Of a stretch of 42,053 nucleotides of DNA, positions 1 to 42,053 are shown piece after piece. How positions within the stretch are numbered: position 1 is the first letter of the stretch; each line of letters opens with the position of its first letter. A program made the position numbers and the translations under genes. Under the pieces are notes generated by a model. The model did no database searches, was not told the DNA's origin, and saw nothing but the letters and a program-made list of their open reading frames with translations. The stretch is taken from the IMG/VR virus record IMGVR_UViG_3300029268_000040, positions 1-42,053 of that record; one strand, 5' to 3'. This DNA comes from a virus.

Positions 1-135
1 AACTACTGGATGCTTAAATCTCCGCTTGGAAGACGTTAAGTTAAAGAACACTAATGCAACTCCAAAACCTGGTATTGTTCTTCAAGCAAACACCACTGGT
101 ATGGCAAAGAATGTTGATATTCGTATAGTTTCTGG
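1..135. repeat. Terminal overlap identical to window end
   Basis: Bases 1-135 match 41919-42053 with a single difference at base 9 (g here, c at 41927; a Gly or Ala codon). The overlap joins the two parts of one ORF in frame. It is the signature of a circular or circularly permuted genome assembled as a linear contig, not of a gene duplication. Confidence 0.95.
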
Positions 136-2923
136 CATTGTTTTTGTATCGTCTGTTGCCAAGATGAACTGGGATGATAATTGTCTTGGTTATAATGCTG
201 ATGGTGAAAATGGCGATCTAATTGGTACAGGTGGTAGTGGAAGTATTAACTCAATAGTTACCAACATTCAAACTGAAGTTTCTGGTACTTATGATTCAAG
301 TGCTTTTGCTCCTGGAGCTGATGGAAATGTTTTCGAAAGATTAGACTTCATTCAAGCAGCCTTAGCTTCTCCACAGGGAGATCTCTATAGAATAGGTGCT
401 TGTGATGTTGCCATGGTTGCATCTACTACTAATATTGTATGTCTTGATATTGCTGGTGCTGGAGATGATGTATTTAACAATAAATACTACATGCAAATTC
501 TTAGAAATGATAATGCGCATGGCGTAGCTCCTGAAACCGAATTACGTTTAATTACTGATTATGTTTCTGGTACAGGTACATTTACAGTTAATGCGTTTAG
601 TGTAAATGTAGAAGCATCAGACAAGATTGCAGTTATTCATGAAAGCCTAGTAATGATAGGTCGCGATGATGCTGCTAATAATGTTATTACAAATGCTGTT
701 GTTGCTAATGCAAATGGTTCGCTTCTTGAAAGAGCAGAATTTATTCAGGCAGCTGTAGCTGATGCTCAAGCTGATATTGGTGATCCTTCTGCCAGAGCCA
801 ATTTCAAATCTTTAGAAACAATGATTGGCGTTCCTGATGCAGTCAATTCGAATTTAGATGATTTAATTCGAACTGGATACGATAGTACTGCAATTACTGC
901 TAATGCTAACGGTTCAGTCATTGAACAATTGAAATTCTTACAATCAAATATAGTTCCTGATTTATCAGGTTTAGTATTTCGTGGACAGTGCGATGCAGCA
1001 ATGGGTGCTTCTGCAACCATTATTGCTTGTGCTGGTTTGGCTGGATATGGTGAAGATTTATTCAACACTAAGTATTACATGCAGGTTATTAAGAATGCAA
1101 ACGTACCTGGTGCTGCTCCTGAATCGGAGATCCGTCAGATTACTAATTATGTATCAGCAACTGGGACCTTTACAACTAACGCCTTTAGTAATGTTGTAGA
1201 AGCTGCTGATGATATTATGATCATTCATGAATCATTGATTTCTGGTACTTCTTCACTTGGAACTTTAGTCAACACCATTAACACTAATGTCAACACCATC
1301 AACACTAACGTTGGTGATGCATCCGGTGACACATTAACTAGTATAGCTGCAAAGTTGGGCGATGGTGCTACAACTGTTACAGCTGATTTAACTGGTTTGG
1401 CAACTGATATTGGTGATCCATCTGGCGATGCTTTGATAAGCTTGACTGCCAAAATTGGCGATAGTGCAAACACAGTTTCAGGGCAGGTTGATAAACTTGA
1501 TATGGTTACTCTTGCTGTAGCTCCTACTGCTGGTTCTTTGGCAACTTTTATTGCTTCTGGCGGTGTTGGTTTGGGTACAGCATTAGACAACTCTAAATCA
1601 ATTGTTGATGCTATTGGTTCTGATGGTACTACTGTTGCCGTAAATACTACTTCGGTTGGTGGACAGGTTCTATTAGCCAAAGCAGAAGCATTGAAGATTG
1701 ATAGTGCAACATTGGCTGTTTCCCCAACTGCTGGATCTTTAGCTAGGTTTGTAGCTTCTGGTGGTACTGCTCTCGGTACTCCTTTAGCTGATAGCAAGTC
1801 ATTGATCAATGCTATTGGTACCGATGGTACAACTGCTGCTGCCGCAACTGCTGCAAGTGCTGCGTCTCTATTTGGTGCAATTGGTACCAATGAAGCAGAC
1901 GTAACAACTCCGTTTACCTCTGATGCAGTTGAAGCAAATGCTGATGGTACTATACTAGAGCGCGAAGAGTATATTCAACAAGCGCTTAGTACGTTGGCTA
2001 CATTTTCCGCAGCGAGGAATGGATTGGTATATCGTGGAATTTGTGATGCAGGAATGGCGCCTTCTACAGCCACTATTGTTATACCAAGTTTGGCTGGATA
2101 TGGTGAAGATTTATTCAACACTAAGTATTACATGCAGGTTATTAAGAATGCAAACGTACCTGGTGCTGCTCCTGAATCGGAGATCCAACCTATTATCGGT
2201 TATGTATCAACAACTGGTACTTTTGTAGTATTCCCAGGTTACACTGTTAATGTTGAAGCTGGTGACACAATGATGGTTCTACATGAATCACTTGTTTCAA
2301 AGTCAGGAACAGCGGGAACGTTTTTAAGTGCTGGTGAAAATATTTCAAAAATTGATGCTACCTCTCTTGTTGCAGCTCCTGCTCCTGGTTCACTAGCTTC
2401 ATTTGTCGCTTCTGGTGGTGTTGCACTGGGCACAGGACTAGCCGCTTCCAAGTCCATTATTGATGCCATAGGTTCTAATGGCACTACATTGGTTTATGGG
2501 TCAGGATCTGCTCTAGGTGCTATCGGTACTGTTTTCTGGATTAAAAAGACAATGGTCTCAAGTGATATTGTTTCCGGTGCTCCAGTAGATATTACTGGTG
2601 TATCAAGTGCTGGAGAATTAGCAATTGAAGATGTTGTCGTGAAGACAGATGGCACTGGTTTAGCTGGTGGTACTAACTTTGAACTAAAGAGTAATAATGC
2701 CAAAGGACAGTTGAACTTCTTTGTCGAAACTGTTGCTAACTTAGGTGCTAGTGTAACTGTAGACAATAGTGATGCATCTGTTCTTGGTGAACATACTGTT
2801 CTTGAATCTGGAAAGAAACTCCAAGTTCAAGCAACAGTAGGTGATTGTACTGGTGCAGGAACGATTGACATATATGTTAAGTTACGTCGTCTTGCTGCTG
2901 GTGCAATTGTTGCTGCATTATAA
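1..2923 (+). CDS. Repeat-rich virion surface protein, C-terminal 974 residues (5' part at 41251-42053)
   Basis: The frame is open from base 2 and has no start of its own. On the closed circle it is in frame with the ORF starting at 41251, giving one protein of about 1196 residues. This part holds three imperfect modules of about 88 residues (from about 389, 973 and 2027; recurrent KYYMQ, PE(T/S)E and HESL motifs). It also holds three shorter modules of about 45 residues with PTAGSLA.F.ASGG and SK.I..AIG. The three large modules may bind or oligomerise; their function is unknown. The gene sits between the major capsid gene and the head-completion genes, so a head-decoration or head-fibre role is likely but inferred. 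The codon use looks tidy and highly expressed, like the capsid genes. A hairpin terminator follows at 2936. Confidence 0.85.
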   Translation, partial: TTGCLNLRLEDVKLKNTNATPKPGIVLQANTTGMAKNVDIRIVSGIVFVSSVAKMNWDDNCLGYNADGENGDLIGTGGSGSINSIVTNIQTEVSGTYDSSAFAPGADGNVFERLDFIQAALASPQGDLYRIGACDVAMVASTTNIVCLDIAGAGDDVFNNKYYMQILRNDNAHGVAPETELRLITDYVSGTGTFTVNAFSVNVEASDKIAVIHESLVMIGRDDAANNVITNAVVANANGSLLERAEFIQAAVADAQADIGDPSARANFKSLETMIGVPDAVNSNLDDLIRTGYDSTAITANANGSVIEQLKFLQSNIVPDLSGLVFRGQCDAAMGASATIIACAGLAGYGEDLFNTKYYMQVIKNANVPGAAPESEIRQITNYVSATGTFTTNAFSNVVEAADDIMIIHESLISGTSSLGTLVNTINTNVNTINTNVGDASGDTLTSIAAKLGDGATTVTADLTGLATDIGDPSGDALISLTAKIGDSANTVSGQVDKLDMVTLAVAPTAGSLATFIASGGVGLGTALDNSKSIVDAIGSDGTTVAVNTTSVGGQVLLAKAEALKIDSATLAVSPTAGSLARFVASGGTALGTPLADSKSLINAIGTDGTTAAAATAASAASLFGAIGTNEADVTTPFTSDAVEANADGTILEREEYIQQALSTLATFSAARNGLVYRGICDAGMAPSTATIVIPSLAGYGEDLFNTKYYMQVIKNANVPGAAPESEIQPIIGYVSTTGTFVVFPGYTVNVEAGDTMMVLHESLVSKSGTAGTFLSAGENISKIDATSLVAAPAPGSLASFVASGGVALGTGLAASKSIIDAIGSNGTTLVYGSGSALGAIGTVFWIKKTMVSSDIVSGAPVDITGVSSAGELAIEDVVVKTDGTGLAGGTNFELKSNNAKGQLNFFVETVANLGASVTVDNSDASVLGEHTVLESGKKLQVQATVGDCTGAGTIDIYVKLRRLAAGAIVAAL
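1035..1133 (+). repeat. 99-bp exact direct repeat, copy A
   Basis: This stretch is identical base for base to 2088-2186, 1053 bp (351 codons) downstream in the same frame. The flanking parts of the modules have diverged, so a recent duplication or gene conversion affected only the module core. Confidence 0.95.
2088..2186 (+). repeat. 99-bp exact direct repeat, copy B
   Basis: Second copy of the 99-bp exact repeat at 1035-1133, within the third large module of the surface protein. Confidence 0.95.
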
Positions 2924-2935
2924 TGATAATTAGAT

Positions 2936-2965
2936 GGGTGGTGGGTAACTACCACCCTTCTTTTA
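2936..2965 (+). terminator. Hairpin terminator after the surface-protein gene
   Basis: GGGTGGTGG, loop GTAA, CTACCACCC: a 9-bp stem with one G-T pair and a GNRA-type loop, followed by TTCTTTTA. It lies 12 bases after the stop codon. Confidence 0.75.
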
Positions 2966-2995
2966 GTTGTTCTTGGTAAATACTAGTGAGGGATT

Positions 2996-3391
2996 ATGCC
3001 GCACACACTTACGACACAGATTTTAGAGCAGGGTCCGAAATTTACTATTGTCAAAGTTACTATTAAAGGTGATGTAGCTACTGCTACTGAATTAGTTAAC
3101 GCAGTTTTGTTTGATGCCTCCGCATATAGTACAAAAACAGATAACAAGTTATTCGATATTTCATATTGCTTAAATGGCTTTAGCGCTAAATTAATTTGGG
3201 ATGCTACAACAGATGTTACATTAATGTCTTTAGCACAGGATCGCCCATATCATAATTGTTACATTAAACTTGGTGGGCTTAAAAATGCCACAACCACAAC
3301 TGGTAGAACTGGCGATATTTTAATAACCACCTCAGGCCTGGCTTCAACAGCCAGAGATGGTCATATTACATTGCGTTTAGCGTGGAGATAA
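2996..3391 (+). CDS. Small conserved phage structural-type protein, paralogue 1
   Basis: This is a 131-residue protein starting TLTTQILEQGPK. Its neighbour at 3393-3776 has the same plan: TTQ.LE.GPKFT.VK at the N-terminus, LFDAS.Y, FDISY.LNGF, a central LMSLA, K.GG.KN, TG.I..TT and a C-terminal R.AWR. This family (TTQ..E.GP...VVK) is common beside head and surface-protein genes of tailed phages, but I know no assigned function. Predicted all-beta. Decoration or connector use is inferred from position only. Confidence 0.85.
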   Translation: MPHTLTTQILEQGPKFTIVKVTIKGDVATATELVNAVLFDASAYSTKTDNKLFDISYCLNGFSAKLIWDATTDVTLMSLAQDRPYHNCYIKLGGLKNATTTTGRTGDILITTSGLASTARDGHITLRLAWR

Positions 3392-3392
3392 T

Positions 3393-3776
3393 ATGCCAAA
3401 CATTATAACTACCCAAGTTTTAGAAAGAGGGCCTAAGTTCACCGTAGTAAAATACACTATAATTGGCGATAATTCTGGCGAGGAAACTTTAACAAAACTT
3501 TTCGATGCTTCTCTTTATAGTGCTGCGACTGATGATAAAATTTTCGATATTTCTTATAATTTGAATGGATTTACAATTGAATTATTTTGGGAGGCAGATG
3601 TTAATGTACGACTCATGTCTCTTGCTGGCAATCACCCATACAAAGAATCTATGATTAAATTTGGTGGATATAAGAATAACGGTGGAGAAGGACAAACAGG
3701 AAGTATCTTATTCACAACAACCAATCTTGGTAAAGATGATGATGGTCATATAATTTTCCGTATTGCATGGAGATAG
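3393..3776 (+). CDS. Small conserved phage structural-type protein, paralogue 2
   Basis: A 127-residue tandem paralogue of the preceding gene, starting 2 bases after its stop. The two align along their whole length (see the shared motifs in the 2996 entry) but differ at roughly half the positions, so the duplication is old. Both copies keep intact starts and the AWR ending, so both are probably functional. They may form a hetero-oligomer, which is inference. Confidence 0.85.
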   Translation: MPNIITTQVLERGPKFTVVKYTIIGDNSGEETLTKLFDASLYSAATDDKIFDISYNLNGFTIELFWEADVNVRLMSLAGNHPYKESMIKFGGYKNNGGEGQTGSILFTTTNLGKDDDGHIIFRIAWR

Positions 3777-3780
3777 CGAA

Positions 3781-4002
3781 ATGGGTAGGTCAAATTTTCT
3801 CAAAAAAGGTAGCTGGAATGTAATCTGCGACAGATGTGGTGGTAAATTTAAAGCAGAAAAAGTTCAACTTGAATGGGATAATTTGTATGTATGTAAAGAT
3901 TGCTACGAAATAAGGCAGCCACAAGATTTTACAAGAGGCTATATAGATAGACAGGTTGCACCTTTTGTTCGATCTCCACCTGTAGATGAATTTTTGGATT
4001 AA
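3781..4002 (+). CDS. Small zinc-ribbon phage protein
   Basis: A 73-residue protein. The ATG at 3781 is preferred over an upstream in-frame ATG because GGAG lies about 8 bases before it, at the end of the previous gene. Residues about 13-43 form a zinc knuckle: CDRC at the start and CKDC about 24 residues later. The FLKKGSWN.ICD.CG...KA and RHPQDF-like (RQPQDF) pattern is a widespread small phage family found beside head genes. It may be a minor head or assembly protein; no biochemical function is known to me. Confidence 0.85.
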   Translation: MGRSNFLKKGSWNVICDRCGGKFKAEKVQLEWDNLYVCKDCYEIRQPQDFTRGYIDRQVAPFVRSPPVDEFLD

Positions 4003-4005
4003 ACT

Positions 4006-4968
4006 ATGCCAACATCAAATACTACAAGTTATACAATTTCTGCAGCCGATTGCATTAGGATGGCCCTTGAAGATATTAATATTGTAGGACAGGGCGATAG
4101 TGTTACCGATTATGATTATGGAATTGCGGAAAATAAATTAAATTTAATGATTAAGTCCTGGCAAAACCAAGCTGAACACTTGTGGGTTAGGCAGAAAATA
4201 ATATTATTCTTGCAAAAAGCGCAGAGTGCATACGAAATTTCCCTTACAAGTACTGATAATGTAACTGCTGATGAAATAAATAGTACTCAATTAACTGCGA
4301 ATGCAATTGTTGGTGCGACCACAATTACAGTTTCAAGCAGTGTTGGTTTTGCTGCAAGTGATAAAATTGGCATTCAATTAGATAGTGGATATTTCTTTTG
4401 GACTACGGTGGTTAATGTTTTGTCAGCCACATCCATACAGATTACAAATCCTTTTGCGAGTACTGCAACTGCTGGATTATATGTTTTTGGTTATACAAAC
4501 AGATTAACAACTGTTTTCAATCCCTATTCAGCCACAAGACACTTAATAACTAGCACTTTAGACACTCCATTACTTTTTCAATCATATTTAGATTATACAA
4601 ACATGCCAAATAAAGTTAGTTTGGGTGCTCCAAATATGTGGTCTTATGATAGGCAAATAGATAAGTTAATAATTAATATTTGGCAAAATCCAAGTGATGT
4701 TTCTTATTATTTAAATTTTGTTGTAGATCGAAAAATTCAAGATATGAATGTTAATGATGATGATTTTGATTTCCCACAAGAATGGGGCGAAGCAATAGAA
4801 TTAAACCTAGCTGTAAAGTTAGCACCAGTATATGGGAAAGCTCAAGGTGAAAACTTTGCAAAACTAGAGCAGCAAGCACAAGAAAGTTTAATGCGTGCCA
4901 TGGAAAACGATAATGAATTAGGTTCTATATACATTATGCCATCTCGTAGTGGATTAAGGGGACGTTAA
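4006..4968 (+). CDS. Head-completion adaptor, P22 gp4-like
   Basis: A 320-residue protein. The N-terminal half shows the gp4-type pattern: A..CIRMALEDINIVGQG, then a conserved LNLMIKSWQNQ helix. The C-terminal third has the EWGEAIELNLAVKLAP and LE.QAQESL helices. Gp4 of P22 binds the portal ring after packaging and forms the first tail ring. A beta insertion (about residues 95-160, with ATTITVSS and GF.A.D.IGI) separates the helical parts. The stop overlaps the start of the next gene (TAATG), consistent with co-translation with the gp10-like gene, its structural partner in P22. Confidence 0.8.
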   Translation: MPTSNTTSYTISAADCIRMALEDINIVGQGDSVTDYDYGIAENKLNLMIKSWQNQAEHLWVRQKIILFLQKAQSAYEISLTSTDNVTADEINSTQLTANAIVGATTITVSSSVGFAASDKIGIQLDSGYFFWTTVVNVLSATSIQITNPFASTATAGLYVFGYTNRLTTVFNPYSATRHLITSTLDTPLLFQSYLDYTNMPNKVSLGAPNMWSYDRQIDKLIINIWQNPSDVSYYLNFVVDRKIQDMNVNDDDFDFPQEWGEAIELNLAVKLAPVYGKAQGENFAKLEQQAQESLMRAMENDNELGSIYIMPSRSGLRGR

Positions 4969-7031
4969 TGCCAGTTCAGAGAGCACCAATAGATTTTGCC
5001 CCACAAGCAAAAGAATATACTGCTAAACAGCTGAATGCTCAGGTATGTAAAAACTGGTATGGAAATATAGACGAAAGTGCAGCATTTAAAAAAGTGCTAT
5101 TCCCCTTTCCTGGTTCTGATCTATGGTCGGATGATAGCGGTCTAAATGATAATGTCAGGGGAATGTACAGTCTAAACGGTTATTTTTATGCTGTAATTGA
5201 TGATGAATTTAGAATATATAACGATAATGGTGACTGGAATAAAGTAGGCACGCTCAAAACCGCCATGGGAATTGTTAAGTTTATGGCAAATGATAATCAA
5301 ATATTTGTTACTGATTATCAATTTGGATATATATATCAATTGGTAACTACTTCTTCCAGGACAGCCGGAACTTTCTTTCAGATTACGAATGCAAGTTCTG
5401 ATATTGGAAAGGTAACCTTTCTTGGTTCGGGCATGGGTACCGGCGAACTATCAGCTTTGGGTACATTTACAGGAAGTAATGATAGAAGATATTACATTAC
5501 AATTGATGGTCAATCTCTATCATCTATAACAACTCCAATTTTCACAGGAACTGGAAAGAATGATCCTATAGTTACGTCTGGAATTTACAACGGTTTGGTA
5601 AATAAAAATTTTGTGGTACAGATAGATGGTTTATCCACAACTGACACGTTTAAATGGAGCAATAACGGAGGGGTAACATGGGCTGCATCAACAGTTCCTG
5701 TTTCTCTTTCTCCGATAACATTACAAGACGGGATAAAAATAGTTTTTAAATTTATAACCGGTCACACTATGGCCGATTCATGGTCGTTTACTGGCAATGC
5801 TGCTGGGACTGAGGACACATTTAAATGGAGCAATGATGGTGGTACTACTTTTACAGGACAAAACATACCTATTACTAGCTTTGACCAACCTTTGGATGAT
5901 GGAATAATAATAAAATTCGTACATACTTCTGGTTATACTAAAAACGACAGCTGGATTTTTGATGTTACTATTGATGATGTATTTTATCCGCCTATTACAC
6001 CAATTTATTTAGATACTTATGGGGTTTTCCCAAAGAGTAATACTGAAAGATTTTATATATCTGATATTGAAGATTTTAGTTCTGTAAATGCACTGGATTA
6101 TGCGAGTACTAATGCTTTCCCTGATAATGTTGTTTGTGGAATAGCTATTAATCAAGAAATATTCTTTATTGGAAATTATACAACTGAAGTTTGGATCGAT
6201 GCGGGTACGAGTCCTTTCCCATTTCAGAGAAGGCCTAATTTACTTATAAATTGGGGAACAAAAGCACCATATTCTTTAGCTTCAGCTTCTAACAATGTAG
6301 TATTTTGGCTTGCTCAAAACATTAATGGTGGTCGTGTGGTTGTCATGCTAGTTAATTATCAAGCGCATGTGATTTCTGACAAGCCTCTAAATGACAAATT
6401 GCAAGAGTATGATTATATAGATGATGCATTTGGTTTTGTATGCGAATGGACAGGAAAGATATTTTATTTTCTTACTTTCCCAAGTCAGGATATAACATGG
6501 GTTTATGATTTTGATTCCCAAGCTTGGAGGCAGAGAACAACTGTACGAGCTCCGAATGATGTTAAAGATAAAGATTATATTGAGGGTAGATATTTAGCTA
6601 ATTGTCATGTTTATCATAATGGAGAACATTATATTGGTGATTGGCAAAGTGGAAAGATTTATAGAATGTCTGGTACTTATTTTAAAGATGGTCTTATGCC
6701 AATAATTAATGAAGCGATTAGCGCTCCATTACATGTTAATTTGAATAGGATAGCTGTGTATTCGTTACAGCCAGCATTAGAAGCGGCTGTTGGATTGGTT
6801 TCAGGACAAGGAAGCGATCCAATCGTTATGTTGCAATACTCTACAGATGGTGGTTATAGCTGGAGTAAAGAAATTCATGCAACTGTAGGTAAGGTTGGTG
6901 AGACGATGAGACGTTGTAAATTTAATAAACTAGGGTTTGGACGGGAATTCGTATTTAAAATAAGAATTTCCGATCCGATATATAAAGTATTAAAAGGTGC
7001 AATTGTAGAAATAGAAGATACTGGATCATAA
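4968..7031 (+). CDS. P22 gp10-like packaged-DNA stabilisation / tail needle-base protein
   Basis: A 687-residue protein that begins with the PVQRAPIDFAPQAKEY type N-terminus. It carries the family's beta-propeller-like core: NWYGN, FPFPGSD, VRGMY.LNGYFYAV near residues 30-75, FIGNYTTEVWIDAG and FPFQR in the middle, WVYDFDSQAWRQR later. P22 gp10 closes the portal channel after gp4. Two tandem insertions of about 50 residues (about 225-276 and 283-332), each beginning DTFKWSN.GG.T, break the propeller and are unusual for the family; they resemble surface beta modules. The start overlaps the gp4-like stop. Confidence 0.85.
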   Translation: MPVQRAPIDFAPQAKEYTAKQLNAQVCKNWYGNIDESAAFKKVLFPFPGSDLWSDDSGLNDNVRGMYSLNGYFYAVIDDEFRIYNDNGDWNKVGTLKTAMGIVKFMANDNQIFVTDYQFGYIYQLVTTSSRTAGTFFQITNASSDIGKVTFLGSGMGTGELSALGTFTGSNDRRYYITIDGQSLSSITTPIFTGTGKNDPIVTSGIYNGLVNKNFVVQIDGLSTTDTFKWSNNGGVTWAASTVPVSLSPITLQDGIKIVFKFITGHTMADSWSFTGNAAGTEDTFKWSNDGGTTFTGQNIPITSFDQPLDDGIIIKFVHTSGYTKNDSWIFDVTIDDVFYPPITPIYLDTYGVFPKSNTERFYISDIEDFSSVNALDYASTNAFPDNVVCGIAINQEIFFIGNYTTEVWIDAGTSPFPFQRRPNLLINWGTKAPYSLASASNNVVFWLAQNINGGRVVVMLVNYQAHVISDKPLNDKLQEYDYIDDAFGFVCEWTGKIFYFLTFPSQDITWVYDFDSQAWRQRTTVRAPNDVKDKDYIEGRYLANCHVYHNGEHYIGDWQSGKIYRMSGTYFKDGLMPIINEAISAPLHVNLNRIAVYSLQPALEAAVGLVSGQGSDPIVMLQYSTDGGYSWSKEIHATVGKVGETMRRCKFNKLGFGREFVFKIRISDPIYKVLKGAIVEIEDTGS

Positions 7032-7044
7032 GTGGAGTTTATTT

Positions 7045-7287
7045 ATGGCAAATACAAATGTAAAAATATTACAACCGCCCACACCTGCGATGCTTAAGGA
7101 TGAGAATGCACATTATAGATTTTTATTAGCATTGTATGAAAGAACTGGGGGCGCTGAACCCAATGGAGCTGATCTTACTAATCTCAAGGTATCTGTTCCG
7201 GAATTAAATATGTTGTCTGGTGTTAACGTTGGTAAGTCAATACAAGCACAACTTGATGAAAAAATAACTGGCGTAGTTGTTCCATAA
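7045..7287 (+). CDS. Small hypothetical protein of the tail module
   Basis: An 80-residue protein with GGAG seven bases before its ATG. I recognise no enzyme motif. The first half is helical (PAMLKDENAHYRFLLALYERTGG), the second resembles the N-terminal segment of phage fibre or needle proteins (DLTNLKVSVPELNMLSGV). Its position between gp10-like and gp7-like genes suggests a minor virion protein. Confidence 0.75.
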   Translation: MANTNVKILQPPTPAMLKDENAHYRFLLALYERTGGAEPNGADLTNLKVSVPELNMLSGVNVGKSIQAQLDEKITGVVVP

Positions 7288-7310
7288 AGGTCTGATAGAG
7301 GATTAATATC

Positions 7311-8036
7311 ATGTTAAGTTCTATTTTTGGTGGTTCTGGTAATGCTCAAGATATATATGGTGCAAGTGAGCAAAAAATACTTGATGCTATTAAAGCAGCT
7401 CAAGCGCAAGGGCGAACAGATATTGCGGATTCATTGAAAAAATCAATGGGGATGAATCAGCCTTATATGCAAGCTGGCACTGATGCTATGTCTGCTTATT
7501 TAAACAGTTTGGGGATTGGTGATAAAGGTGCTGCTGGTCAAAGTTCTTTGATGCAGCAATTTCAATCTAGTCCCGGTTATACATATGCAGTTAATGAAGC
7601 AACTAATGCTGCAAGAAGAAGAGCTGCGGCAAGTGGGCAAGGAATGTCTGGAGCTGAAATGAGGGGTATATCAGCTCAAACTCAAGGAATAGCGAATCAA
7701 GACTGGAGCAATTGGTTAAATAACTATCAGGGTAGATTGAGTAATATAGCTGGAATGGGACAAGCTTCTGCTTCACATCAATCGGGATTAGAAGCTCAAG
7801 GCGGAATGGGCTTGGCTAATTTAGGATTGAATTATACAAAGATGAGCACAGAAGAGATGCAGGCTGCGGCGAAGGCTAAGGCTGAGGCTGAGATGTCTAA
7901 AGGAAACTGGTTAGGTAGTATGGGCAGTTTGCTTGGTGGCGTGGGTGGCTTTATGTTTGGGGGTCCGGCTGGAGCTGCTGCCGGTTCTCAAGGTGGAAAG
8001 GGTGCTATGGATTGGTTATCTAAATTATTCCAATAG
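7311..8036 (+). CDS. Ejection protein, P22 gp7-like
   Basis: A 241-residue protein. The signature of this family is present: SSPGYTYAVNEATNAARRRAAASGQ.MSG, then ISAQTQGIA.QD..NWLNNYQ.RL..IAGMGQ (about residues 87-150). The C-terminus has a glycine-rich hydrophobic stretch (MGSLLGGVGGFMFGGPAG), suited to membrane insertion. In P22 such proteins leave the virion and help carry DNA across the host envelope. It is the first of three consecutive ejection-type genes. The RBS is GAGG. Confidence 0.85.
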   Translation: MLSSIFGGSGNAQDIYGASEQKILDAIKAAQAQGRTDIADSLKKSMGMNQPYMQAGTDAMSAYLNSLGIGDKGAAGQSSLMQQFQSSPGYTYAVNEATNAARRRAAASGQGMSGAEMRGISAQTQGIANQDWSNWLNNYQGRLSNIAGMGQASASHQSGLEAQGGMGLANLGLNYTKMSTEEMQAAAKAKAEAEMSKGNWLGSMGSLLGGVGGFMFGGPAGAAAGSQGGKGAMDWLSKLFQ

Positions 8037-8045
8037 GTGAAAATT

Positions 8046-9473
8046 ATGGCGTTAGACATGACCCCAAATTATTTAGGTTTTGCAGAATTAGAAGCAAGAA
8101 AAGGTGGTAGCCCCATAATGCAGGCTCTTAAAACTGGCCTTCAAACCTATGGTGATGTTCAGGATTTGATCCAGAAGACACGGATAACACAAGCACAGCC
8201 TAAAGAAATAGAACAAAAATTAAAGCGTGGAGAGCAGGAAGTAAAACGTGGTGAGCAATTATTAGTCAAAGGAGAATTGGAGGCAAAATTTCTTCCTACT
8301 CAATTACAGCAAGAGCAAACAGCGCGACAATATGAAGTGGAAACTAAAAGATTGCTTTTAAAAGCTTTGCCACAAGATATAAGAAATAAATTAAGCTCAC
8401 AACAATTAAATAATATTCATCTTGGGCTACAAAACAAAGTGGCGTCTATGTCAGTTGATCAATTGCAAGAGCAAGTTGCTCAAGGTGAATTAGCAAAAAT
8501 ATATCAGACGCATTTAAATTATCCTGAAGGGAAAGACGATCAATACCAACTTTCCAGGAAAAAGCTCAAACATTACGGCATGGATTTGCCTGAAAATTTA
8601 GATGATAGTGTCATTGCCAGAGCAAAAAGTGCTTATGATACAGCACAAAGGATGGATCCATTTAATCAAGCAATGGCAAAAATAAGATTGATGAATGAGG
8701 GAAAAGTAGATGTTGCTGAACTCAAAAAAACAAACGGTGCGCAATCTGCATTTGATAAAAAAGCCGAAGGGATAAGTGCTCAATGGTTAGAACAAGACTT
8801 GCCAAATGCTGCGGCAACAGCGAATGATATTAAGATTCAAGCACAAGATATGAGAAACTCAGTTAAAGAAAATGAATGGGCTTATGGCCCAGTCGTAGGA
8901 AATGTAACTAAATTTGCATTACCTTTTGTTAATCAAGCTGATGCTAAAAGTTTAAATATAGCTTTAGATAAACTTGCTGCAACTCCTGGAGCATCAAGAG
9001 GAACCAAGGCATTGTTGTCTACAATTATTCGGGCAAAAGTTAGCGTTTCTGATCCAGTATCAGCTATTTATGGCAAGTTAGATGATATTGAAGCAGCCAC
9101 TCATATAACTCAGCAGCAGTTGAGTTTTGCTAATATGATGCGACAGAATGGGATAACTTCTAAAGCACAAATTGAGGAATCATGGGATAAGTTTTTGGGT
9201 TCACAAAAATTCAAAGATGCTCATGGAAAATTGAGAGGCGAATTGGCAGATACTTGGGATGAATATTTTACTGAACATCCCGAAGATTTACCTCAGGCTG
9301 CTAAACAAAAAATGGCTGACGACCAAAAGTTTGGAAATGCTGTCCAGACTCAACAATTAACTAACGAAGTTTTTGGAGGTGCAGCAGGACCATCAGCGCC
9401 ATTCAATAATGGAATAATTTCAGATTTCAATCCTGGATCAGCTAGTCCAAACTCTATATTAACTGGTGAATAA
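8046..9473 (+). CDS. Ejection (pilot) protein with coiled coils
   Basis: A 475-residue protein. The ATG at 8046 is chosen over the GTG at 8037 because AGGTGA sits 6 bases before it. Residues about 30-120 are rich in Lys, Glu and Gln (KLKRGEQEVKRGEQLL) and should form a coiled coil; the rest is mostly helical and soluble. There is no enzyme motif. Its place between a gp7-like gene and a large membrane-active gene matches P22 gp20 or gp16, so a DNA-injection role is inferred. The stop overlaps the next start (TAATG). Confidence 0.75.
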   Translation: MALDMTPNYLGFAELEARKGGSPIMQALKTGLQTYGDVQDLIQKTRITQAQPKEIEQKLKRGEQEVKRGEQLLVKGELEAKFLPTQLQQEQTARQYEVETKRLLLKALPQDIRNKLSSQQLNNIHLGLQNKVASMSVDQLQEQVAQGELAKIYQTHLNYPEGKDDQYQLSRKKLKHYGMDLPENLDDSVIARAKSAYDTAQRMDPFNQAMAKIRLMNEGKVDVAELKKTNGAQSAFDKKAEGISAQWLEQDLPNAAATANDIKIQAQDMRNSVKENEWAYGPVVGNVTKFALPFVNQADAKSLNIALDKLAATPGASRGTKALLSTIIRAKVSVSDPVSAIYGKLDDIEAATHITQQQLSFANMMRQNGITSKAQIEESWDKFLGSQKFKDAHGKLRGELADTWDEYFTEHPEDLPQAAKQKMADDQKFGNAVQTQQLTNEVFGGAAGPSAPFNNGIISDFNPGSASPNSILTGE

Positions 9474-12151
9474 TGACTACTAAATTATCACTTACTAAAA
9501 ATATTGGAAAGATATCGGGAATCGCTCCAGAACCCGGATATGAAAATCCGCAAATGGAACAAGGACTCGAATTTTCCAAAAAAATGGCTGATGAGGTTAA
9601 TCAAGGGAATAAAACACCGACTATAGAAGAGATATCGCCACCTCAAAGTCAGCCAACACCTTCCATTGGAGATCAATTAAAAGCTTTACGCGAACAGAGA
9701 TTAACAAAGAAGCGTGAACAAGAAGTGCAGATGACGGCACAGCCAAATGCACAAACTGAAAAACCAATAGATTATGATGCAGAGCCCCATGGTTTTGACA
9801 ATAGCGATAAAATGTCAATGCTTGGTTCTGTTTTTCTTGGTGGAGCAGTTGGATTAAGTGACATGCTCATGGGTGCTGAGCAATTATTAGGTCGAGCAGC
9901 ATCAACCAGCGCAAGATTGATCGGAAAACTCCCTGGAGTACCAGAAGAAAATTACGTTGCTCTTGCGGATTATTTTGCTGGGGCAGTTGATAGAGATACA
10001 AATTGGTATGATAGAAATGTTTCTCGTCGTAATTTGGTAAAAAATGCACGTGCTTCACACCCGGTTGTTTTCGAATTAGGTAAATTAGGTAGTAATATTG
10101 CATCAACTGCATATGTTTTGAAAGGCATGAGTATGTTGTCCGCTGGAGAAGAACTAATAGGAGCAAGTGGGGAGGCAGTAAAAGATGTCATTGCAGCCAC
10201 AGAGAGAATCGGTGGCAAAGGATCATTTGTTAAAGCAATGGGGACTGCAGTCAAGAATGCTGCAGCCAAATCGGTAATTAATGCTAGGAAAACCATAACA
10301 CCTAGCAAATTGGCTGATTGGGTGGGTGAAGGAGTTGCATTTAATGAATTACAATATGATCCAGAAAACAATCATTATATTGCTAGTGATGCGTTAGCTG
10401 GTGCGGCTGCTCTAGCATTTGGTGGCGCTGGAAAGTTAATTGGTGGAATGGCCCGGCCGCTTGCTGATGAAATTGCTAAAACGTCAAAGGAATTTGGAGT
10501 TCAACTTCCCATTTATCCGACCTTAGAAAAGATTGCCAAATGGTTACCTATGAGCGGTTATGGTAAATTAATTACCGAGCGTTCCAAACAAGTTTTTGGC
10601 TTGGCAAAAGGAGTAAAGGCAAAGATTACTGGAGAAGCAACGACTGTGATTGGTCGTGATATTGAAAAAAGATCAGCAGAGCTAAAGGGCTTGCTGCAAG
10701 ATGAAGCTATTCCATTTCATCAACGGAAAATTTATGAAGATCAATTAGGTTCATTGCAAAAACAAAAAGAGCAACTTGGAACTACTCCAGGATTTAGTCA
10801 ATTTTTGTTTGGAAAGTCTGAACAGCATTTGAGCCAGGCAAGAAAAACATATTCTGAAATGGATTCGAAGATTGTAGAAAAATTAAAAAACACCCCTGAT
10901 GTTGATACTACAAAACTTGTAGATATCGCAAATGAAATAGTTAATCAAGAAGAAGGAATAAATAAATCATTGAGAAGAAATACTTTGCTCAGGATTTCCG
11001 CTGACATTGCCGGAAAAGAATCTAGTAATGAGATGAAGGCTATTTTTTCTCAAATGAACATTACAAATCCATCAGAAATTGCGGATTATATGGAAGGTTT
11101 GTTAAATGGCAAATTATATGTACAAAATCCTGAAATATACCGTGCTTTAGCTCCACACCAGAGTCAAATAGCTGATATTTTACATGCCACAGGTGTTCCT
11201 CATGGTTCAGTTGATAAAGCGGATGTTGCCTTATTAATGAATGCTCCAAGTATGTCTCCTGAAGAACTACGAATGCATAAAACAAGGGTTGGTCAAAAGT
11301 TAGGTGATGCGACCAATTCTTATGATAAAGGAAAATTCAAAAGATTGTATGGAGCGCTTCAAAGTGCTTATGAAGGTCATATAAACAAATATGGTGATGA
11401 GGAAACATTGAAATTATTTAGAGAATCCAACCGACTTTATCATGATACCGTTAAGCCTTTGGAACACATTATTGATGAGTATAGTTCGGGTTCTAGTAAA
11501 AATGCAGACAACTTTATTTGGAAATTTCTCAAGCCTGACGAACCTAATGCCACAAGTGATTTATTAAAATTAATGCCTAAAAATGATAATACAGCAACCT
11601 TGGCGTTGAAAGCAGCAAACTTACATGAGGCTTATGATAGAGCTTATTTGAAAGGAATTGGTTTAAATCCAGTCAAATATGTCAATGAAGCTCTTAAGCT
11701 TGGGGAAACGAATAAATCACTTTATACTGAAAGTGAAATGAATACGTTTAAAGGATATCAAGAATTGGTTAATAGGATTGAAAGAATAAGTCCTGATGCT
11801 TTGGTTGAAGGAGTTGCAGAAGGCTGGCCGTCAGGAAAAGAAGCCTCTACCAAGCTCTGGAAAGAACGGGGTGTAAAAAGCACCGTAGCCGCAGCTTTAG
11901 GCGGAATAGGTCTTACCATGGGAAAAGGATTTTTAGCTCCTTTATTTTTAACTAGTTATGGTTTTGGAAAATTATCTACGTCTAAAGCTGGACGAAATAT
12001 TTTAGAGGGTTTTGCAAAACTTGGAAAAAATGCGAAAGAAGAAACGGTAAATCCATTAGTTAAAGAAGCAGTAAAATATCTAGGATTTTATCCAATTATA
12101 GAAGGTGCTCATAAATTAATTAGTAATATGAATAATTCAGGAAAACAATAA
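9473..12151 (+). CDS. Large ejection / internal virion protein
   Basis: An 892-residue protein. The N-terminal 100 residues are polar and low in complexity. Hydrophobic helices follow near 115-135 (MLGSVFLGGAVGLSDMLM) and 305-325 (ALAGAAALAFGGAGKLIGG), and again near 800-830 (TVAAALGGIGLTM). The middle is long helix with predicted coiled coil. No lysozyme or transglycosylase motif is visible. The size, the membrane-active segments and its position as last gene of the ejection cluster fit a P22 gp16-like injection protein. It overlaps both neighbours by TAATG. Confidence 0.7.
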   Translation: MTTKLSLTKNIGKISGIAPEPGYENPQMEQGLEFSKKMADEVNQGNKTPTIEEISPPQSQPTPSIGDQLKALREQRLTKKREQEVQMTAQPNAQTEKPIDYDAEPHGFDNSDKMSMLGSVFLGGAVGLSDMLMGAEQLLGRAASTSARLIGKLPGVPEENYVALADYFAGAVDRDTNWYDRNVSRRNLVKNARASHPVVFELGKLGSNIASTAYVLKGMSMLSAGEELIGASGEAVKDVIAATERIGGKGSFVKAMGTAVKNAAAKSVINARKTITPSKLADWVGEGVAFNELQYDPENNHYIASDALAGAAALAFGGAGKLIGGMARPLADEIAKTSKEFGVQLPIYPTLEKIAKWLPMSGYGKLITERSKQVFGLAKGVKAKITGEATTVIGRDIEKRSAELKGLLQDEAIPFHQRKIYEDQLGSLQKQKEQLGTTPGFSQFLFGKSEQHLSQARKTYSEMDSKIVEKLKNTPDVDTTKLVDIANEIVNQEEGINKSLRRNTLLRISADIAGKESSNEMKAIFSQMNITNPSEIADYMEGLLNGKLYVQNPEIYRALAPHQSQIADILHATGVPHGSVDKADVALLMNAPSMSPEELRMHKTRVGQKLGDATNSYDKGKFKRLYGALQSAYEGHINKYGDEETLKLFRESNRLYHDTVKPLEHIIDEYSSGSSKNADNFIWKFLKPDEPNATSDLLKLMPKNDNTATLALKAANLHEAYDRAYLKGIGLNPVKYVNEALKLGETNKSLYTESEMNTFKGYQELVNRIERISPDALVEGVAEGWPSGKEASTKLWKERGVKSTVAAALGGIGLTMGKGFLAPLFLTSYGFGKLSTSKAGRNILEGFAKLGKNAKEETVNPLVKEAVKYLGFYPIIEGAHKLISNMNNSGKQ

Positions 12152-13671
12152 TGGCTAGACTATTTGAAGTACCACAATTTTTTGATAATGATGGCAATCC
12201 TTTAAGTGCAGGTCATCTATATTGGTATCAGGCAGGTACATCTACCCCTAAGCTCACATGGCAGGATGAGGCCGAAACGACACCTCATGTTTTAGCTTAT
12301 ATAACACTTGATGGTAATGGTCGGGCACCTGGTGGCGCAATATTTATTCGTGGGTCATATAAACTTATTATTAAAAATAGTGCCGAAACCACTACATATA
12401 TAACTATTGATAATATTAATGAATATGACGCTCATGATTTTACTGGGCTTACCGCTACTATTACAGACTTAAATTCAACAAATACGCTAGCTAAAGTTGT
12501 TAGTGGAACATATACAACTTTGCTTGCTGATAGAAACTATACTTTGCTAGCAAATGCAGCTACTGCAGATGTTACTATTAATCTTCCAAGTGCTTCAGTT
12601 GTTGGTGATACATATAAAATATGGATTAAAAAGACAGATGTATCTACACATGTAGTTAATATAGTTCCATTTGGTTCTCAAACTATTGATGGCGCCGATG
12701 CCACAACCGGCGGCGGAAAAACTTTATATGATTATAATGATTTTATTGAATGTCGGTCGGATGGTTCTAATTGGAAATTAGGGAGTGCTTTAACAAGAGG
12801 AACTATTTCTAATCTAAGCGCAGCTTACACGGTCAAATTACAAGATACTGGAAGAATATTTAATTGTGATAATACTGCTGGAAATTTTACGATTACATTG
12901 CCTTCGTGTGTTACTGTTGGAAGAGGTTTTACACTTGGCTTTAAAAAAATAGATGCTACTGCCAATTATACAACGATCCTTCCAAGTGGAACCCAAACAA
13001 TTGATGGGGCAGGGACTTATTTAGTAAATGTTAGATGGCAGTTCATACAAATAAAGTCAGATGGAGCTAATTGGTTTATTGTAGTTGTAACAAATAGCAC
13101 TACTGCAGCTGCAGTGACTGGAGATGTTAAGGCTACTTATCAGCTTGTGCAAAATGGGTGGGTACAACTCAATGAGGGAAATATTGGAAATGCTTCTTCA
13201 GGAGCAACAACACGGGCTAACGCTGATACACACGATTTATTTGTTTTATTGTGGAACATTACTAATGCAGTCCCTACCACTTTATTGGTTTATAGCTCTA
13301 TCGGTGCGGTTGTTGCGAGGGGTACAAGTGCAATAAATGATTTTAATGCAAACAGACGGTTGGATTTGCCAAAAGCAACGGGAAGATCATTAATCCAGGC
13401 TGGTACAGCTGGAATTAAAACTTATGTTATAGGTGAAAAGTTTGGTGAAGAGCAACATACAATGTCGGCAACAGCTGAAATGCCAAAACATAACCATCCA
13501 GGATCTTCAGTTAATGCGCGGGATGGTGGTGGAGGCTACTTTTTACTGGACACGATTGGATCATCCGCTGTTTCTGCTGATTCATATTTAACAATTGCTG
13601 ATGAAGGGAGTTCGACACCGTTTAATATAATTCATCCAGTTACTGCAGTTTATTATTTAATTAAATTATAG
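12151..13671 (+). CDS. Tail fibre with P22-type N-terminus and collar-type tip
   Basis: A 506-residue protein. Residues 1-95 follow the tail-attachment pattern found on many podophage fibres and spikes: FFDNDGNPLSAGHLYWYQAG, ..T..LT..DE, LDGNGRAP, I.GSYKL. Two beta modules follow (about 110-215 and 225-320; each with NFTITLP-like and QTIDGA motifs). The end is a phage tail-collar type domain: LDLPKATGRSLIQAG, then GEEQHTMSATAEMPKHNH and a terminal HPVTAVYYLIKL. It probably binds the virion through its N-terminus and host surface through the tip. It starts at the TAATG overlap with the ejection gene. Confidence 0.85.
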   Translation: MARLFEVPQFFDNDGNPLSAGHLYWYQAGTSTPKLTWQDEAETTPHVLAYITLDGNGRAPGGAIFIRGSYKLIIKNSAETTTYITIDNINEYDAHDFTGLTATITDLNSTNTLAKVVSGTYTTLLADRNYTLLANAATADVTINLPSASVVGDTYKIWIKKTDVSTHVVNIVPFGSQTIDGADATTGGGKTLYDYNDFIECRSDGSNWKLGSALTRGTISNLSAAYTVKLQDTGRIFNCDNTAGNFTITLPSCVTVGRGFTLGFKKIDATANYTTILPSGTQTIDGAGTYLVNVRWQFIQIKSDGANWFIVVVTNSTTAAAVTGDVKATYQLVQNGWVQLNEGNIGNASSGATTRANADTHDLFVLLWNITNAVPTTLLVYSSIGAVVARGTSAINDFNANRRLDLPKATGRSLIQAGTAGIKTYVIGEKFGEEQHTMSATAEMPKHNHPGSSVNARDGGGGYFLLDTIGSSAVSADSYLTIADEGSSTPFNIIHPVTAVYYLIKL

Positions 13672-13680
13672 GAAAATTTT

Positions 13681-14322
13681 ATGGGATCATTTAGACATAC
13701 ACCAGATAACATAATTTATATCAATAATCTTGCAATGCCTTTGTCATTTTTTCTAACATTGAATCCTGCTTATGCATTGCCAGCTGGATACACTAGTCGA
13801 AACTATATTCAGGGATCATATAATATATTGTCTACTGGCTCCTTAGCAGTACCTGATGCTATGCCTTATGCTGATGGTGATACATATATTACTAATGTTG
13901 CTGCTTATACGGTAGCTTATGCTGCTTATTTAAACCCCACACCTAATTTAGCACAACAGAAAGTTATAACTATTGATACTATGTTAGGGTATGCATTTAA
14001 TAAAAAAATAGGTCATGTAACGGTAACTGGAGCTACATACTTTTCTGATAGCAATACTTTGCAGAGATTAGTTAACGAAGATCTTACTTTTAATCGTGCT
14101 ATGGCACTACCTGTGGGATATTATGTAAATGATATTAATTATGCTCCTGTAGCTATAGCTGCATTCGCAGATTTAGAGGCAATTATAGATCGAATAGTAG
14201 AGTTACATTATTTAACAGATGTAAATTCAGATGTTCATAGGGCAGCAATTAACGCGTTAGCAACTAATGCCGCGGTTCTCGCCTATGATTATACAACTGG
14301 ATGGCCAGCCATTCCATATTAA
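13681..14322 (+). CDS. Fibre-associated protein, possible DUF4376-like
   Basis: A 213-residue protein with AGGA 7 bases upstream. The central QQKVITIDTMLGYAFNK followed by ADLEAIIDRIVELHYLTD, AAINAL.T and a final YDYTTGWPAIPY resembles the C-terminal domains of small phage tail-fibre proteins (DUF4376 type); this is by pattern only. It lies between two fibre genes and is followed by a terminator, so it may be a fibre assembly factor or a short fibre. Confidence 0.7.
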   Translation: MGSFRHTPDNIIYINNLAMPLSFFLTLNPAYALPAGYTSRNYIQGSYNILSTGSLAVPDAMPYADGDTYITNVAAYTVAYAAYLNPTPNLAQQKVITIDTMLGYAFNKKIGHVTVTGATYFSDSNTLQRLVNEDLTFNRAMALPVGYYVNDINYAPVAIAAFADLEAIIDRIVELHYLTDVNSDVHRAAINALATNAAVLAYDYTTGWPAIPY

Positions 14323-14347
14323 TGTTAGTTAAACATAAAATAATAAT

Positions 14348-14380
14348 ACCAGGGGTTGTTAATCTAGCCCTTGGTGTTTT
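14348..14380 (+). terminator. Hairpin terminator before the long fibre gene
   Basis: ACCAGGGGTT pairs with AGCCCTTGGT (two G-T pairs) around an 8-base loop, followed by GTTTTAAA. It lies in the 72-base gap between two fibre genes. Confidence 0.65.
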
Positions 14381-14394
14381 AAAGTAAATATATT

Positions 14395-17300
14395 ATGGAC
14401 AAATTACGGTTTTCTTTTCACAACCAAATTTCTTATTACATCCCTCAACAGGACGAGACAGATATTGTTTTAGCACAGAATATTGTTAGTACTGGTAATA
14501 TAGTTAATATTAATACTTCAAACTATCCCGAAATTAATATTACCGTACCTGCTTTAGCTAATATAAATGCCAATGTTCAATTACAATTAGATGCTATAAA
14601 GGCTTTATGTGTTATTTCCTGGCCTGCTCCACTTATTTTTACAGCAGGTGTCTTAACTATAAATCCTCTATATTATTTCCCATTAGTAACAGATCAAACA
14701 AATTGGAATGATGCCTACGCAGGAAGGATTGCAGCCCTTACAACAATAGGCTCGAGTGGTTCGTCTACATTTATCGCTAATACATTAAATGTACCGACCT
14801 ACACTTTAGCTGGTTTAGGCGGCCAGCCATTAAGCACTAATTTAACTTCCTTGTCTGGTCTTACTTATGCAGCTACTTCATTCGTTAAGATGACAGCAGC
14901 GGGTACGTTTGGTCTAGATACGAATGTATATTTAACTTCCTTAAGTGGTGCCGTTTTAGTTAGCCAAGTTACGCCACAGACAATAGGTGACACAACTAAT
15001 CGACTATTAATGTTGTGGGCTACGGATATTACCGTTACGAACGCTATCACGGGTTCCGTTACGGGCAATGCTGGAAGTTCTACTTACTCGTCGGCTTCAA
15101 CTATTACAAACGACACAACCAATGCTGGGACCGTTTATCCAGCTTGGTACACTGCGAATACTGGTAATTTGGCTACATACGTTTCGTCTACTAAGCTTTC
15201 ATTCGTCCCTAGTACAGGTATTTTGACATCTACAGGATTTAGTGGTCCGCTTGCCGGTAATGTAACGGGAAACGTATCAGGTTCATCAGGTTCTTGCACC
15301 GGCAATGCTGGGTCAGCTACCTATGCAAGCGCAATAACTATTGTCAATGATGGAGCAACAGCTGTTTCAGTTTATCCTACATGGGTAACAGCTAATACAG
15401 GTAATCTTGCAGAATATACTACTAGCGCAAGACTGTCATTTGTTCCGAGCACTGGGATCTTAACGGCTACTGGATTTTCCGGAGCCCTAACGGGTAATGT
15501 AACTGGTAATGCTGACACTGCTACTAATATTTATGGTGGTACAGCTAATCAGATTCCATATCAAACAGCTGCTAATACCACATCATTTATTTCTGCTGCG
15601 GCTAGCTCCGTTCTTGTTTCAAGCGCTGCTAACGTACCAAGTTGGCAATCGATTTCTAGTTTACTTGATGCTAGGTGGACAGACATACAACGCAGGGGCT
15701 TTGTAAATAACGCACAAACATCGGTATCATTCAATCCCGCTACGTATATATTTACACTTACTGACTTAACAGGAGGTACAGGCTGGAAGTATATGTATAA
15801 TGGCGTTGAATATACTATAGTAGGCAACAAAACAGCAACGCTTCCTGGTGCTCCCGTAATTCCTGCAAAAAACATTTATTTTATTTATATAGATTCAACT
15901 ATTGGTACTTTAATACAATCTACAATTGCTTGGACTTTACTAGATGGAAAATGCCCAGTAGCGATTGTTTGTTGGGACGACGCATTAACTCCCAAGTATT
16001 GGCTAATGGATGAGCGACACACATGTTTAATCGATCAGAGAGTGCATTATTATAATCACTTTACTGTTGGAACAAGGTTGCTAAACGGTGGGGTACCAAC
16101 TGGGTTTGTGATAGCTCCAGTAGTACCTGTAGACTTAGATAATACGTTTGCTATATCAGAAACCAATATTGCAGATGAAGATCTTAATTGGACTTTAGCC
16201 CAATTAGTTCAGCCAAATGGAACCAATACAGATTATGTTAGCTTTTACAGAACAGCTTCATCAACTTGGAGCTGGGTGGCTGATGCTATGCCATACTATT
16301 ATACTCCCGCGGGTTATATTAATTTTGATAATGCGGGAACGATGACTGAGGGTACTTTTAATAAGTTATATAATTCATATCTGTTATATACAAACCTTGT
16401 AGGCGCATCCAGATATATTGTAGTTAATGGGCGTAGTGAATTTTCCACTTTAGCTCTTGCCCGAGCAGAAGCTGTTTCACTCTTTTCATTTGATGGGCTC
16501 GGAATTGCGGAATTTGTAATAGCATACCAATTTACTTGGGAAACTAAAAGTACTTATTCTACTAAAGGTAAATGTAGATTAGCCGCTAATCCAGTTAGAC
16601 TTAACATACCAAATATAACAGCATCATCCGTTTCCCCTGCTGTATCTCATAATTCTTTATCTGGTCTGCAAGGGGGAACAGCTGGAGAATACTATCATTT
16701 ATCTGAAGCTCAATATACGATTGCAACACAAGCTGCTACATCTGCTTTGGCAGGCTATTTAACATCTATTGATTGGACATCATTCAATACTACAATAAAC
16801 ATAACTAACGATGTGGCTACTGCCGCTACGATGTATCCTGTATGGGTTACAGCTAATACTGGAAAATTAGCTCCTTATGTATCATCTACAAAGTTTTATT
16901 TTAATCCGAGCACTGCGTTTTTAACTGCTACTGGTGGTGTCGTAAGTCCAAAATTTGGTTTTCAACGTGGCACAGCTGGATCAGGAGGAATTAGTTGGTA
17001 TAGCTTGACAACTTATAAAGCCTGGTGCGATTACATGGCATCGGCTGCACTTGGATCTACTACTGAGGGTCCTACTCAAAATATAACACCACCGTTCGGT
17101 ACTTATGTTACAAGTTGGGCATTGCGTCGTTTTATTCAAAATACAGCAAATTATGGATTTACATGGGAGTCAGGATCATCTACTACTGCTACACCTGCAG
17201 TAATAGCAGAATTGCGCTCTAGTGATGGATTGTTTCATTCTTATGGAGCTATTATAGCTGATGGGGGATTCCGTTCAACTAGCACGGATACTATTACTGC

Positions 17301-17574
17301 TTATGCTGGTGGTGGTCAGGCTAATGCAACAGTTCTCACATCCTATGTTAATTTTGTAACTGTGTGTGCAAGCGATAATGATTCCGTTCTGTTGCTAGTT
17401 GCAATAGCAAATATGCGAGTGATAGTAAAGAATGAAAGTGCTAAAATATGTGATGTATATCCAAGGGCTAGCTCTTATATGGATGGAACAATAAACAATC
17501 CATATTCCCTTGCAGCAGGAGCAACTAAAGAATTTTATGCGGTTGATGCCACTCATTGGAAGAGCCTATTCTAA
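14395..17574 (+). CDS. Long repeat-containing tail fibre
   Basis: A 1059-residue protein rich in Thr, Ser, Ala and Asn. A module starting ND.(T/A)(T/N)A..VYP.W.TANTGNLA and ending FVPSTGIL(T)(S/A)TGFSG occurs near residues 238, 318 and, more diverged, 803. Such modules are typical of side tail fibres. Short GNVTGN/GNAGSA.YAS linkers lie between them. The C-terminal 200 residues look like a globular trimer head. No intramolecular chaperone motif was recognised. It is likely the main adsorption fibre. The lysis genes begin 15 bases after its stop. Confidence 0.85.
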   Translation: MDKLRFSFHNQISYYIPQQDETDIVLAQNIVSTGNIVNINTSNYPEINITVPALANINANVQLQLDAIKALCVISWPAPLIFTAGVLTINPLYYFPLVTDQTNWNDAYAGRIAALTTIGSSGSSTFIANTLNVPTYTLAGLGGQPLSTNLTSLSGLTYAATSFVKMTAAGTFGLDTNVYLTSLSGAVLVSQVTPQTIGDTTNRLLMLWATDITVTNAITGSVTGNAGSSTYSSASTITNDTTNAGTVYPAWYTANTGNLATYVSSTKLSFVPSTGILTSTGFSGPLAGNVTGNVSGSSGSCTGNAGSATYASAITIVNDGATAVSVYPTWVTANTGNLAEYTTSARLSFVPSTGILTATGFSGALTGNVTGNADTATNIYGGTANQIPYQTAANTTSFISAAASSVLVSSAANVPSWQSISSLLDARWTDIQRRGFVNNAQTSVSFNPATYIFTLTDLTGGTGWKYMYNGVEYTIVGNKTATLPGAPVIPAKNIYFIYIDSTIGTLIQSTIAWTLLDGKCPVAIVCWDDALTPKYWLMDERHTCLIDQRVHYYNHFTVGTRLLNGGVPTGFVIAPVVPVDLDNTFAISETNIADEDLNWTLAQLVQPNGTNTDYVSFYRTASSTWSWVADAMPYYYTPAGYINFDNAGTMTEGTFNKLYNSYLLYTNLVGASRYIVVNGRSEFSTLALARAEAVSLFSFDGLGIAEFVIAYQFTWETKSTYSTKGKCRLAANPVRLNIPNITASSVSPAVSHNSLSGLQGGTAGEYYHLSEAQYTIATQAATSALAGYLTSIDWTSFNTTINITNDVATAATMYPVWVTANTGKLAPYVSSTKFYFNPSTAFLTATGGVVSPKFGFQRGTAGSGGISWYSLTTYKAWCDYMASAALGSTTEGPTQNITPPFGTYVTSWALRRFIQNTANYGFTWESGSSTTATPAVIAELRSSDGLFHSYGAIIADGGFRSTSTDTITAYAGGGQANATVLTSYVNFVTVCASDNDSVLLLVAIANMRVIVKNESAKICDVYPRASSYMDGTINNPYSLAAGATKEFYAVDATHWKSLF

Positions 17575-17589
17575 TTAGAGAAATAATTT

Positions 17590-17943
17590 ATGAAGATGTA
17601 CGAGCAGCAGACAAGGTTCGCTAAAGATTTTTCGAATCTTATACAAAAAATTTTAAGCAGTGGTTTCTATGTAAGCATAGGTGAAGTTTACAGGACTCCT
17701 GAACAAGCTGAAATTTATGCTAAGCAGGGGAAAGGAATAAAGAATAGTTTGCATATAAAGAGACTTGCCGTTGATTTAAACCTCTTTACTCCAGAAGGAG
17801 AGTATCTTAGTGAAAGTAAAGATTATGAGCAGTTTGGCAAATATTGGGAATCGCTAGATAAACAAAATCGCTGGGGTGGTTTTTTCACTAAACGAGGCGG
17901 AAAAATTAATGATGGCGGTCATTTTGAGCGCGCTCCCGAATAA
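17590..17943 (+). CDS. Endolysin, M15-type peptidase (VanY / L-Ala-D-Glu peptidase-like)
   Basis: A 117-residue single-domain zinc peptidase expected to cut the peptide stem of peptidoglycan. Zinc-ligand pattern: SLHIKRLAVDLNLF (H55 and D62), and NDGGHFE near the end (D108, H111, E113). R35 in YRTPEQA precedes them, as in the family. It has no signal peptide, so it depends on a holin. A second ATG two codons in is possible. It starts the lysis cluster. Confidence 0.9.
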   Translation: MKMYEQQTRFAKDFSNLIQKILSSGFYVSIGEVYRTPEQAEIYAKQGKGIKNSLHIKRLAVDLNLFTPEGEYLSESKDYEQFGKYWESLDKQNRWGGFFTKRGGKINDGGHFERAPE

Positions 17944-17984
17944 CAAATTAAATAATAAATTAAATAACAAATAAGGAGAAATTT

Positions 17985-18194
17985 ATGAGCGAATCATTCT
18001 TAACAGATCTTGGTAAACTATATGCAGAAGTTACTAAAAACATTCATGATGCTTCATTTAATGTTTCTGAATTAAAGGATCATATTGAAGAGATGAAATC
18101 AAATAATGGTTATGATACTCACGGACTACCACAAGAAAAAGAAAATATAGAGTTATATTATAGAAAATTGAGCGCGTTCATTAATCAAGAATAG
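17985..18194 (+). CDS. Small helical hypothetical protein
   Basis: A 69-residue acidic protein with a strong AAGGAG site 9 bases before the ATG. It is probably all helical and has no membrane segment or known motif. The 40 bases before it are a short AAATTAAATAA-type direct repeat. Its place directly after the endolysin gene suggests a lysis-linked or late function, which is inference. Confidence 0.7.
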   Translation: MSESFLTDLGKLYAEVTKNIHDASFNVSELKDHIEEMKSNNGYDTHGLPQEKENIELYYRKLSAFINQE

Positions 18195-18241
18195 ATGGTA
18201 GATATCGACAGTGATCTTTAAATTTTATATAATAGTTTATT

Positions 18242-18805
18242 ATGATAAAAAAAGAAGATTGCAAAAGATTCGAAAAATTCTTTGATAAAAATGACAATAA
18301 TTGCTGGGTATGGAAAGGTGCTTATGTAGGTGGTTATCATGTAGGTGGTGGTTATGGAGGCTTTGCTTATAAAGGAAGAGTAGTCAGGGCTCATAGGTTC
18401 TCTTATGAGCTTTACAAGGGAAAGATTTCGGAAGGAATGCTTGTTTGCCATCATTGTGATAATAGAAAATGTGTTAATCCATCACATCTATTTCTTGGCA
18501 CGCACAAAGATAATGCAAAAGACAGGGACAATAAAGGAAGATATTCTAGTGCTAAAGGAAGAATATGTTCAAAAGAAACCAAGATCAAAATAGGAAAAGC
18601 TAATACTGGTAGACCAAAGACACCGGAATTATTGGAAGTAATAAGTAAAAACCAACTTAGACTGTGGGCTGATCCTATATATAGAAAAAAAATGATTAAA
18701 GCACATATTGGTAAAAAACTTTCTCTTGAGCATCGACGGAAAATGAGTGAGGCGCAAAGTGAACGAAGAAGAAAAGAAGCAACGTCCAAAAACGAAATAT
18801 GTTGA
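18242..18805 (+). CDS. HNH homing endonuclease with NUMOD3-like repeats
   Basis: A 187-residue protein. An HNH_3 type core reads AHRFSYEL, LVCHHCDNRKCVNPSHLFLGTHKDNAKD (H70/H71, N79, H82; C72 and C77). Two NUMOD3-like DNA-binding helices follow: TKIKIGKANTGRP and IGKKLSLEHRRKMSEAQ. Free-standing HNH genes of this kind are mobile and insert between late genes. Its last 47 bases overlap the start of the next gene, so it may have inserted into or captured the holin upstream region. It is unrelated in sequence to the HNH gene inside the terminase intein except for the core motif. Confidence 0.9.
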   Translation: MIKKEDCKRFEKFFDKNDNNCWVWKGAYVGGYHVGGGYGGFAYKGRVVRAHRFSYELYKGKISEGMLVCHHCDNRKCVNPSHLFLGTHKDNAKDRDNKGRYSSAKGRICSKETKIKIGKANTGRPKTPELLEVISKNQLRLWADPIYRKKMIKAHIGKKLSLEHRRKMSEAQSERRRKEATSKNEIC

Positions 18806-19052
18806 ATTTTTTCAAGACATCAATCTAGACTATGATCAAAAAACGCTTGCGGGTTTTGTGGTTGGTTTTGTAGCTATAGTGCTAAGCATTGTATGTGTAA
18901 TTTATGGTTTGGCACATCAGGTGCAGTCAACATCTCTTATAGGTACGATCATTGTAGGATTGTTTGGACTTTGCGCCTCTCTCCTTAGTATCACGTTGCT
19001 AACTAAAGAGCGAACGAATATGAATGTTAACGGAGATAACAATCATGAATAA
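18759..19052 (+). CDS. Two-TM membrane protein, holin candidate
   Basis: A 97-residue protein with a GTG start at 18759; GTGAGG lies 6 bases upstream. An in-frame GTG at 18747 is the alternative. Two hydrophobic segments are clear: LAGFVVGFVAIVLSIVCVIY and SLIGTIIVGLFGLCASLLSI, joined by a short polar turn. Charged tails lie at both ends. The order after an endolysin and before a spanin pair makes a holin the best inference. The start lies inside the end of the HNH gene. Confidence 0.75.
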   Translation: MNEEEKKQRPKTKYVEFFQDINLDYDQKTLAGFVVGFVAIVLSIVCVIYGLAHQVQSTSLIGTIIVGLFGLCASLLSITLLTKERTNMNVNGDNNHE

Positions 19053-19272
19053 CATTCTGGCAATATTATCAGCTATTGGTGCAGCTATCTTTGGTCTGTT
19101 AGTTACATTTCTTTATGGTAAGAATAAAGGTAAGAAAGACGAGCAAATCGAGCAATTGAAGATGAATGTTGAACAGGCTGCAAGCATTAAAAAACAGAAT
19201 GACAATATAGACAGATTGGGTGTTTCAGAGATTAGAGAAAAGATGAAGAAGGAGTTTTCAAGTGAAAATTAG
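19045..19272 (+). CDS. Probable i-spanin (Rz-like)
   Basis: A 75-residue protein starting at the ATG at 19045, with GGAG 9 bases upstream; the longer in-frame ATG at 19024 lacks a site. It has one N-terminal transmembrane helix (ILAILSAIGAAIFGLLVTFLYG), a lysine-rich boundary, then a polar coiled coil to the end. That is the plan of inner-membrane spanins. The next gene, a lipoprotein, starts 11 bases before its stop, as in overlapping Rz/Rz1 pairs. Confidence 0.75.
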   Translation: MNNILAILSAIGAAIFGLLVTFLYGKNKGKKDEQIEQLKMNVEQAASIKKQNDNIDRLGVSEIREKMKKEFSSEN

Positions 19273-19471
19273 AACTATACTTTTGTTATCTTTATTCTTG
19301 ATGGGGGGATGTTCTACCACTCCAATCATAAATTCTTTTTGTCAAAATACAGGCATTATAACTCTTACAAATCATGATATTGAAAACTTGTCAGATCGCG
19401 CGATTGTTTCTATTTACAAACACAATTCTGCTTATGTGCAGATATGTAATATAAAATTAGATCAAGACTAA
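19262..19471 (+). CDS. Outer-membrane lipoprotein, probable o-spanin (Rz1-like)
   Basis: A 69-residue protein. A signal peptide (KIRTILLLSLFLMGGC) ends in a lipobox LMGGC at Cys16, so the mature lipoprotein is about 54 residues. It is not proline-rich as lambda Rz1 is. Its CSTTP...FC pattern with later HN and C residues resembles small phage lipoproteins found next to Rz. It overlaps the upstream i-spanin gene in another frame, which supports a two-component spanin. The lipobox implies a Gram-negative host. Confidence 0.75.
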   Translation: MKIRTILLLSLFLMGGCSTTPIINSFCQNTGIITLTNHDIENLSDRAIVSIYKHNSAYVQICNIKLDQD

Positions 19472-19483
19472 AGGACATAATTC

Positions 19484-19708
19484 ATGCTCCATCAATTTTG
19501 GTTGGATTTAGGTTCGCCTAGTTGGATTAGTTTTTTCGCGCTTTTGGCAATAGTAATGAAGGTTATTGATGATTTTATTCGTAAGCGTCCAGTTGCTAGA
19601 ACGCAAAAAAAATTAAATGAATTCAAGCAGAAGATGACAGAAGAATTGTTGATTATTCATTTAAAAATCAGGGAAATTGAAAGTAAGTTGAGCGAGCAAT
19701 CTAGATAA
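19484..19708 (+). CDS. Single-TM lysis-region protein
   Basis: A 74-residue protein with AAGGA upstream. A transmembrane helix near residues 12-30 (SWISFFALLAIVMKVIDDF) is followed by a charged coiled coil. It could be a second holin or antiholin, or a second i-spanin; the sequence does not decide. It is the last rightward gene before the convergent early operon, 52 bases away. Confidence 0.7.
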   Translation: MLHQFWLDLGSPSWISFFALLAIVMKVIDDFIRKRPVARTQKKLNEFKQKMTEELLIIHLKIREIESKLSEQSR

Positions 19709-19760
19709 GCAATATTTATTCTTCCATTTCTTTCCACATTTTTGCTCTCAATCCAGCTCT

Positions 19761-20030
19761 TTAAATCTTTTTAGTTTCTTCCAATTTAGCCCTCTGAATA
19801 TTTGCCTTAGCTCTTTTTTCTCTTTTTAATTTACGTTTTCTTAATCTTTCTTTTTCATCTAAAACCCATATGCGAGCATTAAGAACTGCAATAAAAGGAC
19901 GTAATTTCTTTCTTATAAATGCATATTTAATTTCTGTAAGCATTCTAAGCGCATGACGATCGCCGCATGGATGTTCTTTTAGGTATTCTCCCATGCAGCT
20001 ATAGTTTGATGGTAAATATCTACTGAGCAT
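19761..20030 (-). CDS. Basic hypothetical protein, last gene of the leftward early operon
   Basis: An 89-residue protein with GGAG 9 bases before the ATG. The N-terminal half contains MGEYLKEHPCGDRHALRML; the C-terminal 35 residues are strongly basic (RLRKRKLKREKRAKA), suggesting nucleic-acid binding. No family is recognised. It follows a 51-codon ORF with only 1 base between, and ends 52 bases from the lysis cluster on the other strand. Confidence 0.75.
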   Translation of the reverse strand: MLSRYLPSNYSCMGEYLKEHPCGDRHALRMLTEIKYAFIRKKLRPFIAVLNARIWVLDEKERLRKRKLKREKRAKANIQRAKLEETKKI

Positions 20031-20031
20031 A

Positions 20032-20187
20032 TTATTTTTTCTCCGTATTATCTAACATCTCTAGCATTTTCACTAACTTTTCAAATGTGTCAGCGATTCT
20101 TTTTAATTCTTCTGTTTGTTTTTTTGCTTCTTCAATTTCCTTGTATTGATTCTTTAAATTTTCCTCAAGGTATATGCTGTCGATCAT
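20032..20187 (-). CDS. Small coiled-coil protein
   Basis: A 51-residue ORF (MIDSIYLEENLKNQYKEIEE at the start) that is one continuous amphipathic helix with heptads of Leu, Ile and Val. It begins 4 bases inside the stop of the upstream gene, and its stop lies 2 bases before the next start, so it fits the operon without gaps. A weak GGAT site precedes it. It probably dimerises; no function is known. Confidence 0.65.
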   Translation of the reverse strand: MIDSIYLEENLKNQYKEIEEAKKQTEELKRIADTFEKLVKMLEMLDNTEKK

Positions 20188-20582
20188 GTTATATCCATTT
20201 TTGTTAACGAAGTGATACTTTTAATATTAGGTAATGGGGTGTAATTAACTAACTTTTTATATTTTTGTTTAGGAAGGTTTCCAGTTAATAGTAGGTCGCT
20301 AGCTACGAACAAAGAGAATTTATTCCGCGCAAGATCATTCGGTTCGATTTTCGCATACTCTTGATAAGCTTCAGTCTCAAGTGCGCACTTTATTACTTTT
20401 TGTAGATAAGACACTTCACATTCACTATGCTCTTTATAAAAACATAATCTTTGTCTATGAATAATTGTTTTCACTTCTATTTCTTTTAGTCTTTTTATGG
20501 GAATAAACAGAGTGTAACTTGTCTCGGTTGCCATTGCCTTTTTTTGTTCATTAATAGCTTTCGAAAAGTTAAAGATTTGCAT
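20184..20582 (-). CDS. Early-operon hypothetical protein, paralogue of the next gene upstream
   Basis: A 132-residue protein. The ATG at 20582 is chosen because GGGAGG lies 6 bases upstream; a longer ORF reaches 20633. A central block (CFYKEHS..., then EAYQEYAKIEPNDLARNKF and FVASDLL) matches the neighbouring 20602-20946 protein closely. The surrounding ends differ. Mostly helical, with no known domain. Confidence 0.75.
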   Translation of the reverse strand: MQIFNFSKAINEQKKAMATETSYTLFIPIKRLKEIEVKTIIHRQRLCFYKEHSECEVSYLQKVIKCALETEAYQEYAKIEPNDLARNKFSLFVASDLLLTGNLPKQKYKKLVNYTPLPNIKSITSLTKMDIT

Positions 20583-20601
20583 TGTTTCCTCCCTTAGTTT
20601 G

Positions 20602-20946
20602 TCATATTTTAATCTCCACCATTGGTAGTGCATGGACTTCCGGAGATGGCGGCGGAGCTGTCAATCTTCTGGTTTTCATTTTTGGCGCATTTACTTTTAA
20701 CAAATCATCAGCAACAAATAATCTGAACTTATTTAAAGCAAGATAATTATGTTCTATTTTAGCATACTCTTTATATTCTTTTGTAAATTCAGCTTTAAAG
20801 ATAGCGTATTGTATAAGCCGTGTTTCTATTTTTGGATGCTCTTTATGAAATGTTAATTGTTGTTTGTAAGCTATTTCTTTTTCTTCTTTTGTAGCTTCTT
20901 TTTCTATTAACTTTTTATTTGCTTCTCGTATAAAACTTAATATCAT
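20602..20946 (-). CDS. Early-operon hypothetical protein, paralogue
   Basis: A 114-residue protein sharing (T)FHKEHP, KEYKEYAKIEHNYLALNKF and FVADDLL with the 20184-20582 gene, roughly half identical over 65 residues. This is an old tandem duplication within the operon. Its start overlaps the stop of the upstream gene by 4 bases, consistent with co-translation. No family is recognised. Confidence 0.75.
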   Translation of the reverse strand: MILSFIREANKKLIEKEATKEEKEIAYKQQLTFHKEHPKIETRLIQYAIFKAEFTKEYKEYAKIEHNYLALNKFRLFVADDLLKVNAPKMKTRRLTAPPPSPEVHALPMVEIKI

Positions 20947-21149
20947 TGCGGGGCCTTTGGTTGGACAGATGATGTAATTTGAGATGCATCAGCTATTAAT
21001 TTAAGTGTATTTGCAGTAAACAAGTTCATTTTAACTATTGGATGCACATTGTTAATTATATGAGCAGGTTTAATTGTATGAGCAGGTTTAATTGCTGAGC
21101 TTATTTCAAATGCTTTAGCTATCATTGGCATTATATTTTTTAGTTTCAT
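20943..21149 (-). CDS. Small hypothetical protein with a PAH repeat
   Basis: A 68-residue protein containing a short tandem repeat IKPAHTIKPAHIIN; the DNA GAGCAGGTTTAATTG is repeated at 21062-21092. No domain is recognised. It is translationally coupled to the paralogue gene downstream (4-base overlap). It is a weak coding call, supported mainly by the operon spacing. Confidence 0.6.
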   Translation of the reverse strand: MKLKNIMPMIAKAFEISSAIKPAHTIKPAHIINNVHPIVKMNLFTANTLKLIADASQITSSVQPKAPQ

Positions 21150-21168
21150 AGGTTTTCTCTATTATTGA

Positions 21169-21402
21169 TTAATCGCATATTGGAGGAGGACAGTTTCTAT
21201 TATCTAAGTCTTTAGCAGCTTGTTGCTCAGCAGTAATTTCACTTTGATATTGAGCGGCTGAATAGATATTGCTACAGTTTTTCTTTGTTGTGCTACTTTT
21301 ATCTTGCAAGACATCTGTCATGAAGTGGACACATACCTTTGCCAATCTATTGTTTGCAACATTAGATTGGTTGTTGATTACATTATTATTTACTGGTTCC
21401 AT
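21169..21402 (-). CDS. Small Asn/Gln-rich hypothetical protein
   Basis: A 77-residue protein with GGAG 8 bases before the ATG. The first 20 residues are Asn-rich; four cysteines (VCVHF, NCSNI, CPPPIC) might pair or bind metal. No family is recognised. It lies between the nuclease gene and the small-gene tail of the operon. Confidence 0.65.
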   Translation of the reverse strand: MEPVNNNVINNQSNVANNRLAKVCVHFMTDVLQDKSSTTKKNCSNIYSAAQYQSEITAEQQAAKDLDNRNCPPPICD

Positions 21403-21478
21403 CTTTATTCTCCGGTTAATTAGTGGTACAACAGTGTTTACAGCCTAATAGCTGTGTAAGATTCATCATTTTGTTTTC

Positions 21479-22435
21479 TCAAATTTTAATAATATCAACG
21501 CGAAAGTATTTTTTTACCTGTTCATATTGAGATTTAATTTCAGCAGGTACATTGTAATTTTTTCTCTCAAATTCCTTAATTTTGATTATCCAATCTGTAC
21601 CTATGCATATATCACCAATTTTATTAAATTGGCTTTTTATATTATCGTCAAGATTATTATATTCATCTACTAGGGGCTTAAGTTCTAAGCGTCGTTCAAG
21701 CTTGCTTTCAAGCTCCTTATCGTCAATCATGGTCGCCCCTTCATACTTCGTTAGGCACGGGCAGAGGTGCTTAAACGAGCAATAGGCGCAAATTTTCTCA
21801 TCAAAATCCATAGGTTTTGGAAGGATGCCAGTTTTTATATTTTCATCCCATAGCCTCTCCAATCTACTTATTATTTTTTCAACCTCTTCTAGATCAAGAA
21901 TTACAGGAAGAAATTTATATGAACCCAAACAATTGGATAAGATAAAAACACCTTCGCTTTGATTGTTTCCATACAAATATAGTTGCATCTGAACCAGGTA
22001 TTTCCGGTGTAATGGTTTTTTTAAAAAATCTGCCAATGAGGTTATAGAAGCAAAAATATTGGGATGCATCGATTTAATTTCTATGGGGAAAATCCTATCA
22101 AAATACGAAATCTTGCCATCTATATGACCGCGGCAAATAACTTCACCATTTCGGTTTTTTATCTCAAAGGGCTGTTGTGATTCGATTATTGAAAACCCTA
22201 AACTTAATAGCTCGGTAATTACCGTTCGTTCTTCGAGATTTCCTCTATCAAATCTGCTTTGCAAACTGGAATTATGGAGAGACTTATCGTTCCAGCTAAG
22301 TATCGAATGGCATAATTCCAAATCACAAGAAGAAATATTTGAAGCCCGAAATTTGTCCGCGGGGAATCGTTTGATTTTGGCTGACAGAGATTCTTCCCGC
22401 TTAGATTCGATTTCATCTATGAGGATTGATAGCAT
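21479..22435 (-). CDS. PD-(D/E)XK nuclease, Cas4/RecB-like, with Fe-S cysteines
   Basis: A 318-residue protein. The nuclease core shows GHIDG (D106), PIEIKSM (E119, K121) and QLYLY (Q151, Y155). Cysteines fit an iron-sulphur cluster as in Cas4 and AddB: one from the N-terminal SSCDLELC (C37 or C42) and CAYCSFKHLCPC (C216, C219, C225, C227). The C-terminal 90 residues are helical. It abuts the single-strand annealing gene, so the pair is probably a lambda Red-type recombination system in which this enzyme resects DNA ends. No CRISPR array or other cas gene is present. Confidence 0.88.
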   Translation of the reverse strand: MLSILIDEIESKREESLSAKIKRFPADKFRASNISSCDLELCHSILSWNDKSLHNSSLQSRFDRGNLEERTVITELLSLGFSIIESQQPFEIKNRNGEVICRGHIDGKISYFDRIFPIEIKSMHPNIFASITSLADFLKKPLHRKYLVQMQLYLYGNNQSEGVFILSNCLGSYKFLPVILDLEEVEKIISRLERLWDENIKTGILPKPMDFDEKICAYCSFKHLCPCLTKYEGATMIDDKELESKLERRLELKPLVDEYNNLDDNIKSQFNKIGDICIGTDWIIKIKEFERKNYNVPAEIKSQYEQVKKYFRVDIIKI

Positions 22436-23269
22436 TTATTTCCCCCCAGCTTGTGCCCAAGCGCATACATCTTCGTAGTCTTTCTTTTCGATGTCTCTGC
22501 TACTATCGATATTATAATTTGTCATCAAGTAATCTTTAAGTTGATCATTTGTAATATTAGCTTGCTTTGCGATTGCAAAGAGGCGCTTGCCCTGTGCTTC
22601 CGATATTTTACCGCCACCTTGCCCACCAGATGCGTAAGTAATTTTGTTGATTCTTTCAACCTTATGTTCAGTATTGGCCCAGGATGATTGCAATTGGTCG
22701 AAGGTCAAAGTATCCATGCCGAGGAGGGTTTTGAGCCCGCGAGCAAAGCAGTTTGTGAACGCGGATTTCTTTATATTAGTTTCGTCCACCTCTGAACTTG
22801 GCTTGAAAACGCCACCAGCTTTAGCAAAGAACTGAGCTCGCGAAGACTTAGTACCAATTTCTTGAATTGTTTCAATCGCTCCAGAAGGATTTTTCAGGTG
22901 AAACAGCATTGTATATGTATAAATATAAAACGAACCTTTATCATCATTTGAAAATTCTTTCGTAATATTTTTTATTTCAGAACTTACGCCAAATAACCTA
23001 GCTATTTTTTTACATCCTGATGCTTTTAAGTAGGCATTCCCTCCGAGATTTTCCCAATCATTTTGATTTGTAACTTTCAAGCACAGGATTGTTATCTTAT
23101 TAATGAGATCTATTCTTTTCTCTGCTGCACTTAAAATTGTCTCGTTAGTAGCTGTACTTGGCAATCCAACTGATAGTGCAGCCGGAACATTTGCCGTCGG
23201 TTCTGCTATAACATTATTATTAAAAACTTCTTCTAAACTCATTTCATTTGTTGTTTTGGTATCGTTCAT
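22436..23269 (-). CDS. Single-strand annealing protein, Rad52/Erf-type (inferred)
   Basis: A 277-residue protein with AAGGA upstream. Residues about 60-200 contain YLKASGCKKIARLFGVSSE, YTYTMLFHLKNPSGAIE, EIGTKSSRAQFFAKAGG and ETNIKKSAFTNCFARGLKTLLGM, which resemble phage annealing proteins of the Rad52/Erf group. A separate C-terminal domain (about 215-275: ISEAQGKRLFAIAKQANI.) is seen on many phage recombinases. The downstream nuclease starts immediately after its stop. Family assignment by eye is moderate; its recombination role is supported by the partner gene. Confidence 0.7.
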   Translation of the reverse strand: MNDTKTTNEMSLEEVFNNNVIAEPTANVPAALSVGLPSTATNETILSAAEKRIDLINKITILCLKVTNQNDWENLGGNAYLKASGCKKIARLFGVSSEIKNITKEFSNDDKGSFYIYTYTMLFHLKNPSGAIETIQEIGTKSSRAQFFAKAGGVFKPSSEVDETNIKKSAFTNCFARGLKTLLGMDTLTFDQLQSSWANTEHKVERINKITYASGGQGGGKISEAQGKRLFAIAKQANITNDQLKDYLMTNYNIDSSRDIEKKDYEDVCAWAQAGGK

Positions 23270-23287
23270 TTTGTATTTTCCTTTTAT

Positions 23288-23503
23288 TTATTTTTTTAAT
23301 AATTTTATTTTTTCTTGAAGTGAGGAAATAAAACTGTAGACAAAAACATCTTTTGTTATGCCATCGTGTGAATTTCCTTCATATCTTTTAAAAGAATCTT
23401 TGAAATCTAGGGTCATTGCCTCGATTGATTCTACCGGATTTGACGCAAATAAAACTCGATTTTGGAGCTTGATTTGGTCTGAATATTGTAGTTTTGTTGC
23501 CAT
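23288..23503 (-). CDS. First gene of the leftward early operon, hypothetical
   Basis: A 71-residue protein with AGGAAAC before the ATG. It is mostly helical with no recognised motif. It lies about 75 bases downstream of the predicted start of the repressed leftward promoter, and 18 bases before the annealing-protein gene, so it is probably co-transcribed with the recombination genes. Confidence 0.7.
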   Translation of the reverse strand: MATKLQYSDQIKLQNRVLFASNPVESIEAMTLDFKDSFKRYEGNSHDGITKDVFVYSFISSLQEKIKLLKK

Positions 23504-23554
23504 TTTTTGTTTCCTGTTTTTCCTGAATTTTATTAAACTTTTATAATATTTCTA

Positions 23555-23657
23555 ATAACACATGTTATTATTTACAACGACAGAAATATAACACTTGTTA
23601 TTGGATATGTCAACTATAAGTAATAATATTTGCATTGCAAATTATAACAGATGTGAT
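23555..23657. promoter_or_regulatory. Repressor operator cluster, three ATAACA-N2-TGTTAT sites
   Basis: Site 1 is at 23555-23568 (ATAACACATGTTAT), site 2 at 23588-23601 (ATAACACTTGTTAT), and site 3 at 23644-23657 (ATAACAGATGTGAT, one mismatch). Sites 1 and 2 are perfect 6-2-6 palindromes 33 bp apart, close to three helical turns. Site 2 lies in the spacer of the leftward promoter, and site 3 in the spacer of the rightward repressor promoter. The same palindrome recurs at 29526. Binding by the adjacent XRE protein is inferred. Confidence 0.85.
23585..23613 (-). promoter_or_regulatory. Leftward early promoter with internal operator
   Basis: On the minus strand: TTGACA (23608-23613), 17-bp spacer, TATATT (23585-23590). 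The perfect operator 23588-23601 covers the end of the spacer and half of the -10 box, so a bound repressor would block polymerase. It faces the recombination operon. Confidence 0.85.
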
Positions 23658-23662
23658 ATATT
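23635..23662 (+). promoter_or_regulatory. Repressor promoter with internal operator
   Basis: TTGCAA (23635-23640), 16-bp spacer, TATATT (23657-23662). The third, imperfect operator fills the spacer, so the repressor probably limits its own synthesis. Confidence 0.65.
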
Positions 23663-23687
23663 TTCTGATAAACAGCTGGAGAAAAAA

Positions 23688-23930
23688 ATGGTAGACAAGA
23701 TTAAAATTGGATTTGATCCAGATAAAACAATAATTAAACAGATTCGAGAAACCGTCCGTTTGTCACAGGCAAAACTTGCCAAATTATTGAATGTTTCCCA
23801 ACCTCTGATTGCCTATCTTGAACGCAAAAGAAGTAAGATTAATTTGAATAAAGCGGTCGAGTTGGTGGCTGTCGCAGCAAAGCTTAATATTATTATAAAA
23901 ATAGATGATATTAAGAAAGATTATTTCTAG
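23688..23930 (+). CDS. XRE-family transcriptional repressor (Cro/HipB-like)
   Basis: An 80-residue protein starting at the ATG at 23688, with GGAG 8 bases upstream; a longer in-frame ORF back to 23595 would run through the promoter and operators. The helix-turn-helix reads LSQAKLAKLLNVSQPLIAYLER (about residues 25-46). There is no C-terminal autocleavage domain, so it is not LexA/CI-like and should not respond directly to RecA. It is divergent from the recombination operon across a three-site operator region and may also control the 29.5-kb promoter. A HipB-like antitoxin is an alternative, but no toxin gene accompanies it. Confidence 0.85.
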   Translation: MVDKIKIGFDPDKTIIKQIRETVRLSQAKLAKLLNVSQPLIAYLERKRSKINLNKAVELVAVAAKLNIIIKIDDIKKDYF

Positions 23931-23938
23931 TTTCAATA

Positions 23939-23967
23939 TTGACATAAGTTCCTTGTAGGATGATAAT
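23939..23967 (+). promoter_or_regulatory. Rightward promoter of leader-RNA copy 1
   Basis: TTGACA (23939-23944), 17-bp spacer, GATAAT (23962-23967). The -10 is part of TGATAATT (23961-23968), which has its inverted partner AATTATCA at 23988-23995. The copy at 24743 has the same plan, so a shared regulator may bind both. Confidence 0.8.
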
Positions 23968-24002
23968 TGTTGCTGCGAGCTTTACGAAATTATCAGAAAT
24001 TA

Positions 24003-24123
24003 AGAGTGTTTATAGTGAGGTGTTTAAGGTGCATCAAATCCCGTCTCCAATGACAGGTTAAAGTTCGCACTTCAAATCACCTTGGCACCTCACTATAAGC
24101 ATTCGACCTAACAAGGAATGCTT
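24003..24123 (+). ncRNA. Structured leader RNA, copy 1 (candidate cis element or small RNA)
   Basis: A 13-bp stem closes the element: 24010-24022 (TTATAGTGAGGTG) with 24086-24098. Inside, GTGC (24029-24032) pairs with GCAC (24067-24070), enclosing the conserved GTGCATCAAATCC and GGTT(A)AA. AAGGTG (24026-24031) can instead pair with CACCTT (24078-24083), so two folds compete. After the closing stem, TAAGCATTC (24096-24104) can pair with GAATGCTTA and trap the AAGGA ribosome-binding site. Downstream lie only a 15-codon ORF and a terminator, so it may act in trans. The class is unrecognised. Confidence 0.7.
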
Positions 24124-24171
24124 ATGGCAATATCTAAGAAGCTTCGCTTAATAATTATTTGGACGTCGTAA
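24124..24171 (+). CDS. 15-codon ORF behind leader copy 1
   Basis: ATG with a good AAGGA site 6 bases upstream, encoding a 15-residue peptide ending IIIWTS. It occupies the same place as the start of the replication gene behind leader copy 2 (both have AAGGAATGCTTATG). It could be a leader peptide, a remnant of a duplicated gene start, or simply untranslated. A terminator follows 38 bases later. Confidence 0.35.
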   Translation: MAISKKLRLIIIWTS

Positions 24172-24208
24172 AGAAGAGTTATATTATTCTTTTTGCCGAT
24201 TTTTTCAG

Positions 24209-24241
24209 AACCCAGTTTGCCGCTAAGCGCTGGGTTTTTTG
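24209..24241 (+). terminator. Terminator of the leader-copy-1 transcript
   Basis: AACCCAG pairs with CTGGGTT around an inner CGC-TAA-GCG hairpin, followed by TTTTG. It would end a transcript of roughly 265 nt from the promoter at 23939. Confidence 0.8.
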
Positions 24242-24250
24242 TTTTATTGT

Positions 24251-24460
24251 TCACTGCATTTCCTCCTTGTGACCGTCAATCCATGCATCAAATTGCTCCA
24301 AGTTAATAAGCACTTTTGACCCAATCCTCCGCAAGCACTTCTCTAGTCCGTTTTGTTTGGAATTGAAAATCAAGTAACGAAGAGATCCCTCGCTAAAAGA
24401 TTTGTATATCTCAGCCGTTTGTCGAACAGTCGCCCATTTTTGTTGTTTTGTCTCAGTCAT
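24251..24460 (-). CDS. Excisionase/AlpA-like DNA-binding protein
   Basis: A 69-residue protein with GGAG 6 bases before the ATG. WATVRQTAEIYKSFSEGSLRYLIF and CLRRIGSKVLINLEQFDAWID match the winged HTH_17 (excisionase or MerR-like) pattern: a first HTH helix pair and a terminal wing (RRIG..VLIN...FDAWI). It faces leftward between the two leader RNAs. With no integrase gene nearby, it is more likely a regulator of the replication or leader promoters than a true excisionase. Confidence 0.75.
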   Translation of the reverse strand: MTETKQQKWATVRQTAEIYKSFSEGSLRYLIFNSKQNGLEKCLRRIGSKVLINLEQFDAWIDGHKEEMQ

Positions 24461-24490
24461 AGAAGCTCCTTAAATTAATAATTATTAAAG

Positions 24491-24513
24491 GCAGCAATCC
24501 GTAGGATTGTTGC
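24491..24513. promoter_or_regulatory. 10-bp inverted repeat upstream of the AlpA-like gene
   Basis: GCAGCAATCC, GTA, GGATTGTTGC: 10 pairs with one G-T. It has no T-tract on either side, so it is more likely an operator or an RNA hairpin than a terminator. It lies 31 bases before the AlpA-like start codon. Confidence 0.5.
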
Positions 24514-24742
24514 GATGTGTGGAGCGTAATTGAAAAATAGGGTAAAAAATATGCGATCAGGGAATTATCAAGGAATCAGGGAACAATATGGAATTATCGA
24601 AAAATGACTAGATGTGGAAAACCCGGGCAATGGGCTCATGAATCAATCTTGCCACCGAAATTAAATTCGCCTTTACTAAACAATCGAATCTTATTTGAAA
24701 TGGTTTTTCTTCCCCATTTTCCAGTCTTCAGTGAAATTTAAT
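24514..24742. other. Gene-free stretch before the replication promoter
   Basis: No supported gene here. AATTATCA occurs at 24563-24570 and nearly again at 24592-24599 (ends CG), the same octamer that flanks both leader promoters as an inverted pair. Tiny ORFs, such as 18 codons from 24551, have no good support. Confidence 0.5.
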
Positions 24743-24771
24743 TTGACTTAAGCATAAGGCAGAATGATAAT
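24743..24771 (+). promoter_or_regulatory. Replication-operon promoter (leader copy 2)
   Basis: TTGACT (24743-24748), 17-bp spacer, GATAAT (24766-24771). The layout matches the copy at 23939, including TAAG after the -35 and the TGATAATT/AATTATCA pair (24765-24772 and 24788-24795) astride the expected start. Confidence 0.8.
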
Positions 24772-24804
24772 TGAGCTGCAAAGATTTAATTATCAAACTA
24801 CAAT

Positions 24805-24935
24805 GTGTTTAGCGAAGTGCTTTAGGTGCATCAAATCCGTTCTTCTAGAATGGTTGAATCTTTGCACTCTGGCCTTGATAAAGCTAGAAACCTAAAACAC
24901 CTGAGCACTTCGCTAAGCGCACATAAGGAATGCTT
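24805..24935 (+). ncRNA. Structured leader RNA, copy 2, of the replication operon
   Basis: The closing stem is 24809-24821 (TTAGCGAAGTGCT) with 24904-24916, again 13 bp but different in sequence from copy 1: compensatory change. GTGC (24826-24829) pairs with GCAC (24864-24867); CCGTTC and GAATGG form an inner hairpin. Conserved unpaired core: CATCAAATCC and GGTTGAA. AGGTG can alternatively pair with CACCT (24898-24902). TAAGC at the end of the closing stem can pair with GCTTA around the AAGGA site. This arrangement suggests translational switching of the replication gene; no ligand is known. Confidence 0.75.
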
Positions 24936-25289
24936 ATGTCAAGTTTTTTTATGAATGAAGAATGTGTTTTTGTTTCTCCTTCTCTTGCTTCATTAATTGG
25001 TTTAAGTGAAGCTATCCTTTTGCAAAAATTAGAAACTTTGATATCAAATTCAAAAGACAAAGAACAAGCTTGTTATTCAGTCCCAGATTTAGAAAAACAT
25101 CTCCCTTTTTGGTCACGTAATACTATCAAATCATTAATCTATCATCTTCAAAAATCAAAATTTATTTTTGTGGAGAAAAATTTTAATAGAGGAGAAATCG
25201 CAGAATGTTTTTATAAAATTAATTTTGCCGAGCTTGAGAGGATTATAAAAATCTCAAAAATAACGGAAAATGATATTCAAATGATTTGA
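24936..25289 (+). CDS. Winged-helix replication-region protein
   Basis: A 117-residue protein. The ATG at 24936 is chosen over the ATG at 24930 because the AAGGA site is then 6 bases away. VFVSPSLASLIGLSEAILLQKLETLI followed by SVPDLEKHLPFWSRNTIKSLIYHL is the pattern of phage replication-protein N-terminal domains, a winged helix that usually binds origin DNA or a helicase. It lacks a second domain and may act with the initiator downstream. It is translated from the leader-RNA site. Confidence 0.75.
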   Translation: MSSFFMNEECVFVSPSLASLIGLSEAILLQKLETLISNSKDKEQACYSVPDLEKHLPFWSRNTIKSLIYHLQKSKFIFVEKNFNRGEIAECFYKINFAELERIIKISKITENDIQMI

Positions 25290-25339
25290 TAAAGTAAAAA
25301 CTGAATCGAATTTTGAAATTATAATGGAAAGGAAGTGGT

Positions 25340-26194
25340 ATGCTTAAACAGAAAAAGGGAACGTTTTGCAATGTTCCTCTTAAGATGATTGAGGGGTTTC
25401 CTCCTATGCGCCAAACGGTTTTTTCATGGCTTTGTTTTCATGCTGATAAAAAGATGCGATGTTTCCCTTCCATTGAATTACTATGCCAAGAATGTGGCTC
25501 CAAAAGAACTGCGGTTATAGAAGCTATAAAATATTTGGAAGGGGTCGGTTATTTAAAGAAAAAAAGAAGACGAAATGCAAGTACTATTTATCAAATTATT
25601 ATTAAAGATATGGAAATAAAAGTTACAAATTCAGATGATGACAAAAAGTTATCCACAGAAGATTCAGGAAGTCCGTTAAACGGACATCCTGAAGATTTAG
25701 GAAGTCCGTTTAACGGACCCCGGAAGTCCGTTAAACGGACTCTAACTATACTCACTGAACTAAATCCATTAAAAGATACTCACCCCGATTTTTCAAAAAC
25801 GGAAAAATTGGGGTGTCTTTCTCTTTTTGATTTTTTTTGGAAAGCATACCCAGTAAAAAGATCAAAAGAGGCTGCCAATAAGATTTTTAATAAATTAAAA
25901 ATAGATGAAATTTTATTGCAGGAGATTTTAGAATCTATAAAACTTCAAAAAGAGGAAAGAAAAAATTCAAAAGAAAAAAAAGAACTTGTTCCGGCTTGGA
26001 TGAATCCGGGAACATGGCTTAAAAATAAACGTTGGACTGATGAGCGTCCCGAGCCAAAGAAAAAAGATGAGTTTCATACAGCAAGTCCGCCAGTCCCAAA
26101 AACTGCAGAGCGAATTAAAAGCGCCGAGGTTGGCATCAATGCAATGAAAGAAATAATAGGGGGGCTCCCTAATGCAAAATCAAGCAAATGTTGA
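25340..26194 (+). CDS. Replication initiator, lambda O-like
   Basis: A 284-residue protein. Residues about 20-90 form a winged helix (QTVFSWLCFHADKKMRCFPS, RTAVIEAIKYLEGVGYLKKK). A hinge (about 105-135) is encoded by the origin iterons. The C-terminal domain (about 162-240) has LFDFFWKAYPVKRSKEAA and PAWMNPGTWLKNKRWTDE, the usual ending of phage O-like proteins that recruit helicase. No phage helicase or loader gene is visible, so host proteins are probably used. GGAAGTGGT precedes the ATG. Confidence 0.85.
   Translation: MLKQKKGTFCNVPLKMIEGFPPMRQTVFSWLCFHADKKMRCFPSIELLCQECGSKRTAVIEAIKYLEGVGYLKKKRRRNASTIYQIIIKDMEIKVTNSDDDKKLSTEDSGSPLNGHPEDLGSPFNGPRKSVKRTLTILTELNPLKDTHPDFSKTEKLGCLSLFDFFWKAYPVKRSKEAANKIFNKLKIDEILLQEILESIKLQKEERKNSKEKKELVPAWMNPGTWLKNKRWTDERPEPKKKDEFHTASPPVPKTAERIKSAEVGINAMKEIIGGLPNAKSSKC
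25649..25740. other. Predicted replication origin inside the initiator gene
   Basis: A perfect DnaA box TTATCCACA lies at 25649-25657. Three 15-bp palindromic iterons follow: 25671-25685 and 25726-25740 (GTCCGTTAAACGGAC) and 25704-25718 (GTCCGTTTAACGGAC). Start-to-start distances are 33 and 22 bp, multiples of 11, so all lie on one face of the helix. Each is preceded by GGAA or GAA. An AT-rich run follows to about 25860. This is the lambda ori layout. Confidence 0.85.
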
Positions 26195-26345
26195 GCAAGA
26201 AGGAAAAGAAGGTGAGGCAATACCGAGCCCATCGACTTCGAGGCCACTTAGCGAGATTGCCGAATATCACATCAGTGAATTAAAAAAACTTACCCACCCC
26301 ACCCGGAGGAATATGCTTGAAACTAAAACCCATGAAGAAACCTAA
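26172..26345 (+). CDS. Small hypothetical ORF overlapping the initiator end
   Basis: A 57-residue ORF starting inside the initiator's last 23 bases, with GGGG upstream. It is rich in Glu, Ser and Thr (EGEAIPSPSTSRPLSE) and has no known domain. It overlaps the next small gene by 29 bases. Coding is possible but supported only by spacing. Confidence 0.4.
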   Translation: MQNQANVEQEGKEGEAIPSPSTSRPLSEIAEYHISELKKLTHPTRRNMLETKTHEET

Positions 26346-26499
26346 CATTGTTGAAAAAGTTAAAAAAGAAACACGATATCCAGAAAAACCAGAGTATTAT
26401 ATCTACTTGGCCAGGAAGCATGGCAAAGAAACGGCCAAGTTTTTGTACGAACTGTATCTTAACCTAGGGAATGTCGATAATGAGTTTAAAGGCGAATAG
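26317..26499 (+). CDS. Small basic hypothetical protein
   Basis: A 60-residue protein starting at TTG 26317, with GGAGG 7 bases upstream; the ATG at 26332 is the alternative. The first half is Lys-rich; YYIYLARKHGKETAKFLYELYLNLG is probably helical. It overlaps the RusA start, so the two are probably co-translated. Confidence 0.65.
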   Translation: MKLKPMKKPNIVEKVKKETRYPEKPEYYIYLARKHGKETAKFLYELYLNLGNVDNEFKGE

Positions 26500-26998
26500 A
26501 CGCTTCCTGGGGAACTTTATAAATTTGGAAGGGGGTAGTGACCCCAAGGTGGAGATCATGCCTCCTGAGGGGCTTAAAGAGCCTTTAATCATGTTTTCCT
26601 CATTCCCTCCTAGCTCAAACGCCCTATACCCAGCAAGCGGGGGTCATAGGCATCTTTCAAAAAAGGCTGCCAAATACAAGACTGATGTTCAATGGCAGTT
26701 CAAGAGGAGATTCCCAAAATTCGAGATGGTGCCAAAGGGTGTGCCATTCAGCAAATTGTTTGCAATCCTAGATTTATACCCGCCTGATAATCGGGAAAGG
26801 GATGTGGACAATTTCAGCAAACTTTTGATCGATTCCTTCATTGGGCTGATTTATGAGGATGATAGCCAAGTTAAAAAATTGCTGATTGAAATGCACGAAG
26901 TCGAAGCACCGGGATCAGCGATAATTACATTCGGCTTGCTTGATGATTTTCAACAATACCTCGAAAAAGCCAAAGATATTACTGAAGTTCAACTTTAG
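26480..26998 (+). CDS. rusA: RusA-family Holliday junction resolvase
   Basis: A 172-residue protein. The ATG at 26480 has AGGGA about 9 bases upstream; ATG 26471 is the alternative. The RusA signature is clear: FPPSSNALYP near residue 40, and RERDVDNFSKLLIDSFIGLIYEDDSQV, with the acidic residues that bind magnesium. It cuts four-way junctions and other branched DNA, resolving recombination or replication intermediates before packaging. It is the last gene of the replication operon. The N-terminal 30 residues are an extension of unknown use. Confidence 0.92.
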   Translation: MSLKANRRFLGNFINLEGGSDPKVEIMPPEGLKEPLIMFSSFPPSSNALYPASGGHRHLSKKAAKYKTDVQWQFKRRFPKFEMVPKGVPFSKLFAILDLYPPDNRERDVDNFSKLLIDSFIGLIYEDDSQVKKLLIEMHEVEAPGSAIITFGLLDDFQQYLEKAKDITEVQL

Positions 26999-27326
26999 CT
27001 GGTGACAAAGTAGGGTTTTTTGAGTAAAATTCAAAAACAGATTAAGAATATGGTCCTAGAATCGATTTAAAGCCAATCCTATGGGTGTACAAGCGACGAT
27101 CTGTTCTCTGGCATACGTTCGGCACCCCCGACCCATTAAAAGGCTCCTGAGCGAAATACAGGCGATATTTCGAAAAGATCAAGAACATTATTTTTGTTAT
27201 GCTAGTTAAGTAATCCGCACCTGAATTTGTATGGATGGCAGGGAGCCATTCAAGCACGGATTATATTTGGAAGCTGGGAGCTCCCCCTTGTAATATCTAG
27301 ATATAATCGCTTATATCAAGCTCCCA
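26999..27326. other. Gene-free region with strong inverted repeats
   Basis: No supported gene. TAATCCG (27211-27217) pairs with CGGATTA (27257-27263), enclosing an 8-bp hairpin: TGGATGGC, loop AGGGA, GCCATTCA (27232-27252). TGGGAGCT (27275-27282) pairs with AGCTCCCA (27319-27326). A T-run (27344-27350) follows inside the opposing gene. This could hold a small RNA and the end of the replication transcript. Confidence 0.5.
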
Positions 27327-27503
27327 TCACATTGATCTATATTGTTTTTTTCGGTAGGCCATGGTGCATGATGCATATTTTTTTTCGTTCCTTCTTCGCA
27401 CAATATTCCGGTACGTCTTTCCAATTAATGCAACCATTCCAGAAAGTAAAATAAAAAAACCTATTGCCAACCAGATCACAATTATGTATAAATTATCTTG
27501 CAT
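27327..27503 (-). CDS. Small single-TM protein
   Basis: A 58-residue protein with GGAG 7 bases before the ATG at 27503. One transmembrane helix (NLYIIVIWLAIGFFILLSGMVALI) is followed by a very basic tail (RNIVRRRNEKKYA). No homologue is recognised. It is the last leftward gene of the 29.5-kb operon, 82 bases after the HTH gene. Confidence 0.65.
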   Translation of the reverse strand: MQDNLYIIVIWLAIGFFILLSGMVALIGKTYRNIVRRRNEKKYASCTMAYRKKQYRSM

Positions 27504-27585
27504 TTTATATCTCCGTGGTACAAATTGCATTGAGGAAATAGAGGGTGATCATTAGCCGAGGGGGCTCATGGTTATCCTCACTTAT

Positions 27586-27864
27586 TTACGAATGTTTTTT
27601 AACTATTTGACAAACTCGTGTGCTGGAAATCTTGAATTTATCCCCAATTTCTTTATTGGTAAGCCCTTGTCTATGCAGAGCAACAACCCTTTGATTTCTA
27701 CCTGTTTTCATTAATATCAAGTCCCCTTTCTTCGCCTTGACTTTCTTCGCTGTAACTTTATTTGTACATCTTTCCCTTGTCTCTTCTTTGTTTTTTAACG
27801 CAAAAATGCACATATCTATTGCAAATAATAAATTCTTTAAAGATGCCTCTATTGGATCCGCCAT
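27586..27864 (-). CDS. HTH DNA-binding protein (sigma-70 region 4-like helix)
   Basis: A 92-residue protein with GAGG before the ATG. The last 35 residues are a clear HTH: VVALHRQGLTNKEIGDKFKISSTRVCQIV. The middle is basic (KVTAKKVKAKKG). It resembles resolvase or sigma-type HTH regulators. It is one of two small HTH proteins encoded in this leftward operon. Confidence 0.75.
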   Translation of the reverse strand: MADPIEASLKNLLFAIDMCIFALKNKEETRERCTNKVTAKKVKAKKGDLILMKTGRNQRVVALHRQGLTNKEIGDKFKISSTRVCQIVKKHS

Positions 27865-28000
27865 TTTAATACCTCATTTTAGTTTATAAAATGCCAGCTT
27901 TGCCAGCAAAAAGTTGCCGACTCTCTCCACTCGGCCGGCACGAGTCAGGAAACAACGGAGTAACAACGTTTGTTTGTTGTTTCTTCCCTGGTTGTTGTGT

Positions 28001-28279
28001 TTAATCTGCGTTCGCTAGCTTAACCCTGGCAATTCGCTTGGTTGCAACTAGCGCATTAATCCTTCTGTTTTCATTTCTGCAAATTTCTGATAGGCGTTGC
28101 GTACTCAATCCAAAGGCTTCGGCTAAGTCAATCTGCTTTGCTCCTAGCTTTATCTTCTTGATTATATTAGCATTTCTTATGGATATGTATTTTCTCTTCT
28201 GTGCCCATGTCATATTGCTAATGTCTTTTGTTGTTTTAATACACCTTTTTACATCTGTGATAATTATATCTTTAAACAT
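28001..28279 (-). CDS. HTH DNA-binding protein
   Basis: A 92-residue basic protein with a strong AAGGAGG site. The HTH reads NIIKKIKLGAKQIDLAEAFGLSTQRLSEICR (about 40-70). Directly upstream are two perfect TGTTCAAATGAACA palindromes 21 bp apart, so it may regulate its own gene. It is a different family branch from the XRE repressor at 23.7 kb, whose operators differ. Confidence 0.75.
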   Translation of the reverse strand: MFKDIIITDVKRCIKTTKDISNMTWAQKRKYISIRNANIIKKIKLGAKQIDLAEAFGLSTQRLSEICRNENRRINALVATKRIARVKLANAD

Positions 28280-28296
28280 TTAATCCTCCTTTATCT

Positions 28297-28331
28297 TGTT
28301 CAAATGAACAGTCTTCTTGTTCAAATGAACA
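28297..28331. promoter_or_regulatory. Two tandem palindromic operators TGTTCAAATGAACA
   Basis: Perfect 6-2-6 palindromes lie at 28297-28310 and 28318-28331, within an 18-base direct repeat. They are 21 bp apart (two helical turns). They lie 18 and 39 bases before the start codon of the leftward HTH gene, whose product is the obvious candidate ligand. Confidence 0.8.
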
Positions 28332-28383
28332 GTCCCTGGCATATGCTTCTAGTTTTTCATTTTGTCCCACGCCTAATCATGAA

Positions 28384-28638
28384 TCAGTCAACAAAAGAAT
28401 TATGGCAGTGCGGACAACTTGTTACCGATTTCGGATATGCACTTAAATCCTTACCGCAGCTATAACAACTGCTGGGTTTAAAATTGAACTCGTAGTTCTT
28501 TTCATTTACATAGTCGGCATACCATTTCCTTTCTTCTTCAGTCATCGGTTGACCCATTACCTTGCGAGATTGTAGCTGCATGAAATGCTGCTCTCGCCAT
28601 TGTTCGTGTGCTTCATCCATCATTGCGATTAGGTTCAT
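28384..28638 (-). CDS. Small zinc-ribbon protein
   Basis: An 84-residue protein with GGAG 9 bases before the ATG. A helical N-terminal half (DEAHEQWREQHFMQLQ, MTEEERKWYADYV) is followed by a zinc ribbon CYSCGKDL...SCPHCHN. It is likely a regulator or adaptor. Its ATG overlaps the stop of the 42-residue membrane peptide gene upstream (ATGA). Confidence 0.75.
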   Translation of the reverse strand: MNLIAMMDEAHEQWREQHFMQLQSRKVMGQPMTEEERKWYADYVNEKNYEFNFKPSSCYSCGKDLSAYPKSVTSCPHCHNSFVD

Positions 28639-28763
28639 AGTTTACTTTCTCCGCTTTTTTTAATATCTTCAAATATGTTGTTTTTTAATTTCCACCATGC
28701 CTGAATTTTCATTCCAGCAAAAACAATAAAAACGATAATGCTTAGTAATAAAATAATTTTCAT
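28635..28763 (-). CDS. 42-residue membrane peptide
   Basis: A strong AAGGAGG site precedes the ATG by 7 bases. One N-terminal hydrophobic helix (KIILLLSIIVFIVFAGM) is followed by a basic and polar tail. The stop overlaps the start of the zinc-ribbon gene by 4 bases, which argues for real coupled translation. Function unknown. Confidence 0.7.
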   Translation of the reverse strand: MKIILLLSIIVFIVFAGMKIQAWWKLKNNIFEDIKKSGESKL

Positions 28764-28764
28764 T

Positions 28765-28977
28765 TTATAGCCTCCTTGATAAAACAATGTCGGTTAAATT
28801 TTCTTTAGCATCAAAGGCCAAGGTGATCCCATTTATTATTAAAGAGAATTTGCTTGACAAATAATCTAACTTGTTTTTCATGAAAATCTCTTTTATTACC
28901 TCGTAATCAGTCCTGCCCTCTTTCGGAATCGCCGCTATCTTCTGCTGATATGCTCGTAACTTCGTCTCTTCTTCCAT
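28765..28977 (-). CDS. Small hypothetical protein
   Basis: A 70-residue protein with GAGGAGATAGGAG before the ATG. The second half looks like a small alpha-beta unit (KFSLIINGITLAFDAKENLTDIVL). No domain is recognised. It overlaps the upstream gene by 71 bases in another frame. Confidence 0.65.
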   Translation of the reverse strand: MEEETKLRAYQQKIAAIPKEGRTDYEVIKEIFMKNKLDYLSSKFSLIINGITLAFDAKENLTDIVLSRRL

Positions 28978-29095
28978 CTCCTATCTCCTCGTGAGTTTTT
29001 AATTTTAGTTCCGATGCCAAGTGTTGCCGTTTCTCAACATGCTTCAATATCTTTCTAATTTCCATGATCGTATTTTCTGCTATCTGAGATCGCAT
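28907..29095 (-). CDS. Small charged hypothetical protein
   Basis: A 62-residue hydrophilic protein (EIRKILKHVEKRQHLASELK, probably helical; acidic end). Its start overlaps the stop of the 22-codon membrane peptide (ATTAATG). Its end overlaps the next gene by 71 bases, which is unusual, so either this gene is shorter or the region is compact overlapping coding. Confidence 0.5.
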   Translation of the reverse strand: MRSQIAENTIMEIRKILKHVEKRQHLASELKLKTHEEIGDGRRDEVTSISAEDSGDSERGQD

Positions 29096-29163
29096 TAATC
29101 ACTCGCCATTAAAAAACAAAAAGAAATCCAAATAACCACAAGCCAAAATAATGGAATGTACAT
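29095..29163 (-). CDS. 22-residue hydrophobic peptide
   Basis: MYIPLFWLVVIWISFCFLMA is one membrane-spanning stretch. GGGGG lies 7 bases before the ATG, and the stop overlaps the next start (TAATG). The position in a run of coupled small genes supports it, but it is too short for certainty. Confidence 0.45.
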   Translation of the reverse strand: MYIPLFWLVVIWISFCFLMASD

Positions 29164-29166
29164 AAA

Positions 29167-29394
29167 TTAACCCCCGTTCCTTCGTGAGAACTCTTCTCTC
29201 TCTAAAGTGTTGGCTATTCGCCCTAATGCTTCCATTTGTCGTTGTGCAATTAGCGCGTCATTCAGTGCGTTAACTCTATCTTGCTGTGCCTGCGCCTGTG
29301 CTTCATAGCTATTGGCAATGTCTAGGGGACTCTCTGAAGATAGCGCAATGCTAGAAATACACAGCAAAAGTAATACTGTTGTTAGCTTTTTCAT
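29167..29394 (-). CDS. Small secreted coiled-coil protein
   Basis: A 75-residue protein. A signal peptide (MKKLTTVLLLLCISSIALSS) with a plausible cleavage after ALS-S precedes about 55 periplasmic residues of coiled coil (YEAQAQAQQDRVNALNDALIAQ). AGGAAAC precedes the ATG. It is the first gene behind the repressed leftward promoter, so it may alter the cell envelope early in infection or in the lysogen-like state; this is inference. Confidence 0.7.
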   Translation of the reverse strand: MKKLTTVLLLLCISSIALSSESPLDIANSYEAQAQAQQDRVNALNDALIAQRQMEALGRIANTLEREEFSRRNGG

Positions 29395-29520
29395 GATTTA
29401 GTTTCCTGTTTAAATTAAATTTCTGATTAAGTGTACTAGCTGCGCGATTGTTATATTCCTAAAATGTGCCCTTCTTTTATAACAACCTTTATAATTATTG
29501 TTATCACAGCTAGTAATGAG

Positions 29521-29549
29521 AGAATATAACAGTTGTTATAATATGTCAA
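29521..29549 (-). promoter_or_regulatory. Second leftward promoter with the repressor operator
   Basis: On the minus strand: TTGACA (29544-29549), 17-bp spacer, TATTCT (29521-29526). ATAACAGTTGTTAT (29526-29539) fills the spacer, the same palindrome as at 23555 and 23588. It would place the small-gene operon under the XRE repressor. Half-sites also occur at 29479 and 29499. Confidence 0.8.
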
Positions 29550-30051
29550 GCACCCCACCGATTTATTTTTTATCCCATCTTCCTTCATCTTCCCTTCTTT
29601 AAAATGCCCTAAAAGTCTTTCTGACTTATTGGCACTAGCAAAACGGAAATTTCCGCTTTTCCCAACGGGAAAGACATTCGATAGTCTCGGAACAGTCTTT
29701 GAGTCTTTGAACAATAACTAATAACGGCTATCTGTTATCTCATCTGAAGGAAATTGATTCCCCTTAATGGACTATTTTAGAGCTTTCCCGTCCTGCTCTG
29801 CTAATTTTTTAGATACTAAGCAAGTTGTTAATGCTTAAAATAAATTTTTCTGTTCTGTCAATTTGGTAAGATTCAAATATTGATAAATGAAGGAAATTGC
29901 TAATTTTGTGTAATATAGTATAAAATATAGAGCTATACATCAGGGGTAAAATGAGGGCAAATGGGGCGCCCTAAGAGTGTTTGAATAGTTAGAGTTTTGG
30001 TTTGAGCTTAATCCAATAAACACACAATAATTCATGCAGGAGTCGCGCGAA
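29550..30051. other. Gene-free divergent region before the terminase genes
   Basis: No supported gene in about 500 bp. It holds a hairpin TTTCCC-AAC-GGGAAA (about 29656-29670), spaced repressor-like half-sites (ATAAC and TGTTAT, 29721-29738), the predicted late promoter at 29897, and an AGGGC/GCCCT hairpin near 29953-29971. Confidence 0.5.
29897..29924 (+). promoter_or_regulatory. Candidate late promoter before the terminase genes
   Basis: TTGCTA (29897-29902), 16-bp spacer, TATAAA (29919-29924). It lies about 120 bases before the small terminase start codon and is the first rightward promoter of the late region. Confidence 0.5.
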
Positions 30052-30555
30052 ATGACGGTCGGAGATATCTTTACAGAAGAAGAAAAAGAGCTTGTTTTAA
30101 AGGTTCTGGATGAGTCATATAGTGATGTTGATAAGTGGCCTTCTATGGAAGATGCAAGTAGAGAGGCGGCAAAACAGGCTGTGGGCAAAAATGTATCTTA
30201 TTGGACTGTGCGCTATAAGTGGATAAAAACCAGCGAAGAATGCGCAGAGCTCTTTAGTAGAGCATTGTTACATAGAGCTGAGCATTATATGAAAAAATGT
30301 CATCAGACTATAGAGAACATTGAGGAATTCTGGGAAGCCCCAGTTTTAGATTCTAAAGCAGAAATCAGATTGCTTACTAAAGAACGTATGACTGCGGTTA
30401 ATCGCGCCAGGCTGAAGTTAGAACATTATGCTTTCCGGGCGGCGTGCTACGCTCCAGACTTGTACGGTGATTATAGGCATGAAATTAAAAAGATCGAAGA
30501 GAACATCAAAGCAATGAACTCTAAAATCGATGCTATCATAAGCAACAAGGTATAA
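30052..30555 (+). CDS. terS: Terminase small subunit
   Basis: A 167-residue protein starting at ATG 30052, with GGAG about 11 bases upstream; ATG 30034 is the alternative. Small-terminase features: an N-terminal HTH-like half, then ECAELFSRALLHRAEHYM, and VNRARLKLEHYAFRAACYAPDLYGD, a pattern shared by many podophage and siphophage small subunits. It should recognise the pac or cos site and start packaging. It lies about 1.7 kb before the large subunit, separated by seven small genes. Confidence 0.85.
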   Translation: MTVGDIFTEEEKELVLKVLDESYSDVDKWPSMEDASREAAKQAVGKNVSYWTVRYKWIKTSEECAELFSRALLHRAEHYMKKCHQTIENIEEFWEAPVLDSKAEIRLLTKERMTAVNRARLKLEHYAFRAACYAPDLYGDYRHEIKKIEENIKAMNSKIDAIISNKV

Positions 30556-30627
30556 TATCGGCTTGCATTTTGCTCACGTGAGCTAGCCCCAACAACAACG
30601 TATAACATAGATTCGGAGAAATATTTT

Positions 30628-30822
30628 ATGCTAAAACTACGACACGCTGATGTAAGCGATGACAAATTCGATGCTCGCCAACTCAAGATGGGCATAAAAT
30701 CTGAGATGGAGCATACTAATAATCCCAAGGTAGCTAAGGGTATAGCTAAAGCGCATTTGTTGGAAATTCCCGATTACTATACAAGACTTAAAGAAATGGA
30801 AGCGGAAGCAAAAAGCAAGTAA
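30628..30822 (+). CDS. DUF5661-like small protein
   Basis: A 64-residue protein with GGAG upstream. The pattern QLKMGIKSEMEHTNNPKVAK, then GIAKAHLLEIPDYYTRLKEME matches the DUF5661 type found in many phage genomes (GI..E.EHT.DP..A..IA..HL.E.PDYYT.L). Function unknown. Confidence 0.8.
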   Translation: MLKLRHADVSDDKFDARQLKMGIKSEMEHTNNPKVAKGIAKAHLLEIPDYYTRLKEMEAEAKSK

Positions 30823-30865
30823 GATAACAATGCTTAAATAACTTTAACAATCAAAAGGGCTTTAT

Positions 30866-31036
30866 ATGAACTTGGCAGAATTAAATAACTGCAAATTTGT
30901 TATCAAGGCGTACAATCCAGATGATGGTGAATTTCTAGGTAAGTACGTTGTCAGCGTTGATGAAATAGTTGGCGCTTATGATTCTGACGATAATGAAATA
31001 GTGATCACTGGTGATGTTAGCGGTGATCAACCATAA
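30866..31036 (+). CDS. Small acidic hypothetical protein
   Basis: A 56-residue ORF with AAGGG upstream. It is strongly acidic (YDSDDNE, GDVSGDQ) and probably beta-rich. No homologue is recognised. It lies in the small-gene run between the terminase subunits. Confidence 0.55.
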   Translation: MNLAELNNCKFVIKAYNPDDGEFLGKYVVSVDEIVGAYDSDDNEIVITGDVSGDQP

Positions 31037-31085
31037 GTTTATAAATAAAACAAGAAGTGAATCAAGAAAATAGGAGTAATAACCA

Positions 31086-31250
31086 ATGGCTAAATGTTAC
31101 AACAATAGCAAGCGCAGACATGGGGCATCTAATCCAACACCTACTACGCATAAAATTCCAAAAGAAATTCCACGTACTTTAGATGGTTTAAATGCAATCG
31201 ATAATTTACAAATTGTTAAAGGCACGGGAACAGCAACTAACAAGAAGTAA
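31086..31250 (+). CDS. Small basic hypothetical protein
   Basis: A 54-residue ORF with TAGGAG 9 bases before the ATG. It is basic and polar (KCYNNSKRRHG, PTTHKIPKE). No known domain. Support is the RBS and its fit in the gene run. Confidence 0.55.
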   Translation: MAKCYNNSKRRHGASNPTPTTHKIPKEIPRTLDGLNAIDNLQIVKGTGTATNKK

Positions 31251-31272
31251 CGATTATGGGGAGTGCTACGAC

Positions 31273-31386
31273 ATGATGCTTAAAACCAATCATGTACGTG
31301 CTAACGAGGTACTTGCCACCAGGGGTTTAACCTTGCAGATGGCAAGGCTCCCCACCTATAGGTTTAGGATACAATCCAGAGACTAA
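31273..31386 (+). CDS. Very small hypothetical ORF
   Basis: A 37-residue ORF beginning MMLKTNHVRANEV, with GGGGAG 9 bases upstream. A longer upstream in-frame start (31192) overlaps the previous gene. No homology recognised; weak call. Confidence 0.35.
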   Translation: MMLKTNHVRANEVLATRGLTLQMARLPTYRFRIQSRD

Positions 31387-31430
31387 AAAGAATAAAGTAT
31401 ATATATCAGTTCAAGAATAGGAGTAATCAT

Positions 31431-31613
31431 ATGCCCATGAAAAAAGGCGCTAGCAAAGCAACGCGTAATAAGAACATTAAAGAGGCCATGAGCTCGATTA
31501 AGAAGAAGGGCACATTTGGACATTCAGGCAAAAAGCCAAAGGCTAAACTGCGTAAGATGGCGATTGCTGCTTCATATGCTACGCAGAGAAAAGCTAAAGG
31601 GCGTGGTAAATGA
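31431..31613 (+). CDS. Small Lys-rich protein, DUF6496-like
   Basis: A 60-residue protein with AGGAG before the ATG. KKGASKATRNKNIKEAM and a final AIAASYATQRKAKGRGK match small phage proteins of the DUF6496 type. Net charge is strongly positive, so nucleic-acid binding is plausible. Its stop overlaps the next start (ATGA). Confidence 0.7.
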   Translation: MPMKKGASKATRNKNIKEAMSSIKKKGTFGHSGKKPKAKLRKMAIAASYATQRKAKGRGK

Positions 31614-31753
31614 TCGCTGTCTATATTCTAGCGGCTATTCTTGCGCTAGTTCTTTTGCCGTACGCTTTACGTGGTTTGATATTCATTGGTGCTCTGTTGT
31701 TATTTGCCGTGCTTTGGCCTATCCATTCAATAAGAGAGATTAAAAACAAATGA
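31610..31753 (+). CDS. 47-residue membrane peptide
   Basis: MIAVYILAAILALVLLPYA and GLIFIGALLLFAVLWPI form two hydrophobic segments with a charged end. It overlaps both neighbours by 4 bases (ATGA at each end), strong support for translational coupling. Function unknown. Confidence 0.75.
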   Translation: MIAVYILAAILALVLLPYALRGLIFIGALLLFAVLWPIHSIREIKNK

Positions 31754-32061
31754 GACATGAAATCAAAGTTAGGAAAATAAGCAATGGCTATATTTTATCG
31801 TACGATGTGGATTGTGATGACGGAAGCATTCTAACTCTTGAACAGGTCATGCAGGTTGACCAAGATTGTGACGGGCTTACTAGTGAGCGAGAGGCGTTAA
31901 TTGAAGCTCTTTATGAAATAGTAGACTATTTTGATTTAGGTTATCAAAAGCATTCCAAGCCTAACGAGATGTTTATTAAGATTGCAATGATTCCCGGAGA
32001 AGATTTTTGGAAAGAGGAAGACGCCGAATATGAAGAGGTGGAAGTTAAAATAAAAGAATAA
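31750..32061 (+). CDS. Acidic hypothetical protein
   Basis: A 103-residue protein starting at the ATGA overlap. A beta-type N-terminus (HEIKVRKISNGYILSYDVDCDDG) is followed by a helix (SEREALIEALYEIVDYFD) and an acidic tail. No family recognised. Located before the large terminase. Confidence 0.75.
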   Translation: MRHEIKVRKISNGYILSYDVDCDDGSILTLEQVMQVDQDCDGLTSEREALIEALYEIVDYFDLGYQKHSKPNEMFIKIAMIPGEDFWKEEDAEYEEVEVKIKE

Positions 32062-32063
32062 CA

Positions 32064-32195
32064 ATGGAACAATTAATTTTATATATTATATTTTTTGTAT
32101 TATTGATTGCATTTATTGCGGCTGGGATGTTTGTACTTGTGCTTTTACTAGAAAGATTAAAAGATAAACAAACTAGAACCAACAAATACCATTGA
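32064..32195 (+). CDS. 43-residue membrane peptide
   Basis: MEQLILYIIFFVLLIAFIAA and GMFVLVLLLE span the membrane once or twice; the tail is basic (RLKDKQTRTNK). It starts 2 bases after the previous stop. Together with the 31610 gene this makes two membrane peptides among the terminase genes. Confidence 0.65.
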   Translation: MEQLILYIIFFVLLIAFIAAGMFVLVLLLERLKDKQTRTNKYH

Positions 32196-32236
32196 TTATA
32201 TTATTCGGTTAGAGAAGTTAAAAATAAGGTAGCGCG

Positions 32237-34903
32237 ATGCTTACCCGCGAAATGTCAAAGCTGATGAAGCGTGTGGAGTATGCGGCTTCGGTCAAAGAAA
32301 ATCACAATCAAGTTATTATAGACTTAGACAACTATACTATAATCGTTCCCGATTATCCCGAGCCTACAGTATATAGGCCTACATCTACGGCCCTAGCGTT
32401 CCACAGAGCAGATGATCGCGTACGGGTGATACGTGGGCACGTAGGCAGTGGTAAGTCAACCATGATGTGTGCAGAGATTGTATTCAGAGCGGTTAAGATG
32501 GCGGCATGTAAGGACGGGATAAGGCGGAGTAGGTGGGCTATTGTCCGTAATACCTACGGCGATTTAGCCAAGACAACATTAACCACGTGGAAGATGTGGT
32601 TTGCTAACCTAGGCTCGATGAGATGGAGGGAAGGAAAAAGCTTTACAATAGATCACACATTCAATGCTATTGTTAAACAAAATGGTACTGAAGAAACGCA
32701 CAAGGTAGAGATGCAATTGCTACCCATTGCATTAGATAACGTTAGTGACGTTACCAAGCATTTAAAATCACTCGAAGTTACGGGGGTATTTTTAAATGAA
32801 CTATCAGAACTTAATCGCATGGTGCTTGATTTCTTCTCTGGTGGCCGTCTTCCTCGGTTTCCTAGCCTTAAAGATATGCCCGAAGGTGTTGCGTACTGGT
32901 GCGGCATCTTTGCTGATACGAACCCACCTGAGGTTTCGAGCTGGATATATAAATTATTTGAAGTTGATAAGCCGCAAGAATATACAATGTTCGTACAGCC
33001 ACCAGCAGTATTGAAGGAGAATGATAAATATATAATTAACCCTAATGCGGAGAACCTTAAAAATATTCAAAATGGTGAGCAAGAATATATAAAGATGACT
33101 TGGGGCAAATCAGAAAGTTTTATACAAGTTTATCTTATGGGTGAATATGGAACGTTGAGTGATGAGAAAAGAGTCTATTATAGTTATAACGATGATATTC
33201 ATAGTAGTGATCATATCGTTATTGATTATAAATCACCTTTGATTATTGGCGTTGACCTAGGCACTGTTGCACCTGCTTTTATAATCGGACAGATGCAGGG
33301 GCCGGTGCTTGTTGGTATCAAAGAATTTTGCGGAGAGTTCACGACAATTAGGGAAATGTGTAATGATGCTGTAATGCCTTGGCTTCATGATAATTGCAAA
33401 GGGATGAGGCTTGGGGCGGTAGTGTTTGATATCGCGAAAACCGACCATGGCGATGTTCAGCTGCGCGAATTTTTCGGTTCTGTAGTTATTCCTGCGCAAA
33501 CTAATAATATTTCACAGAGAATAGACGCAGTAGCAAAACGTTTATCTCGTTTGTCACAGGGCAAGCCTTTACTTGTTATCAGTCGTTCTGGTTGTCCGGA
33601 ATTACGTAAAGGATTTAATGGAAAATATTATTATAGAAGAGTAAAAATAATTGGAGAAGAGAAATTTACAGAGGAACCTTACAAAAATCATCCATTCAGC
33701 GATTGTTTAATCGCTGGAACTAAAGTAATGATGGCCGATTGCTCAGAAATGAATATTGAAGATATAAAGCCCGATATGATGGTATTAACACCAAGCGGAG
33801 CACGCAAAGTAACCCATGCATGGTTGGCGCGAAAGAATGCAGTTGTTTATGAATATACGTTCAGTAATGGATCAACGTTAGTAGCTACGCCAGAGCATAA
33901 GATATTTACAGATCGTGGGTGGATAGAAATAAATAAGTTGACCATTAATGATATGTTATTAAGTATTAATAATAAGGGTTGCTCATGGTTAAAGTTGTTT
34001 GTAAATTTTGCAAAAAAGAACTTGAAACATCTCAATGGAAGATTAATCACGGCGAAGGAAAACATTGCTCGCGCAATTGTGCATTTGCGGGTAGAAGAAA
34101 AAAATATGGCATTGAGATTGACGATAAATGGTTCACGCTTAGTAGTAATGGAAAATATTATGAAAACAAAAATGGAAAAACCACAATTGAATTACATAGA
34201 TATATTTGGGAAAAATACAATGGGAAGATTCCAAAGAAGATGTGCATACATCACAAGGATGGTAACAGCCTTAATAATACCATTGAAAATTTGGAACTTA
34301 TGTCCACTATTGAACACAACCGTATGCATACAAAAGAACGATATATACAACATCCAGAGCTCAAAAAACATGCCCTTGATGCCGCTAGAACTTCGGGGAA
34401 GGCTTGGCATGGAACTAAAGAGGGTTTGGAGTGGCACAGCAAAAATGGTAAAAAATCTTGGCTTAAAAGAACAAAGAAAGTATTTAAATGTTGGAGATGT
34501 GGAAAAGAATATGAAGCTTATAGCGCAGGATATTGCTCCTCAGTTTGTAGTGAAAAAGAAAGATACAGAAAGCTTATTAATGATAAAGTTAAAAAATGCG
34601 TTATATGTAATAAAGAATTTTTTGTTCATAAACGTACAAAGACCAAAACATGTGGCCACACTTGTAGATACGCGCTTATGCTCAGAACTAAAAGACGTAT
34701 ACGATATAACGGTTGAAGATGAACATTGCTTTTTTGCTAATGGACTACTTGTACATAATTGTCACGACGCATGGCAGTATATTAATCTACATGTCAACTA
34801 TGAGACAGAATTATCGCATACATTTGATCCAAAGGCAGAAGCTCTAGAAAAGTGGGAATTTAAAAAGTTTAGGAATAAAGCCGATGGTGTGACAGGTTAT
34901 TAA
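32237..34903 (+). CDS. terL: Terminase large subunit interrupted by an intein
   Basis: An 888-residue precursor. The ATPase has Walker A GHVGSGKS (67-74) and Walker B VTGVFLNELSE (181-191). The RNase H-like nuclease has IIGVDLG (D340), GAVVFDIAK (D398) and a third acid in CHDAWQY (D844). The last motif is split: HPFSD, then the intein (residues 490-841), then CHDAWQY. Removing it leaves a 536-residue terminase of normal size. The intein site, inside a catalytic motif, is typical of inteins. An HNH gene lies in another frame within the intein. The protein packages DNA through the portal and cuts the concatemer. Confidence 0.95.
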   Translation: MLTREMSKLMKRVEYAASVKENHNQVIIDLDNYTIIVPDYPEPTVYRPTSTALAFHRADDRVRVIRGHVGSGKSTMMCAEIVFRAVKMAACKDGIRRSRWAIVRNTYGDLAKTTLTTWKMWFANLGSMRWREGKSFTIDHTFNAIVKQNGTEETHKVEMQLLPIALDNVSDVTKHLKSLEVTGVFLNELSELNRMVLDFFSGGRLPRFPSLKDMPEGVAYWCGIFADTNPPEVSSWIYKLFEVDKPQEYTMFVQPPAVLKENDKYIINPNAENLKNIQNGEQEYIKMTWGKSESFIQVYLMGEYGTLSDEKRVYYSYNDDIHSSDHIVIDYKSPLIIGVDLGTVAPAFIIGQMQGPVLVGIKEFCGEFTTIREMCNDAVMPWLHDNCKGMRLGAVVFDIAKTDHGDVQLREFFGSVVIPAQTNNISQRIDAVAKRLSRLSQGKPLLVISRSGCPELRKGFNGKYYYRRVKIIGEEKFTEEPYKNHPFSDCLIAGTKVMMADCSEMNIEDIKPDMMVLTPSGARKVTHAWLARKNAVVYEYTFSNGSTLVATPEHKIFTDRGWIEINKLTINDMLLSINNKGCSWLKLFVNFAKKNLKHLNGRLITAKENIARAIVHLRVEEKNMALRLTINGSRLVVMENIMKTKMEKPQLNYIDIFGKNTMGRFQRRCAYITRMVTALIIPLKIWNLCPLLNTTVCIQKNDIYNIQSSKNMPLMPLELRGRLGMELKRVWSGTAKMVKNLGLKEQRKYLNVGDVEKNMKLIAQDIAPQFVVKKKDTESLLMIKLKNALYVIKNFLFINVQRPKHVATLVDTRLCSELKDVYDITVEDEHCFFANGLLVHNCHDAWQYINLHVNYETELSHTFDPKAEALEKWEFKKFRNKADGVTGY
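33704..34759 (+). mobile_element. Intein (352 residues) in terL with an out-of-frame HNH insert
   Basis: Block A: Cys1 in CLIAGTKVM. Block B: GSTLVATPEHKIFT (T62, H65). Blocks F and G: VYDITVEDEHCFFANGLLVHN, with His351 and Asn352, then Cys+1 of the extein. So all Hint splicing residues are present. In the intein frame, the 245 residues between blocks B and F match no endonuclease; they read through the region where a separate frame encodes the HNH protein. The frame stays open throughout, so splicing should still be possible. Confidence 0.92.
33985..34716 (+). CDS. HNH homing endonuclease encoded out of frame inside the intein
   Basis: A 243-residue protein in the -1 (+2) frame of terL. The ATG at 33985 has AAGGG 6 bases upstream. 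CKFCKK and CSRNC form an N-terminal zinc finger; RYIWEKYNG precedes the HNH core CIHHKDGNSLNNTIENLELMSTIEHNRMH (H89, H90, N102, H111, H115). Two more Cys4 fingers follow (CWRCGK...CSSVC, CVICNK...CGHTC). The stop lies within intein block F. It would probably cut intein-less terL alleles and spread the element. Confidence 0.92.
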   Translation: MVKVVCKFCKKELETSQWKINHGEGKHCSRNCAFAGRRKKYGIEIDDKWFTLSSNGKYYENKNGKTTIELHRYIWEKYNGKIPKKMCIHHKDGNSLNNTIENLELMSTIEHNRMHTKERYIQHPELKKHALDAARTSGKAWHGTKEGLEWHSKNGKKSWLKRTKKVFKCWRCGKEYEAYSAGYCSSVCSEKERYRKLINDKVKKCVICNKEFFVHKRTKTKTCGHTCRYALMLRTKRRIRYNG

Positions 34904-34941
34904 GGCGTATTATAAGCAAAATAATATAACGGAGTATTACA

Positions 34942-37209
34942 ATGGGCATATTAAAATTTGATTATACGAGAGAGCAGTCGCAAGGTGGGGTTAAATATGA
35001 GCACAAAAAGGCAAATGTTGAGCTGTTAAAGAAGTATGCTTCTGAAGCAAACATAGCGCCATTATTAGATAATAACTTCCTTGCTCAATTAGGTACAGAT
35101 TTAGAGCGACAAGTAAGCGTTGATGATGACTCAAGATTAGAATGGATGGACAAGTACAATGGCGCCCTGGATATTGCACGTCAAAAGATTACAGTTAAAG
35201 AATATCCATTTGATAAAGCTTCCAATGTAAAACTCCCCCTCATTCTTCAAGGATGTGTACAGTTTAACGCACGCATAATGCCCGAAATTATTCAGAATAA
35301 TAAAACGGTATATGCTGCGATTAGCGGAACACCCACAATAGATGATGAACAATCAGCGCAACGGCTTAGTGATCACATGTCCCTTCAGACAATGAAAACA
35401 GTGGAAAACTGGGTTAGTGATACTGACAAGTTACTGATTGCCTTGCCTCTTGTGGGAACTGTTTTTAGAAAATGGTCGTATGATCCTATCATGCGTAAAC
35501 CCGCGTCTTTTTTATGTTTGCCTACTGAGATCATCATAAGTAACGATGTATCTTCGATTGAGAAAGCAGAGCGAATCACTCATGTTATAAGGATGTCGCG
35601 TAACGAAGTTATAGAACGAATTAAATTTGGTGTTTTTAGTGAAGATTGCTTGGACGGCCTCCCATTTGACAATGAATCAAGTGGCGTTCAAGTGGACAGT
35701 AACTATTCATCAGATGATGATGATAAAGAATTGCCATCAAGCATAGAAGATAGCCGGGATAATTATATATTGTGGGAAGTTTCTTGTTTTATGGACTTAG
35801 ACGATGATGGTTATTGTGAACCTTATACTGTTACTATCATGCGTAAAACAAAGAAAGTATGCCGAGTTGCTGCCCGCTTTGATGAAAGGGACTTTGTATT
35901 TAATGCTGAAGATGAATTAGTTAGGATCAATCCATCAATATATTATGCGGCGCATCACTTCTTGCCTTCTCCTGATGGCACTTTCTTAGGGATGGGTTTT
36001 GGTCAGATATTGTTACAGTTAAACAACGCCATTAACAGCGTTACGAATCAATTAATCGATTCTGGTACACTAGCTAACTTGCAAGGTGGATTCTTGAGCA
36101 AAGATTTAAGATTAAGAAAGGGCGAGATGCAGTTTAGCGCTGGAGAATGGAAACTTGTTAACTTTAGCGCTGGAATGGGAAGTTTATCCAACCATATATT
36201 CCCATTACCCTTTAAAGAACCATCACAAACGCTAATGTCATTGCTTCAATTCCTCGTAGATTTTGGGCGTCAGACTGCGAACATAAGTGATGTTCTGATG
36301 GGCAATCCACAATCTGCACAGATGCCGGCAACATCGGTAGTCACGCTGGTTGAGCAGGGTTCAAAGATATTTAGCAGTATATTGACAAGATTGTATGAAT
36401 CTTTAAGAAAAGAATTCACTATTTTGTTCAATATCAACAAAAAGTATTTGTCTTTATATCCTGAAAAGGATTTAATGACCAAAGCAGGGTTTATAACACA
36501 AAAAGACTATGAAAATGAAAGATTTAGCATTTATCCTATAGCAAATCCAGCCATGGGTATGGATGCTGTTCGATTGGCCAAACTGCAAGTTCTTATGCAG
36601 ATGGACACACCTTTGATTAATAGACGTGCAGTTATTATTAGATATTTAACAGCTTTGGGTATTCCGGAGCCTGAAAAGATTCTAACAGACGAGAAACAAT
36701 TAGCCCAACCAAGCGCGCAAGACTTGTTATTGCAGGCTCAAATCGAATTGGCTCATGCGCAAACTAGCGAAGCAAACATGCGAGCAGCCAAGATTATGCG
36801 CGATGGTGATTTGGATGCTATAAATGTTGGTTTAAAAGAAAAAGAAATTGAGATCAAAGCTATTTCCGAAGGAATTAAGGGAGCTATAGGCAAAGCTAAT
36901 GCCGTAGCGGCTTTAACAAGTGCGGAAAGCCGAGCCATGCCTCAAGATGTCAAGATTGCCGAAAACATAGTAGATGCAGAGGGCGCTAAAACTCAAATTC
37001 CTGTAGATATGAGCGGAATTAATCAGGCTATAGGATTGATACCACTTAAAGAGCCACAAATGGTTGCTCAACAACAAGCTCAACAACAAGCGCAGCAACA
37101 AGGTGGACAACTCCCACAAGGTGGTGGCGGTGGACAAGAACAAGGTGGCGCACCAGAATTGCCCCCTGAATTGCAGGCAATGCTTCAACAAATTGGGCAA
37201 GCAAAATAA
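34942..37209 (+). CDS. Portal protein
   Basis: A 755-residue protein. Portal features: a helical N-terminal part, KASNVKLPLILQGCVQFNARIMPEII, TVFRKWSYDP, the stem and clip region, and DVLMGNPQSAQMPATSVVTLVEQGSKIF followed by LYESLRKEF. The C-terminal 40 residues are Gln- and Gly-rich (QQAQQQAQQQGGQ). It forms the dodecameric DNA channel. It follows terL by 38 bases with GGAG upstream, and a hairpin terminator closes it. Size is like that of P22-type portals. Confidence 0.9.
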   Translation: MGILKFDYTREQSQGGVKYEHKKANVELLKKYASEANIAPLLDNNFLAQLGTDLERQVSVDDDSRLEWMDKYNGALDIARQKITVKEYPFDKASNVKLPLILQGCVQFNARIMPEIIQNNKTVYAAISGTPTIDDEQSAQRLSDHMSLQTMKTVENWVSDTDKLLIALPLVGTVFRKWSYDPIMRKPASFLCLPTEIIISNDVSSIEKAERITHVIRMSRNEVIERIKFGVFSEDCLDGLPFDNESSGVQVDSNYSSDDDDKELPSSIEDSRDNYILWEVSCFMDLDDDGYCEPYTVTIMRKTKKVCRVAARFDERDFVFNAEDELVRINPSIYYAAHHFLPSPDGTFLGMGFGQILLQLNNAINSVTNQLIDSGTLANLQGGFLSKDLRLRKGEMQFSAGEWKLVNFSAGMGSLSNHIFPLPFKEPSQTLMSLLQFLVDFGRQTANISDVLMGNPQSAQMPATSVVTLVEQGSKIFSSILTRLYESLRKEFTILFNINKKYLSLYPEKDLMTKAGFITQKDYENERFSIYPIANPAMGMDAVRLAKLQVLMQMDTPLINRRAVIIRYLTALGIPEPEKILTDEKQLAQPSAQDLLLQAQIELAHAQTSEANMRAAKIMRDGDLDAINVGLKEKEIEIKAISEGIKGAIGKANAVAALTSAESRAMPQDVKIAENIVDAEGAKTQIPVDMSGINQAIGLIPLKEPQMVAQQQAQQQAQQQGGQLPQGGGGGQEQGGAPELPPELQAMLQQIGQAK

Positions 37210-37217
37210 GTTAAGGT

Positions 37218-37244
37218 CAGTTGGTTACATTTTGTAACCGACTG
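37218..37244 (+). terminator. Hairpin after the portal gene
   Basis: CAGTTGGTTAC, loop ATTTT, GTAACCGACTG: 11 pairs with one G-T, then ATTTGTTTC. The T-tract is weak, so partial termination is likely. Confidence 0.6.
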
Positions 37245-37267
37245 ATTTGTTTCACGTGGAATGATGT

Positions 37268-37297
37268 TTGACATTACGTTTAGTTTTATGCTATAAG
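37268..37297 (+). promoter_or_regulatory. Promoter for the GroES-scaffold block
   Basis: TTGACA (37268-37273), 18-bp spacer, TATAAG (37292-37297) with an upstream TGC giving an extended -10. It lies in the 191-bp gap after the portal hairpin, about 100 bases before the next gene. Confidence 0.7.
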
Positions 37298-37400
37298 CCG
37301 TTGATTTGGTTAGAAATACCATATGAAAGTGTTAAAAGATAAAACAGCAAGTGTTATATAATAAAAGAAATGAAAAACAATAAAAATAAGGAGTGAGACA

Positions 37401-37700
37401 ATGAGCAGTAATTTAACTGAGAAAAACGAAGATTCAAAAACATATATAGAAGAACTCCGGCTTGCATATCATCATTGGAGACATGAAGACTTAGTAACTA
37501 AGATTTTATTTAAATATTTAAAAGTAACAGCAGATGATTTAACCTCATTTATTATAAACAACGCCTTTTCTAACGTTTCATCAGATGAAAAACTCATGTT
37601 ATACCATTTAACATGTGCTAAGTTGCAGTTAATAAATGAAATTCTAAACTTGACGGCTGATGATTTAGCAGAACAAATAGGGGAATACAACGATGAATAA
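37401..37700 (+). CDS. Hypothetical helical protein
   Basis: A 99-residue protein with AAGGAG 9 bases before the ATG. It is mainly helical (IEELRLAYHHWRHEDLVTKILFKYLKV, LMLYHLTCAKLQLINEILNLT) with no known domain. Its stop overlaps the GroES-like start by 8 bases, so the two are probably translated together. Confidence 0.8.
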   Translation: MSSNLTEKNEDSKTYIEELRLAYHHWRHEDLVTKILFKYLKVTADDLTSFIINNAFSNVSSDEKLMLYHLTCAKLQLINEILNLTADDLAEQIGEYNDE

Positions 37701-38019
37701 TTGCAAAATCAGGCCACGTAAAAACTATATTATTGTTAGAGAGCGTACGGCAATAAATGAAGTTAGGGGGATATTTATGCCAGACTCAGTTACTTCGACT
37801 TCTCAAAATCAAATGACCGAAGGTGAAATCATTTCCCTTGGGCCTCTGGCATTTCCAGGTGAGCAAGATGATTTTCCTGAAGGTACCATTGTTAAATTCA
37901 TAAAATACTCAGGTGAAGCTCTTGTTTACAATGGGGTGTTTTACCGTATCTTACTCGACGATGAATGCATTGGAAAAATGGATCACTATTTAGAATTAAA
38001 TGAAGATTTGTGTTCTTGA
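37693..38019 (+). CDS. GroES-like co-chaperonin
   Basis: A 108-residue protein. It follows the GroES fold order: IRPRKNYIIVRE, RGIFMPDS (mobile-loop region with a short hydrophobic tip), TEGEIISLGP, then FPEGTIVKFIKYSGEALVYNG and RILLDDECIGKM. Phage-encoded co-chaperonins, such as T4 gp31, let host GroEL fold the capsid protein. It sits between portal and scaffold genes, just upstream of the capsid genes, which fits. Confidence 0.8.
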   Translation: MNNCKIRPRKNYIIVRERTAINEVRGIFMPDSVTSTSQNQMTEGEIISLGPLAFPGEQDDFPEGTIVKFIKYSGEALVYNGVFYRILLDDECIGKMDHYLELNEDLCS

Positions 38020-38074
38020 GACAAAAAAGAAGCAACTCATAAATGAATTATATTAAAATATAGGAGTAGTGCGC

Positions 38075-39094
38075 ATGGCCAGAAAAAAAACAGAAAAGTC
38101 GCCGATGGATATAGCTATTGATCAGCAAACTGAGACTCCAGGTCAAGATGATTCAATTGTAGACACATCTGATTATGGGGAGCAAACAAACGTCTTGCCA
38201 GATGAAGTAGCGCAGGAACATTTAAACATTGAAGACAGTCCCCCGCAAGAAAGCGATACATCCGAATCGTTTTATACAGATATAGAGCTCAGAGCAATCG
38301 AGACAGGGTGGGTTCCTAAAGAAGCATATCATGGTGATGAAGCTAATTGGCGTGATGCGAAAACCTGGAATGATAAGAATAAAACGCTCTCCTTAGTTGA
38401 AGAACAGCGTAGAAAGATCGAGCAAATGGAGAAAACGCAAATTGAAATGCTTCAAATGATGAGGGAGGAGCGTGCTAGAGCTAATGAAATTCAAATATAT
38501 AAATTAGAAAAAGACAAGGAAGATGCTATTAGATTAGCAGATGTTAATGCAGTTAGGGAATTGGACGAAAGTATATCCAAATTGCGAGCAATTCCAGGGC
38601 CCAGCAAGCAAGCACCGGCTGAAAATGCTCAGCAAGTTCCAAATGAAGTAACGGAATTTGTAGGACGTAATAAGTGGTTTAACGGAACTGATGAATTGAG
38701 CGCTCGTAAAACTTTATATGCAAAAGCGTTAGAAAACGAATTGAATATTAAAAAAAGCGATATGTCCTTATCTGAAAAGATGTTACATATTGAAAATGAA
38801 GTAGCAAAAATATTTGATAAATCGAAACCTGTTACTAACAATATTGCTCCAGTAGAAAATAGGAGAACAACTATGAACACAAGAAATCCATCGAATGGTT
38901 TACCTAGTTATGAATCTTTACCAAAAGAAGCTCAGAAATTGATTGAATATTATGCAAAGAAAGAAGAATTCAGGGCTAAAAGAAACAATAAAGCTTTTAA
39001 TATTAATGAATATCGGGCGCGTTATGTTCGGGAATTAATTAAAAATAATACAATTGATGGCAAAGGCATTCCAAATGTTAAAGGAGGAAAATAA
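38075..39094 (+). CDS. Scaffolding protein
   Basis: A 339-residue protein starting at ATG 38075, with GGAG 8 bases upstream; a GTG at 38069 is in frame. The N-terminal 80 residues are acidic and disordered. IELRAIETGWVPKEAYHGDEANWRDAKTW is the usual scaffold-type motif (about 70-100). A long charged coiled coil (about 105-175) follows, and the C-terminus is basic (AKKEEFRAKRNNKAFN), the type of helix that binds the capsid protein. It acts before the decoration and capsid genes. Confidence 0.85.
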   Translation: MARKKTEKSPMDIAIDQQTETPGQDDSIVDTSDYGEQTNVLPDEVAQEHLNIEDSPPQESDTSESFYTDIELRAIETGWVPKEAYHGDEANWRDAKTWNDKNKTLSLVEEQRRKIEQMEKTQIEMLQMMREERARANEIQIYKLEKDKEDAIRLADVNAVRELDESISKLRAIPGPSKQAPAENAQQVPNEVTEFVGRNKWFNGTDELSARKTLYAKALENELNIKKSDMSLSEKMLHIENEVAKIFDKSKPVTNNIAPVENRRTTMNTRNPSNGLPSYESLPKEAQKLIEYYAKKEEFRAKRNNKAFNINEYRARYVRELIKNNTIDGKGIPNVKGGK

Positions 39095-39096
39095 TC

Positions 39097-39552
39097 ATGG
39101 CTAGTGACAAACAAATAGAAAAACAGGTGGAAATCCAAGCTGTACAAACACCTGAAGACAGGAGAATTAAAGCTAAAGAGAGGGCGAAAAACCTAACTAG
39201 AAAGAAACAATTTAATTATGCCCAGCATGGAATTAATGAAAACGACAAGAGATTCCATTTTCACTGGTCAAATATTGATGGTGCTAGAGGTTCAAACCTT
39301 GATATGTACTTGGAAAACGGGTATTCTAAATGTTTAGACAAAGAAGGCCATGACATACGGCGAAAAGGTCATACTCTTGGCCATTCTCAGATTTTATTAC
39401 GCATTCCAATCGAAGAATACAATTTGATACAGCATTATAAGTTAGACGAACCACGAGAAATACAAAAATCAATTGGCAAGAAAGATATTGCCAACCTACC
39501 TGAAGAACACATTTATGGTGATGTAATAACTACATCAGAAATAATCAAATAA
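39097..39552 (+). CDS. Conserved hypothetical protein of the head block
   Basis: A 151-residue protein with GGAGG upstream. The N-terminus is basic and helical; HFHWSNIDGARGSNLDMYLENGYSK is a pattern I associate with small proteins after scaffold genes in related phages. ILLRIPIEEYNLIQHYKLDEPREI may be a beta-alpha core. The function is unknown; capsid assembly is likely from position. Confidence 0.75.
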   Translation: MASDKQIEKQVEIQAVQTPEDRRIKAKERAKNLTRKKQFNYAQHGINENDKRFHFHWSNIDGARGSNLDMYLENGYSKCLDKEGHDIRRKGHTLGHSQILLRIPIEEYNLIQHYKLDEPREIQKSIGKKDIANLPEEHIYGDVITTSEIIK

Positions 39553-39600
39553 TATATTATTTTATTATAATTTTTATTAATTAAAACTTCGAAGAAAACG

Positions 39601-39624
39601 ACACGCTTTTTGCGTGTTTTTTTT
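39601..39624 (+). terminator. Terminator before the decoration and capsid genes
   Basis: ACACGC, loop TTTTT, GCGTGT, then seven more T: a textbook intrinsic terminator. It follows a TTAATTA...TTCGAAGAAA element (39577-39597) also found before 41251. Confidence 0.85.
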
Positions 39625-39648
39625 ATAAAAAATTCATGAGGGCTTAAC

Positions 39649-40218
39649 ATGGCTAATATTAATACCGTTTTTGGTGCTCGTTATTTGATGGATCCCTTTG
39701 GTGGTAGTGCTAGTGGTAAATTATTGCCTTTTGCTGTGCTAGCTGGCGATGCTACTGCTTTATATGTTGGGGATTTTGTTAAATTAACTGGTACTGCTGA
39801 TTTCTCTGAAAATTTAAAACTTGGATATCTTCCAGTCGTTACACAAGCCACTGCTACGCACGTTGTTTTAGGCGTGGTTGAAGGTTTTGGCGAAGACCCT
39901 AGCAATTTAGAAAAAATTTATCGTCCTGCTAATACTGCAAGGACTGTCTGGGTAAACGTTAACTACAATGCATTTTTCACGATTCAATCTGATGGAACTT
40001 GTATTGCTGCTGATATTGGGCAGTGTGCAGACATTGTTGTTGGCGCTGGTAACACATTTACTGGCTTATCAGGTATGCAACTAAATCATGCTAGTTTGAG
40101 TGGTTCCGATGGTCAATTAAAGATTGTTGGACTTGCTCCAGGAAGCGAATTTGGTTTGTACACAAAATTGGTTGTGATGATGAATGAACAATTTTATAAA
40201 CAAGTAGCTGGTGTTTAA
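39649..40218 (+). CDS. Putative head decoration / structural cement protein
   Basis: A 189-residue mostly beta protein with GAGGG upstream. LLPFAVLAGDATALYVGDFVKLTG and GVVEGFGEDPSNLEKIYRPANTART resemble phage capsid-stabilising proteins encoded next to major capsid genes. The order scaffold, this gene, major capsid supports that role, but the family match is by eye. Confidence 0.7.
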   Translation: MANINTVFGARYLMDPFGGSASGKLLPFAVLAGDATALYVGDFVKLTGTADFSENLKLGYLPVVTQATATHVVLGVVEGFGEDPSNLEKIYRPANTARTVWVNVNYNAFFTIQSDGTCIAADIGQCADIVVGAGNTFTGLSGMQLNHASLSGSDGQLKIVGLAPGSEFGLYTKLVVMMNEQFYKQVAGV

Positions 40219-40233
40219 TAGAGGAGACTTTTC

Positions 40234-41142
40234 ATGGGTATAATTACTAGAGGTTTAACACCTAAGCTGATGCGTCCAGGCTTAAATATGATTTTTGGTG
40301 ATGCATATGCTCAACTGCCCGATCAATGGAGCAGATTATACGAACATAGTGTTTCACATTTAAATTATGAAGAAGATCAACAGATCGTTACTATGGGCCT
40401 TGCTCAGGTAAAAAGTGAAGGTTCTTCGATCATATATGATGATATCAAACAAGGTTATCCAGCTCGATATCAACATACAGTATATGGTTTAGGTTTCATC
40501 ATTACTGAAGAACAAGTAGAAGATAATTTATATTTGACAGTTGCTGAAATTAAAACCAGAGGCTTGGCTTATTCAATGGCTGTTACCAAGAACTACAATG
40601 GCGCAAATATCTTTAATTTTGCGGTTAGTGGTTCATATGTGGGCGGTGATGGTGTTCCTTTACTTAGCACTTTACATCCTTCGGAAAGTGGAAACATGAG
40701 CAATACATTTGTTGTTTCTGCCGACCTATCTGAAAGTGCTCTAGAAGACATGCTTATCATGATTCAAGATACTCGTGATTCTAGAAATAAGAAGATGGCA
40801 TTGAGCGAAACCGCTTTATTAGTTCCTTTACAGTTACAGTTTGAAGCAGAAAGAATTTTAAGAAATCCACAGAGACCAGACACAGCAGAACGCGACATTA
40901 ATGCTATGTATAGTCAAGGTCGTTTCCCAGAAGGTATTTATATTAATAACTTCTTAACTGATCCTAATATGTGGTTTGTATTGACAACCTGTCCTAATTC
41001 TTTACGTTATTTTGAAAGAAGTCCTATCATATTTTCAGATGATAATGATTTCGATACAGATAACATGAAGTTTAAAGTTAAAGAGCGCTATTCATTCGGC
41101 TGGTCTGATTGGAGAGGCGTATTTGGTAGTGGTAGCCCGTAA
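40234..41142 (+). CDS. Major capsid protein (HK97-fold, Mu gpT-like type)
   Basis: A 302-residue protein with GAGGAGAC before the ATG. RGLTPKLMRPGLNMIFGDAY at the N-terminus, NLYLTVAEIKTRGLAYSMAVTKN (E-loop and spine-helix region), a DTRDSRNKKMALSETALLVP segment, RFPEGIYINNFL and a terminal KERYSFGWSDWRGVFGS agree with this phage capsid group. It forms the head shell and is presumably folded with host GroEL and the phage GroES-like protein. A 12-bp stem hairpin follows. Confidence 0.88.
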   Translation: MGIITRGLTPKLMRPGLNMIFGDAYAQLPDQWSRLYEHSVSHLNYEEDQQIVTMGLAQVKSEGSSIIYDDIKQGYPARYQHTVYGLGFIITEEQVEDNLYLTVAEIKTRGLAYSMAVTKNYNGANIFNFAVSGSYVGGDGVPLLSTLHPSESGNMSNTFVVSADLSESALEDMLIMIQDTRDSRNKKMALSETALLVPLQLQFEAERILRNPQRPDTAERDINAMYSQGRFPEGIYINNFLTDPNMWFVLTTCPNSLRYFERSPIIFSDDNDFDTDNMKFKVKERYSFGWSDWRGVFGSGSP

Positions 41143-41156
41143 TAGGGGGAATGAAT

Positions 41157-41185
41157 ATGGATGGGAGTATTTAACTCCCATCCAT
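41157..41185 (+). terminator. Strong hairpin after the major capsid gene
   Basis: ATGGATGGGAGT, loop ATTTA, ACTCCCATCCAT: 12 perfect pairs. Only TTCC follows, so it may serve as a partial terminator or as an mRNA stabiliser for the capsid message. Confidence 0.7.
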
Positions 41186-41250
41186 TTCCTACTTATTAAT
41201 TATCTTTCGAAGAAAGCGGCGTAATACGTCGTTAATAGGAGAATATATAT

Positions 41251-42053
41251 ATGAGTTATTCAGAATATCCGCATGGGTTTGCGCATGGTCTTACTGTTCG
41301 CGATATCCCTGTAAATATGGCTATTAATCCAAAAGCAAATGTGTTTTGGGTTGATAGTGTAAACGGTTCGAATTATAACAAAGGTACTTTTACTCGTCCA
41401 TTTGCAACATTGGCTTTTGCTGTTACACAATGTGTTGCATCTCAAGGTGATATTATTTATCTTGCTGCTGGTCATGCTGAAAGTGTAGTTGCTGCTTCAG
41501 GTGTTCTCTTTAATATCGCTGGGATGACTGTTATATTTTTAGGCGAAGGTACTAACAGAGCTCGCCTCACTTTTTCTACGCTAGTTTCTGCCGGCATCAC
41601 AATTAGTGCAGCTAATGTAACTTTAGTTAATCCATATTTTGTTACAAATATTGATGCATTAACAAGTCCAATTACGATTACTGGTGCTAATTGCCAAATT
41701 GTTAATGGTGAATGGCATGACGCTGCTGCTAAAGCTGCTACTGATTGTATTATCACATCAGCAGCTGCTACTGGTTTAAAAATAAATGGTTGGAAATATT
41801 TTGCTAGTACTACTGGTACACAGAAAAATAGCCAGATCAGATTACTTGGTGTTAATGATGCTGTATTAAGCAATATCGATATTGCAGGTGACTTCATTGT
41901 TGGTAATGTTAATAACTTAACTACTGCATGCTTAAATCTCCGCTTGGAAGACGTTAAGTTAAAGAACACTAATGCAACTCCAAAACCTGGTATTGTTCTT
42001 CAAGCAAACACCACTGGTATGGCAAAGAATGTTGATATTCGTATAGTTTCTGG
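41251..42053 (+). CDS. Repeat-rich virion surface protein, N-terminal 267 residues (continues at base 1)
   Basis: The ATG at 41251 follows AGGAGA. It starts MSYSEYPHGFAHGLTVRDIP. NVFWVDSVNGSNYNKGTFTRPFATL then VTQCVASQGDIIYLAAGHAESV is the entry motif of a right-handed beta-helix (pectate-lyase-like) fold seen in phage surface proteins; later rungs (VTLVNPYF, ITITGANCQIVNG, LKINGWKY) fit. No enzyme active site is seen. The frame runs across the contig ends into the 1-2923 part. Confidence 0.88.
   Translation, partial: MSYSEYPHGFAHGLTVRDIPVNMAINPKANVFWVDSVNGSNYNKGTFTRPFATLAFAVTQCVASQGDIIYLAAGHAESVVAASGVLFNIAGMTVIFLGEGTNRARLTFSTLVSAGITISAANVTLVNPYFVTNIDALTSPITITGANCQIVNGEWHDAAAKAATDCIITSAAATGLKINGWKYFASTTGTQKNSQIRLLGVNDAVLSNIDIAGDFIVGNVNNLTTACLNLRLEDVKLKNTNATPKPGIVLQANTTGMAKNVDIRIVS
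41919..42053. repeat. Terminal overlap identical to window start
   Basis: Matches bases 1-135 with one difference (41927 c, base 9 g). See the entry for 1-135. Confidence 0.95.

Follow-up and report, generated by a model that had tools for sequence, protein, structure and literature searches.

We found two related copies of a structured leader RNA in one virus genome, and it is probable that copy 1 is a working stand-alone RNA. As judged from its sequence, this copy is a complete transcription unit, comprising a promoter, the leader module, a ribosome site, a 15-codon open reading frame (ORF) and terminators. Copy 2 lies in front of a gene for a DnaD-like helicase loader. Our best explanation of the arrangement as a whole, which we put forward tentatively, is a structured-RNA pair in which copy 1 titrates a factor that binds the leader. 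The window, by which we mean the whole stretch of DNA analysed, is the entire IMG/VR virus record IMGVR_UViG_3300029268_000040 (42,053 bases). The two transcription units and their surroundings contain these elements:

23555–23657, + strand: three operator-like palindromes ATAACANNTGTTAT (at 23555, 23588 and 23644 with 1 mismatch)
23688–23930, + strand: small HTH_3 (Cro/CI-like) gene, 80 amino acids, upstream of copy 1
23939–23967, + strand: copy 1 promoter, TTGACA-17-GATAAT, sigma-70-type, 11/12, predicted +1 at about 23974
24113–24126, + strand: copy 1 ribosome site and start codon, AAGGAATGCTTATG, identical in copy 2
24124–24171, + strand: 15-codon ORF, ATG at 24124 to TAA at 24169–24171, no sign of selection
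24164–24205, + strand: first terminator-like hairpin with T6, folding-energy rank 3 of 112 T5 sites on the + strand
24207–24241, + strand: main terminator of copy 1, lowest folding energy, rank 1 of the 112 T5 sites on the + strand
24251–24460, − strand: small HTH_17-like gene facing copy 1, match below the Pfam cut-off
24743–24771, + strand: copy 2 promoter, TTGACT-17-GATAAT, 10/12, predicted +1 at about 24778
24925–24938, + strand: copy 2 ribosome site and start codon, identical to those of copy 1
24936–25289, + strand: DnaD-like helicase-loader gene under copy 2 (PHROG 6493, E 5e-14)

An open frame spans the ends of the record (41239 to 2920, i.e., 41239–42053 plus 1–2920), which have no exact end repeat. 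By eye, this frame resembles the one after the capsid gene of a related phage fragment, locus L129. Given a frame that crosses both ends and has this resemblance, the genome is probably complete in this record and closed as a circle. It encodes an intein-bearing terminase, a portal whose relatives carry the annotation head-to-tail connector, and a Cas4-type exonuclease within a leftward operon, together with the small HTH gene and two replication genes.

An earlier note on this DNA, made from the sequence, placed copy 1 directly after a repressor gene. The position is correct, as the HTH_3 gene ends 8 nt before the copy 1 promoter, but the term "repressor" is an inference from the three operator-like palindromes beside the gene, on which basis the HTH_3 protein is a putative repressor. 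No such palindrome, with up to 3 mismatches, overlaps the promoter of copy 1 or copy 2, and the nearest is at 23898 with 3 mismatches. Both promoters thus seem free of this repressor and may need some other control; a post-transcriptional layer would therefore be useful. A further exact operator palindrome, ATAACAGTTGTTAT, occurs at 29526, with two weaker ones at 29479 and 29491 (2 mismatches each). This region (29479–29539) is far from the immunity region, and its palindromes overlap a minus-strand promoter-like site starting at 29549, which is perhaps a second promoter under the same repressor.

Under a simple scoring rule, just one other site on the + strand of the window equals the 11/12 of the copy 1 promoter. 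The structured RNA of copy 1 starts at about the predicted +1, where the start sites of both copies are predictions from promoter sequence. From there (about 23974) to the terminators, the transcript would be about 230–265 nt long. This agrees with the previously proposed unit of about 265 nt with a 15-codon ORF and a strong terminator, as measured from the predicted +1 to 24241. The terminator is indeed strong, but it is not single; the hairpin with T6 just before it, at 24164–24205, had been overlooked. Folded together, the tandem terminators have z = −3.7, and a simple terminator scan listed neither hairpin. By simple rules, the promoter and the tandem terminators rank among the best in the genome. 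The claim that copy 1 has no gene to control also stands, in that the next gene (24251–24460) is read in the opposite direction. At the local base composition, an ORF would reach 15 or more codons by chance with a probability of about 0.32; its length is therefore no evidence for a peptide, and we rejected a peptide function. We also rejected a switch in which the 5′ tail of copy 1 pairs with the ORF, whose best helix (8 bp) is reached in 190 of 1,000 shuffles.

On the evidence of their alignment, the two copies are homologous beyond doubt. Their local alignment scores 60, compared with at most 28 in 500 shuffles, and none of 414 windows elsewhere reaches 60. Mean column identity is 69% in the longer alignment (A1) and 77% in the trimmed one (A2), i.e., the copies have diverged by 23–31%, and the homology ends, by eye, just past the start codon. 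The copies have in common a 15-nt block, the sequence flanking P1′ on its 3′ side, and the ribosome site together with its start codon. These runs could be what a shared binding partner would meet, which at 69–77% identity is suggestive and not proof. The positions of the block and of the predicted helices are as follows:

23974–23984, + strand: copy 1, P1 5′ strand, the first 11 nt of the predicted RNA, 11/11 paired with 24059–24069
24007–24031, + strand: copy 1, 5′ arm of P2, the long hairpin
24027–24041, + strand: copy 1, 15-nt block AGGTGCATCAAATCC, identical in both copies, forming the top of P2 and the joining strand J2/3
24040–24057, + strand: copy 1, P3, a small, weak hairpin with one mismatch, from the fold
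24059–24069, + strand: copy 1, P1 3′ strand, in the apical loop of P2
24078–24101, + strand: copy 1, 3′ arm of P2
24777–24787, + strand: copy 2, P1 5′ strand, paired with 24856–24866 and extendable to 17 bp
24804–24828, + strand: copy 2, 5′ arm of P2
24824–24838, + strand: copy 2, 15-nt block, identical to that of copy 1
24856–24866, + strand: copy 2, P1 3′ strand
24898–24921, + strand: copy 2, 3′ arm of P2

Both copies fold better than all of their 200 shuffles (z = −5.2 for copy 1 and −5.7 for copy 2). The folding program does not handle pseudoknots, and P1 was found separately, by searching the apical loop for segments able to pair with the 5′ tail. In both copies, P1 joins the 5′ end of the RNA to the apical loop of P2 and so crosses P2, giving a predicted pseudoknot. 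The 11-bp tail–loop helix of copy 1 is reached in 5 of 2,000 shuffles. For copy 2, none of 2,000 shuffles reaches its 17 bp, and 21 reach 11 bp or more. P2 has 23–24 bp, the module spans 128–145 nt, and the ribosome site follows 3–11 nt 3′ of P2. The J1/2 linkers are 22 and 16 nt long, presumably enough to run along a P2 of this length by rough geometry, and J2/3 has 8 nt. A helix P4 is present only in copy 2.

The strongest evidence for this fold comes from comparing the copies. All 34 equivalent pairs are intact in both, even though 12 have changed (8 double and 4 compatible single changes). In P1, 6 of the 11 equivalent pairs are unchanged, 4 are doubly changed and 1 has a compatible single change; in P2, the corresponding numbers for 23 pairs are 16, 4 and 3, and no pair is broken in either helix. 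Equivalence in P2 is based on its ungapped 5′ arm, and the count omits 24025 and 24026, which pair in one copy only, as well as three outer pairs found only in copy 1. When the 3′-strand changes are placed at random, all pairs survive in 30 of 200,000 trials for P1 and in 3 of 200,000 for P2. The comparison covers two sequences from one genome with no outgroup, such that changes are not assignable to either copy. Since every pair persists despite 12 changes, the result argues for two members of one structured RNA whose fold is under selection, and against the earlier suggestion that copy 1 could be a dead duplication.

If copy 1 were such a decaying remnant, the lack of a downstream gene and the chance length of the ORF would be expected, and there is no relative in which retention of copy 1 could be seen. 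However, a remnant would hardly show 8 double compensations with no broken pair, a result that the randomized trials rarely reproduce, or have a near-consensus promoter and tandem terminators. We therefore regard decay as quite unlikely. The proposal of a stand-alone small RNA, by contrast, gains support from the same promoter, terminators and conserved fold.

The P2 arms are near-perfect inverted repeats beside replication genes, and both strands fold well, so the feature might act as DNA, e.g., as a cruciform or a protein-binding inverted repeat such as an origin. With P1 left out, the energies of the other strand and the + strand are nearly equal for copy 1 (−44.6 versus −46.6) and further apart for copy 2 (−45.4 versus −56.8), as for inverted repeats. 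However, an inverted repeat has no need of a P1 that crosses P2. Moreover, the 35 pairs counted per copy on the + strand consist of 31 Watson–Crick and 4 G-U pairs, and the latter would be A-C on the opposite strand. Because all 35 are standard pairs on the + strand, 4 of them G-U, an RNA from this strand is favored. The similar position in both copies, after a promoter and before a start codon, also fits RNA better, and a purely DNA-level role appears very improbable.

The helix order P1-P2-P3-P1′-P4-P2′ is that of HDV-like ribozymes, and P1 is at the extreme 5′ end, raising the idea of a self-cleaving ribozyme that cuts at the 5′ end of P1. Against this, no HDV-type Rfam match was found at E-values up to 10, and the 11-bp P1, the 8-nt J2/3, the long J1/2 and the absence of P4 from copy 1 are at odds with the HDV core. 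The promoter already accounts for the 5′ end, and we give this idea almost no weight.

In copy 1, the start of P1 coincides with the predicted +1, in copy 2 it precedes that position by one base, and paired 5′ ends slow RNA decay in E. coli. The module might thus be nothing but a stability clamp, in which P1 buries the 5′ end and protects the replication mRNA; copy 1 would then be a by-product or a stable RNA with a target elsewhere. A simple 5′ hairpin would suffice for such a clamp, however, and the identical 15-nt block would be superfluous, which makes this an unlikely account of the whole module.

The earlier note also raised the possibility that copy 1 base-pairs with copy 2, which the energies disfavor. 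Cross-pairing gives −5.9 kcal/mol for the copy 2 tail with the copy 1 loop and −12.5 kcal/mol for the copy 1 tail with the copy 2 loop, whereas the proper P1 partners reach −15.6 and −19.4 kcal/mol. A duplex of the whole RNAs, calculated with their own folds ignored, has −77.2, which is weaker than their own folds together (−82.9 and −59). Pairing between the copies is disfavored because P1 has been re-matched within each copy, leaving the cross pairs weaker.

More generally, copy 1 could be an antisense-type small RNA acting on copy 2 or on another phage mRNA, in the style of P4 CI, c4 or OOP. The loop block shows partial complementarity to the HTH gene near its start (23709–23729), the copy 1 loop pairs with the start of the gene at 19262 at −18.5 kcal/mol, which 1.1% of 1,526 genome windows also attain, and the copy 1 tail has the −12.5 kcal/mol match to the copy 2 loop noted above. 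However, 47 phage gene starts were tried, so a best match at 1.1% is at chance level, and no start among them shows complementarity beyond chance. With the conserved block, the HTH gene is only 6th of the 47, and pairing as good as this occurs in about 11% of genome windows, on which grounds we rejected it as a target of the block. The P1 strands have, moreover, diverged together with their own partners. In phage immunity regions, the P4 CI RNA or c4 antisense RNA occurs as a structured RNA both in a leader and free. Here, by contrast, the copies pair poorly with each other and do not match Rfam, whose library includes the c4 family. An antisense role is accordingly improbable.

Leaders of IncI-type rep genes combine a pseudoknot with an antisense RNA. 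In the interval 23400–25100, there is no minus-strand promoter-like site between P2 of copy 2 and 25100 from which such an RNA could be made across the hairpin, and the nearest minus-strand site able to read across P2 of copy 1 (9/12, at 24620–24593) is about 480 nt away. Small phage RNAs of other kinds differ as well. According to the excerpt of PMC12197685, lambda OOP is likewise a small phage RNA tied to lysis/lysogeny and replication control, but it is antisense to cII, whereas copy 1 is on the same strand as the HTH and loader genes and overlaps neither. In Gifsy-1, IsrK is a short RNA from a prophage locus with its own promoter and terminator beside a regulated mRNA, and it binds its own read-through transcript (PMC4825925). 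The present copies differ, as they cross-pair weakly and copy 2 is preceded by a separate promoter.

The statement that copy 2 drives replication is borne out to the extent that the next gene encodes the DnaD-like loader and is followed by a replication-initiator-like gene. By tblastn, the helicase-loader gene has matches in 60 phage records (E up to 0.01). Within the replication-initiator-like gene, there are three repeats (25658–25740; 100, 93 and 79% over 28 nt) with the common palindrome GTCCGTT(A/T)AACGGAC, which are possible origin iterons judging by their sequence.

A decoy is a free RNA that has the same element as a regulated leader, and copy 1 shares with copy 2 the helices P1, P2 and P3 (the last weak in copy 1), together with the identical block and the ribosome site, but lacks P4. 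We infer that this common part could be the binding element. That copy 1 acts as a titrating decoy is, in our view, a possibility that falls short of being probable. The steps of the proposal are as follows. The RNA would fold co-transcriptionally, and its buried 5′ end would make it long-lived. One phage or host factor would bind the parts that are identical (J2/3 and the flank of P1′), and on the copy 2 module this factor would control how much helicase loader is produced. Copy 1, whose promoter is at least as near consensus and which is ended by two terminators, would supply the free module and titrate the factor. This titration might then set a threshold for replication. A more far-reaching and rather doubtful version is that the phage replication switch consists of an RNA and its own mimic, in which a co-evolving stand-alone twin soaks up a shared regulator and the ratio of the promoters sets the start of replication. 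If it were true, the module would found a new family of phage RNAs, and a free-standing leader paralogue beside the leader would offer a clean, testable case of titration within one virus. To our knowledge, few phage leader RNAs with a pseudoknot are known.

We rejected CsrA as the ligand, as the window has no CsrA match at E-values up to 1. A CsrA gene does occur in the related fragment (L129:317-511, minus strand; Pfam CsrA, E 2e-16). Folding did not reveal a translation switch shared by the copies, which hide the ribosome site with different partners. If folding is restricted to the sequence 3′ of P1′, the unpaired value of the ribosome site falls from 0.54 to 0.30 in copy 1 and stays at 0.31 in copy 2. 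In accessibility, these two sites are the 5th and 6th lowest among 48 chosen starts, which is only suggestive.

In its putative workings, the leader is comparable to Rli55 among decoy RNAs and to the T4 gene 32 operator among pseudoknot operators, but it was not shown to belong to any known RNA family. Rli55 of Listeria is a decoy non-coding RNA for the antiterminator EutV (PMC8079631, in excerpt). As described there, this separate non-coding transcript and nearby mRNA leaders have one type of binding element, and the transcript draws off their common factor. The EutV factor and a B12 riboswitch are established in that system, whereas the present RNA is from a phage and its factor is putative. 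The translational operator of gene 32 in T4 and RB69 has a folded part of about 28 nt, which is the recognition site for gp32 (PMC535899, in excerpt). Like our leader, it has a pseudoknot on the 5′ side of a ribosome site, and the phage gene concerned has a part in DNA replication; here, the evidence for the pseudoknot is the covariation of P1 and P2, at the level of sequence only. The present module differs in its span of 128–145 nt, in its P2 of 23–24 bp and in having a stand-alone copy. In the mainly open-access literature, we found no phage leader with a stand-alone twin of this kind among the top matches.

The main rival to titration is that the module is an antitermination element resembling put, EAR or nut. 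The nascent module would stay on RNA polymerase or recruit a factor, and the terminators would be passed. This is the chief rival because copy 1 occupies the place of nutR or putR in lambdoid phages: it comes after a cro-like gene and is followed by terminators and then by replication genes. It would also explain why the module is promoter-proximal in both transcripts, why two strong terminators come after copy 1 and why the gene order is HTH, module, terminators and replication genes. However, lambdoid phages have a left and a right antitermination site. HK022 putL and putR, two related structured RNAs that start early phage transcripts, are simple hairpins on the left and right transcripts. 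The present element, by contrast, is a pseudoknot, and in the window, covariance model R1 detects no copy other than the two rightward ones, besides the reverse strands of their hairpins. Moreover, there is no Rfam match (EAR is covered if it is in the library), and antitermination leaves the adjacent ribosome site and start codon unexplained. We consider this reading unlikely, if less so than the other alternatives. The passages of PMC4496710 deal with Nun and not with put.

We observed no third member of the leader module in the Rfam, phage, plasmid, viral and genome collections searched. With Rfam 15 covariance models, the whole window has no match at the gathering cut-off, and at E-values up to 10 the leader region (23900–25000) matches only two snoRNA families (E 1.8 and 8.6), far below their cut-offs. 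In the window, model R1 recovers the two copies at E < 1e-38 and the reverse strands of the same hairpins at 24.1 and 22.1 bits (E 0.003 and 0.009), followed by a match at E 0.23. Among 8 sources, it again finds the copies and the hairpin reverse strands (E 0.014 and 0.039), and the best match elsewhere is in L122 (E 2). It has no match in 9 loci or in 12 records, an empty answer that shows nothing alone, and a single match in one of 4 further records (E 0.86), which we took as chance. By blastn, copy 1 has no match in phages (E up to 1e-5) or plasmids (E up to 1), and copy 2 has none in either (E up to 1).

Pattern scans of viral contigs for the leader returned at least 119, 3 and 15 stretches, where the 15 coincide with loci among the at least 119. 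Among the matches listed, the 13-mer occurs 126 times, 11 of them with a flanking exact stem of at least 8; 6 of these 11 come from the two copies of the window, each encountered three times, and the remaining 5, with stems of 8–9 bp, were taken as chance. The hairpin is absent, by eye, from the 3 stretches of the second scan, and a strict leader pattern has no match in genome contigs. Since these scans demand exact short words, a diverged relative would escape them. With no relative found, the case is carried by two sequences only. Scans of viral contigs with single proteins gave confirmed stretches in 0 of 15, 1 of 7 (L122), 1 of 25 (L123), 1 of 3 (L129) and 1 of 2 (L130) cases, and the corresponding scan of genome contigs in 0 of 6. 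The closest phage found by terminase is L129, with 71% identity. It is silent on leader conservation, because it is 14 kb long and its gene order seems not to reach the leader region.

We now note other properties of the genome. The terminase (32237–34903, + strand) contains an intein (Pfam Intein_splicing, E 6e-16). Inside the terminase but in a different frame, there is an open frame for a 245-aa HNH endonuclease (HNH_3, E 3.5e-16; 33979–34716, + strand), which overlaps it by 738 bases. The L129 terminase ORF (536 aa) has no such insert. An intein with its homing endonuclease encoded out of frame is, as far as we know, unusual. A free-standing HNH/NUMOD3 homing endonuclease (18242–18805) occurs near a peptidase-like gene (17590–17943, below the Pfam cut-off). 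At 28294–28334, there is a perfect 20-nt tandem repeat, TCTTGTTCAAATGAACAGTC, which contains the inverted repeat GTTCA-AA-TGAAC. Finally, the portal (34942–37209) has relatives with 25–26% identity on plasmids NZ_CP133271.1, CP113869.1 and AP017967.1 of the endosymbionts Bealeia and Megaera. Capsid and GroES-like genes adjoin the portal relative on the Bealeia plasmid, and these plasmids are possible phage-plasmids.

Follow-up and report, generated by a model that had tools for sequence, protein, structure and literature searches.

Our analysis indicates, with a probability that we put at about 85%, that the replication origin of this phage lies within its initiator gene, in the codons of the hinge, where three palindromic iterons are followed by A+T-rich DNA and an inverted repeat. 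The window (the whole stretch of DNA that was analysed, a complete viral record of 42 kb) had been predicted to hold a lambda-type origin within an initiator gene, and this prediction is well supported by comparison with other initiators: hinge repeats scored above all shuffled versions of the gene in 64/99 initiator genes, compared with 8/145 neighbouring open reading frames (ORFs) of the same loci. The role in replication is deduced from this recurrence and from the likeness to known origins, which are discussed below.

The initiator gene and its neighbours

The initiator gene (25340-26194, + strand) encodes a protein of 284 aa that matches Pfam HTH_36 (4.9e-10) and the replication initiation protein family phrog_270 (4.4e-27). 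The protein consists of an N-terminal winged helix (HTH_36, residues 25-72, codons 25412-25555, +), a hinge, and a C-terminal domain marked by the motif FDFFWKAYP...TWLKNKRW, and the phrog_270 match covers residues 15-257, that is, both the N- and C-terminal domains. The HTH_36 domain is likely to be the part that binds the iterons. The codons of the C-terminal domain (25814-26080, +) were delimited by a phrog_9474 match to residues 159-250 and by alignment; this domain is common to the surveyed relatives, which share the motif as FDFFWKAYP...TWLKNKRWTDE, and it presumably contacts the helicase or its loader. The gene had been described as O-like, which fits its N-terminal half, as the O-like PHROGs 391, 345, and 678 match mainly this part of the protein, but it does not fit the C-terminal domain, which differs from that of lambda O. 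The best PHROG for the initiator is phrog_270, while lambda O belongs to phrog_277. Comparison of the initiator family profile with lambda O and with P22 gp18 using hhalign gave no confident or significant match, and by both PHROG and hhalign comparison the initiator is not a full-length sequence relative of lambda O. The link between this family and lambda O and P22 gp18 runs via PHROG families. A sequence search of the PDB with the initiator returned weak winged-helix matches only, DnaD among them.

Directly upstream of the initiator gene, a 119-aa protein that resembles the N-terminal part of the DnaD-like helicase loader family (phrog_6493, 5.2e-14) is encoded at 24930-25289 (+), and a RusA-like resolvase (PF05866, 1.3e-9) is encoded downstream in the same early block at 26471-26998 (+). 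A helicase (DnaB homologue) and a P-like or DnaC-like loader were not found among the proteins searched, which covered part of the small ORFs. The interval 21479-23269 (-), divergent from the initiator block, encodes a Cas4-like exonuclease (phrog_1990, 1.6e-21) and, next to it, a 277-aa protein that matched no family clearly and is possibly a single-strand annealing partner.

A protein query with the initiator found no close relative in genome_contigs and a single distant one in viral_contigs. Pattern searches with the iteron and with the iteron pair gave no match, and neither did a search of the origin DNA against phages. The relatives of the initiator are about 20-31% identical to it at the protein level, and these distant relatives also have hinge repeats, which are of other sequence. 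The contig L105, which encodes a relative of the large terminase (71% identity), had no match to the initiator, and among the relatives found through the exonuclease only L108 had one. The large terminase itself (32237-34903, +) contains an intein at about 33704-34759 (Intein_splicing, 6e-16) whose frame is open, and an HNH endonuclease ORF (33979-34716, +; HNH_3, 3.5e-16) lies within the intein in another frame. The L105 terminase is free of the intein, its alignment jumping directly from residue 489 to residue 841. A second, free-standing HNH endonuclease (phrog_1872, 5e-32) is encoded at 18242-18805 (+).

Iterons and flanking elements in the hinge codons

Three perfect 15-bp palindromes (GTCCGTTWAACGGAC) start at positions 25671, 25704, and 25726, which confirms the predicted iterons at intervals of 33 and 22 bp. 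They begin at offsets of 331, 364, and 386 from the ATG and sit in the hinge between the two domains, at residues of about 110-134. Iteron 1 (GTCCGTTAAACGGAC, 25671-25685) encodes the peptide GSPLNG, iteron 2 (GTCCGTTTAACGGAC, 25704-25718) encodes GSPFNG in the same frame, and iteron 3 (GTCCGTTAAACGGAC, 25726-25740) encodes KSVKRT in a shifted frame. As GGAA precedes all three, the repeat extends to 19 bp. A search allowing up to three mismatches across the 42 kb recovered just these three perfect copies (0.21 expected) and none elsewhere in the record, and three copies were reached in 0/100 shuffles. We also identified a 31-bp near-perfect palindrome centred on iteron 1 (25663-25693; TTCAGGA-A-GTCCGTTAAACGGAC-A-TCCTGAA, with iteron 1 as its core) that the original prediction had overlooked. 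Set against the lambda type of array, which has inverted repeats of about 19 bp at a spacing of about two turns, the geometry agrees, with one interval of 22 bp but also one of 33 bp. Strict phasing in multiples of 11 bp, which had been read into these intervals, is not borne out by the relatives, where spacings of 21, 22, 23, and 24 bp are about equally common and correspond to roughly two turns.

An exact DnaA box (TTATCCACA, 25649-25657, +) that matches the consensus is present next to the iterons, as had been predicted. A second exact copy occurs at 5631, and the looser form TTWTNCACA occurs six times in the 42-kb window, compared with 7.1 expected. By chance, 200 bp of sequence would contain the exact form with a probability of 0.0025 and the loose one with a probability of 0.033. 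The box was rejected as a feature of the family, because exact boxes were found in only 2/99 initiator genes, this gene included (0.7 expected), and loose ones in nine (6.5 expected), both near chance. To conclude from the box that the phage makes direct use of host DnaA is therefore an over-reading. Compared with DnaA-dependent iteron origins of the P1, F, and RK2 type, which are marked by conserved DnaA boxes, this gene has a single exact box, while in the relatives boxes do not exceed chance. It is possible that host DnaA helps at the adjacent box, but the evidence does not require it.

Immediately after iteron 3 lies a 40-bp stretch (25741-25780) of 72% A+T, which by analogy with lambda is a candidate unwinding element. 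The predicted AT-rich flank is thus present but modest: the whole gene has 64% A+T, the stretch falls at the 20th percentile of contig stability, and the least stable tracts of the gene lie upstream at 25585-25629 and downstream at 25876-25920, both outside the originally predicted interval. Because these two tracts are less stable than the flank, the DNA might open on either side. In lambda and P22, in contrast, the 40 bp adjoining the iterons are the least stable DNA of the gene. Across the relatives, the A+T content of the 60 bp past the last iteron exceeded that of the gene in 29/31 genes (p = 5e-9). The position of the least stable DNA would also be compatible with an origin proper that lies elsewhere, with the palindromes serving mainly as sites for autorepression by the initiator or for handcuffing, which limits copy number, and operators too typically have palindromic sites. 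However, the iterons are found about 330 bp inside the coding sequence rather than at a promoter, family members have their arrays at an equivalent point of the hinge, and in gene O the origin of lambda is placed likewise. We consider this alternative very unlikely and favour an origin within the hinge.

Next to the A+T stretch, a fold and repeat search identified an inverted repeat at 25781-25815 (CACCCCGATTTTTC...GGAAAAATTGGGGTG, 14-bp arms including one G-T pair) and then a T-rich tract, which the original prediction had also overlooked. A downstream inverted repeat was significant relative to codon shuffles here, in lambda, in P22, and in L076, but not in the other 27/31 genes, and we rejected it as a feature of the family (4/31 genes). 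The stem-loops, the terminator-like repeat at 25781-25815 among them, might instead act in RNA by attenuating or otherwise regulating the early message. The strand folds into structures far more stable than those of shuffles (z of -9.2 and -5.1, DNA parameters), and the second of the hairpins has a terminator-like score, although terminator-like sites in the region are near chance (5 compared with 3.3). The repetition within one array and the unrelated repeats that replace it in relatives fit an array bound by protein better, and we find a function in RNA very unlikely.

Hinge repeats across initiator genes

The survey set of 99 genes comprised relatives retrieved via the C-terminal domain or by tblastn, together with lambda O and P22 gp18 as controls. 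A profile of six sequences worked for scanning relatives, while one of ten sequences was too diverse. The scan looked for 14-bp repeats within 150 bp and compared each gene with 30 codon-block shuffles of its own. At a score of at least 9, repeats were found in 57/99 initiators and 4/145 neighbouring ORFs. The positive controls lambda O and P22 gp18 returned arrays spaced 20, 24, and 23, and the array found in lambda is exactly its annotated iterons (39034-39118). Two of the neighbouring ORFs (L032:4056-4583 and L090:785-1372) contain 13 copies each, mostly at 12-bp steps; since all of their steps are multiples of three, these are probably peptide repeats.

Clustering at 70% identity left 42 HTH_36 genes and 42 others, with significant repeats in 29 and 27 of them, respectively. 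The hinge repeats of this phage could have been selected as peptide repeats of a flexible linker, with the DNA palindromes as a by-product. Iterons 1 and 2 do encode near-identical peptides and, contrary to the claim that the encoded residues differ in frame, share their frame (33 = 3 x 11), and in several HTH_36 relatives the repeats are 21 and 24 bp apart, which are multiples of three. That claim holds for iteron 3, in which the 15-bp palindrome is complete despite the change of frame. Moreover, at least one spacing is not divisible by three in 17/29 of the repeat-bearing HTH_36 genes and 18/27 of the others, or 35/56 together, and selection on a peptide repeat would not give such spacing. 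We therefore give this explanation almost no credence. The iteron sequence also varies from lineage to lineage, and the prediction that the array is selected as DNA is upheld by the differing repeats of the relatives and by their many spacings outside multiples of three.

The spacing of the repeats peaks at 21-24 bp in HTH_36 genes and at 10-12 bp in genes with other N-terminal domains. The median spacing was at least 17 bp in 24/29 HTH_36 genes compared with 6/27 others (Fisher p = 1e-5), or 4/25 others without lambda and P22 (p = 1.4e-6), in a test that assigned genes to classes with a small HMM made for this analysis, which rests on clusters rather than a phylogeny, and in which some members may be misassigned. 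In these sequences, the spacing seems to be associated with the kind of DNA-binding domain at the N-terminus. Inverted arms of at least 5 bp were found in 39% of HTH_36 iteron copies compared with 9% elsewhere in the same genes, and in 18% of non-HTH_36 iterons compared with a background of 10%. In the L108 initiator gene (7629-8689), the repeats (CGTACAAGTGGCGC) follow one another in four consecutive steps, each of exactly 11 bp, and clearly form a one-turn array. L108 shares the distant exonuclease with the studied phage, and a small ORF precedes its initiator as well, while its 11-bp array follows a different winged helix. Within open-access text, we found no paper on hinge iterons or on an association of spacing and domain for the HTH_36 family.

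A possible mechanism and a proposed exchangeable cassette

In the mechanism that we envisage, the initiator would use its N-terminal winged helix to bind as dimers to the three palindromic iterons, so that about 70 bp of DNA would be wrapped or bent. The neighbouring A+T-rich DNA would then open, as it does in lambda, most likely on the right, in the direction of the inverted repeat. The C-terminal domain may bring in the replicative helicase of the host, either directly or via the small DnaD-like protein encoded upstream; recruitment of a host helicase is proposed because the protein searches gave neither a phage helicase nor a P-like or DnaC-like loader. As the sequence of the hinge peptide can vary freely, its codons leave room for DNA sites.

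Extending this to the family, the N-terminal domain and its own sites in the adjacent hinge codons may form an origin cassette that is exchangeable against a common C-terminal loader domain. The type of domain would then set the geometry: HTH_36 would go with palindromic arrays of two-turn spacing, and the other domains with arrays of one-turn spacing. This phage would carry one such cassette in a lambda-like order. We give this broader proposal even odds. If the link between spacing and domain holds on a phylogeny, it would explain how replication specificity can change in one recombination step, and the staphylococcal plasmid pPR9, in which a block of N-terminus plus origin was replaced, provides a published precedent for such a swap (PMC5703833). 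Our analysis gives a defined origin candidate for a phage that has not been cultured. The survey also suggests that inspecting the hinge codons of initiator genes can reveal where the origins lie in many unrelated phages.

Comparison with known systems

An origin within the initiator gene, with binding sites that encode a linker, is already known for lambda and for RepA_N plasmids. In RepA_N plasmids such as pSK41, the Rep boxes are central in rep and are bound by a winged-helix N-terminus, the origin codes for a linker peptide, and the C-terminus contacts the host primase (PMC5703833). These plasmids differ from the present case in having an initiator of another protein family and Gram-positive hosts. 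Closer in protein are the phrog_270/HTH_36 initiators of Sulfitobacter, Microbulbifer, Pasteurella, and Piscirickettsia elements and of IMG/VR contigs, which have the same domains and the same position of the repeats in the hinge, usually at two-turn spacing. Unlike these relatives, the studied phage has its own iteron sequence and a downstream inverted repeat, which they usually lack.

The lambda origin occupies the middle of gene O, where imperfect inverted-repeat iterons of 19 bp bind O dimers; the DNA bends on binding, and about 40 bp of neighbouring A+T DNA opens on supercoiled templates (PMC7466680, PMC5043065). Both lambda O and P22 gene 18 resemble the studied gene in that the origin, here a candidate one, sits centrally within the gene, and in their inverted-repeat iterons of about 19 bp, which in lambda and P22 are spaced 20-24 bp apart. 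Here, however, there are three iterons rather than four, one interval is 33 bp, the iterons are perfect palindromes of unrelated sequence, and an exact DnaA box adjoins them. The C-terminal domain also differs, and neither a P-like loader nor a DnaB homologue was found among the proteins searched. What is shared with both phages is the order of iterons, a stretch of about 40 bp, and an inverted repeat: the distance from the last iteron to the inverted repeat is 43 bp (77% A+T) in lambda, where the repeat is GTCAGAGAATTCTGGCGAATCCTCTGAC, 38 bp (79% A+T) in P22, and 40 bp (72% A+T) here. The order of elements is therefore lambda-like, although the initiator protein belongs to another family.

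Follow-up and report, generated by a model that had tools for sequence, protein, structure and literature searches.

An HNH endonuclease gene nested out of frame within the terL intein of a virus, and the distribution of its relatives

Introduction

Canonical large inteins, such as PI-SceI, combine a Hint splicing domain and a homing endonuclease in a single element. The endonuclease is a domain of the same polypeptide, and its production is accordingly tied to that of the host protein. Several other arrangements are on record. Split inteins have reportedly been found in fractured genes together with free-standing endonucleases (Dassa et al., 2009); in these, the host gene is divided into two ORFs and the endonuclease ORF lies between the intein halves. 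The ShiLan domain is an out-of-frame HNH insertion, hidden in a phage DNA methylase gene which stays open, with a mobile distribution but without intein splicing blocks and with no known splicing (Arsenault, Gosselin and Gogarten, 2025; PMC11855218). Finally, a 2015 report mentions in a single sentence that in all annotated brucellaphages the gene for the terminase large subunit, terL, contains an intein with an HNH encoded out of frame (PMC4422536). That report concerns one closely related phage group and, in the relevant passages, contains no class, register, selection test or mechanism.

The window analysed here, that is, the whole stretch of 42,053 nucleotides of IMG/VR virus record IMGVR_UViG_3300029268_000040, contains a terL gene which resembles each of these systems in part. 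As in canonical large inteins, a Hint splicing domain and a putative homing endonuclease share one element, but the endonuclease is encoded in another reading frame. As in the case of ShiLan, the out-of-frame HNH is hidden, the host phage gene stays open and the distribution is that of a mobile element, but in the window the splicing domain is complete. Fourteen relatives from the same HNH family have the endonuclease ORF between the intein halves in terL, as in fractured genes, whereas the precursor in the window is one continuous ORF overlapping the endonuclease. The layout of the brucellaphage terL, with an HNH gene out of frame inside the intein, is like that of the window, although homology between the two HNH proteins has not been established and two further HNH queries brought in no brucellaphage. 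An initial sequence-only reading, which did not know the nested arrangement as an established class, has to be amended: isolated instances were already on record. We did not find the arrangement described as a class in the literature searched, with the limitation that a preprint on non-canonical actinobacteriophage inteins (bioRxiv 2025.01.02.630785, ref. 7 of PMC11855218) may overlap with the present work. The locus is best regarded as representing a real and widespread kind of selfish element rather than a sequencing error, with splicing and homing inferred.

Organization of the terL locus

The terL-like ORF (positions 32237–34903; 888 aa; plus strand, as are all features described below) has no interruption and remains open through a complete intein of 352 aa (33704–34759). 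The N-extein (32237–33703) comprises the ATPase and most of the nuclease domain and matches the terminase large subunit family phrog_2 (8e-23), whereas the C-extein (34760–34903, including the stop codon) begins with Cys+1, the position occupied by Ile in the empty allele of a related TerL, locus L149. Relative to the latter, the intein is an exact 352-aa insertion. The Pfam profile PF14890 (Intein_splicing) matches the terL frame and spans the whole intein (E-values of 2.8e-16 to 6e-16), and both intein ends were located in this frame by NCBIfam profiles. All motifs of a class 1 intein are present, namely, Cys1 at 33704, the block B T..H motif (TPEH), the C-terminal HN and Cys+1 (HN/C at 34754–34762), with Asn352 encoded by 34757–34759; C1, H65 and N352 are invariant among 82 aligned inteins.

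Structural modelling supports a Hint fold for the two ends of the intein. In the AlphaFold2 model, the N-terminal splicing half (blocks A and B, with Cys1 and T..H; 33704–33967) has pLDDT values of ~97 for residues 1–80 and 89 for residues 81–90, and the C-terminal half (blocks F and G, ending with His-Asn; 34661–34759), which also matches TIGR01443 (9e-8), has values of ~94–98 from residue 321 onwards. The top Foldseek matches of the model are the gp41-1 and RecA inteins (E-value of 1e-5). The linker between the halves, for which the stretch 33985–34660 is the same DNA as the HNH gene, has no known fold and pLDDT values mostly of 40–70. The same picture was obtained for 67 inteins of the family (loci from public records were left out of this set), with splicing halves at ~97 and the overprinted linker mostly at 40–70. 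The splicing blocks are hence predicted to form a confident Hint fold and the overprinted linker peptide is predicted to be disordered. Elsewhere in the window, four large ORFs of 478–1059 aa (26–2923, 8037–9473, 9473–12151 and 14395–17574) have no PHROG or Pfam match.

The nested HNH gene

The HNH gene, encoding a putative homing endonuclease of 243 aa, is nested in the intein in the +2/−1 frame and extends from an ATG at 33985 (or, alternatively, a TTG at 33979) to a TGA at 34714–34716, which lies within intein block F. The Pfam domain HNH_3 (PF13392; E-value of 3.5e-16) matches this frame only, and the same frame is matched by the HNH endonuclease family phrog_15471 (1.3e-25). Residues H89, H90, N98, N102 and H111, which are invariant across the HNH family, are all present. 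The structure model of the protein is confident (88.5), and its best match among PDB folds, albeit with a marginal E-value of 3.7e-3, is I-HmuI, the HNH homing endonuclease of a phage group I intron.

A Shine-Dalgarno-like AAGGG (33974–33978) precedes the ATG by 6 nt, with a duplex energy of −5.1 kcal/mol, similar to that of terL's own site (−4.7). Across the family, Shine-Dalgarno matches of ≥5 nt are found at 32% of the HNH starts versus 8% in the background, and a start codon is present shortly before the core in almost all nested HNH genes. Matches of ≥4 nt are recognizable in only about half of the loci (background expectation, 28%), and consequently start usage remains uncertain for many members. 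Many low-GC members lack a Shine-Dalgarno match, and some relatives reside in genomes of Bacteroidota, which use Shine-Dalgarno sequences only weakly.

The sequence-only reading had proposed an intein with an out-of-frame HNH in terL, with the splicing blocks Cys1, TPEH, His-Asn and Cys+1, and with an HNH gene at 33985–34716 in the −1 (+2) frame, equipped with its own AAGGG site and terminating in block F. All of these claims held: the ORFs, the intein blocks and the HNH profile were confirmed in separate frames, and the blocks themselves by Pfam, NCBIfam and alignment, with the small correction that the HNH frame is open from 33976, the start being at 33985 (or 33979).

Distribution of relatives

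Searches using tblastn with HNH and terL queries revealed the same layout, register and TerL site in Acinetobacter phage Highwayman, Rhodobacteraceae phage MD07, Tetrasphaera phage TJE1 and a faecal phage contig. For a broader survey, an HNH-only profile, blind to the frame of the surrounding gene, was applied to IMG/VR and GTDB genomes, and the N- and C-terminal intein blocks were then placed by profile; the scan was limited to 80 viral loci, so that the counts represent a sample rather than a census. The layout recurs in ~90 other viral or prophage-like sequences. Among 93 loci in which the TerL/intein frame is open past the HNH, the HNH is in the +2 register in 91, in +1 in two and in frame in none. 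Homologues with the HNH in frame, leaving this contig as the only exception, would have refuted the nested reading; they were looked for among these loci and not found. Of 80 exteins scanned, most match terminase large subunit families, and the sequences around the insertion sites, such as DNH|C..DA.RY or HDD|C, look like the nuclease motif of TerL. The two nested relatives in +1, L031 and L065, use the register that is intrinsically harder to keep open.

The nested layout is one of several in this HNH family. In the 14 fractured loci, which are additional to the 93, TerL-N with intein-N, the HNH, and intein-C with TerL-C form separate ORFs, and ~20 (18–20) relatives are free-standing HNH genes, many of which directly adjoin terL. 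The HNH tree mixes nested, split and free-standing states; given its strongly supported branches, the nested state must have changed four or more times. The Prevotellaceae contig L103 groups with nested relatives in a well-supported clade. Its ORFs for intein-N and intein-C are in different frames and share a short overlap; this might be a recent frame break towards the split layout or else a sequencing indel.

Selection on the open intein frame

The HNH gene of the window has no stops in the intein register and 39 in the third register. When its codons were reshuffled synonymously, the intein register contained 5.3 stops on average and was stop-free in only 2 of 20,000 shuffles (p ~1e-4). The overlap is therefore unlikely to be due to chance even for this one gene, and the family-wide evidence is far stronger. 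The sequence-only estimate of ~7 in a million for a chance opening thus held in part: the shuffling support is weaker but chance remains an unlikely explanation.

In the family, 105 loci have an intein N block, and in 90 of them the +2 register is open; among the 20 loci lacking this block, it is open in none (Fisher p of 5e-14). Nested genes contain no stops in the intein register, compared with a mean of 2.05 after synonymous shuffling. Leu, Ile and Val codons ending in A or G are never found before an A-initial codon in nested genes (0/432 versus 113/199 in free or split genes), and the same holds for Met before an A-initial codon, which forces a stop (0/123 versus 31/85). These codon-avoidance counts are partly circular, given that the nested class is defined by the open frame, but the contrast of 90/105 versus 0/20 is not. 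The free-standing HNH genes contain a mean of 6.6 stops in the +2 register versus 22 in the other, i.e., HNH genes of this family have about threefold fewer stops in +2 than in +1. We infer that this bias makes an open overlap easier to reach and is in part why +2 dominates.

The two overlapping frames are not equally constrained. Between related pairs, substitutions in the overlap follow the HNH frame, being concentrated at the third codon position of the HNH, corresponding to the second of the intein, and identity is 0.67 in the HNH frame versus 0.44 in the poorly conserved intein frame. The substitution pattern and identities, together with the disorder predicted for the linker and the confident HNH model, indicate that the HNH is the constrained protein and that the linker apparently only needs to be open. 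The notion that two proteins are kept in one stretch is thus supported in an amended form, in which what is preserved of the intein frame appears to be its openness and not a functional peptide. Statistically, the data support selection that removes stops from the terL frame while the linker peptide drifts.

Empty alleles and mobility

The TerL of L149, which lacks the intein, is 69% identical to the spliced TerL of the window, gap-free and co-linear over 536/536 residues, and the junction is also crossed by alignments of 14 other phage TerLs. For the closest nested pairs, changes per codon position are more frequent in the exteins (0.35/0.29/0.57) than in the inserted element, as gauged by the HNH (0.16/0.13/0.28). 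The greater divergence of the exteins fits horizontal movement of the element between unlike TerLs. We found no close relative of the window with the same element, and the recent activity of the window copy therefore cannot be judged.

Proposed mechanism and alternative explanations

We consider it likely that TerL is spliced by a mini-intein and that homing is driven by an overprinted HNH gene with a start of its own. The layout, the register, the absence of stops where an intein is present, the constraint on the HNH frame and the existence of empty alleles are shown by the results above; splicing, HNH expression and DNA cutting are inferred. Under this scenario, a mobile intein occupies a conserved nuclease-motif site of phage TerL, and its two Hint halves would splice TerL post-translationally. 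The DNA of the linker would double as a complete HNH homing endonuclease gene in the +2/−1 frame, with its own putative initiation site. In co-infected cells, the free HNH may then cut intein-free terL where the intein would insert, and the whole element would be copied in by repair. The terL frame would have to stay free of stops or else TerL would be lost, such that stops are selected out and the linker peptide drifts.

The first rival explanation is that the HNH is not translated from its own start but by programmed −1 ribosomal frameshifting from the intein frame, yielding a TerL-N/intein-N/HNH fusion. The window does contain an A AAA AAG heptamer (34012–34018) in the right phase for a −1 shift from the intein into the HNH frame; this is the heptamer known from dnaX. 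Slippery heptamers are also somewhat more common near HNH starts (1.97 versus 0.71 per kb). However, a suitable heptamer is present in only 12 of 83 nested loci and is not conserved, whereas the HNH starts are enriched for Shine-Dalgarno sequences and possess the start codon described above. Hence, we regard frameshifting as very unlikely.

Secondly, the HNH could be mainly a packaging partner nuclease of TerL that stays in or beside terL so that the two are inherited together, homing being at most an additional function. In some phages, the packaging motor is known to include an HNH protein (Kala et al., 2014, cited in PMC4422536), and many of the free-standing relatives adjoin terL. Against this possibility, the element is located exactly within an intein, occurs patchily, with intein-free relatives, and has diverged less than the gene that hosts it, all of which is the behaviour of a mobile element. 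A packaging role thus appears highly improbable, although it is not excluded.

An assembly error or compensating indels in an ordinary in-frame intein–HNH fusion, two alternatives left by the sequence-only reading, are all but excluded by recurrence, judging from relatives and without raw reads: the same register is shared by 91 loci, among them those of phages TJE1, Highwayman and MD07, of genomes from bacterial isolates and of numerous independent metagenome contigs, and the survey contains no in-frame relative. Four further candidates were rejected: a large intein with an endonuclease domain (the HNH is in the +2 frame rather than that of the splicing domain, and 0/93 contiguous relatives are in frame), a fractured gene or split intein in the window (terL is one ORF, although split relatives exist), a ShiLan-type insertion (splicing blocks are present) and a group I intron with an HNH gene (I-HmuI is intron-encoded, whereas the window gave no Rfam match at gathering scores and nine loci with a free-standing HNH gave no Rfam match either).

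Implications and further observations

A bolder reading is that nested TerL inteins represent a large, hitherto unrecognized class of mobile elements, in which the splicing domain and the endonuclease are decoupled by overprinting in a near-fixed register (91:2:0) and which exchanges states with the split and free-standing layouts of the same HNH family; we lean towards this view, without considering it settled. In the nested element, the two functions are encoded by the same DNA but reside in different proteins, which allows each to change its expression, or to decay, independently of the other. The ~90 nested loci, with their free-standing relatives as controls, amount to a replicated natural experiment on long overlapping genes and suggest a possible route between the nested, split and free-standing layouts. 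The elements are also a possible source of mini-inteins tolerating very long linkers.

Under standard annotation, which assigns a single ORF to each locus, homing endonucleases in phage terL stay hidden. A family of unknown function, phrog_35162, matches the overprinted intein frame of the window (34199–34768; terL residues 655–844), which suggests that shadow peptides of nested HNH genes may sit in protein family databases as families.

Some loci show other configurations around the terL 3′ end. In Exiguobacterium phage vB_EauM-23 (L008, 1556–3731), terL is apparently interrupted at the same site, with TerL ending in ..NNHSMAA and a CDATRYAMEMDMRP stretch following the HNH ORF; neither intein blocks nor an Rfam intron match were found there. 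In L094 (3441–4182) and L054 (3474–4054), a free-standing HNH lies downstream of an intact TerL and is followed by an apparent duplicate of the TerL C-terminus (..RYYVMTAARQYNRWVV and ..RYFVYTVARQLNKWVI in the former; ..RYTANSMLHHKLQELGIP and ..RYTANAMLSYKLQELGIP in the latter), as if, possibly, the HNH gene had brought with it a replacement terL 3′ end.
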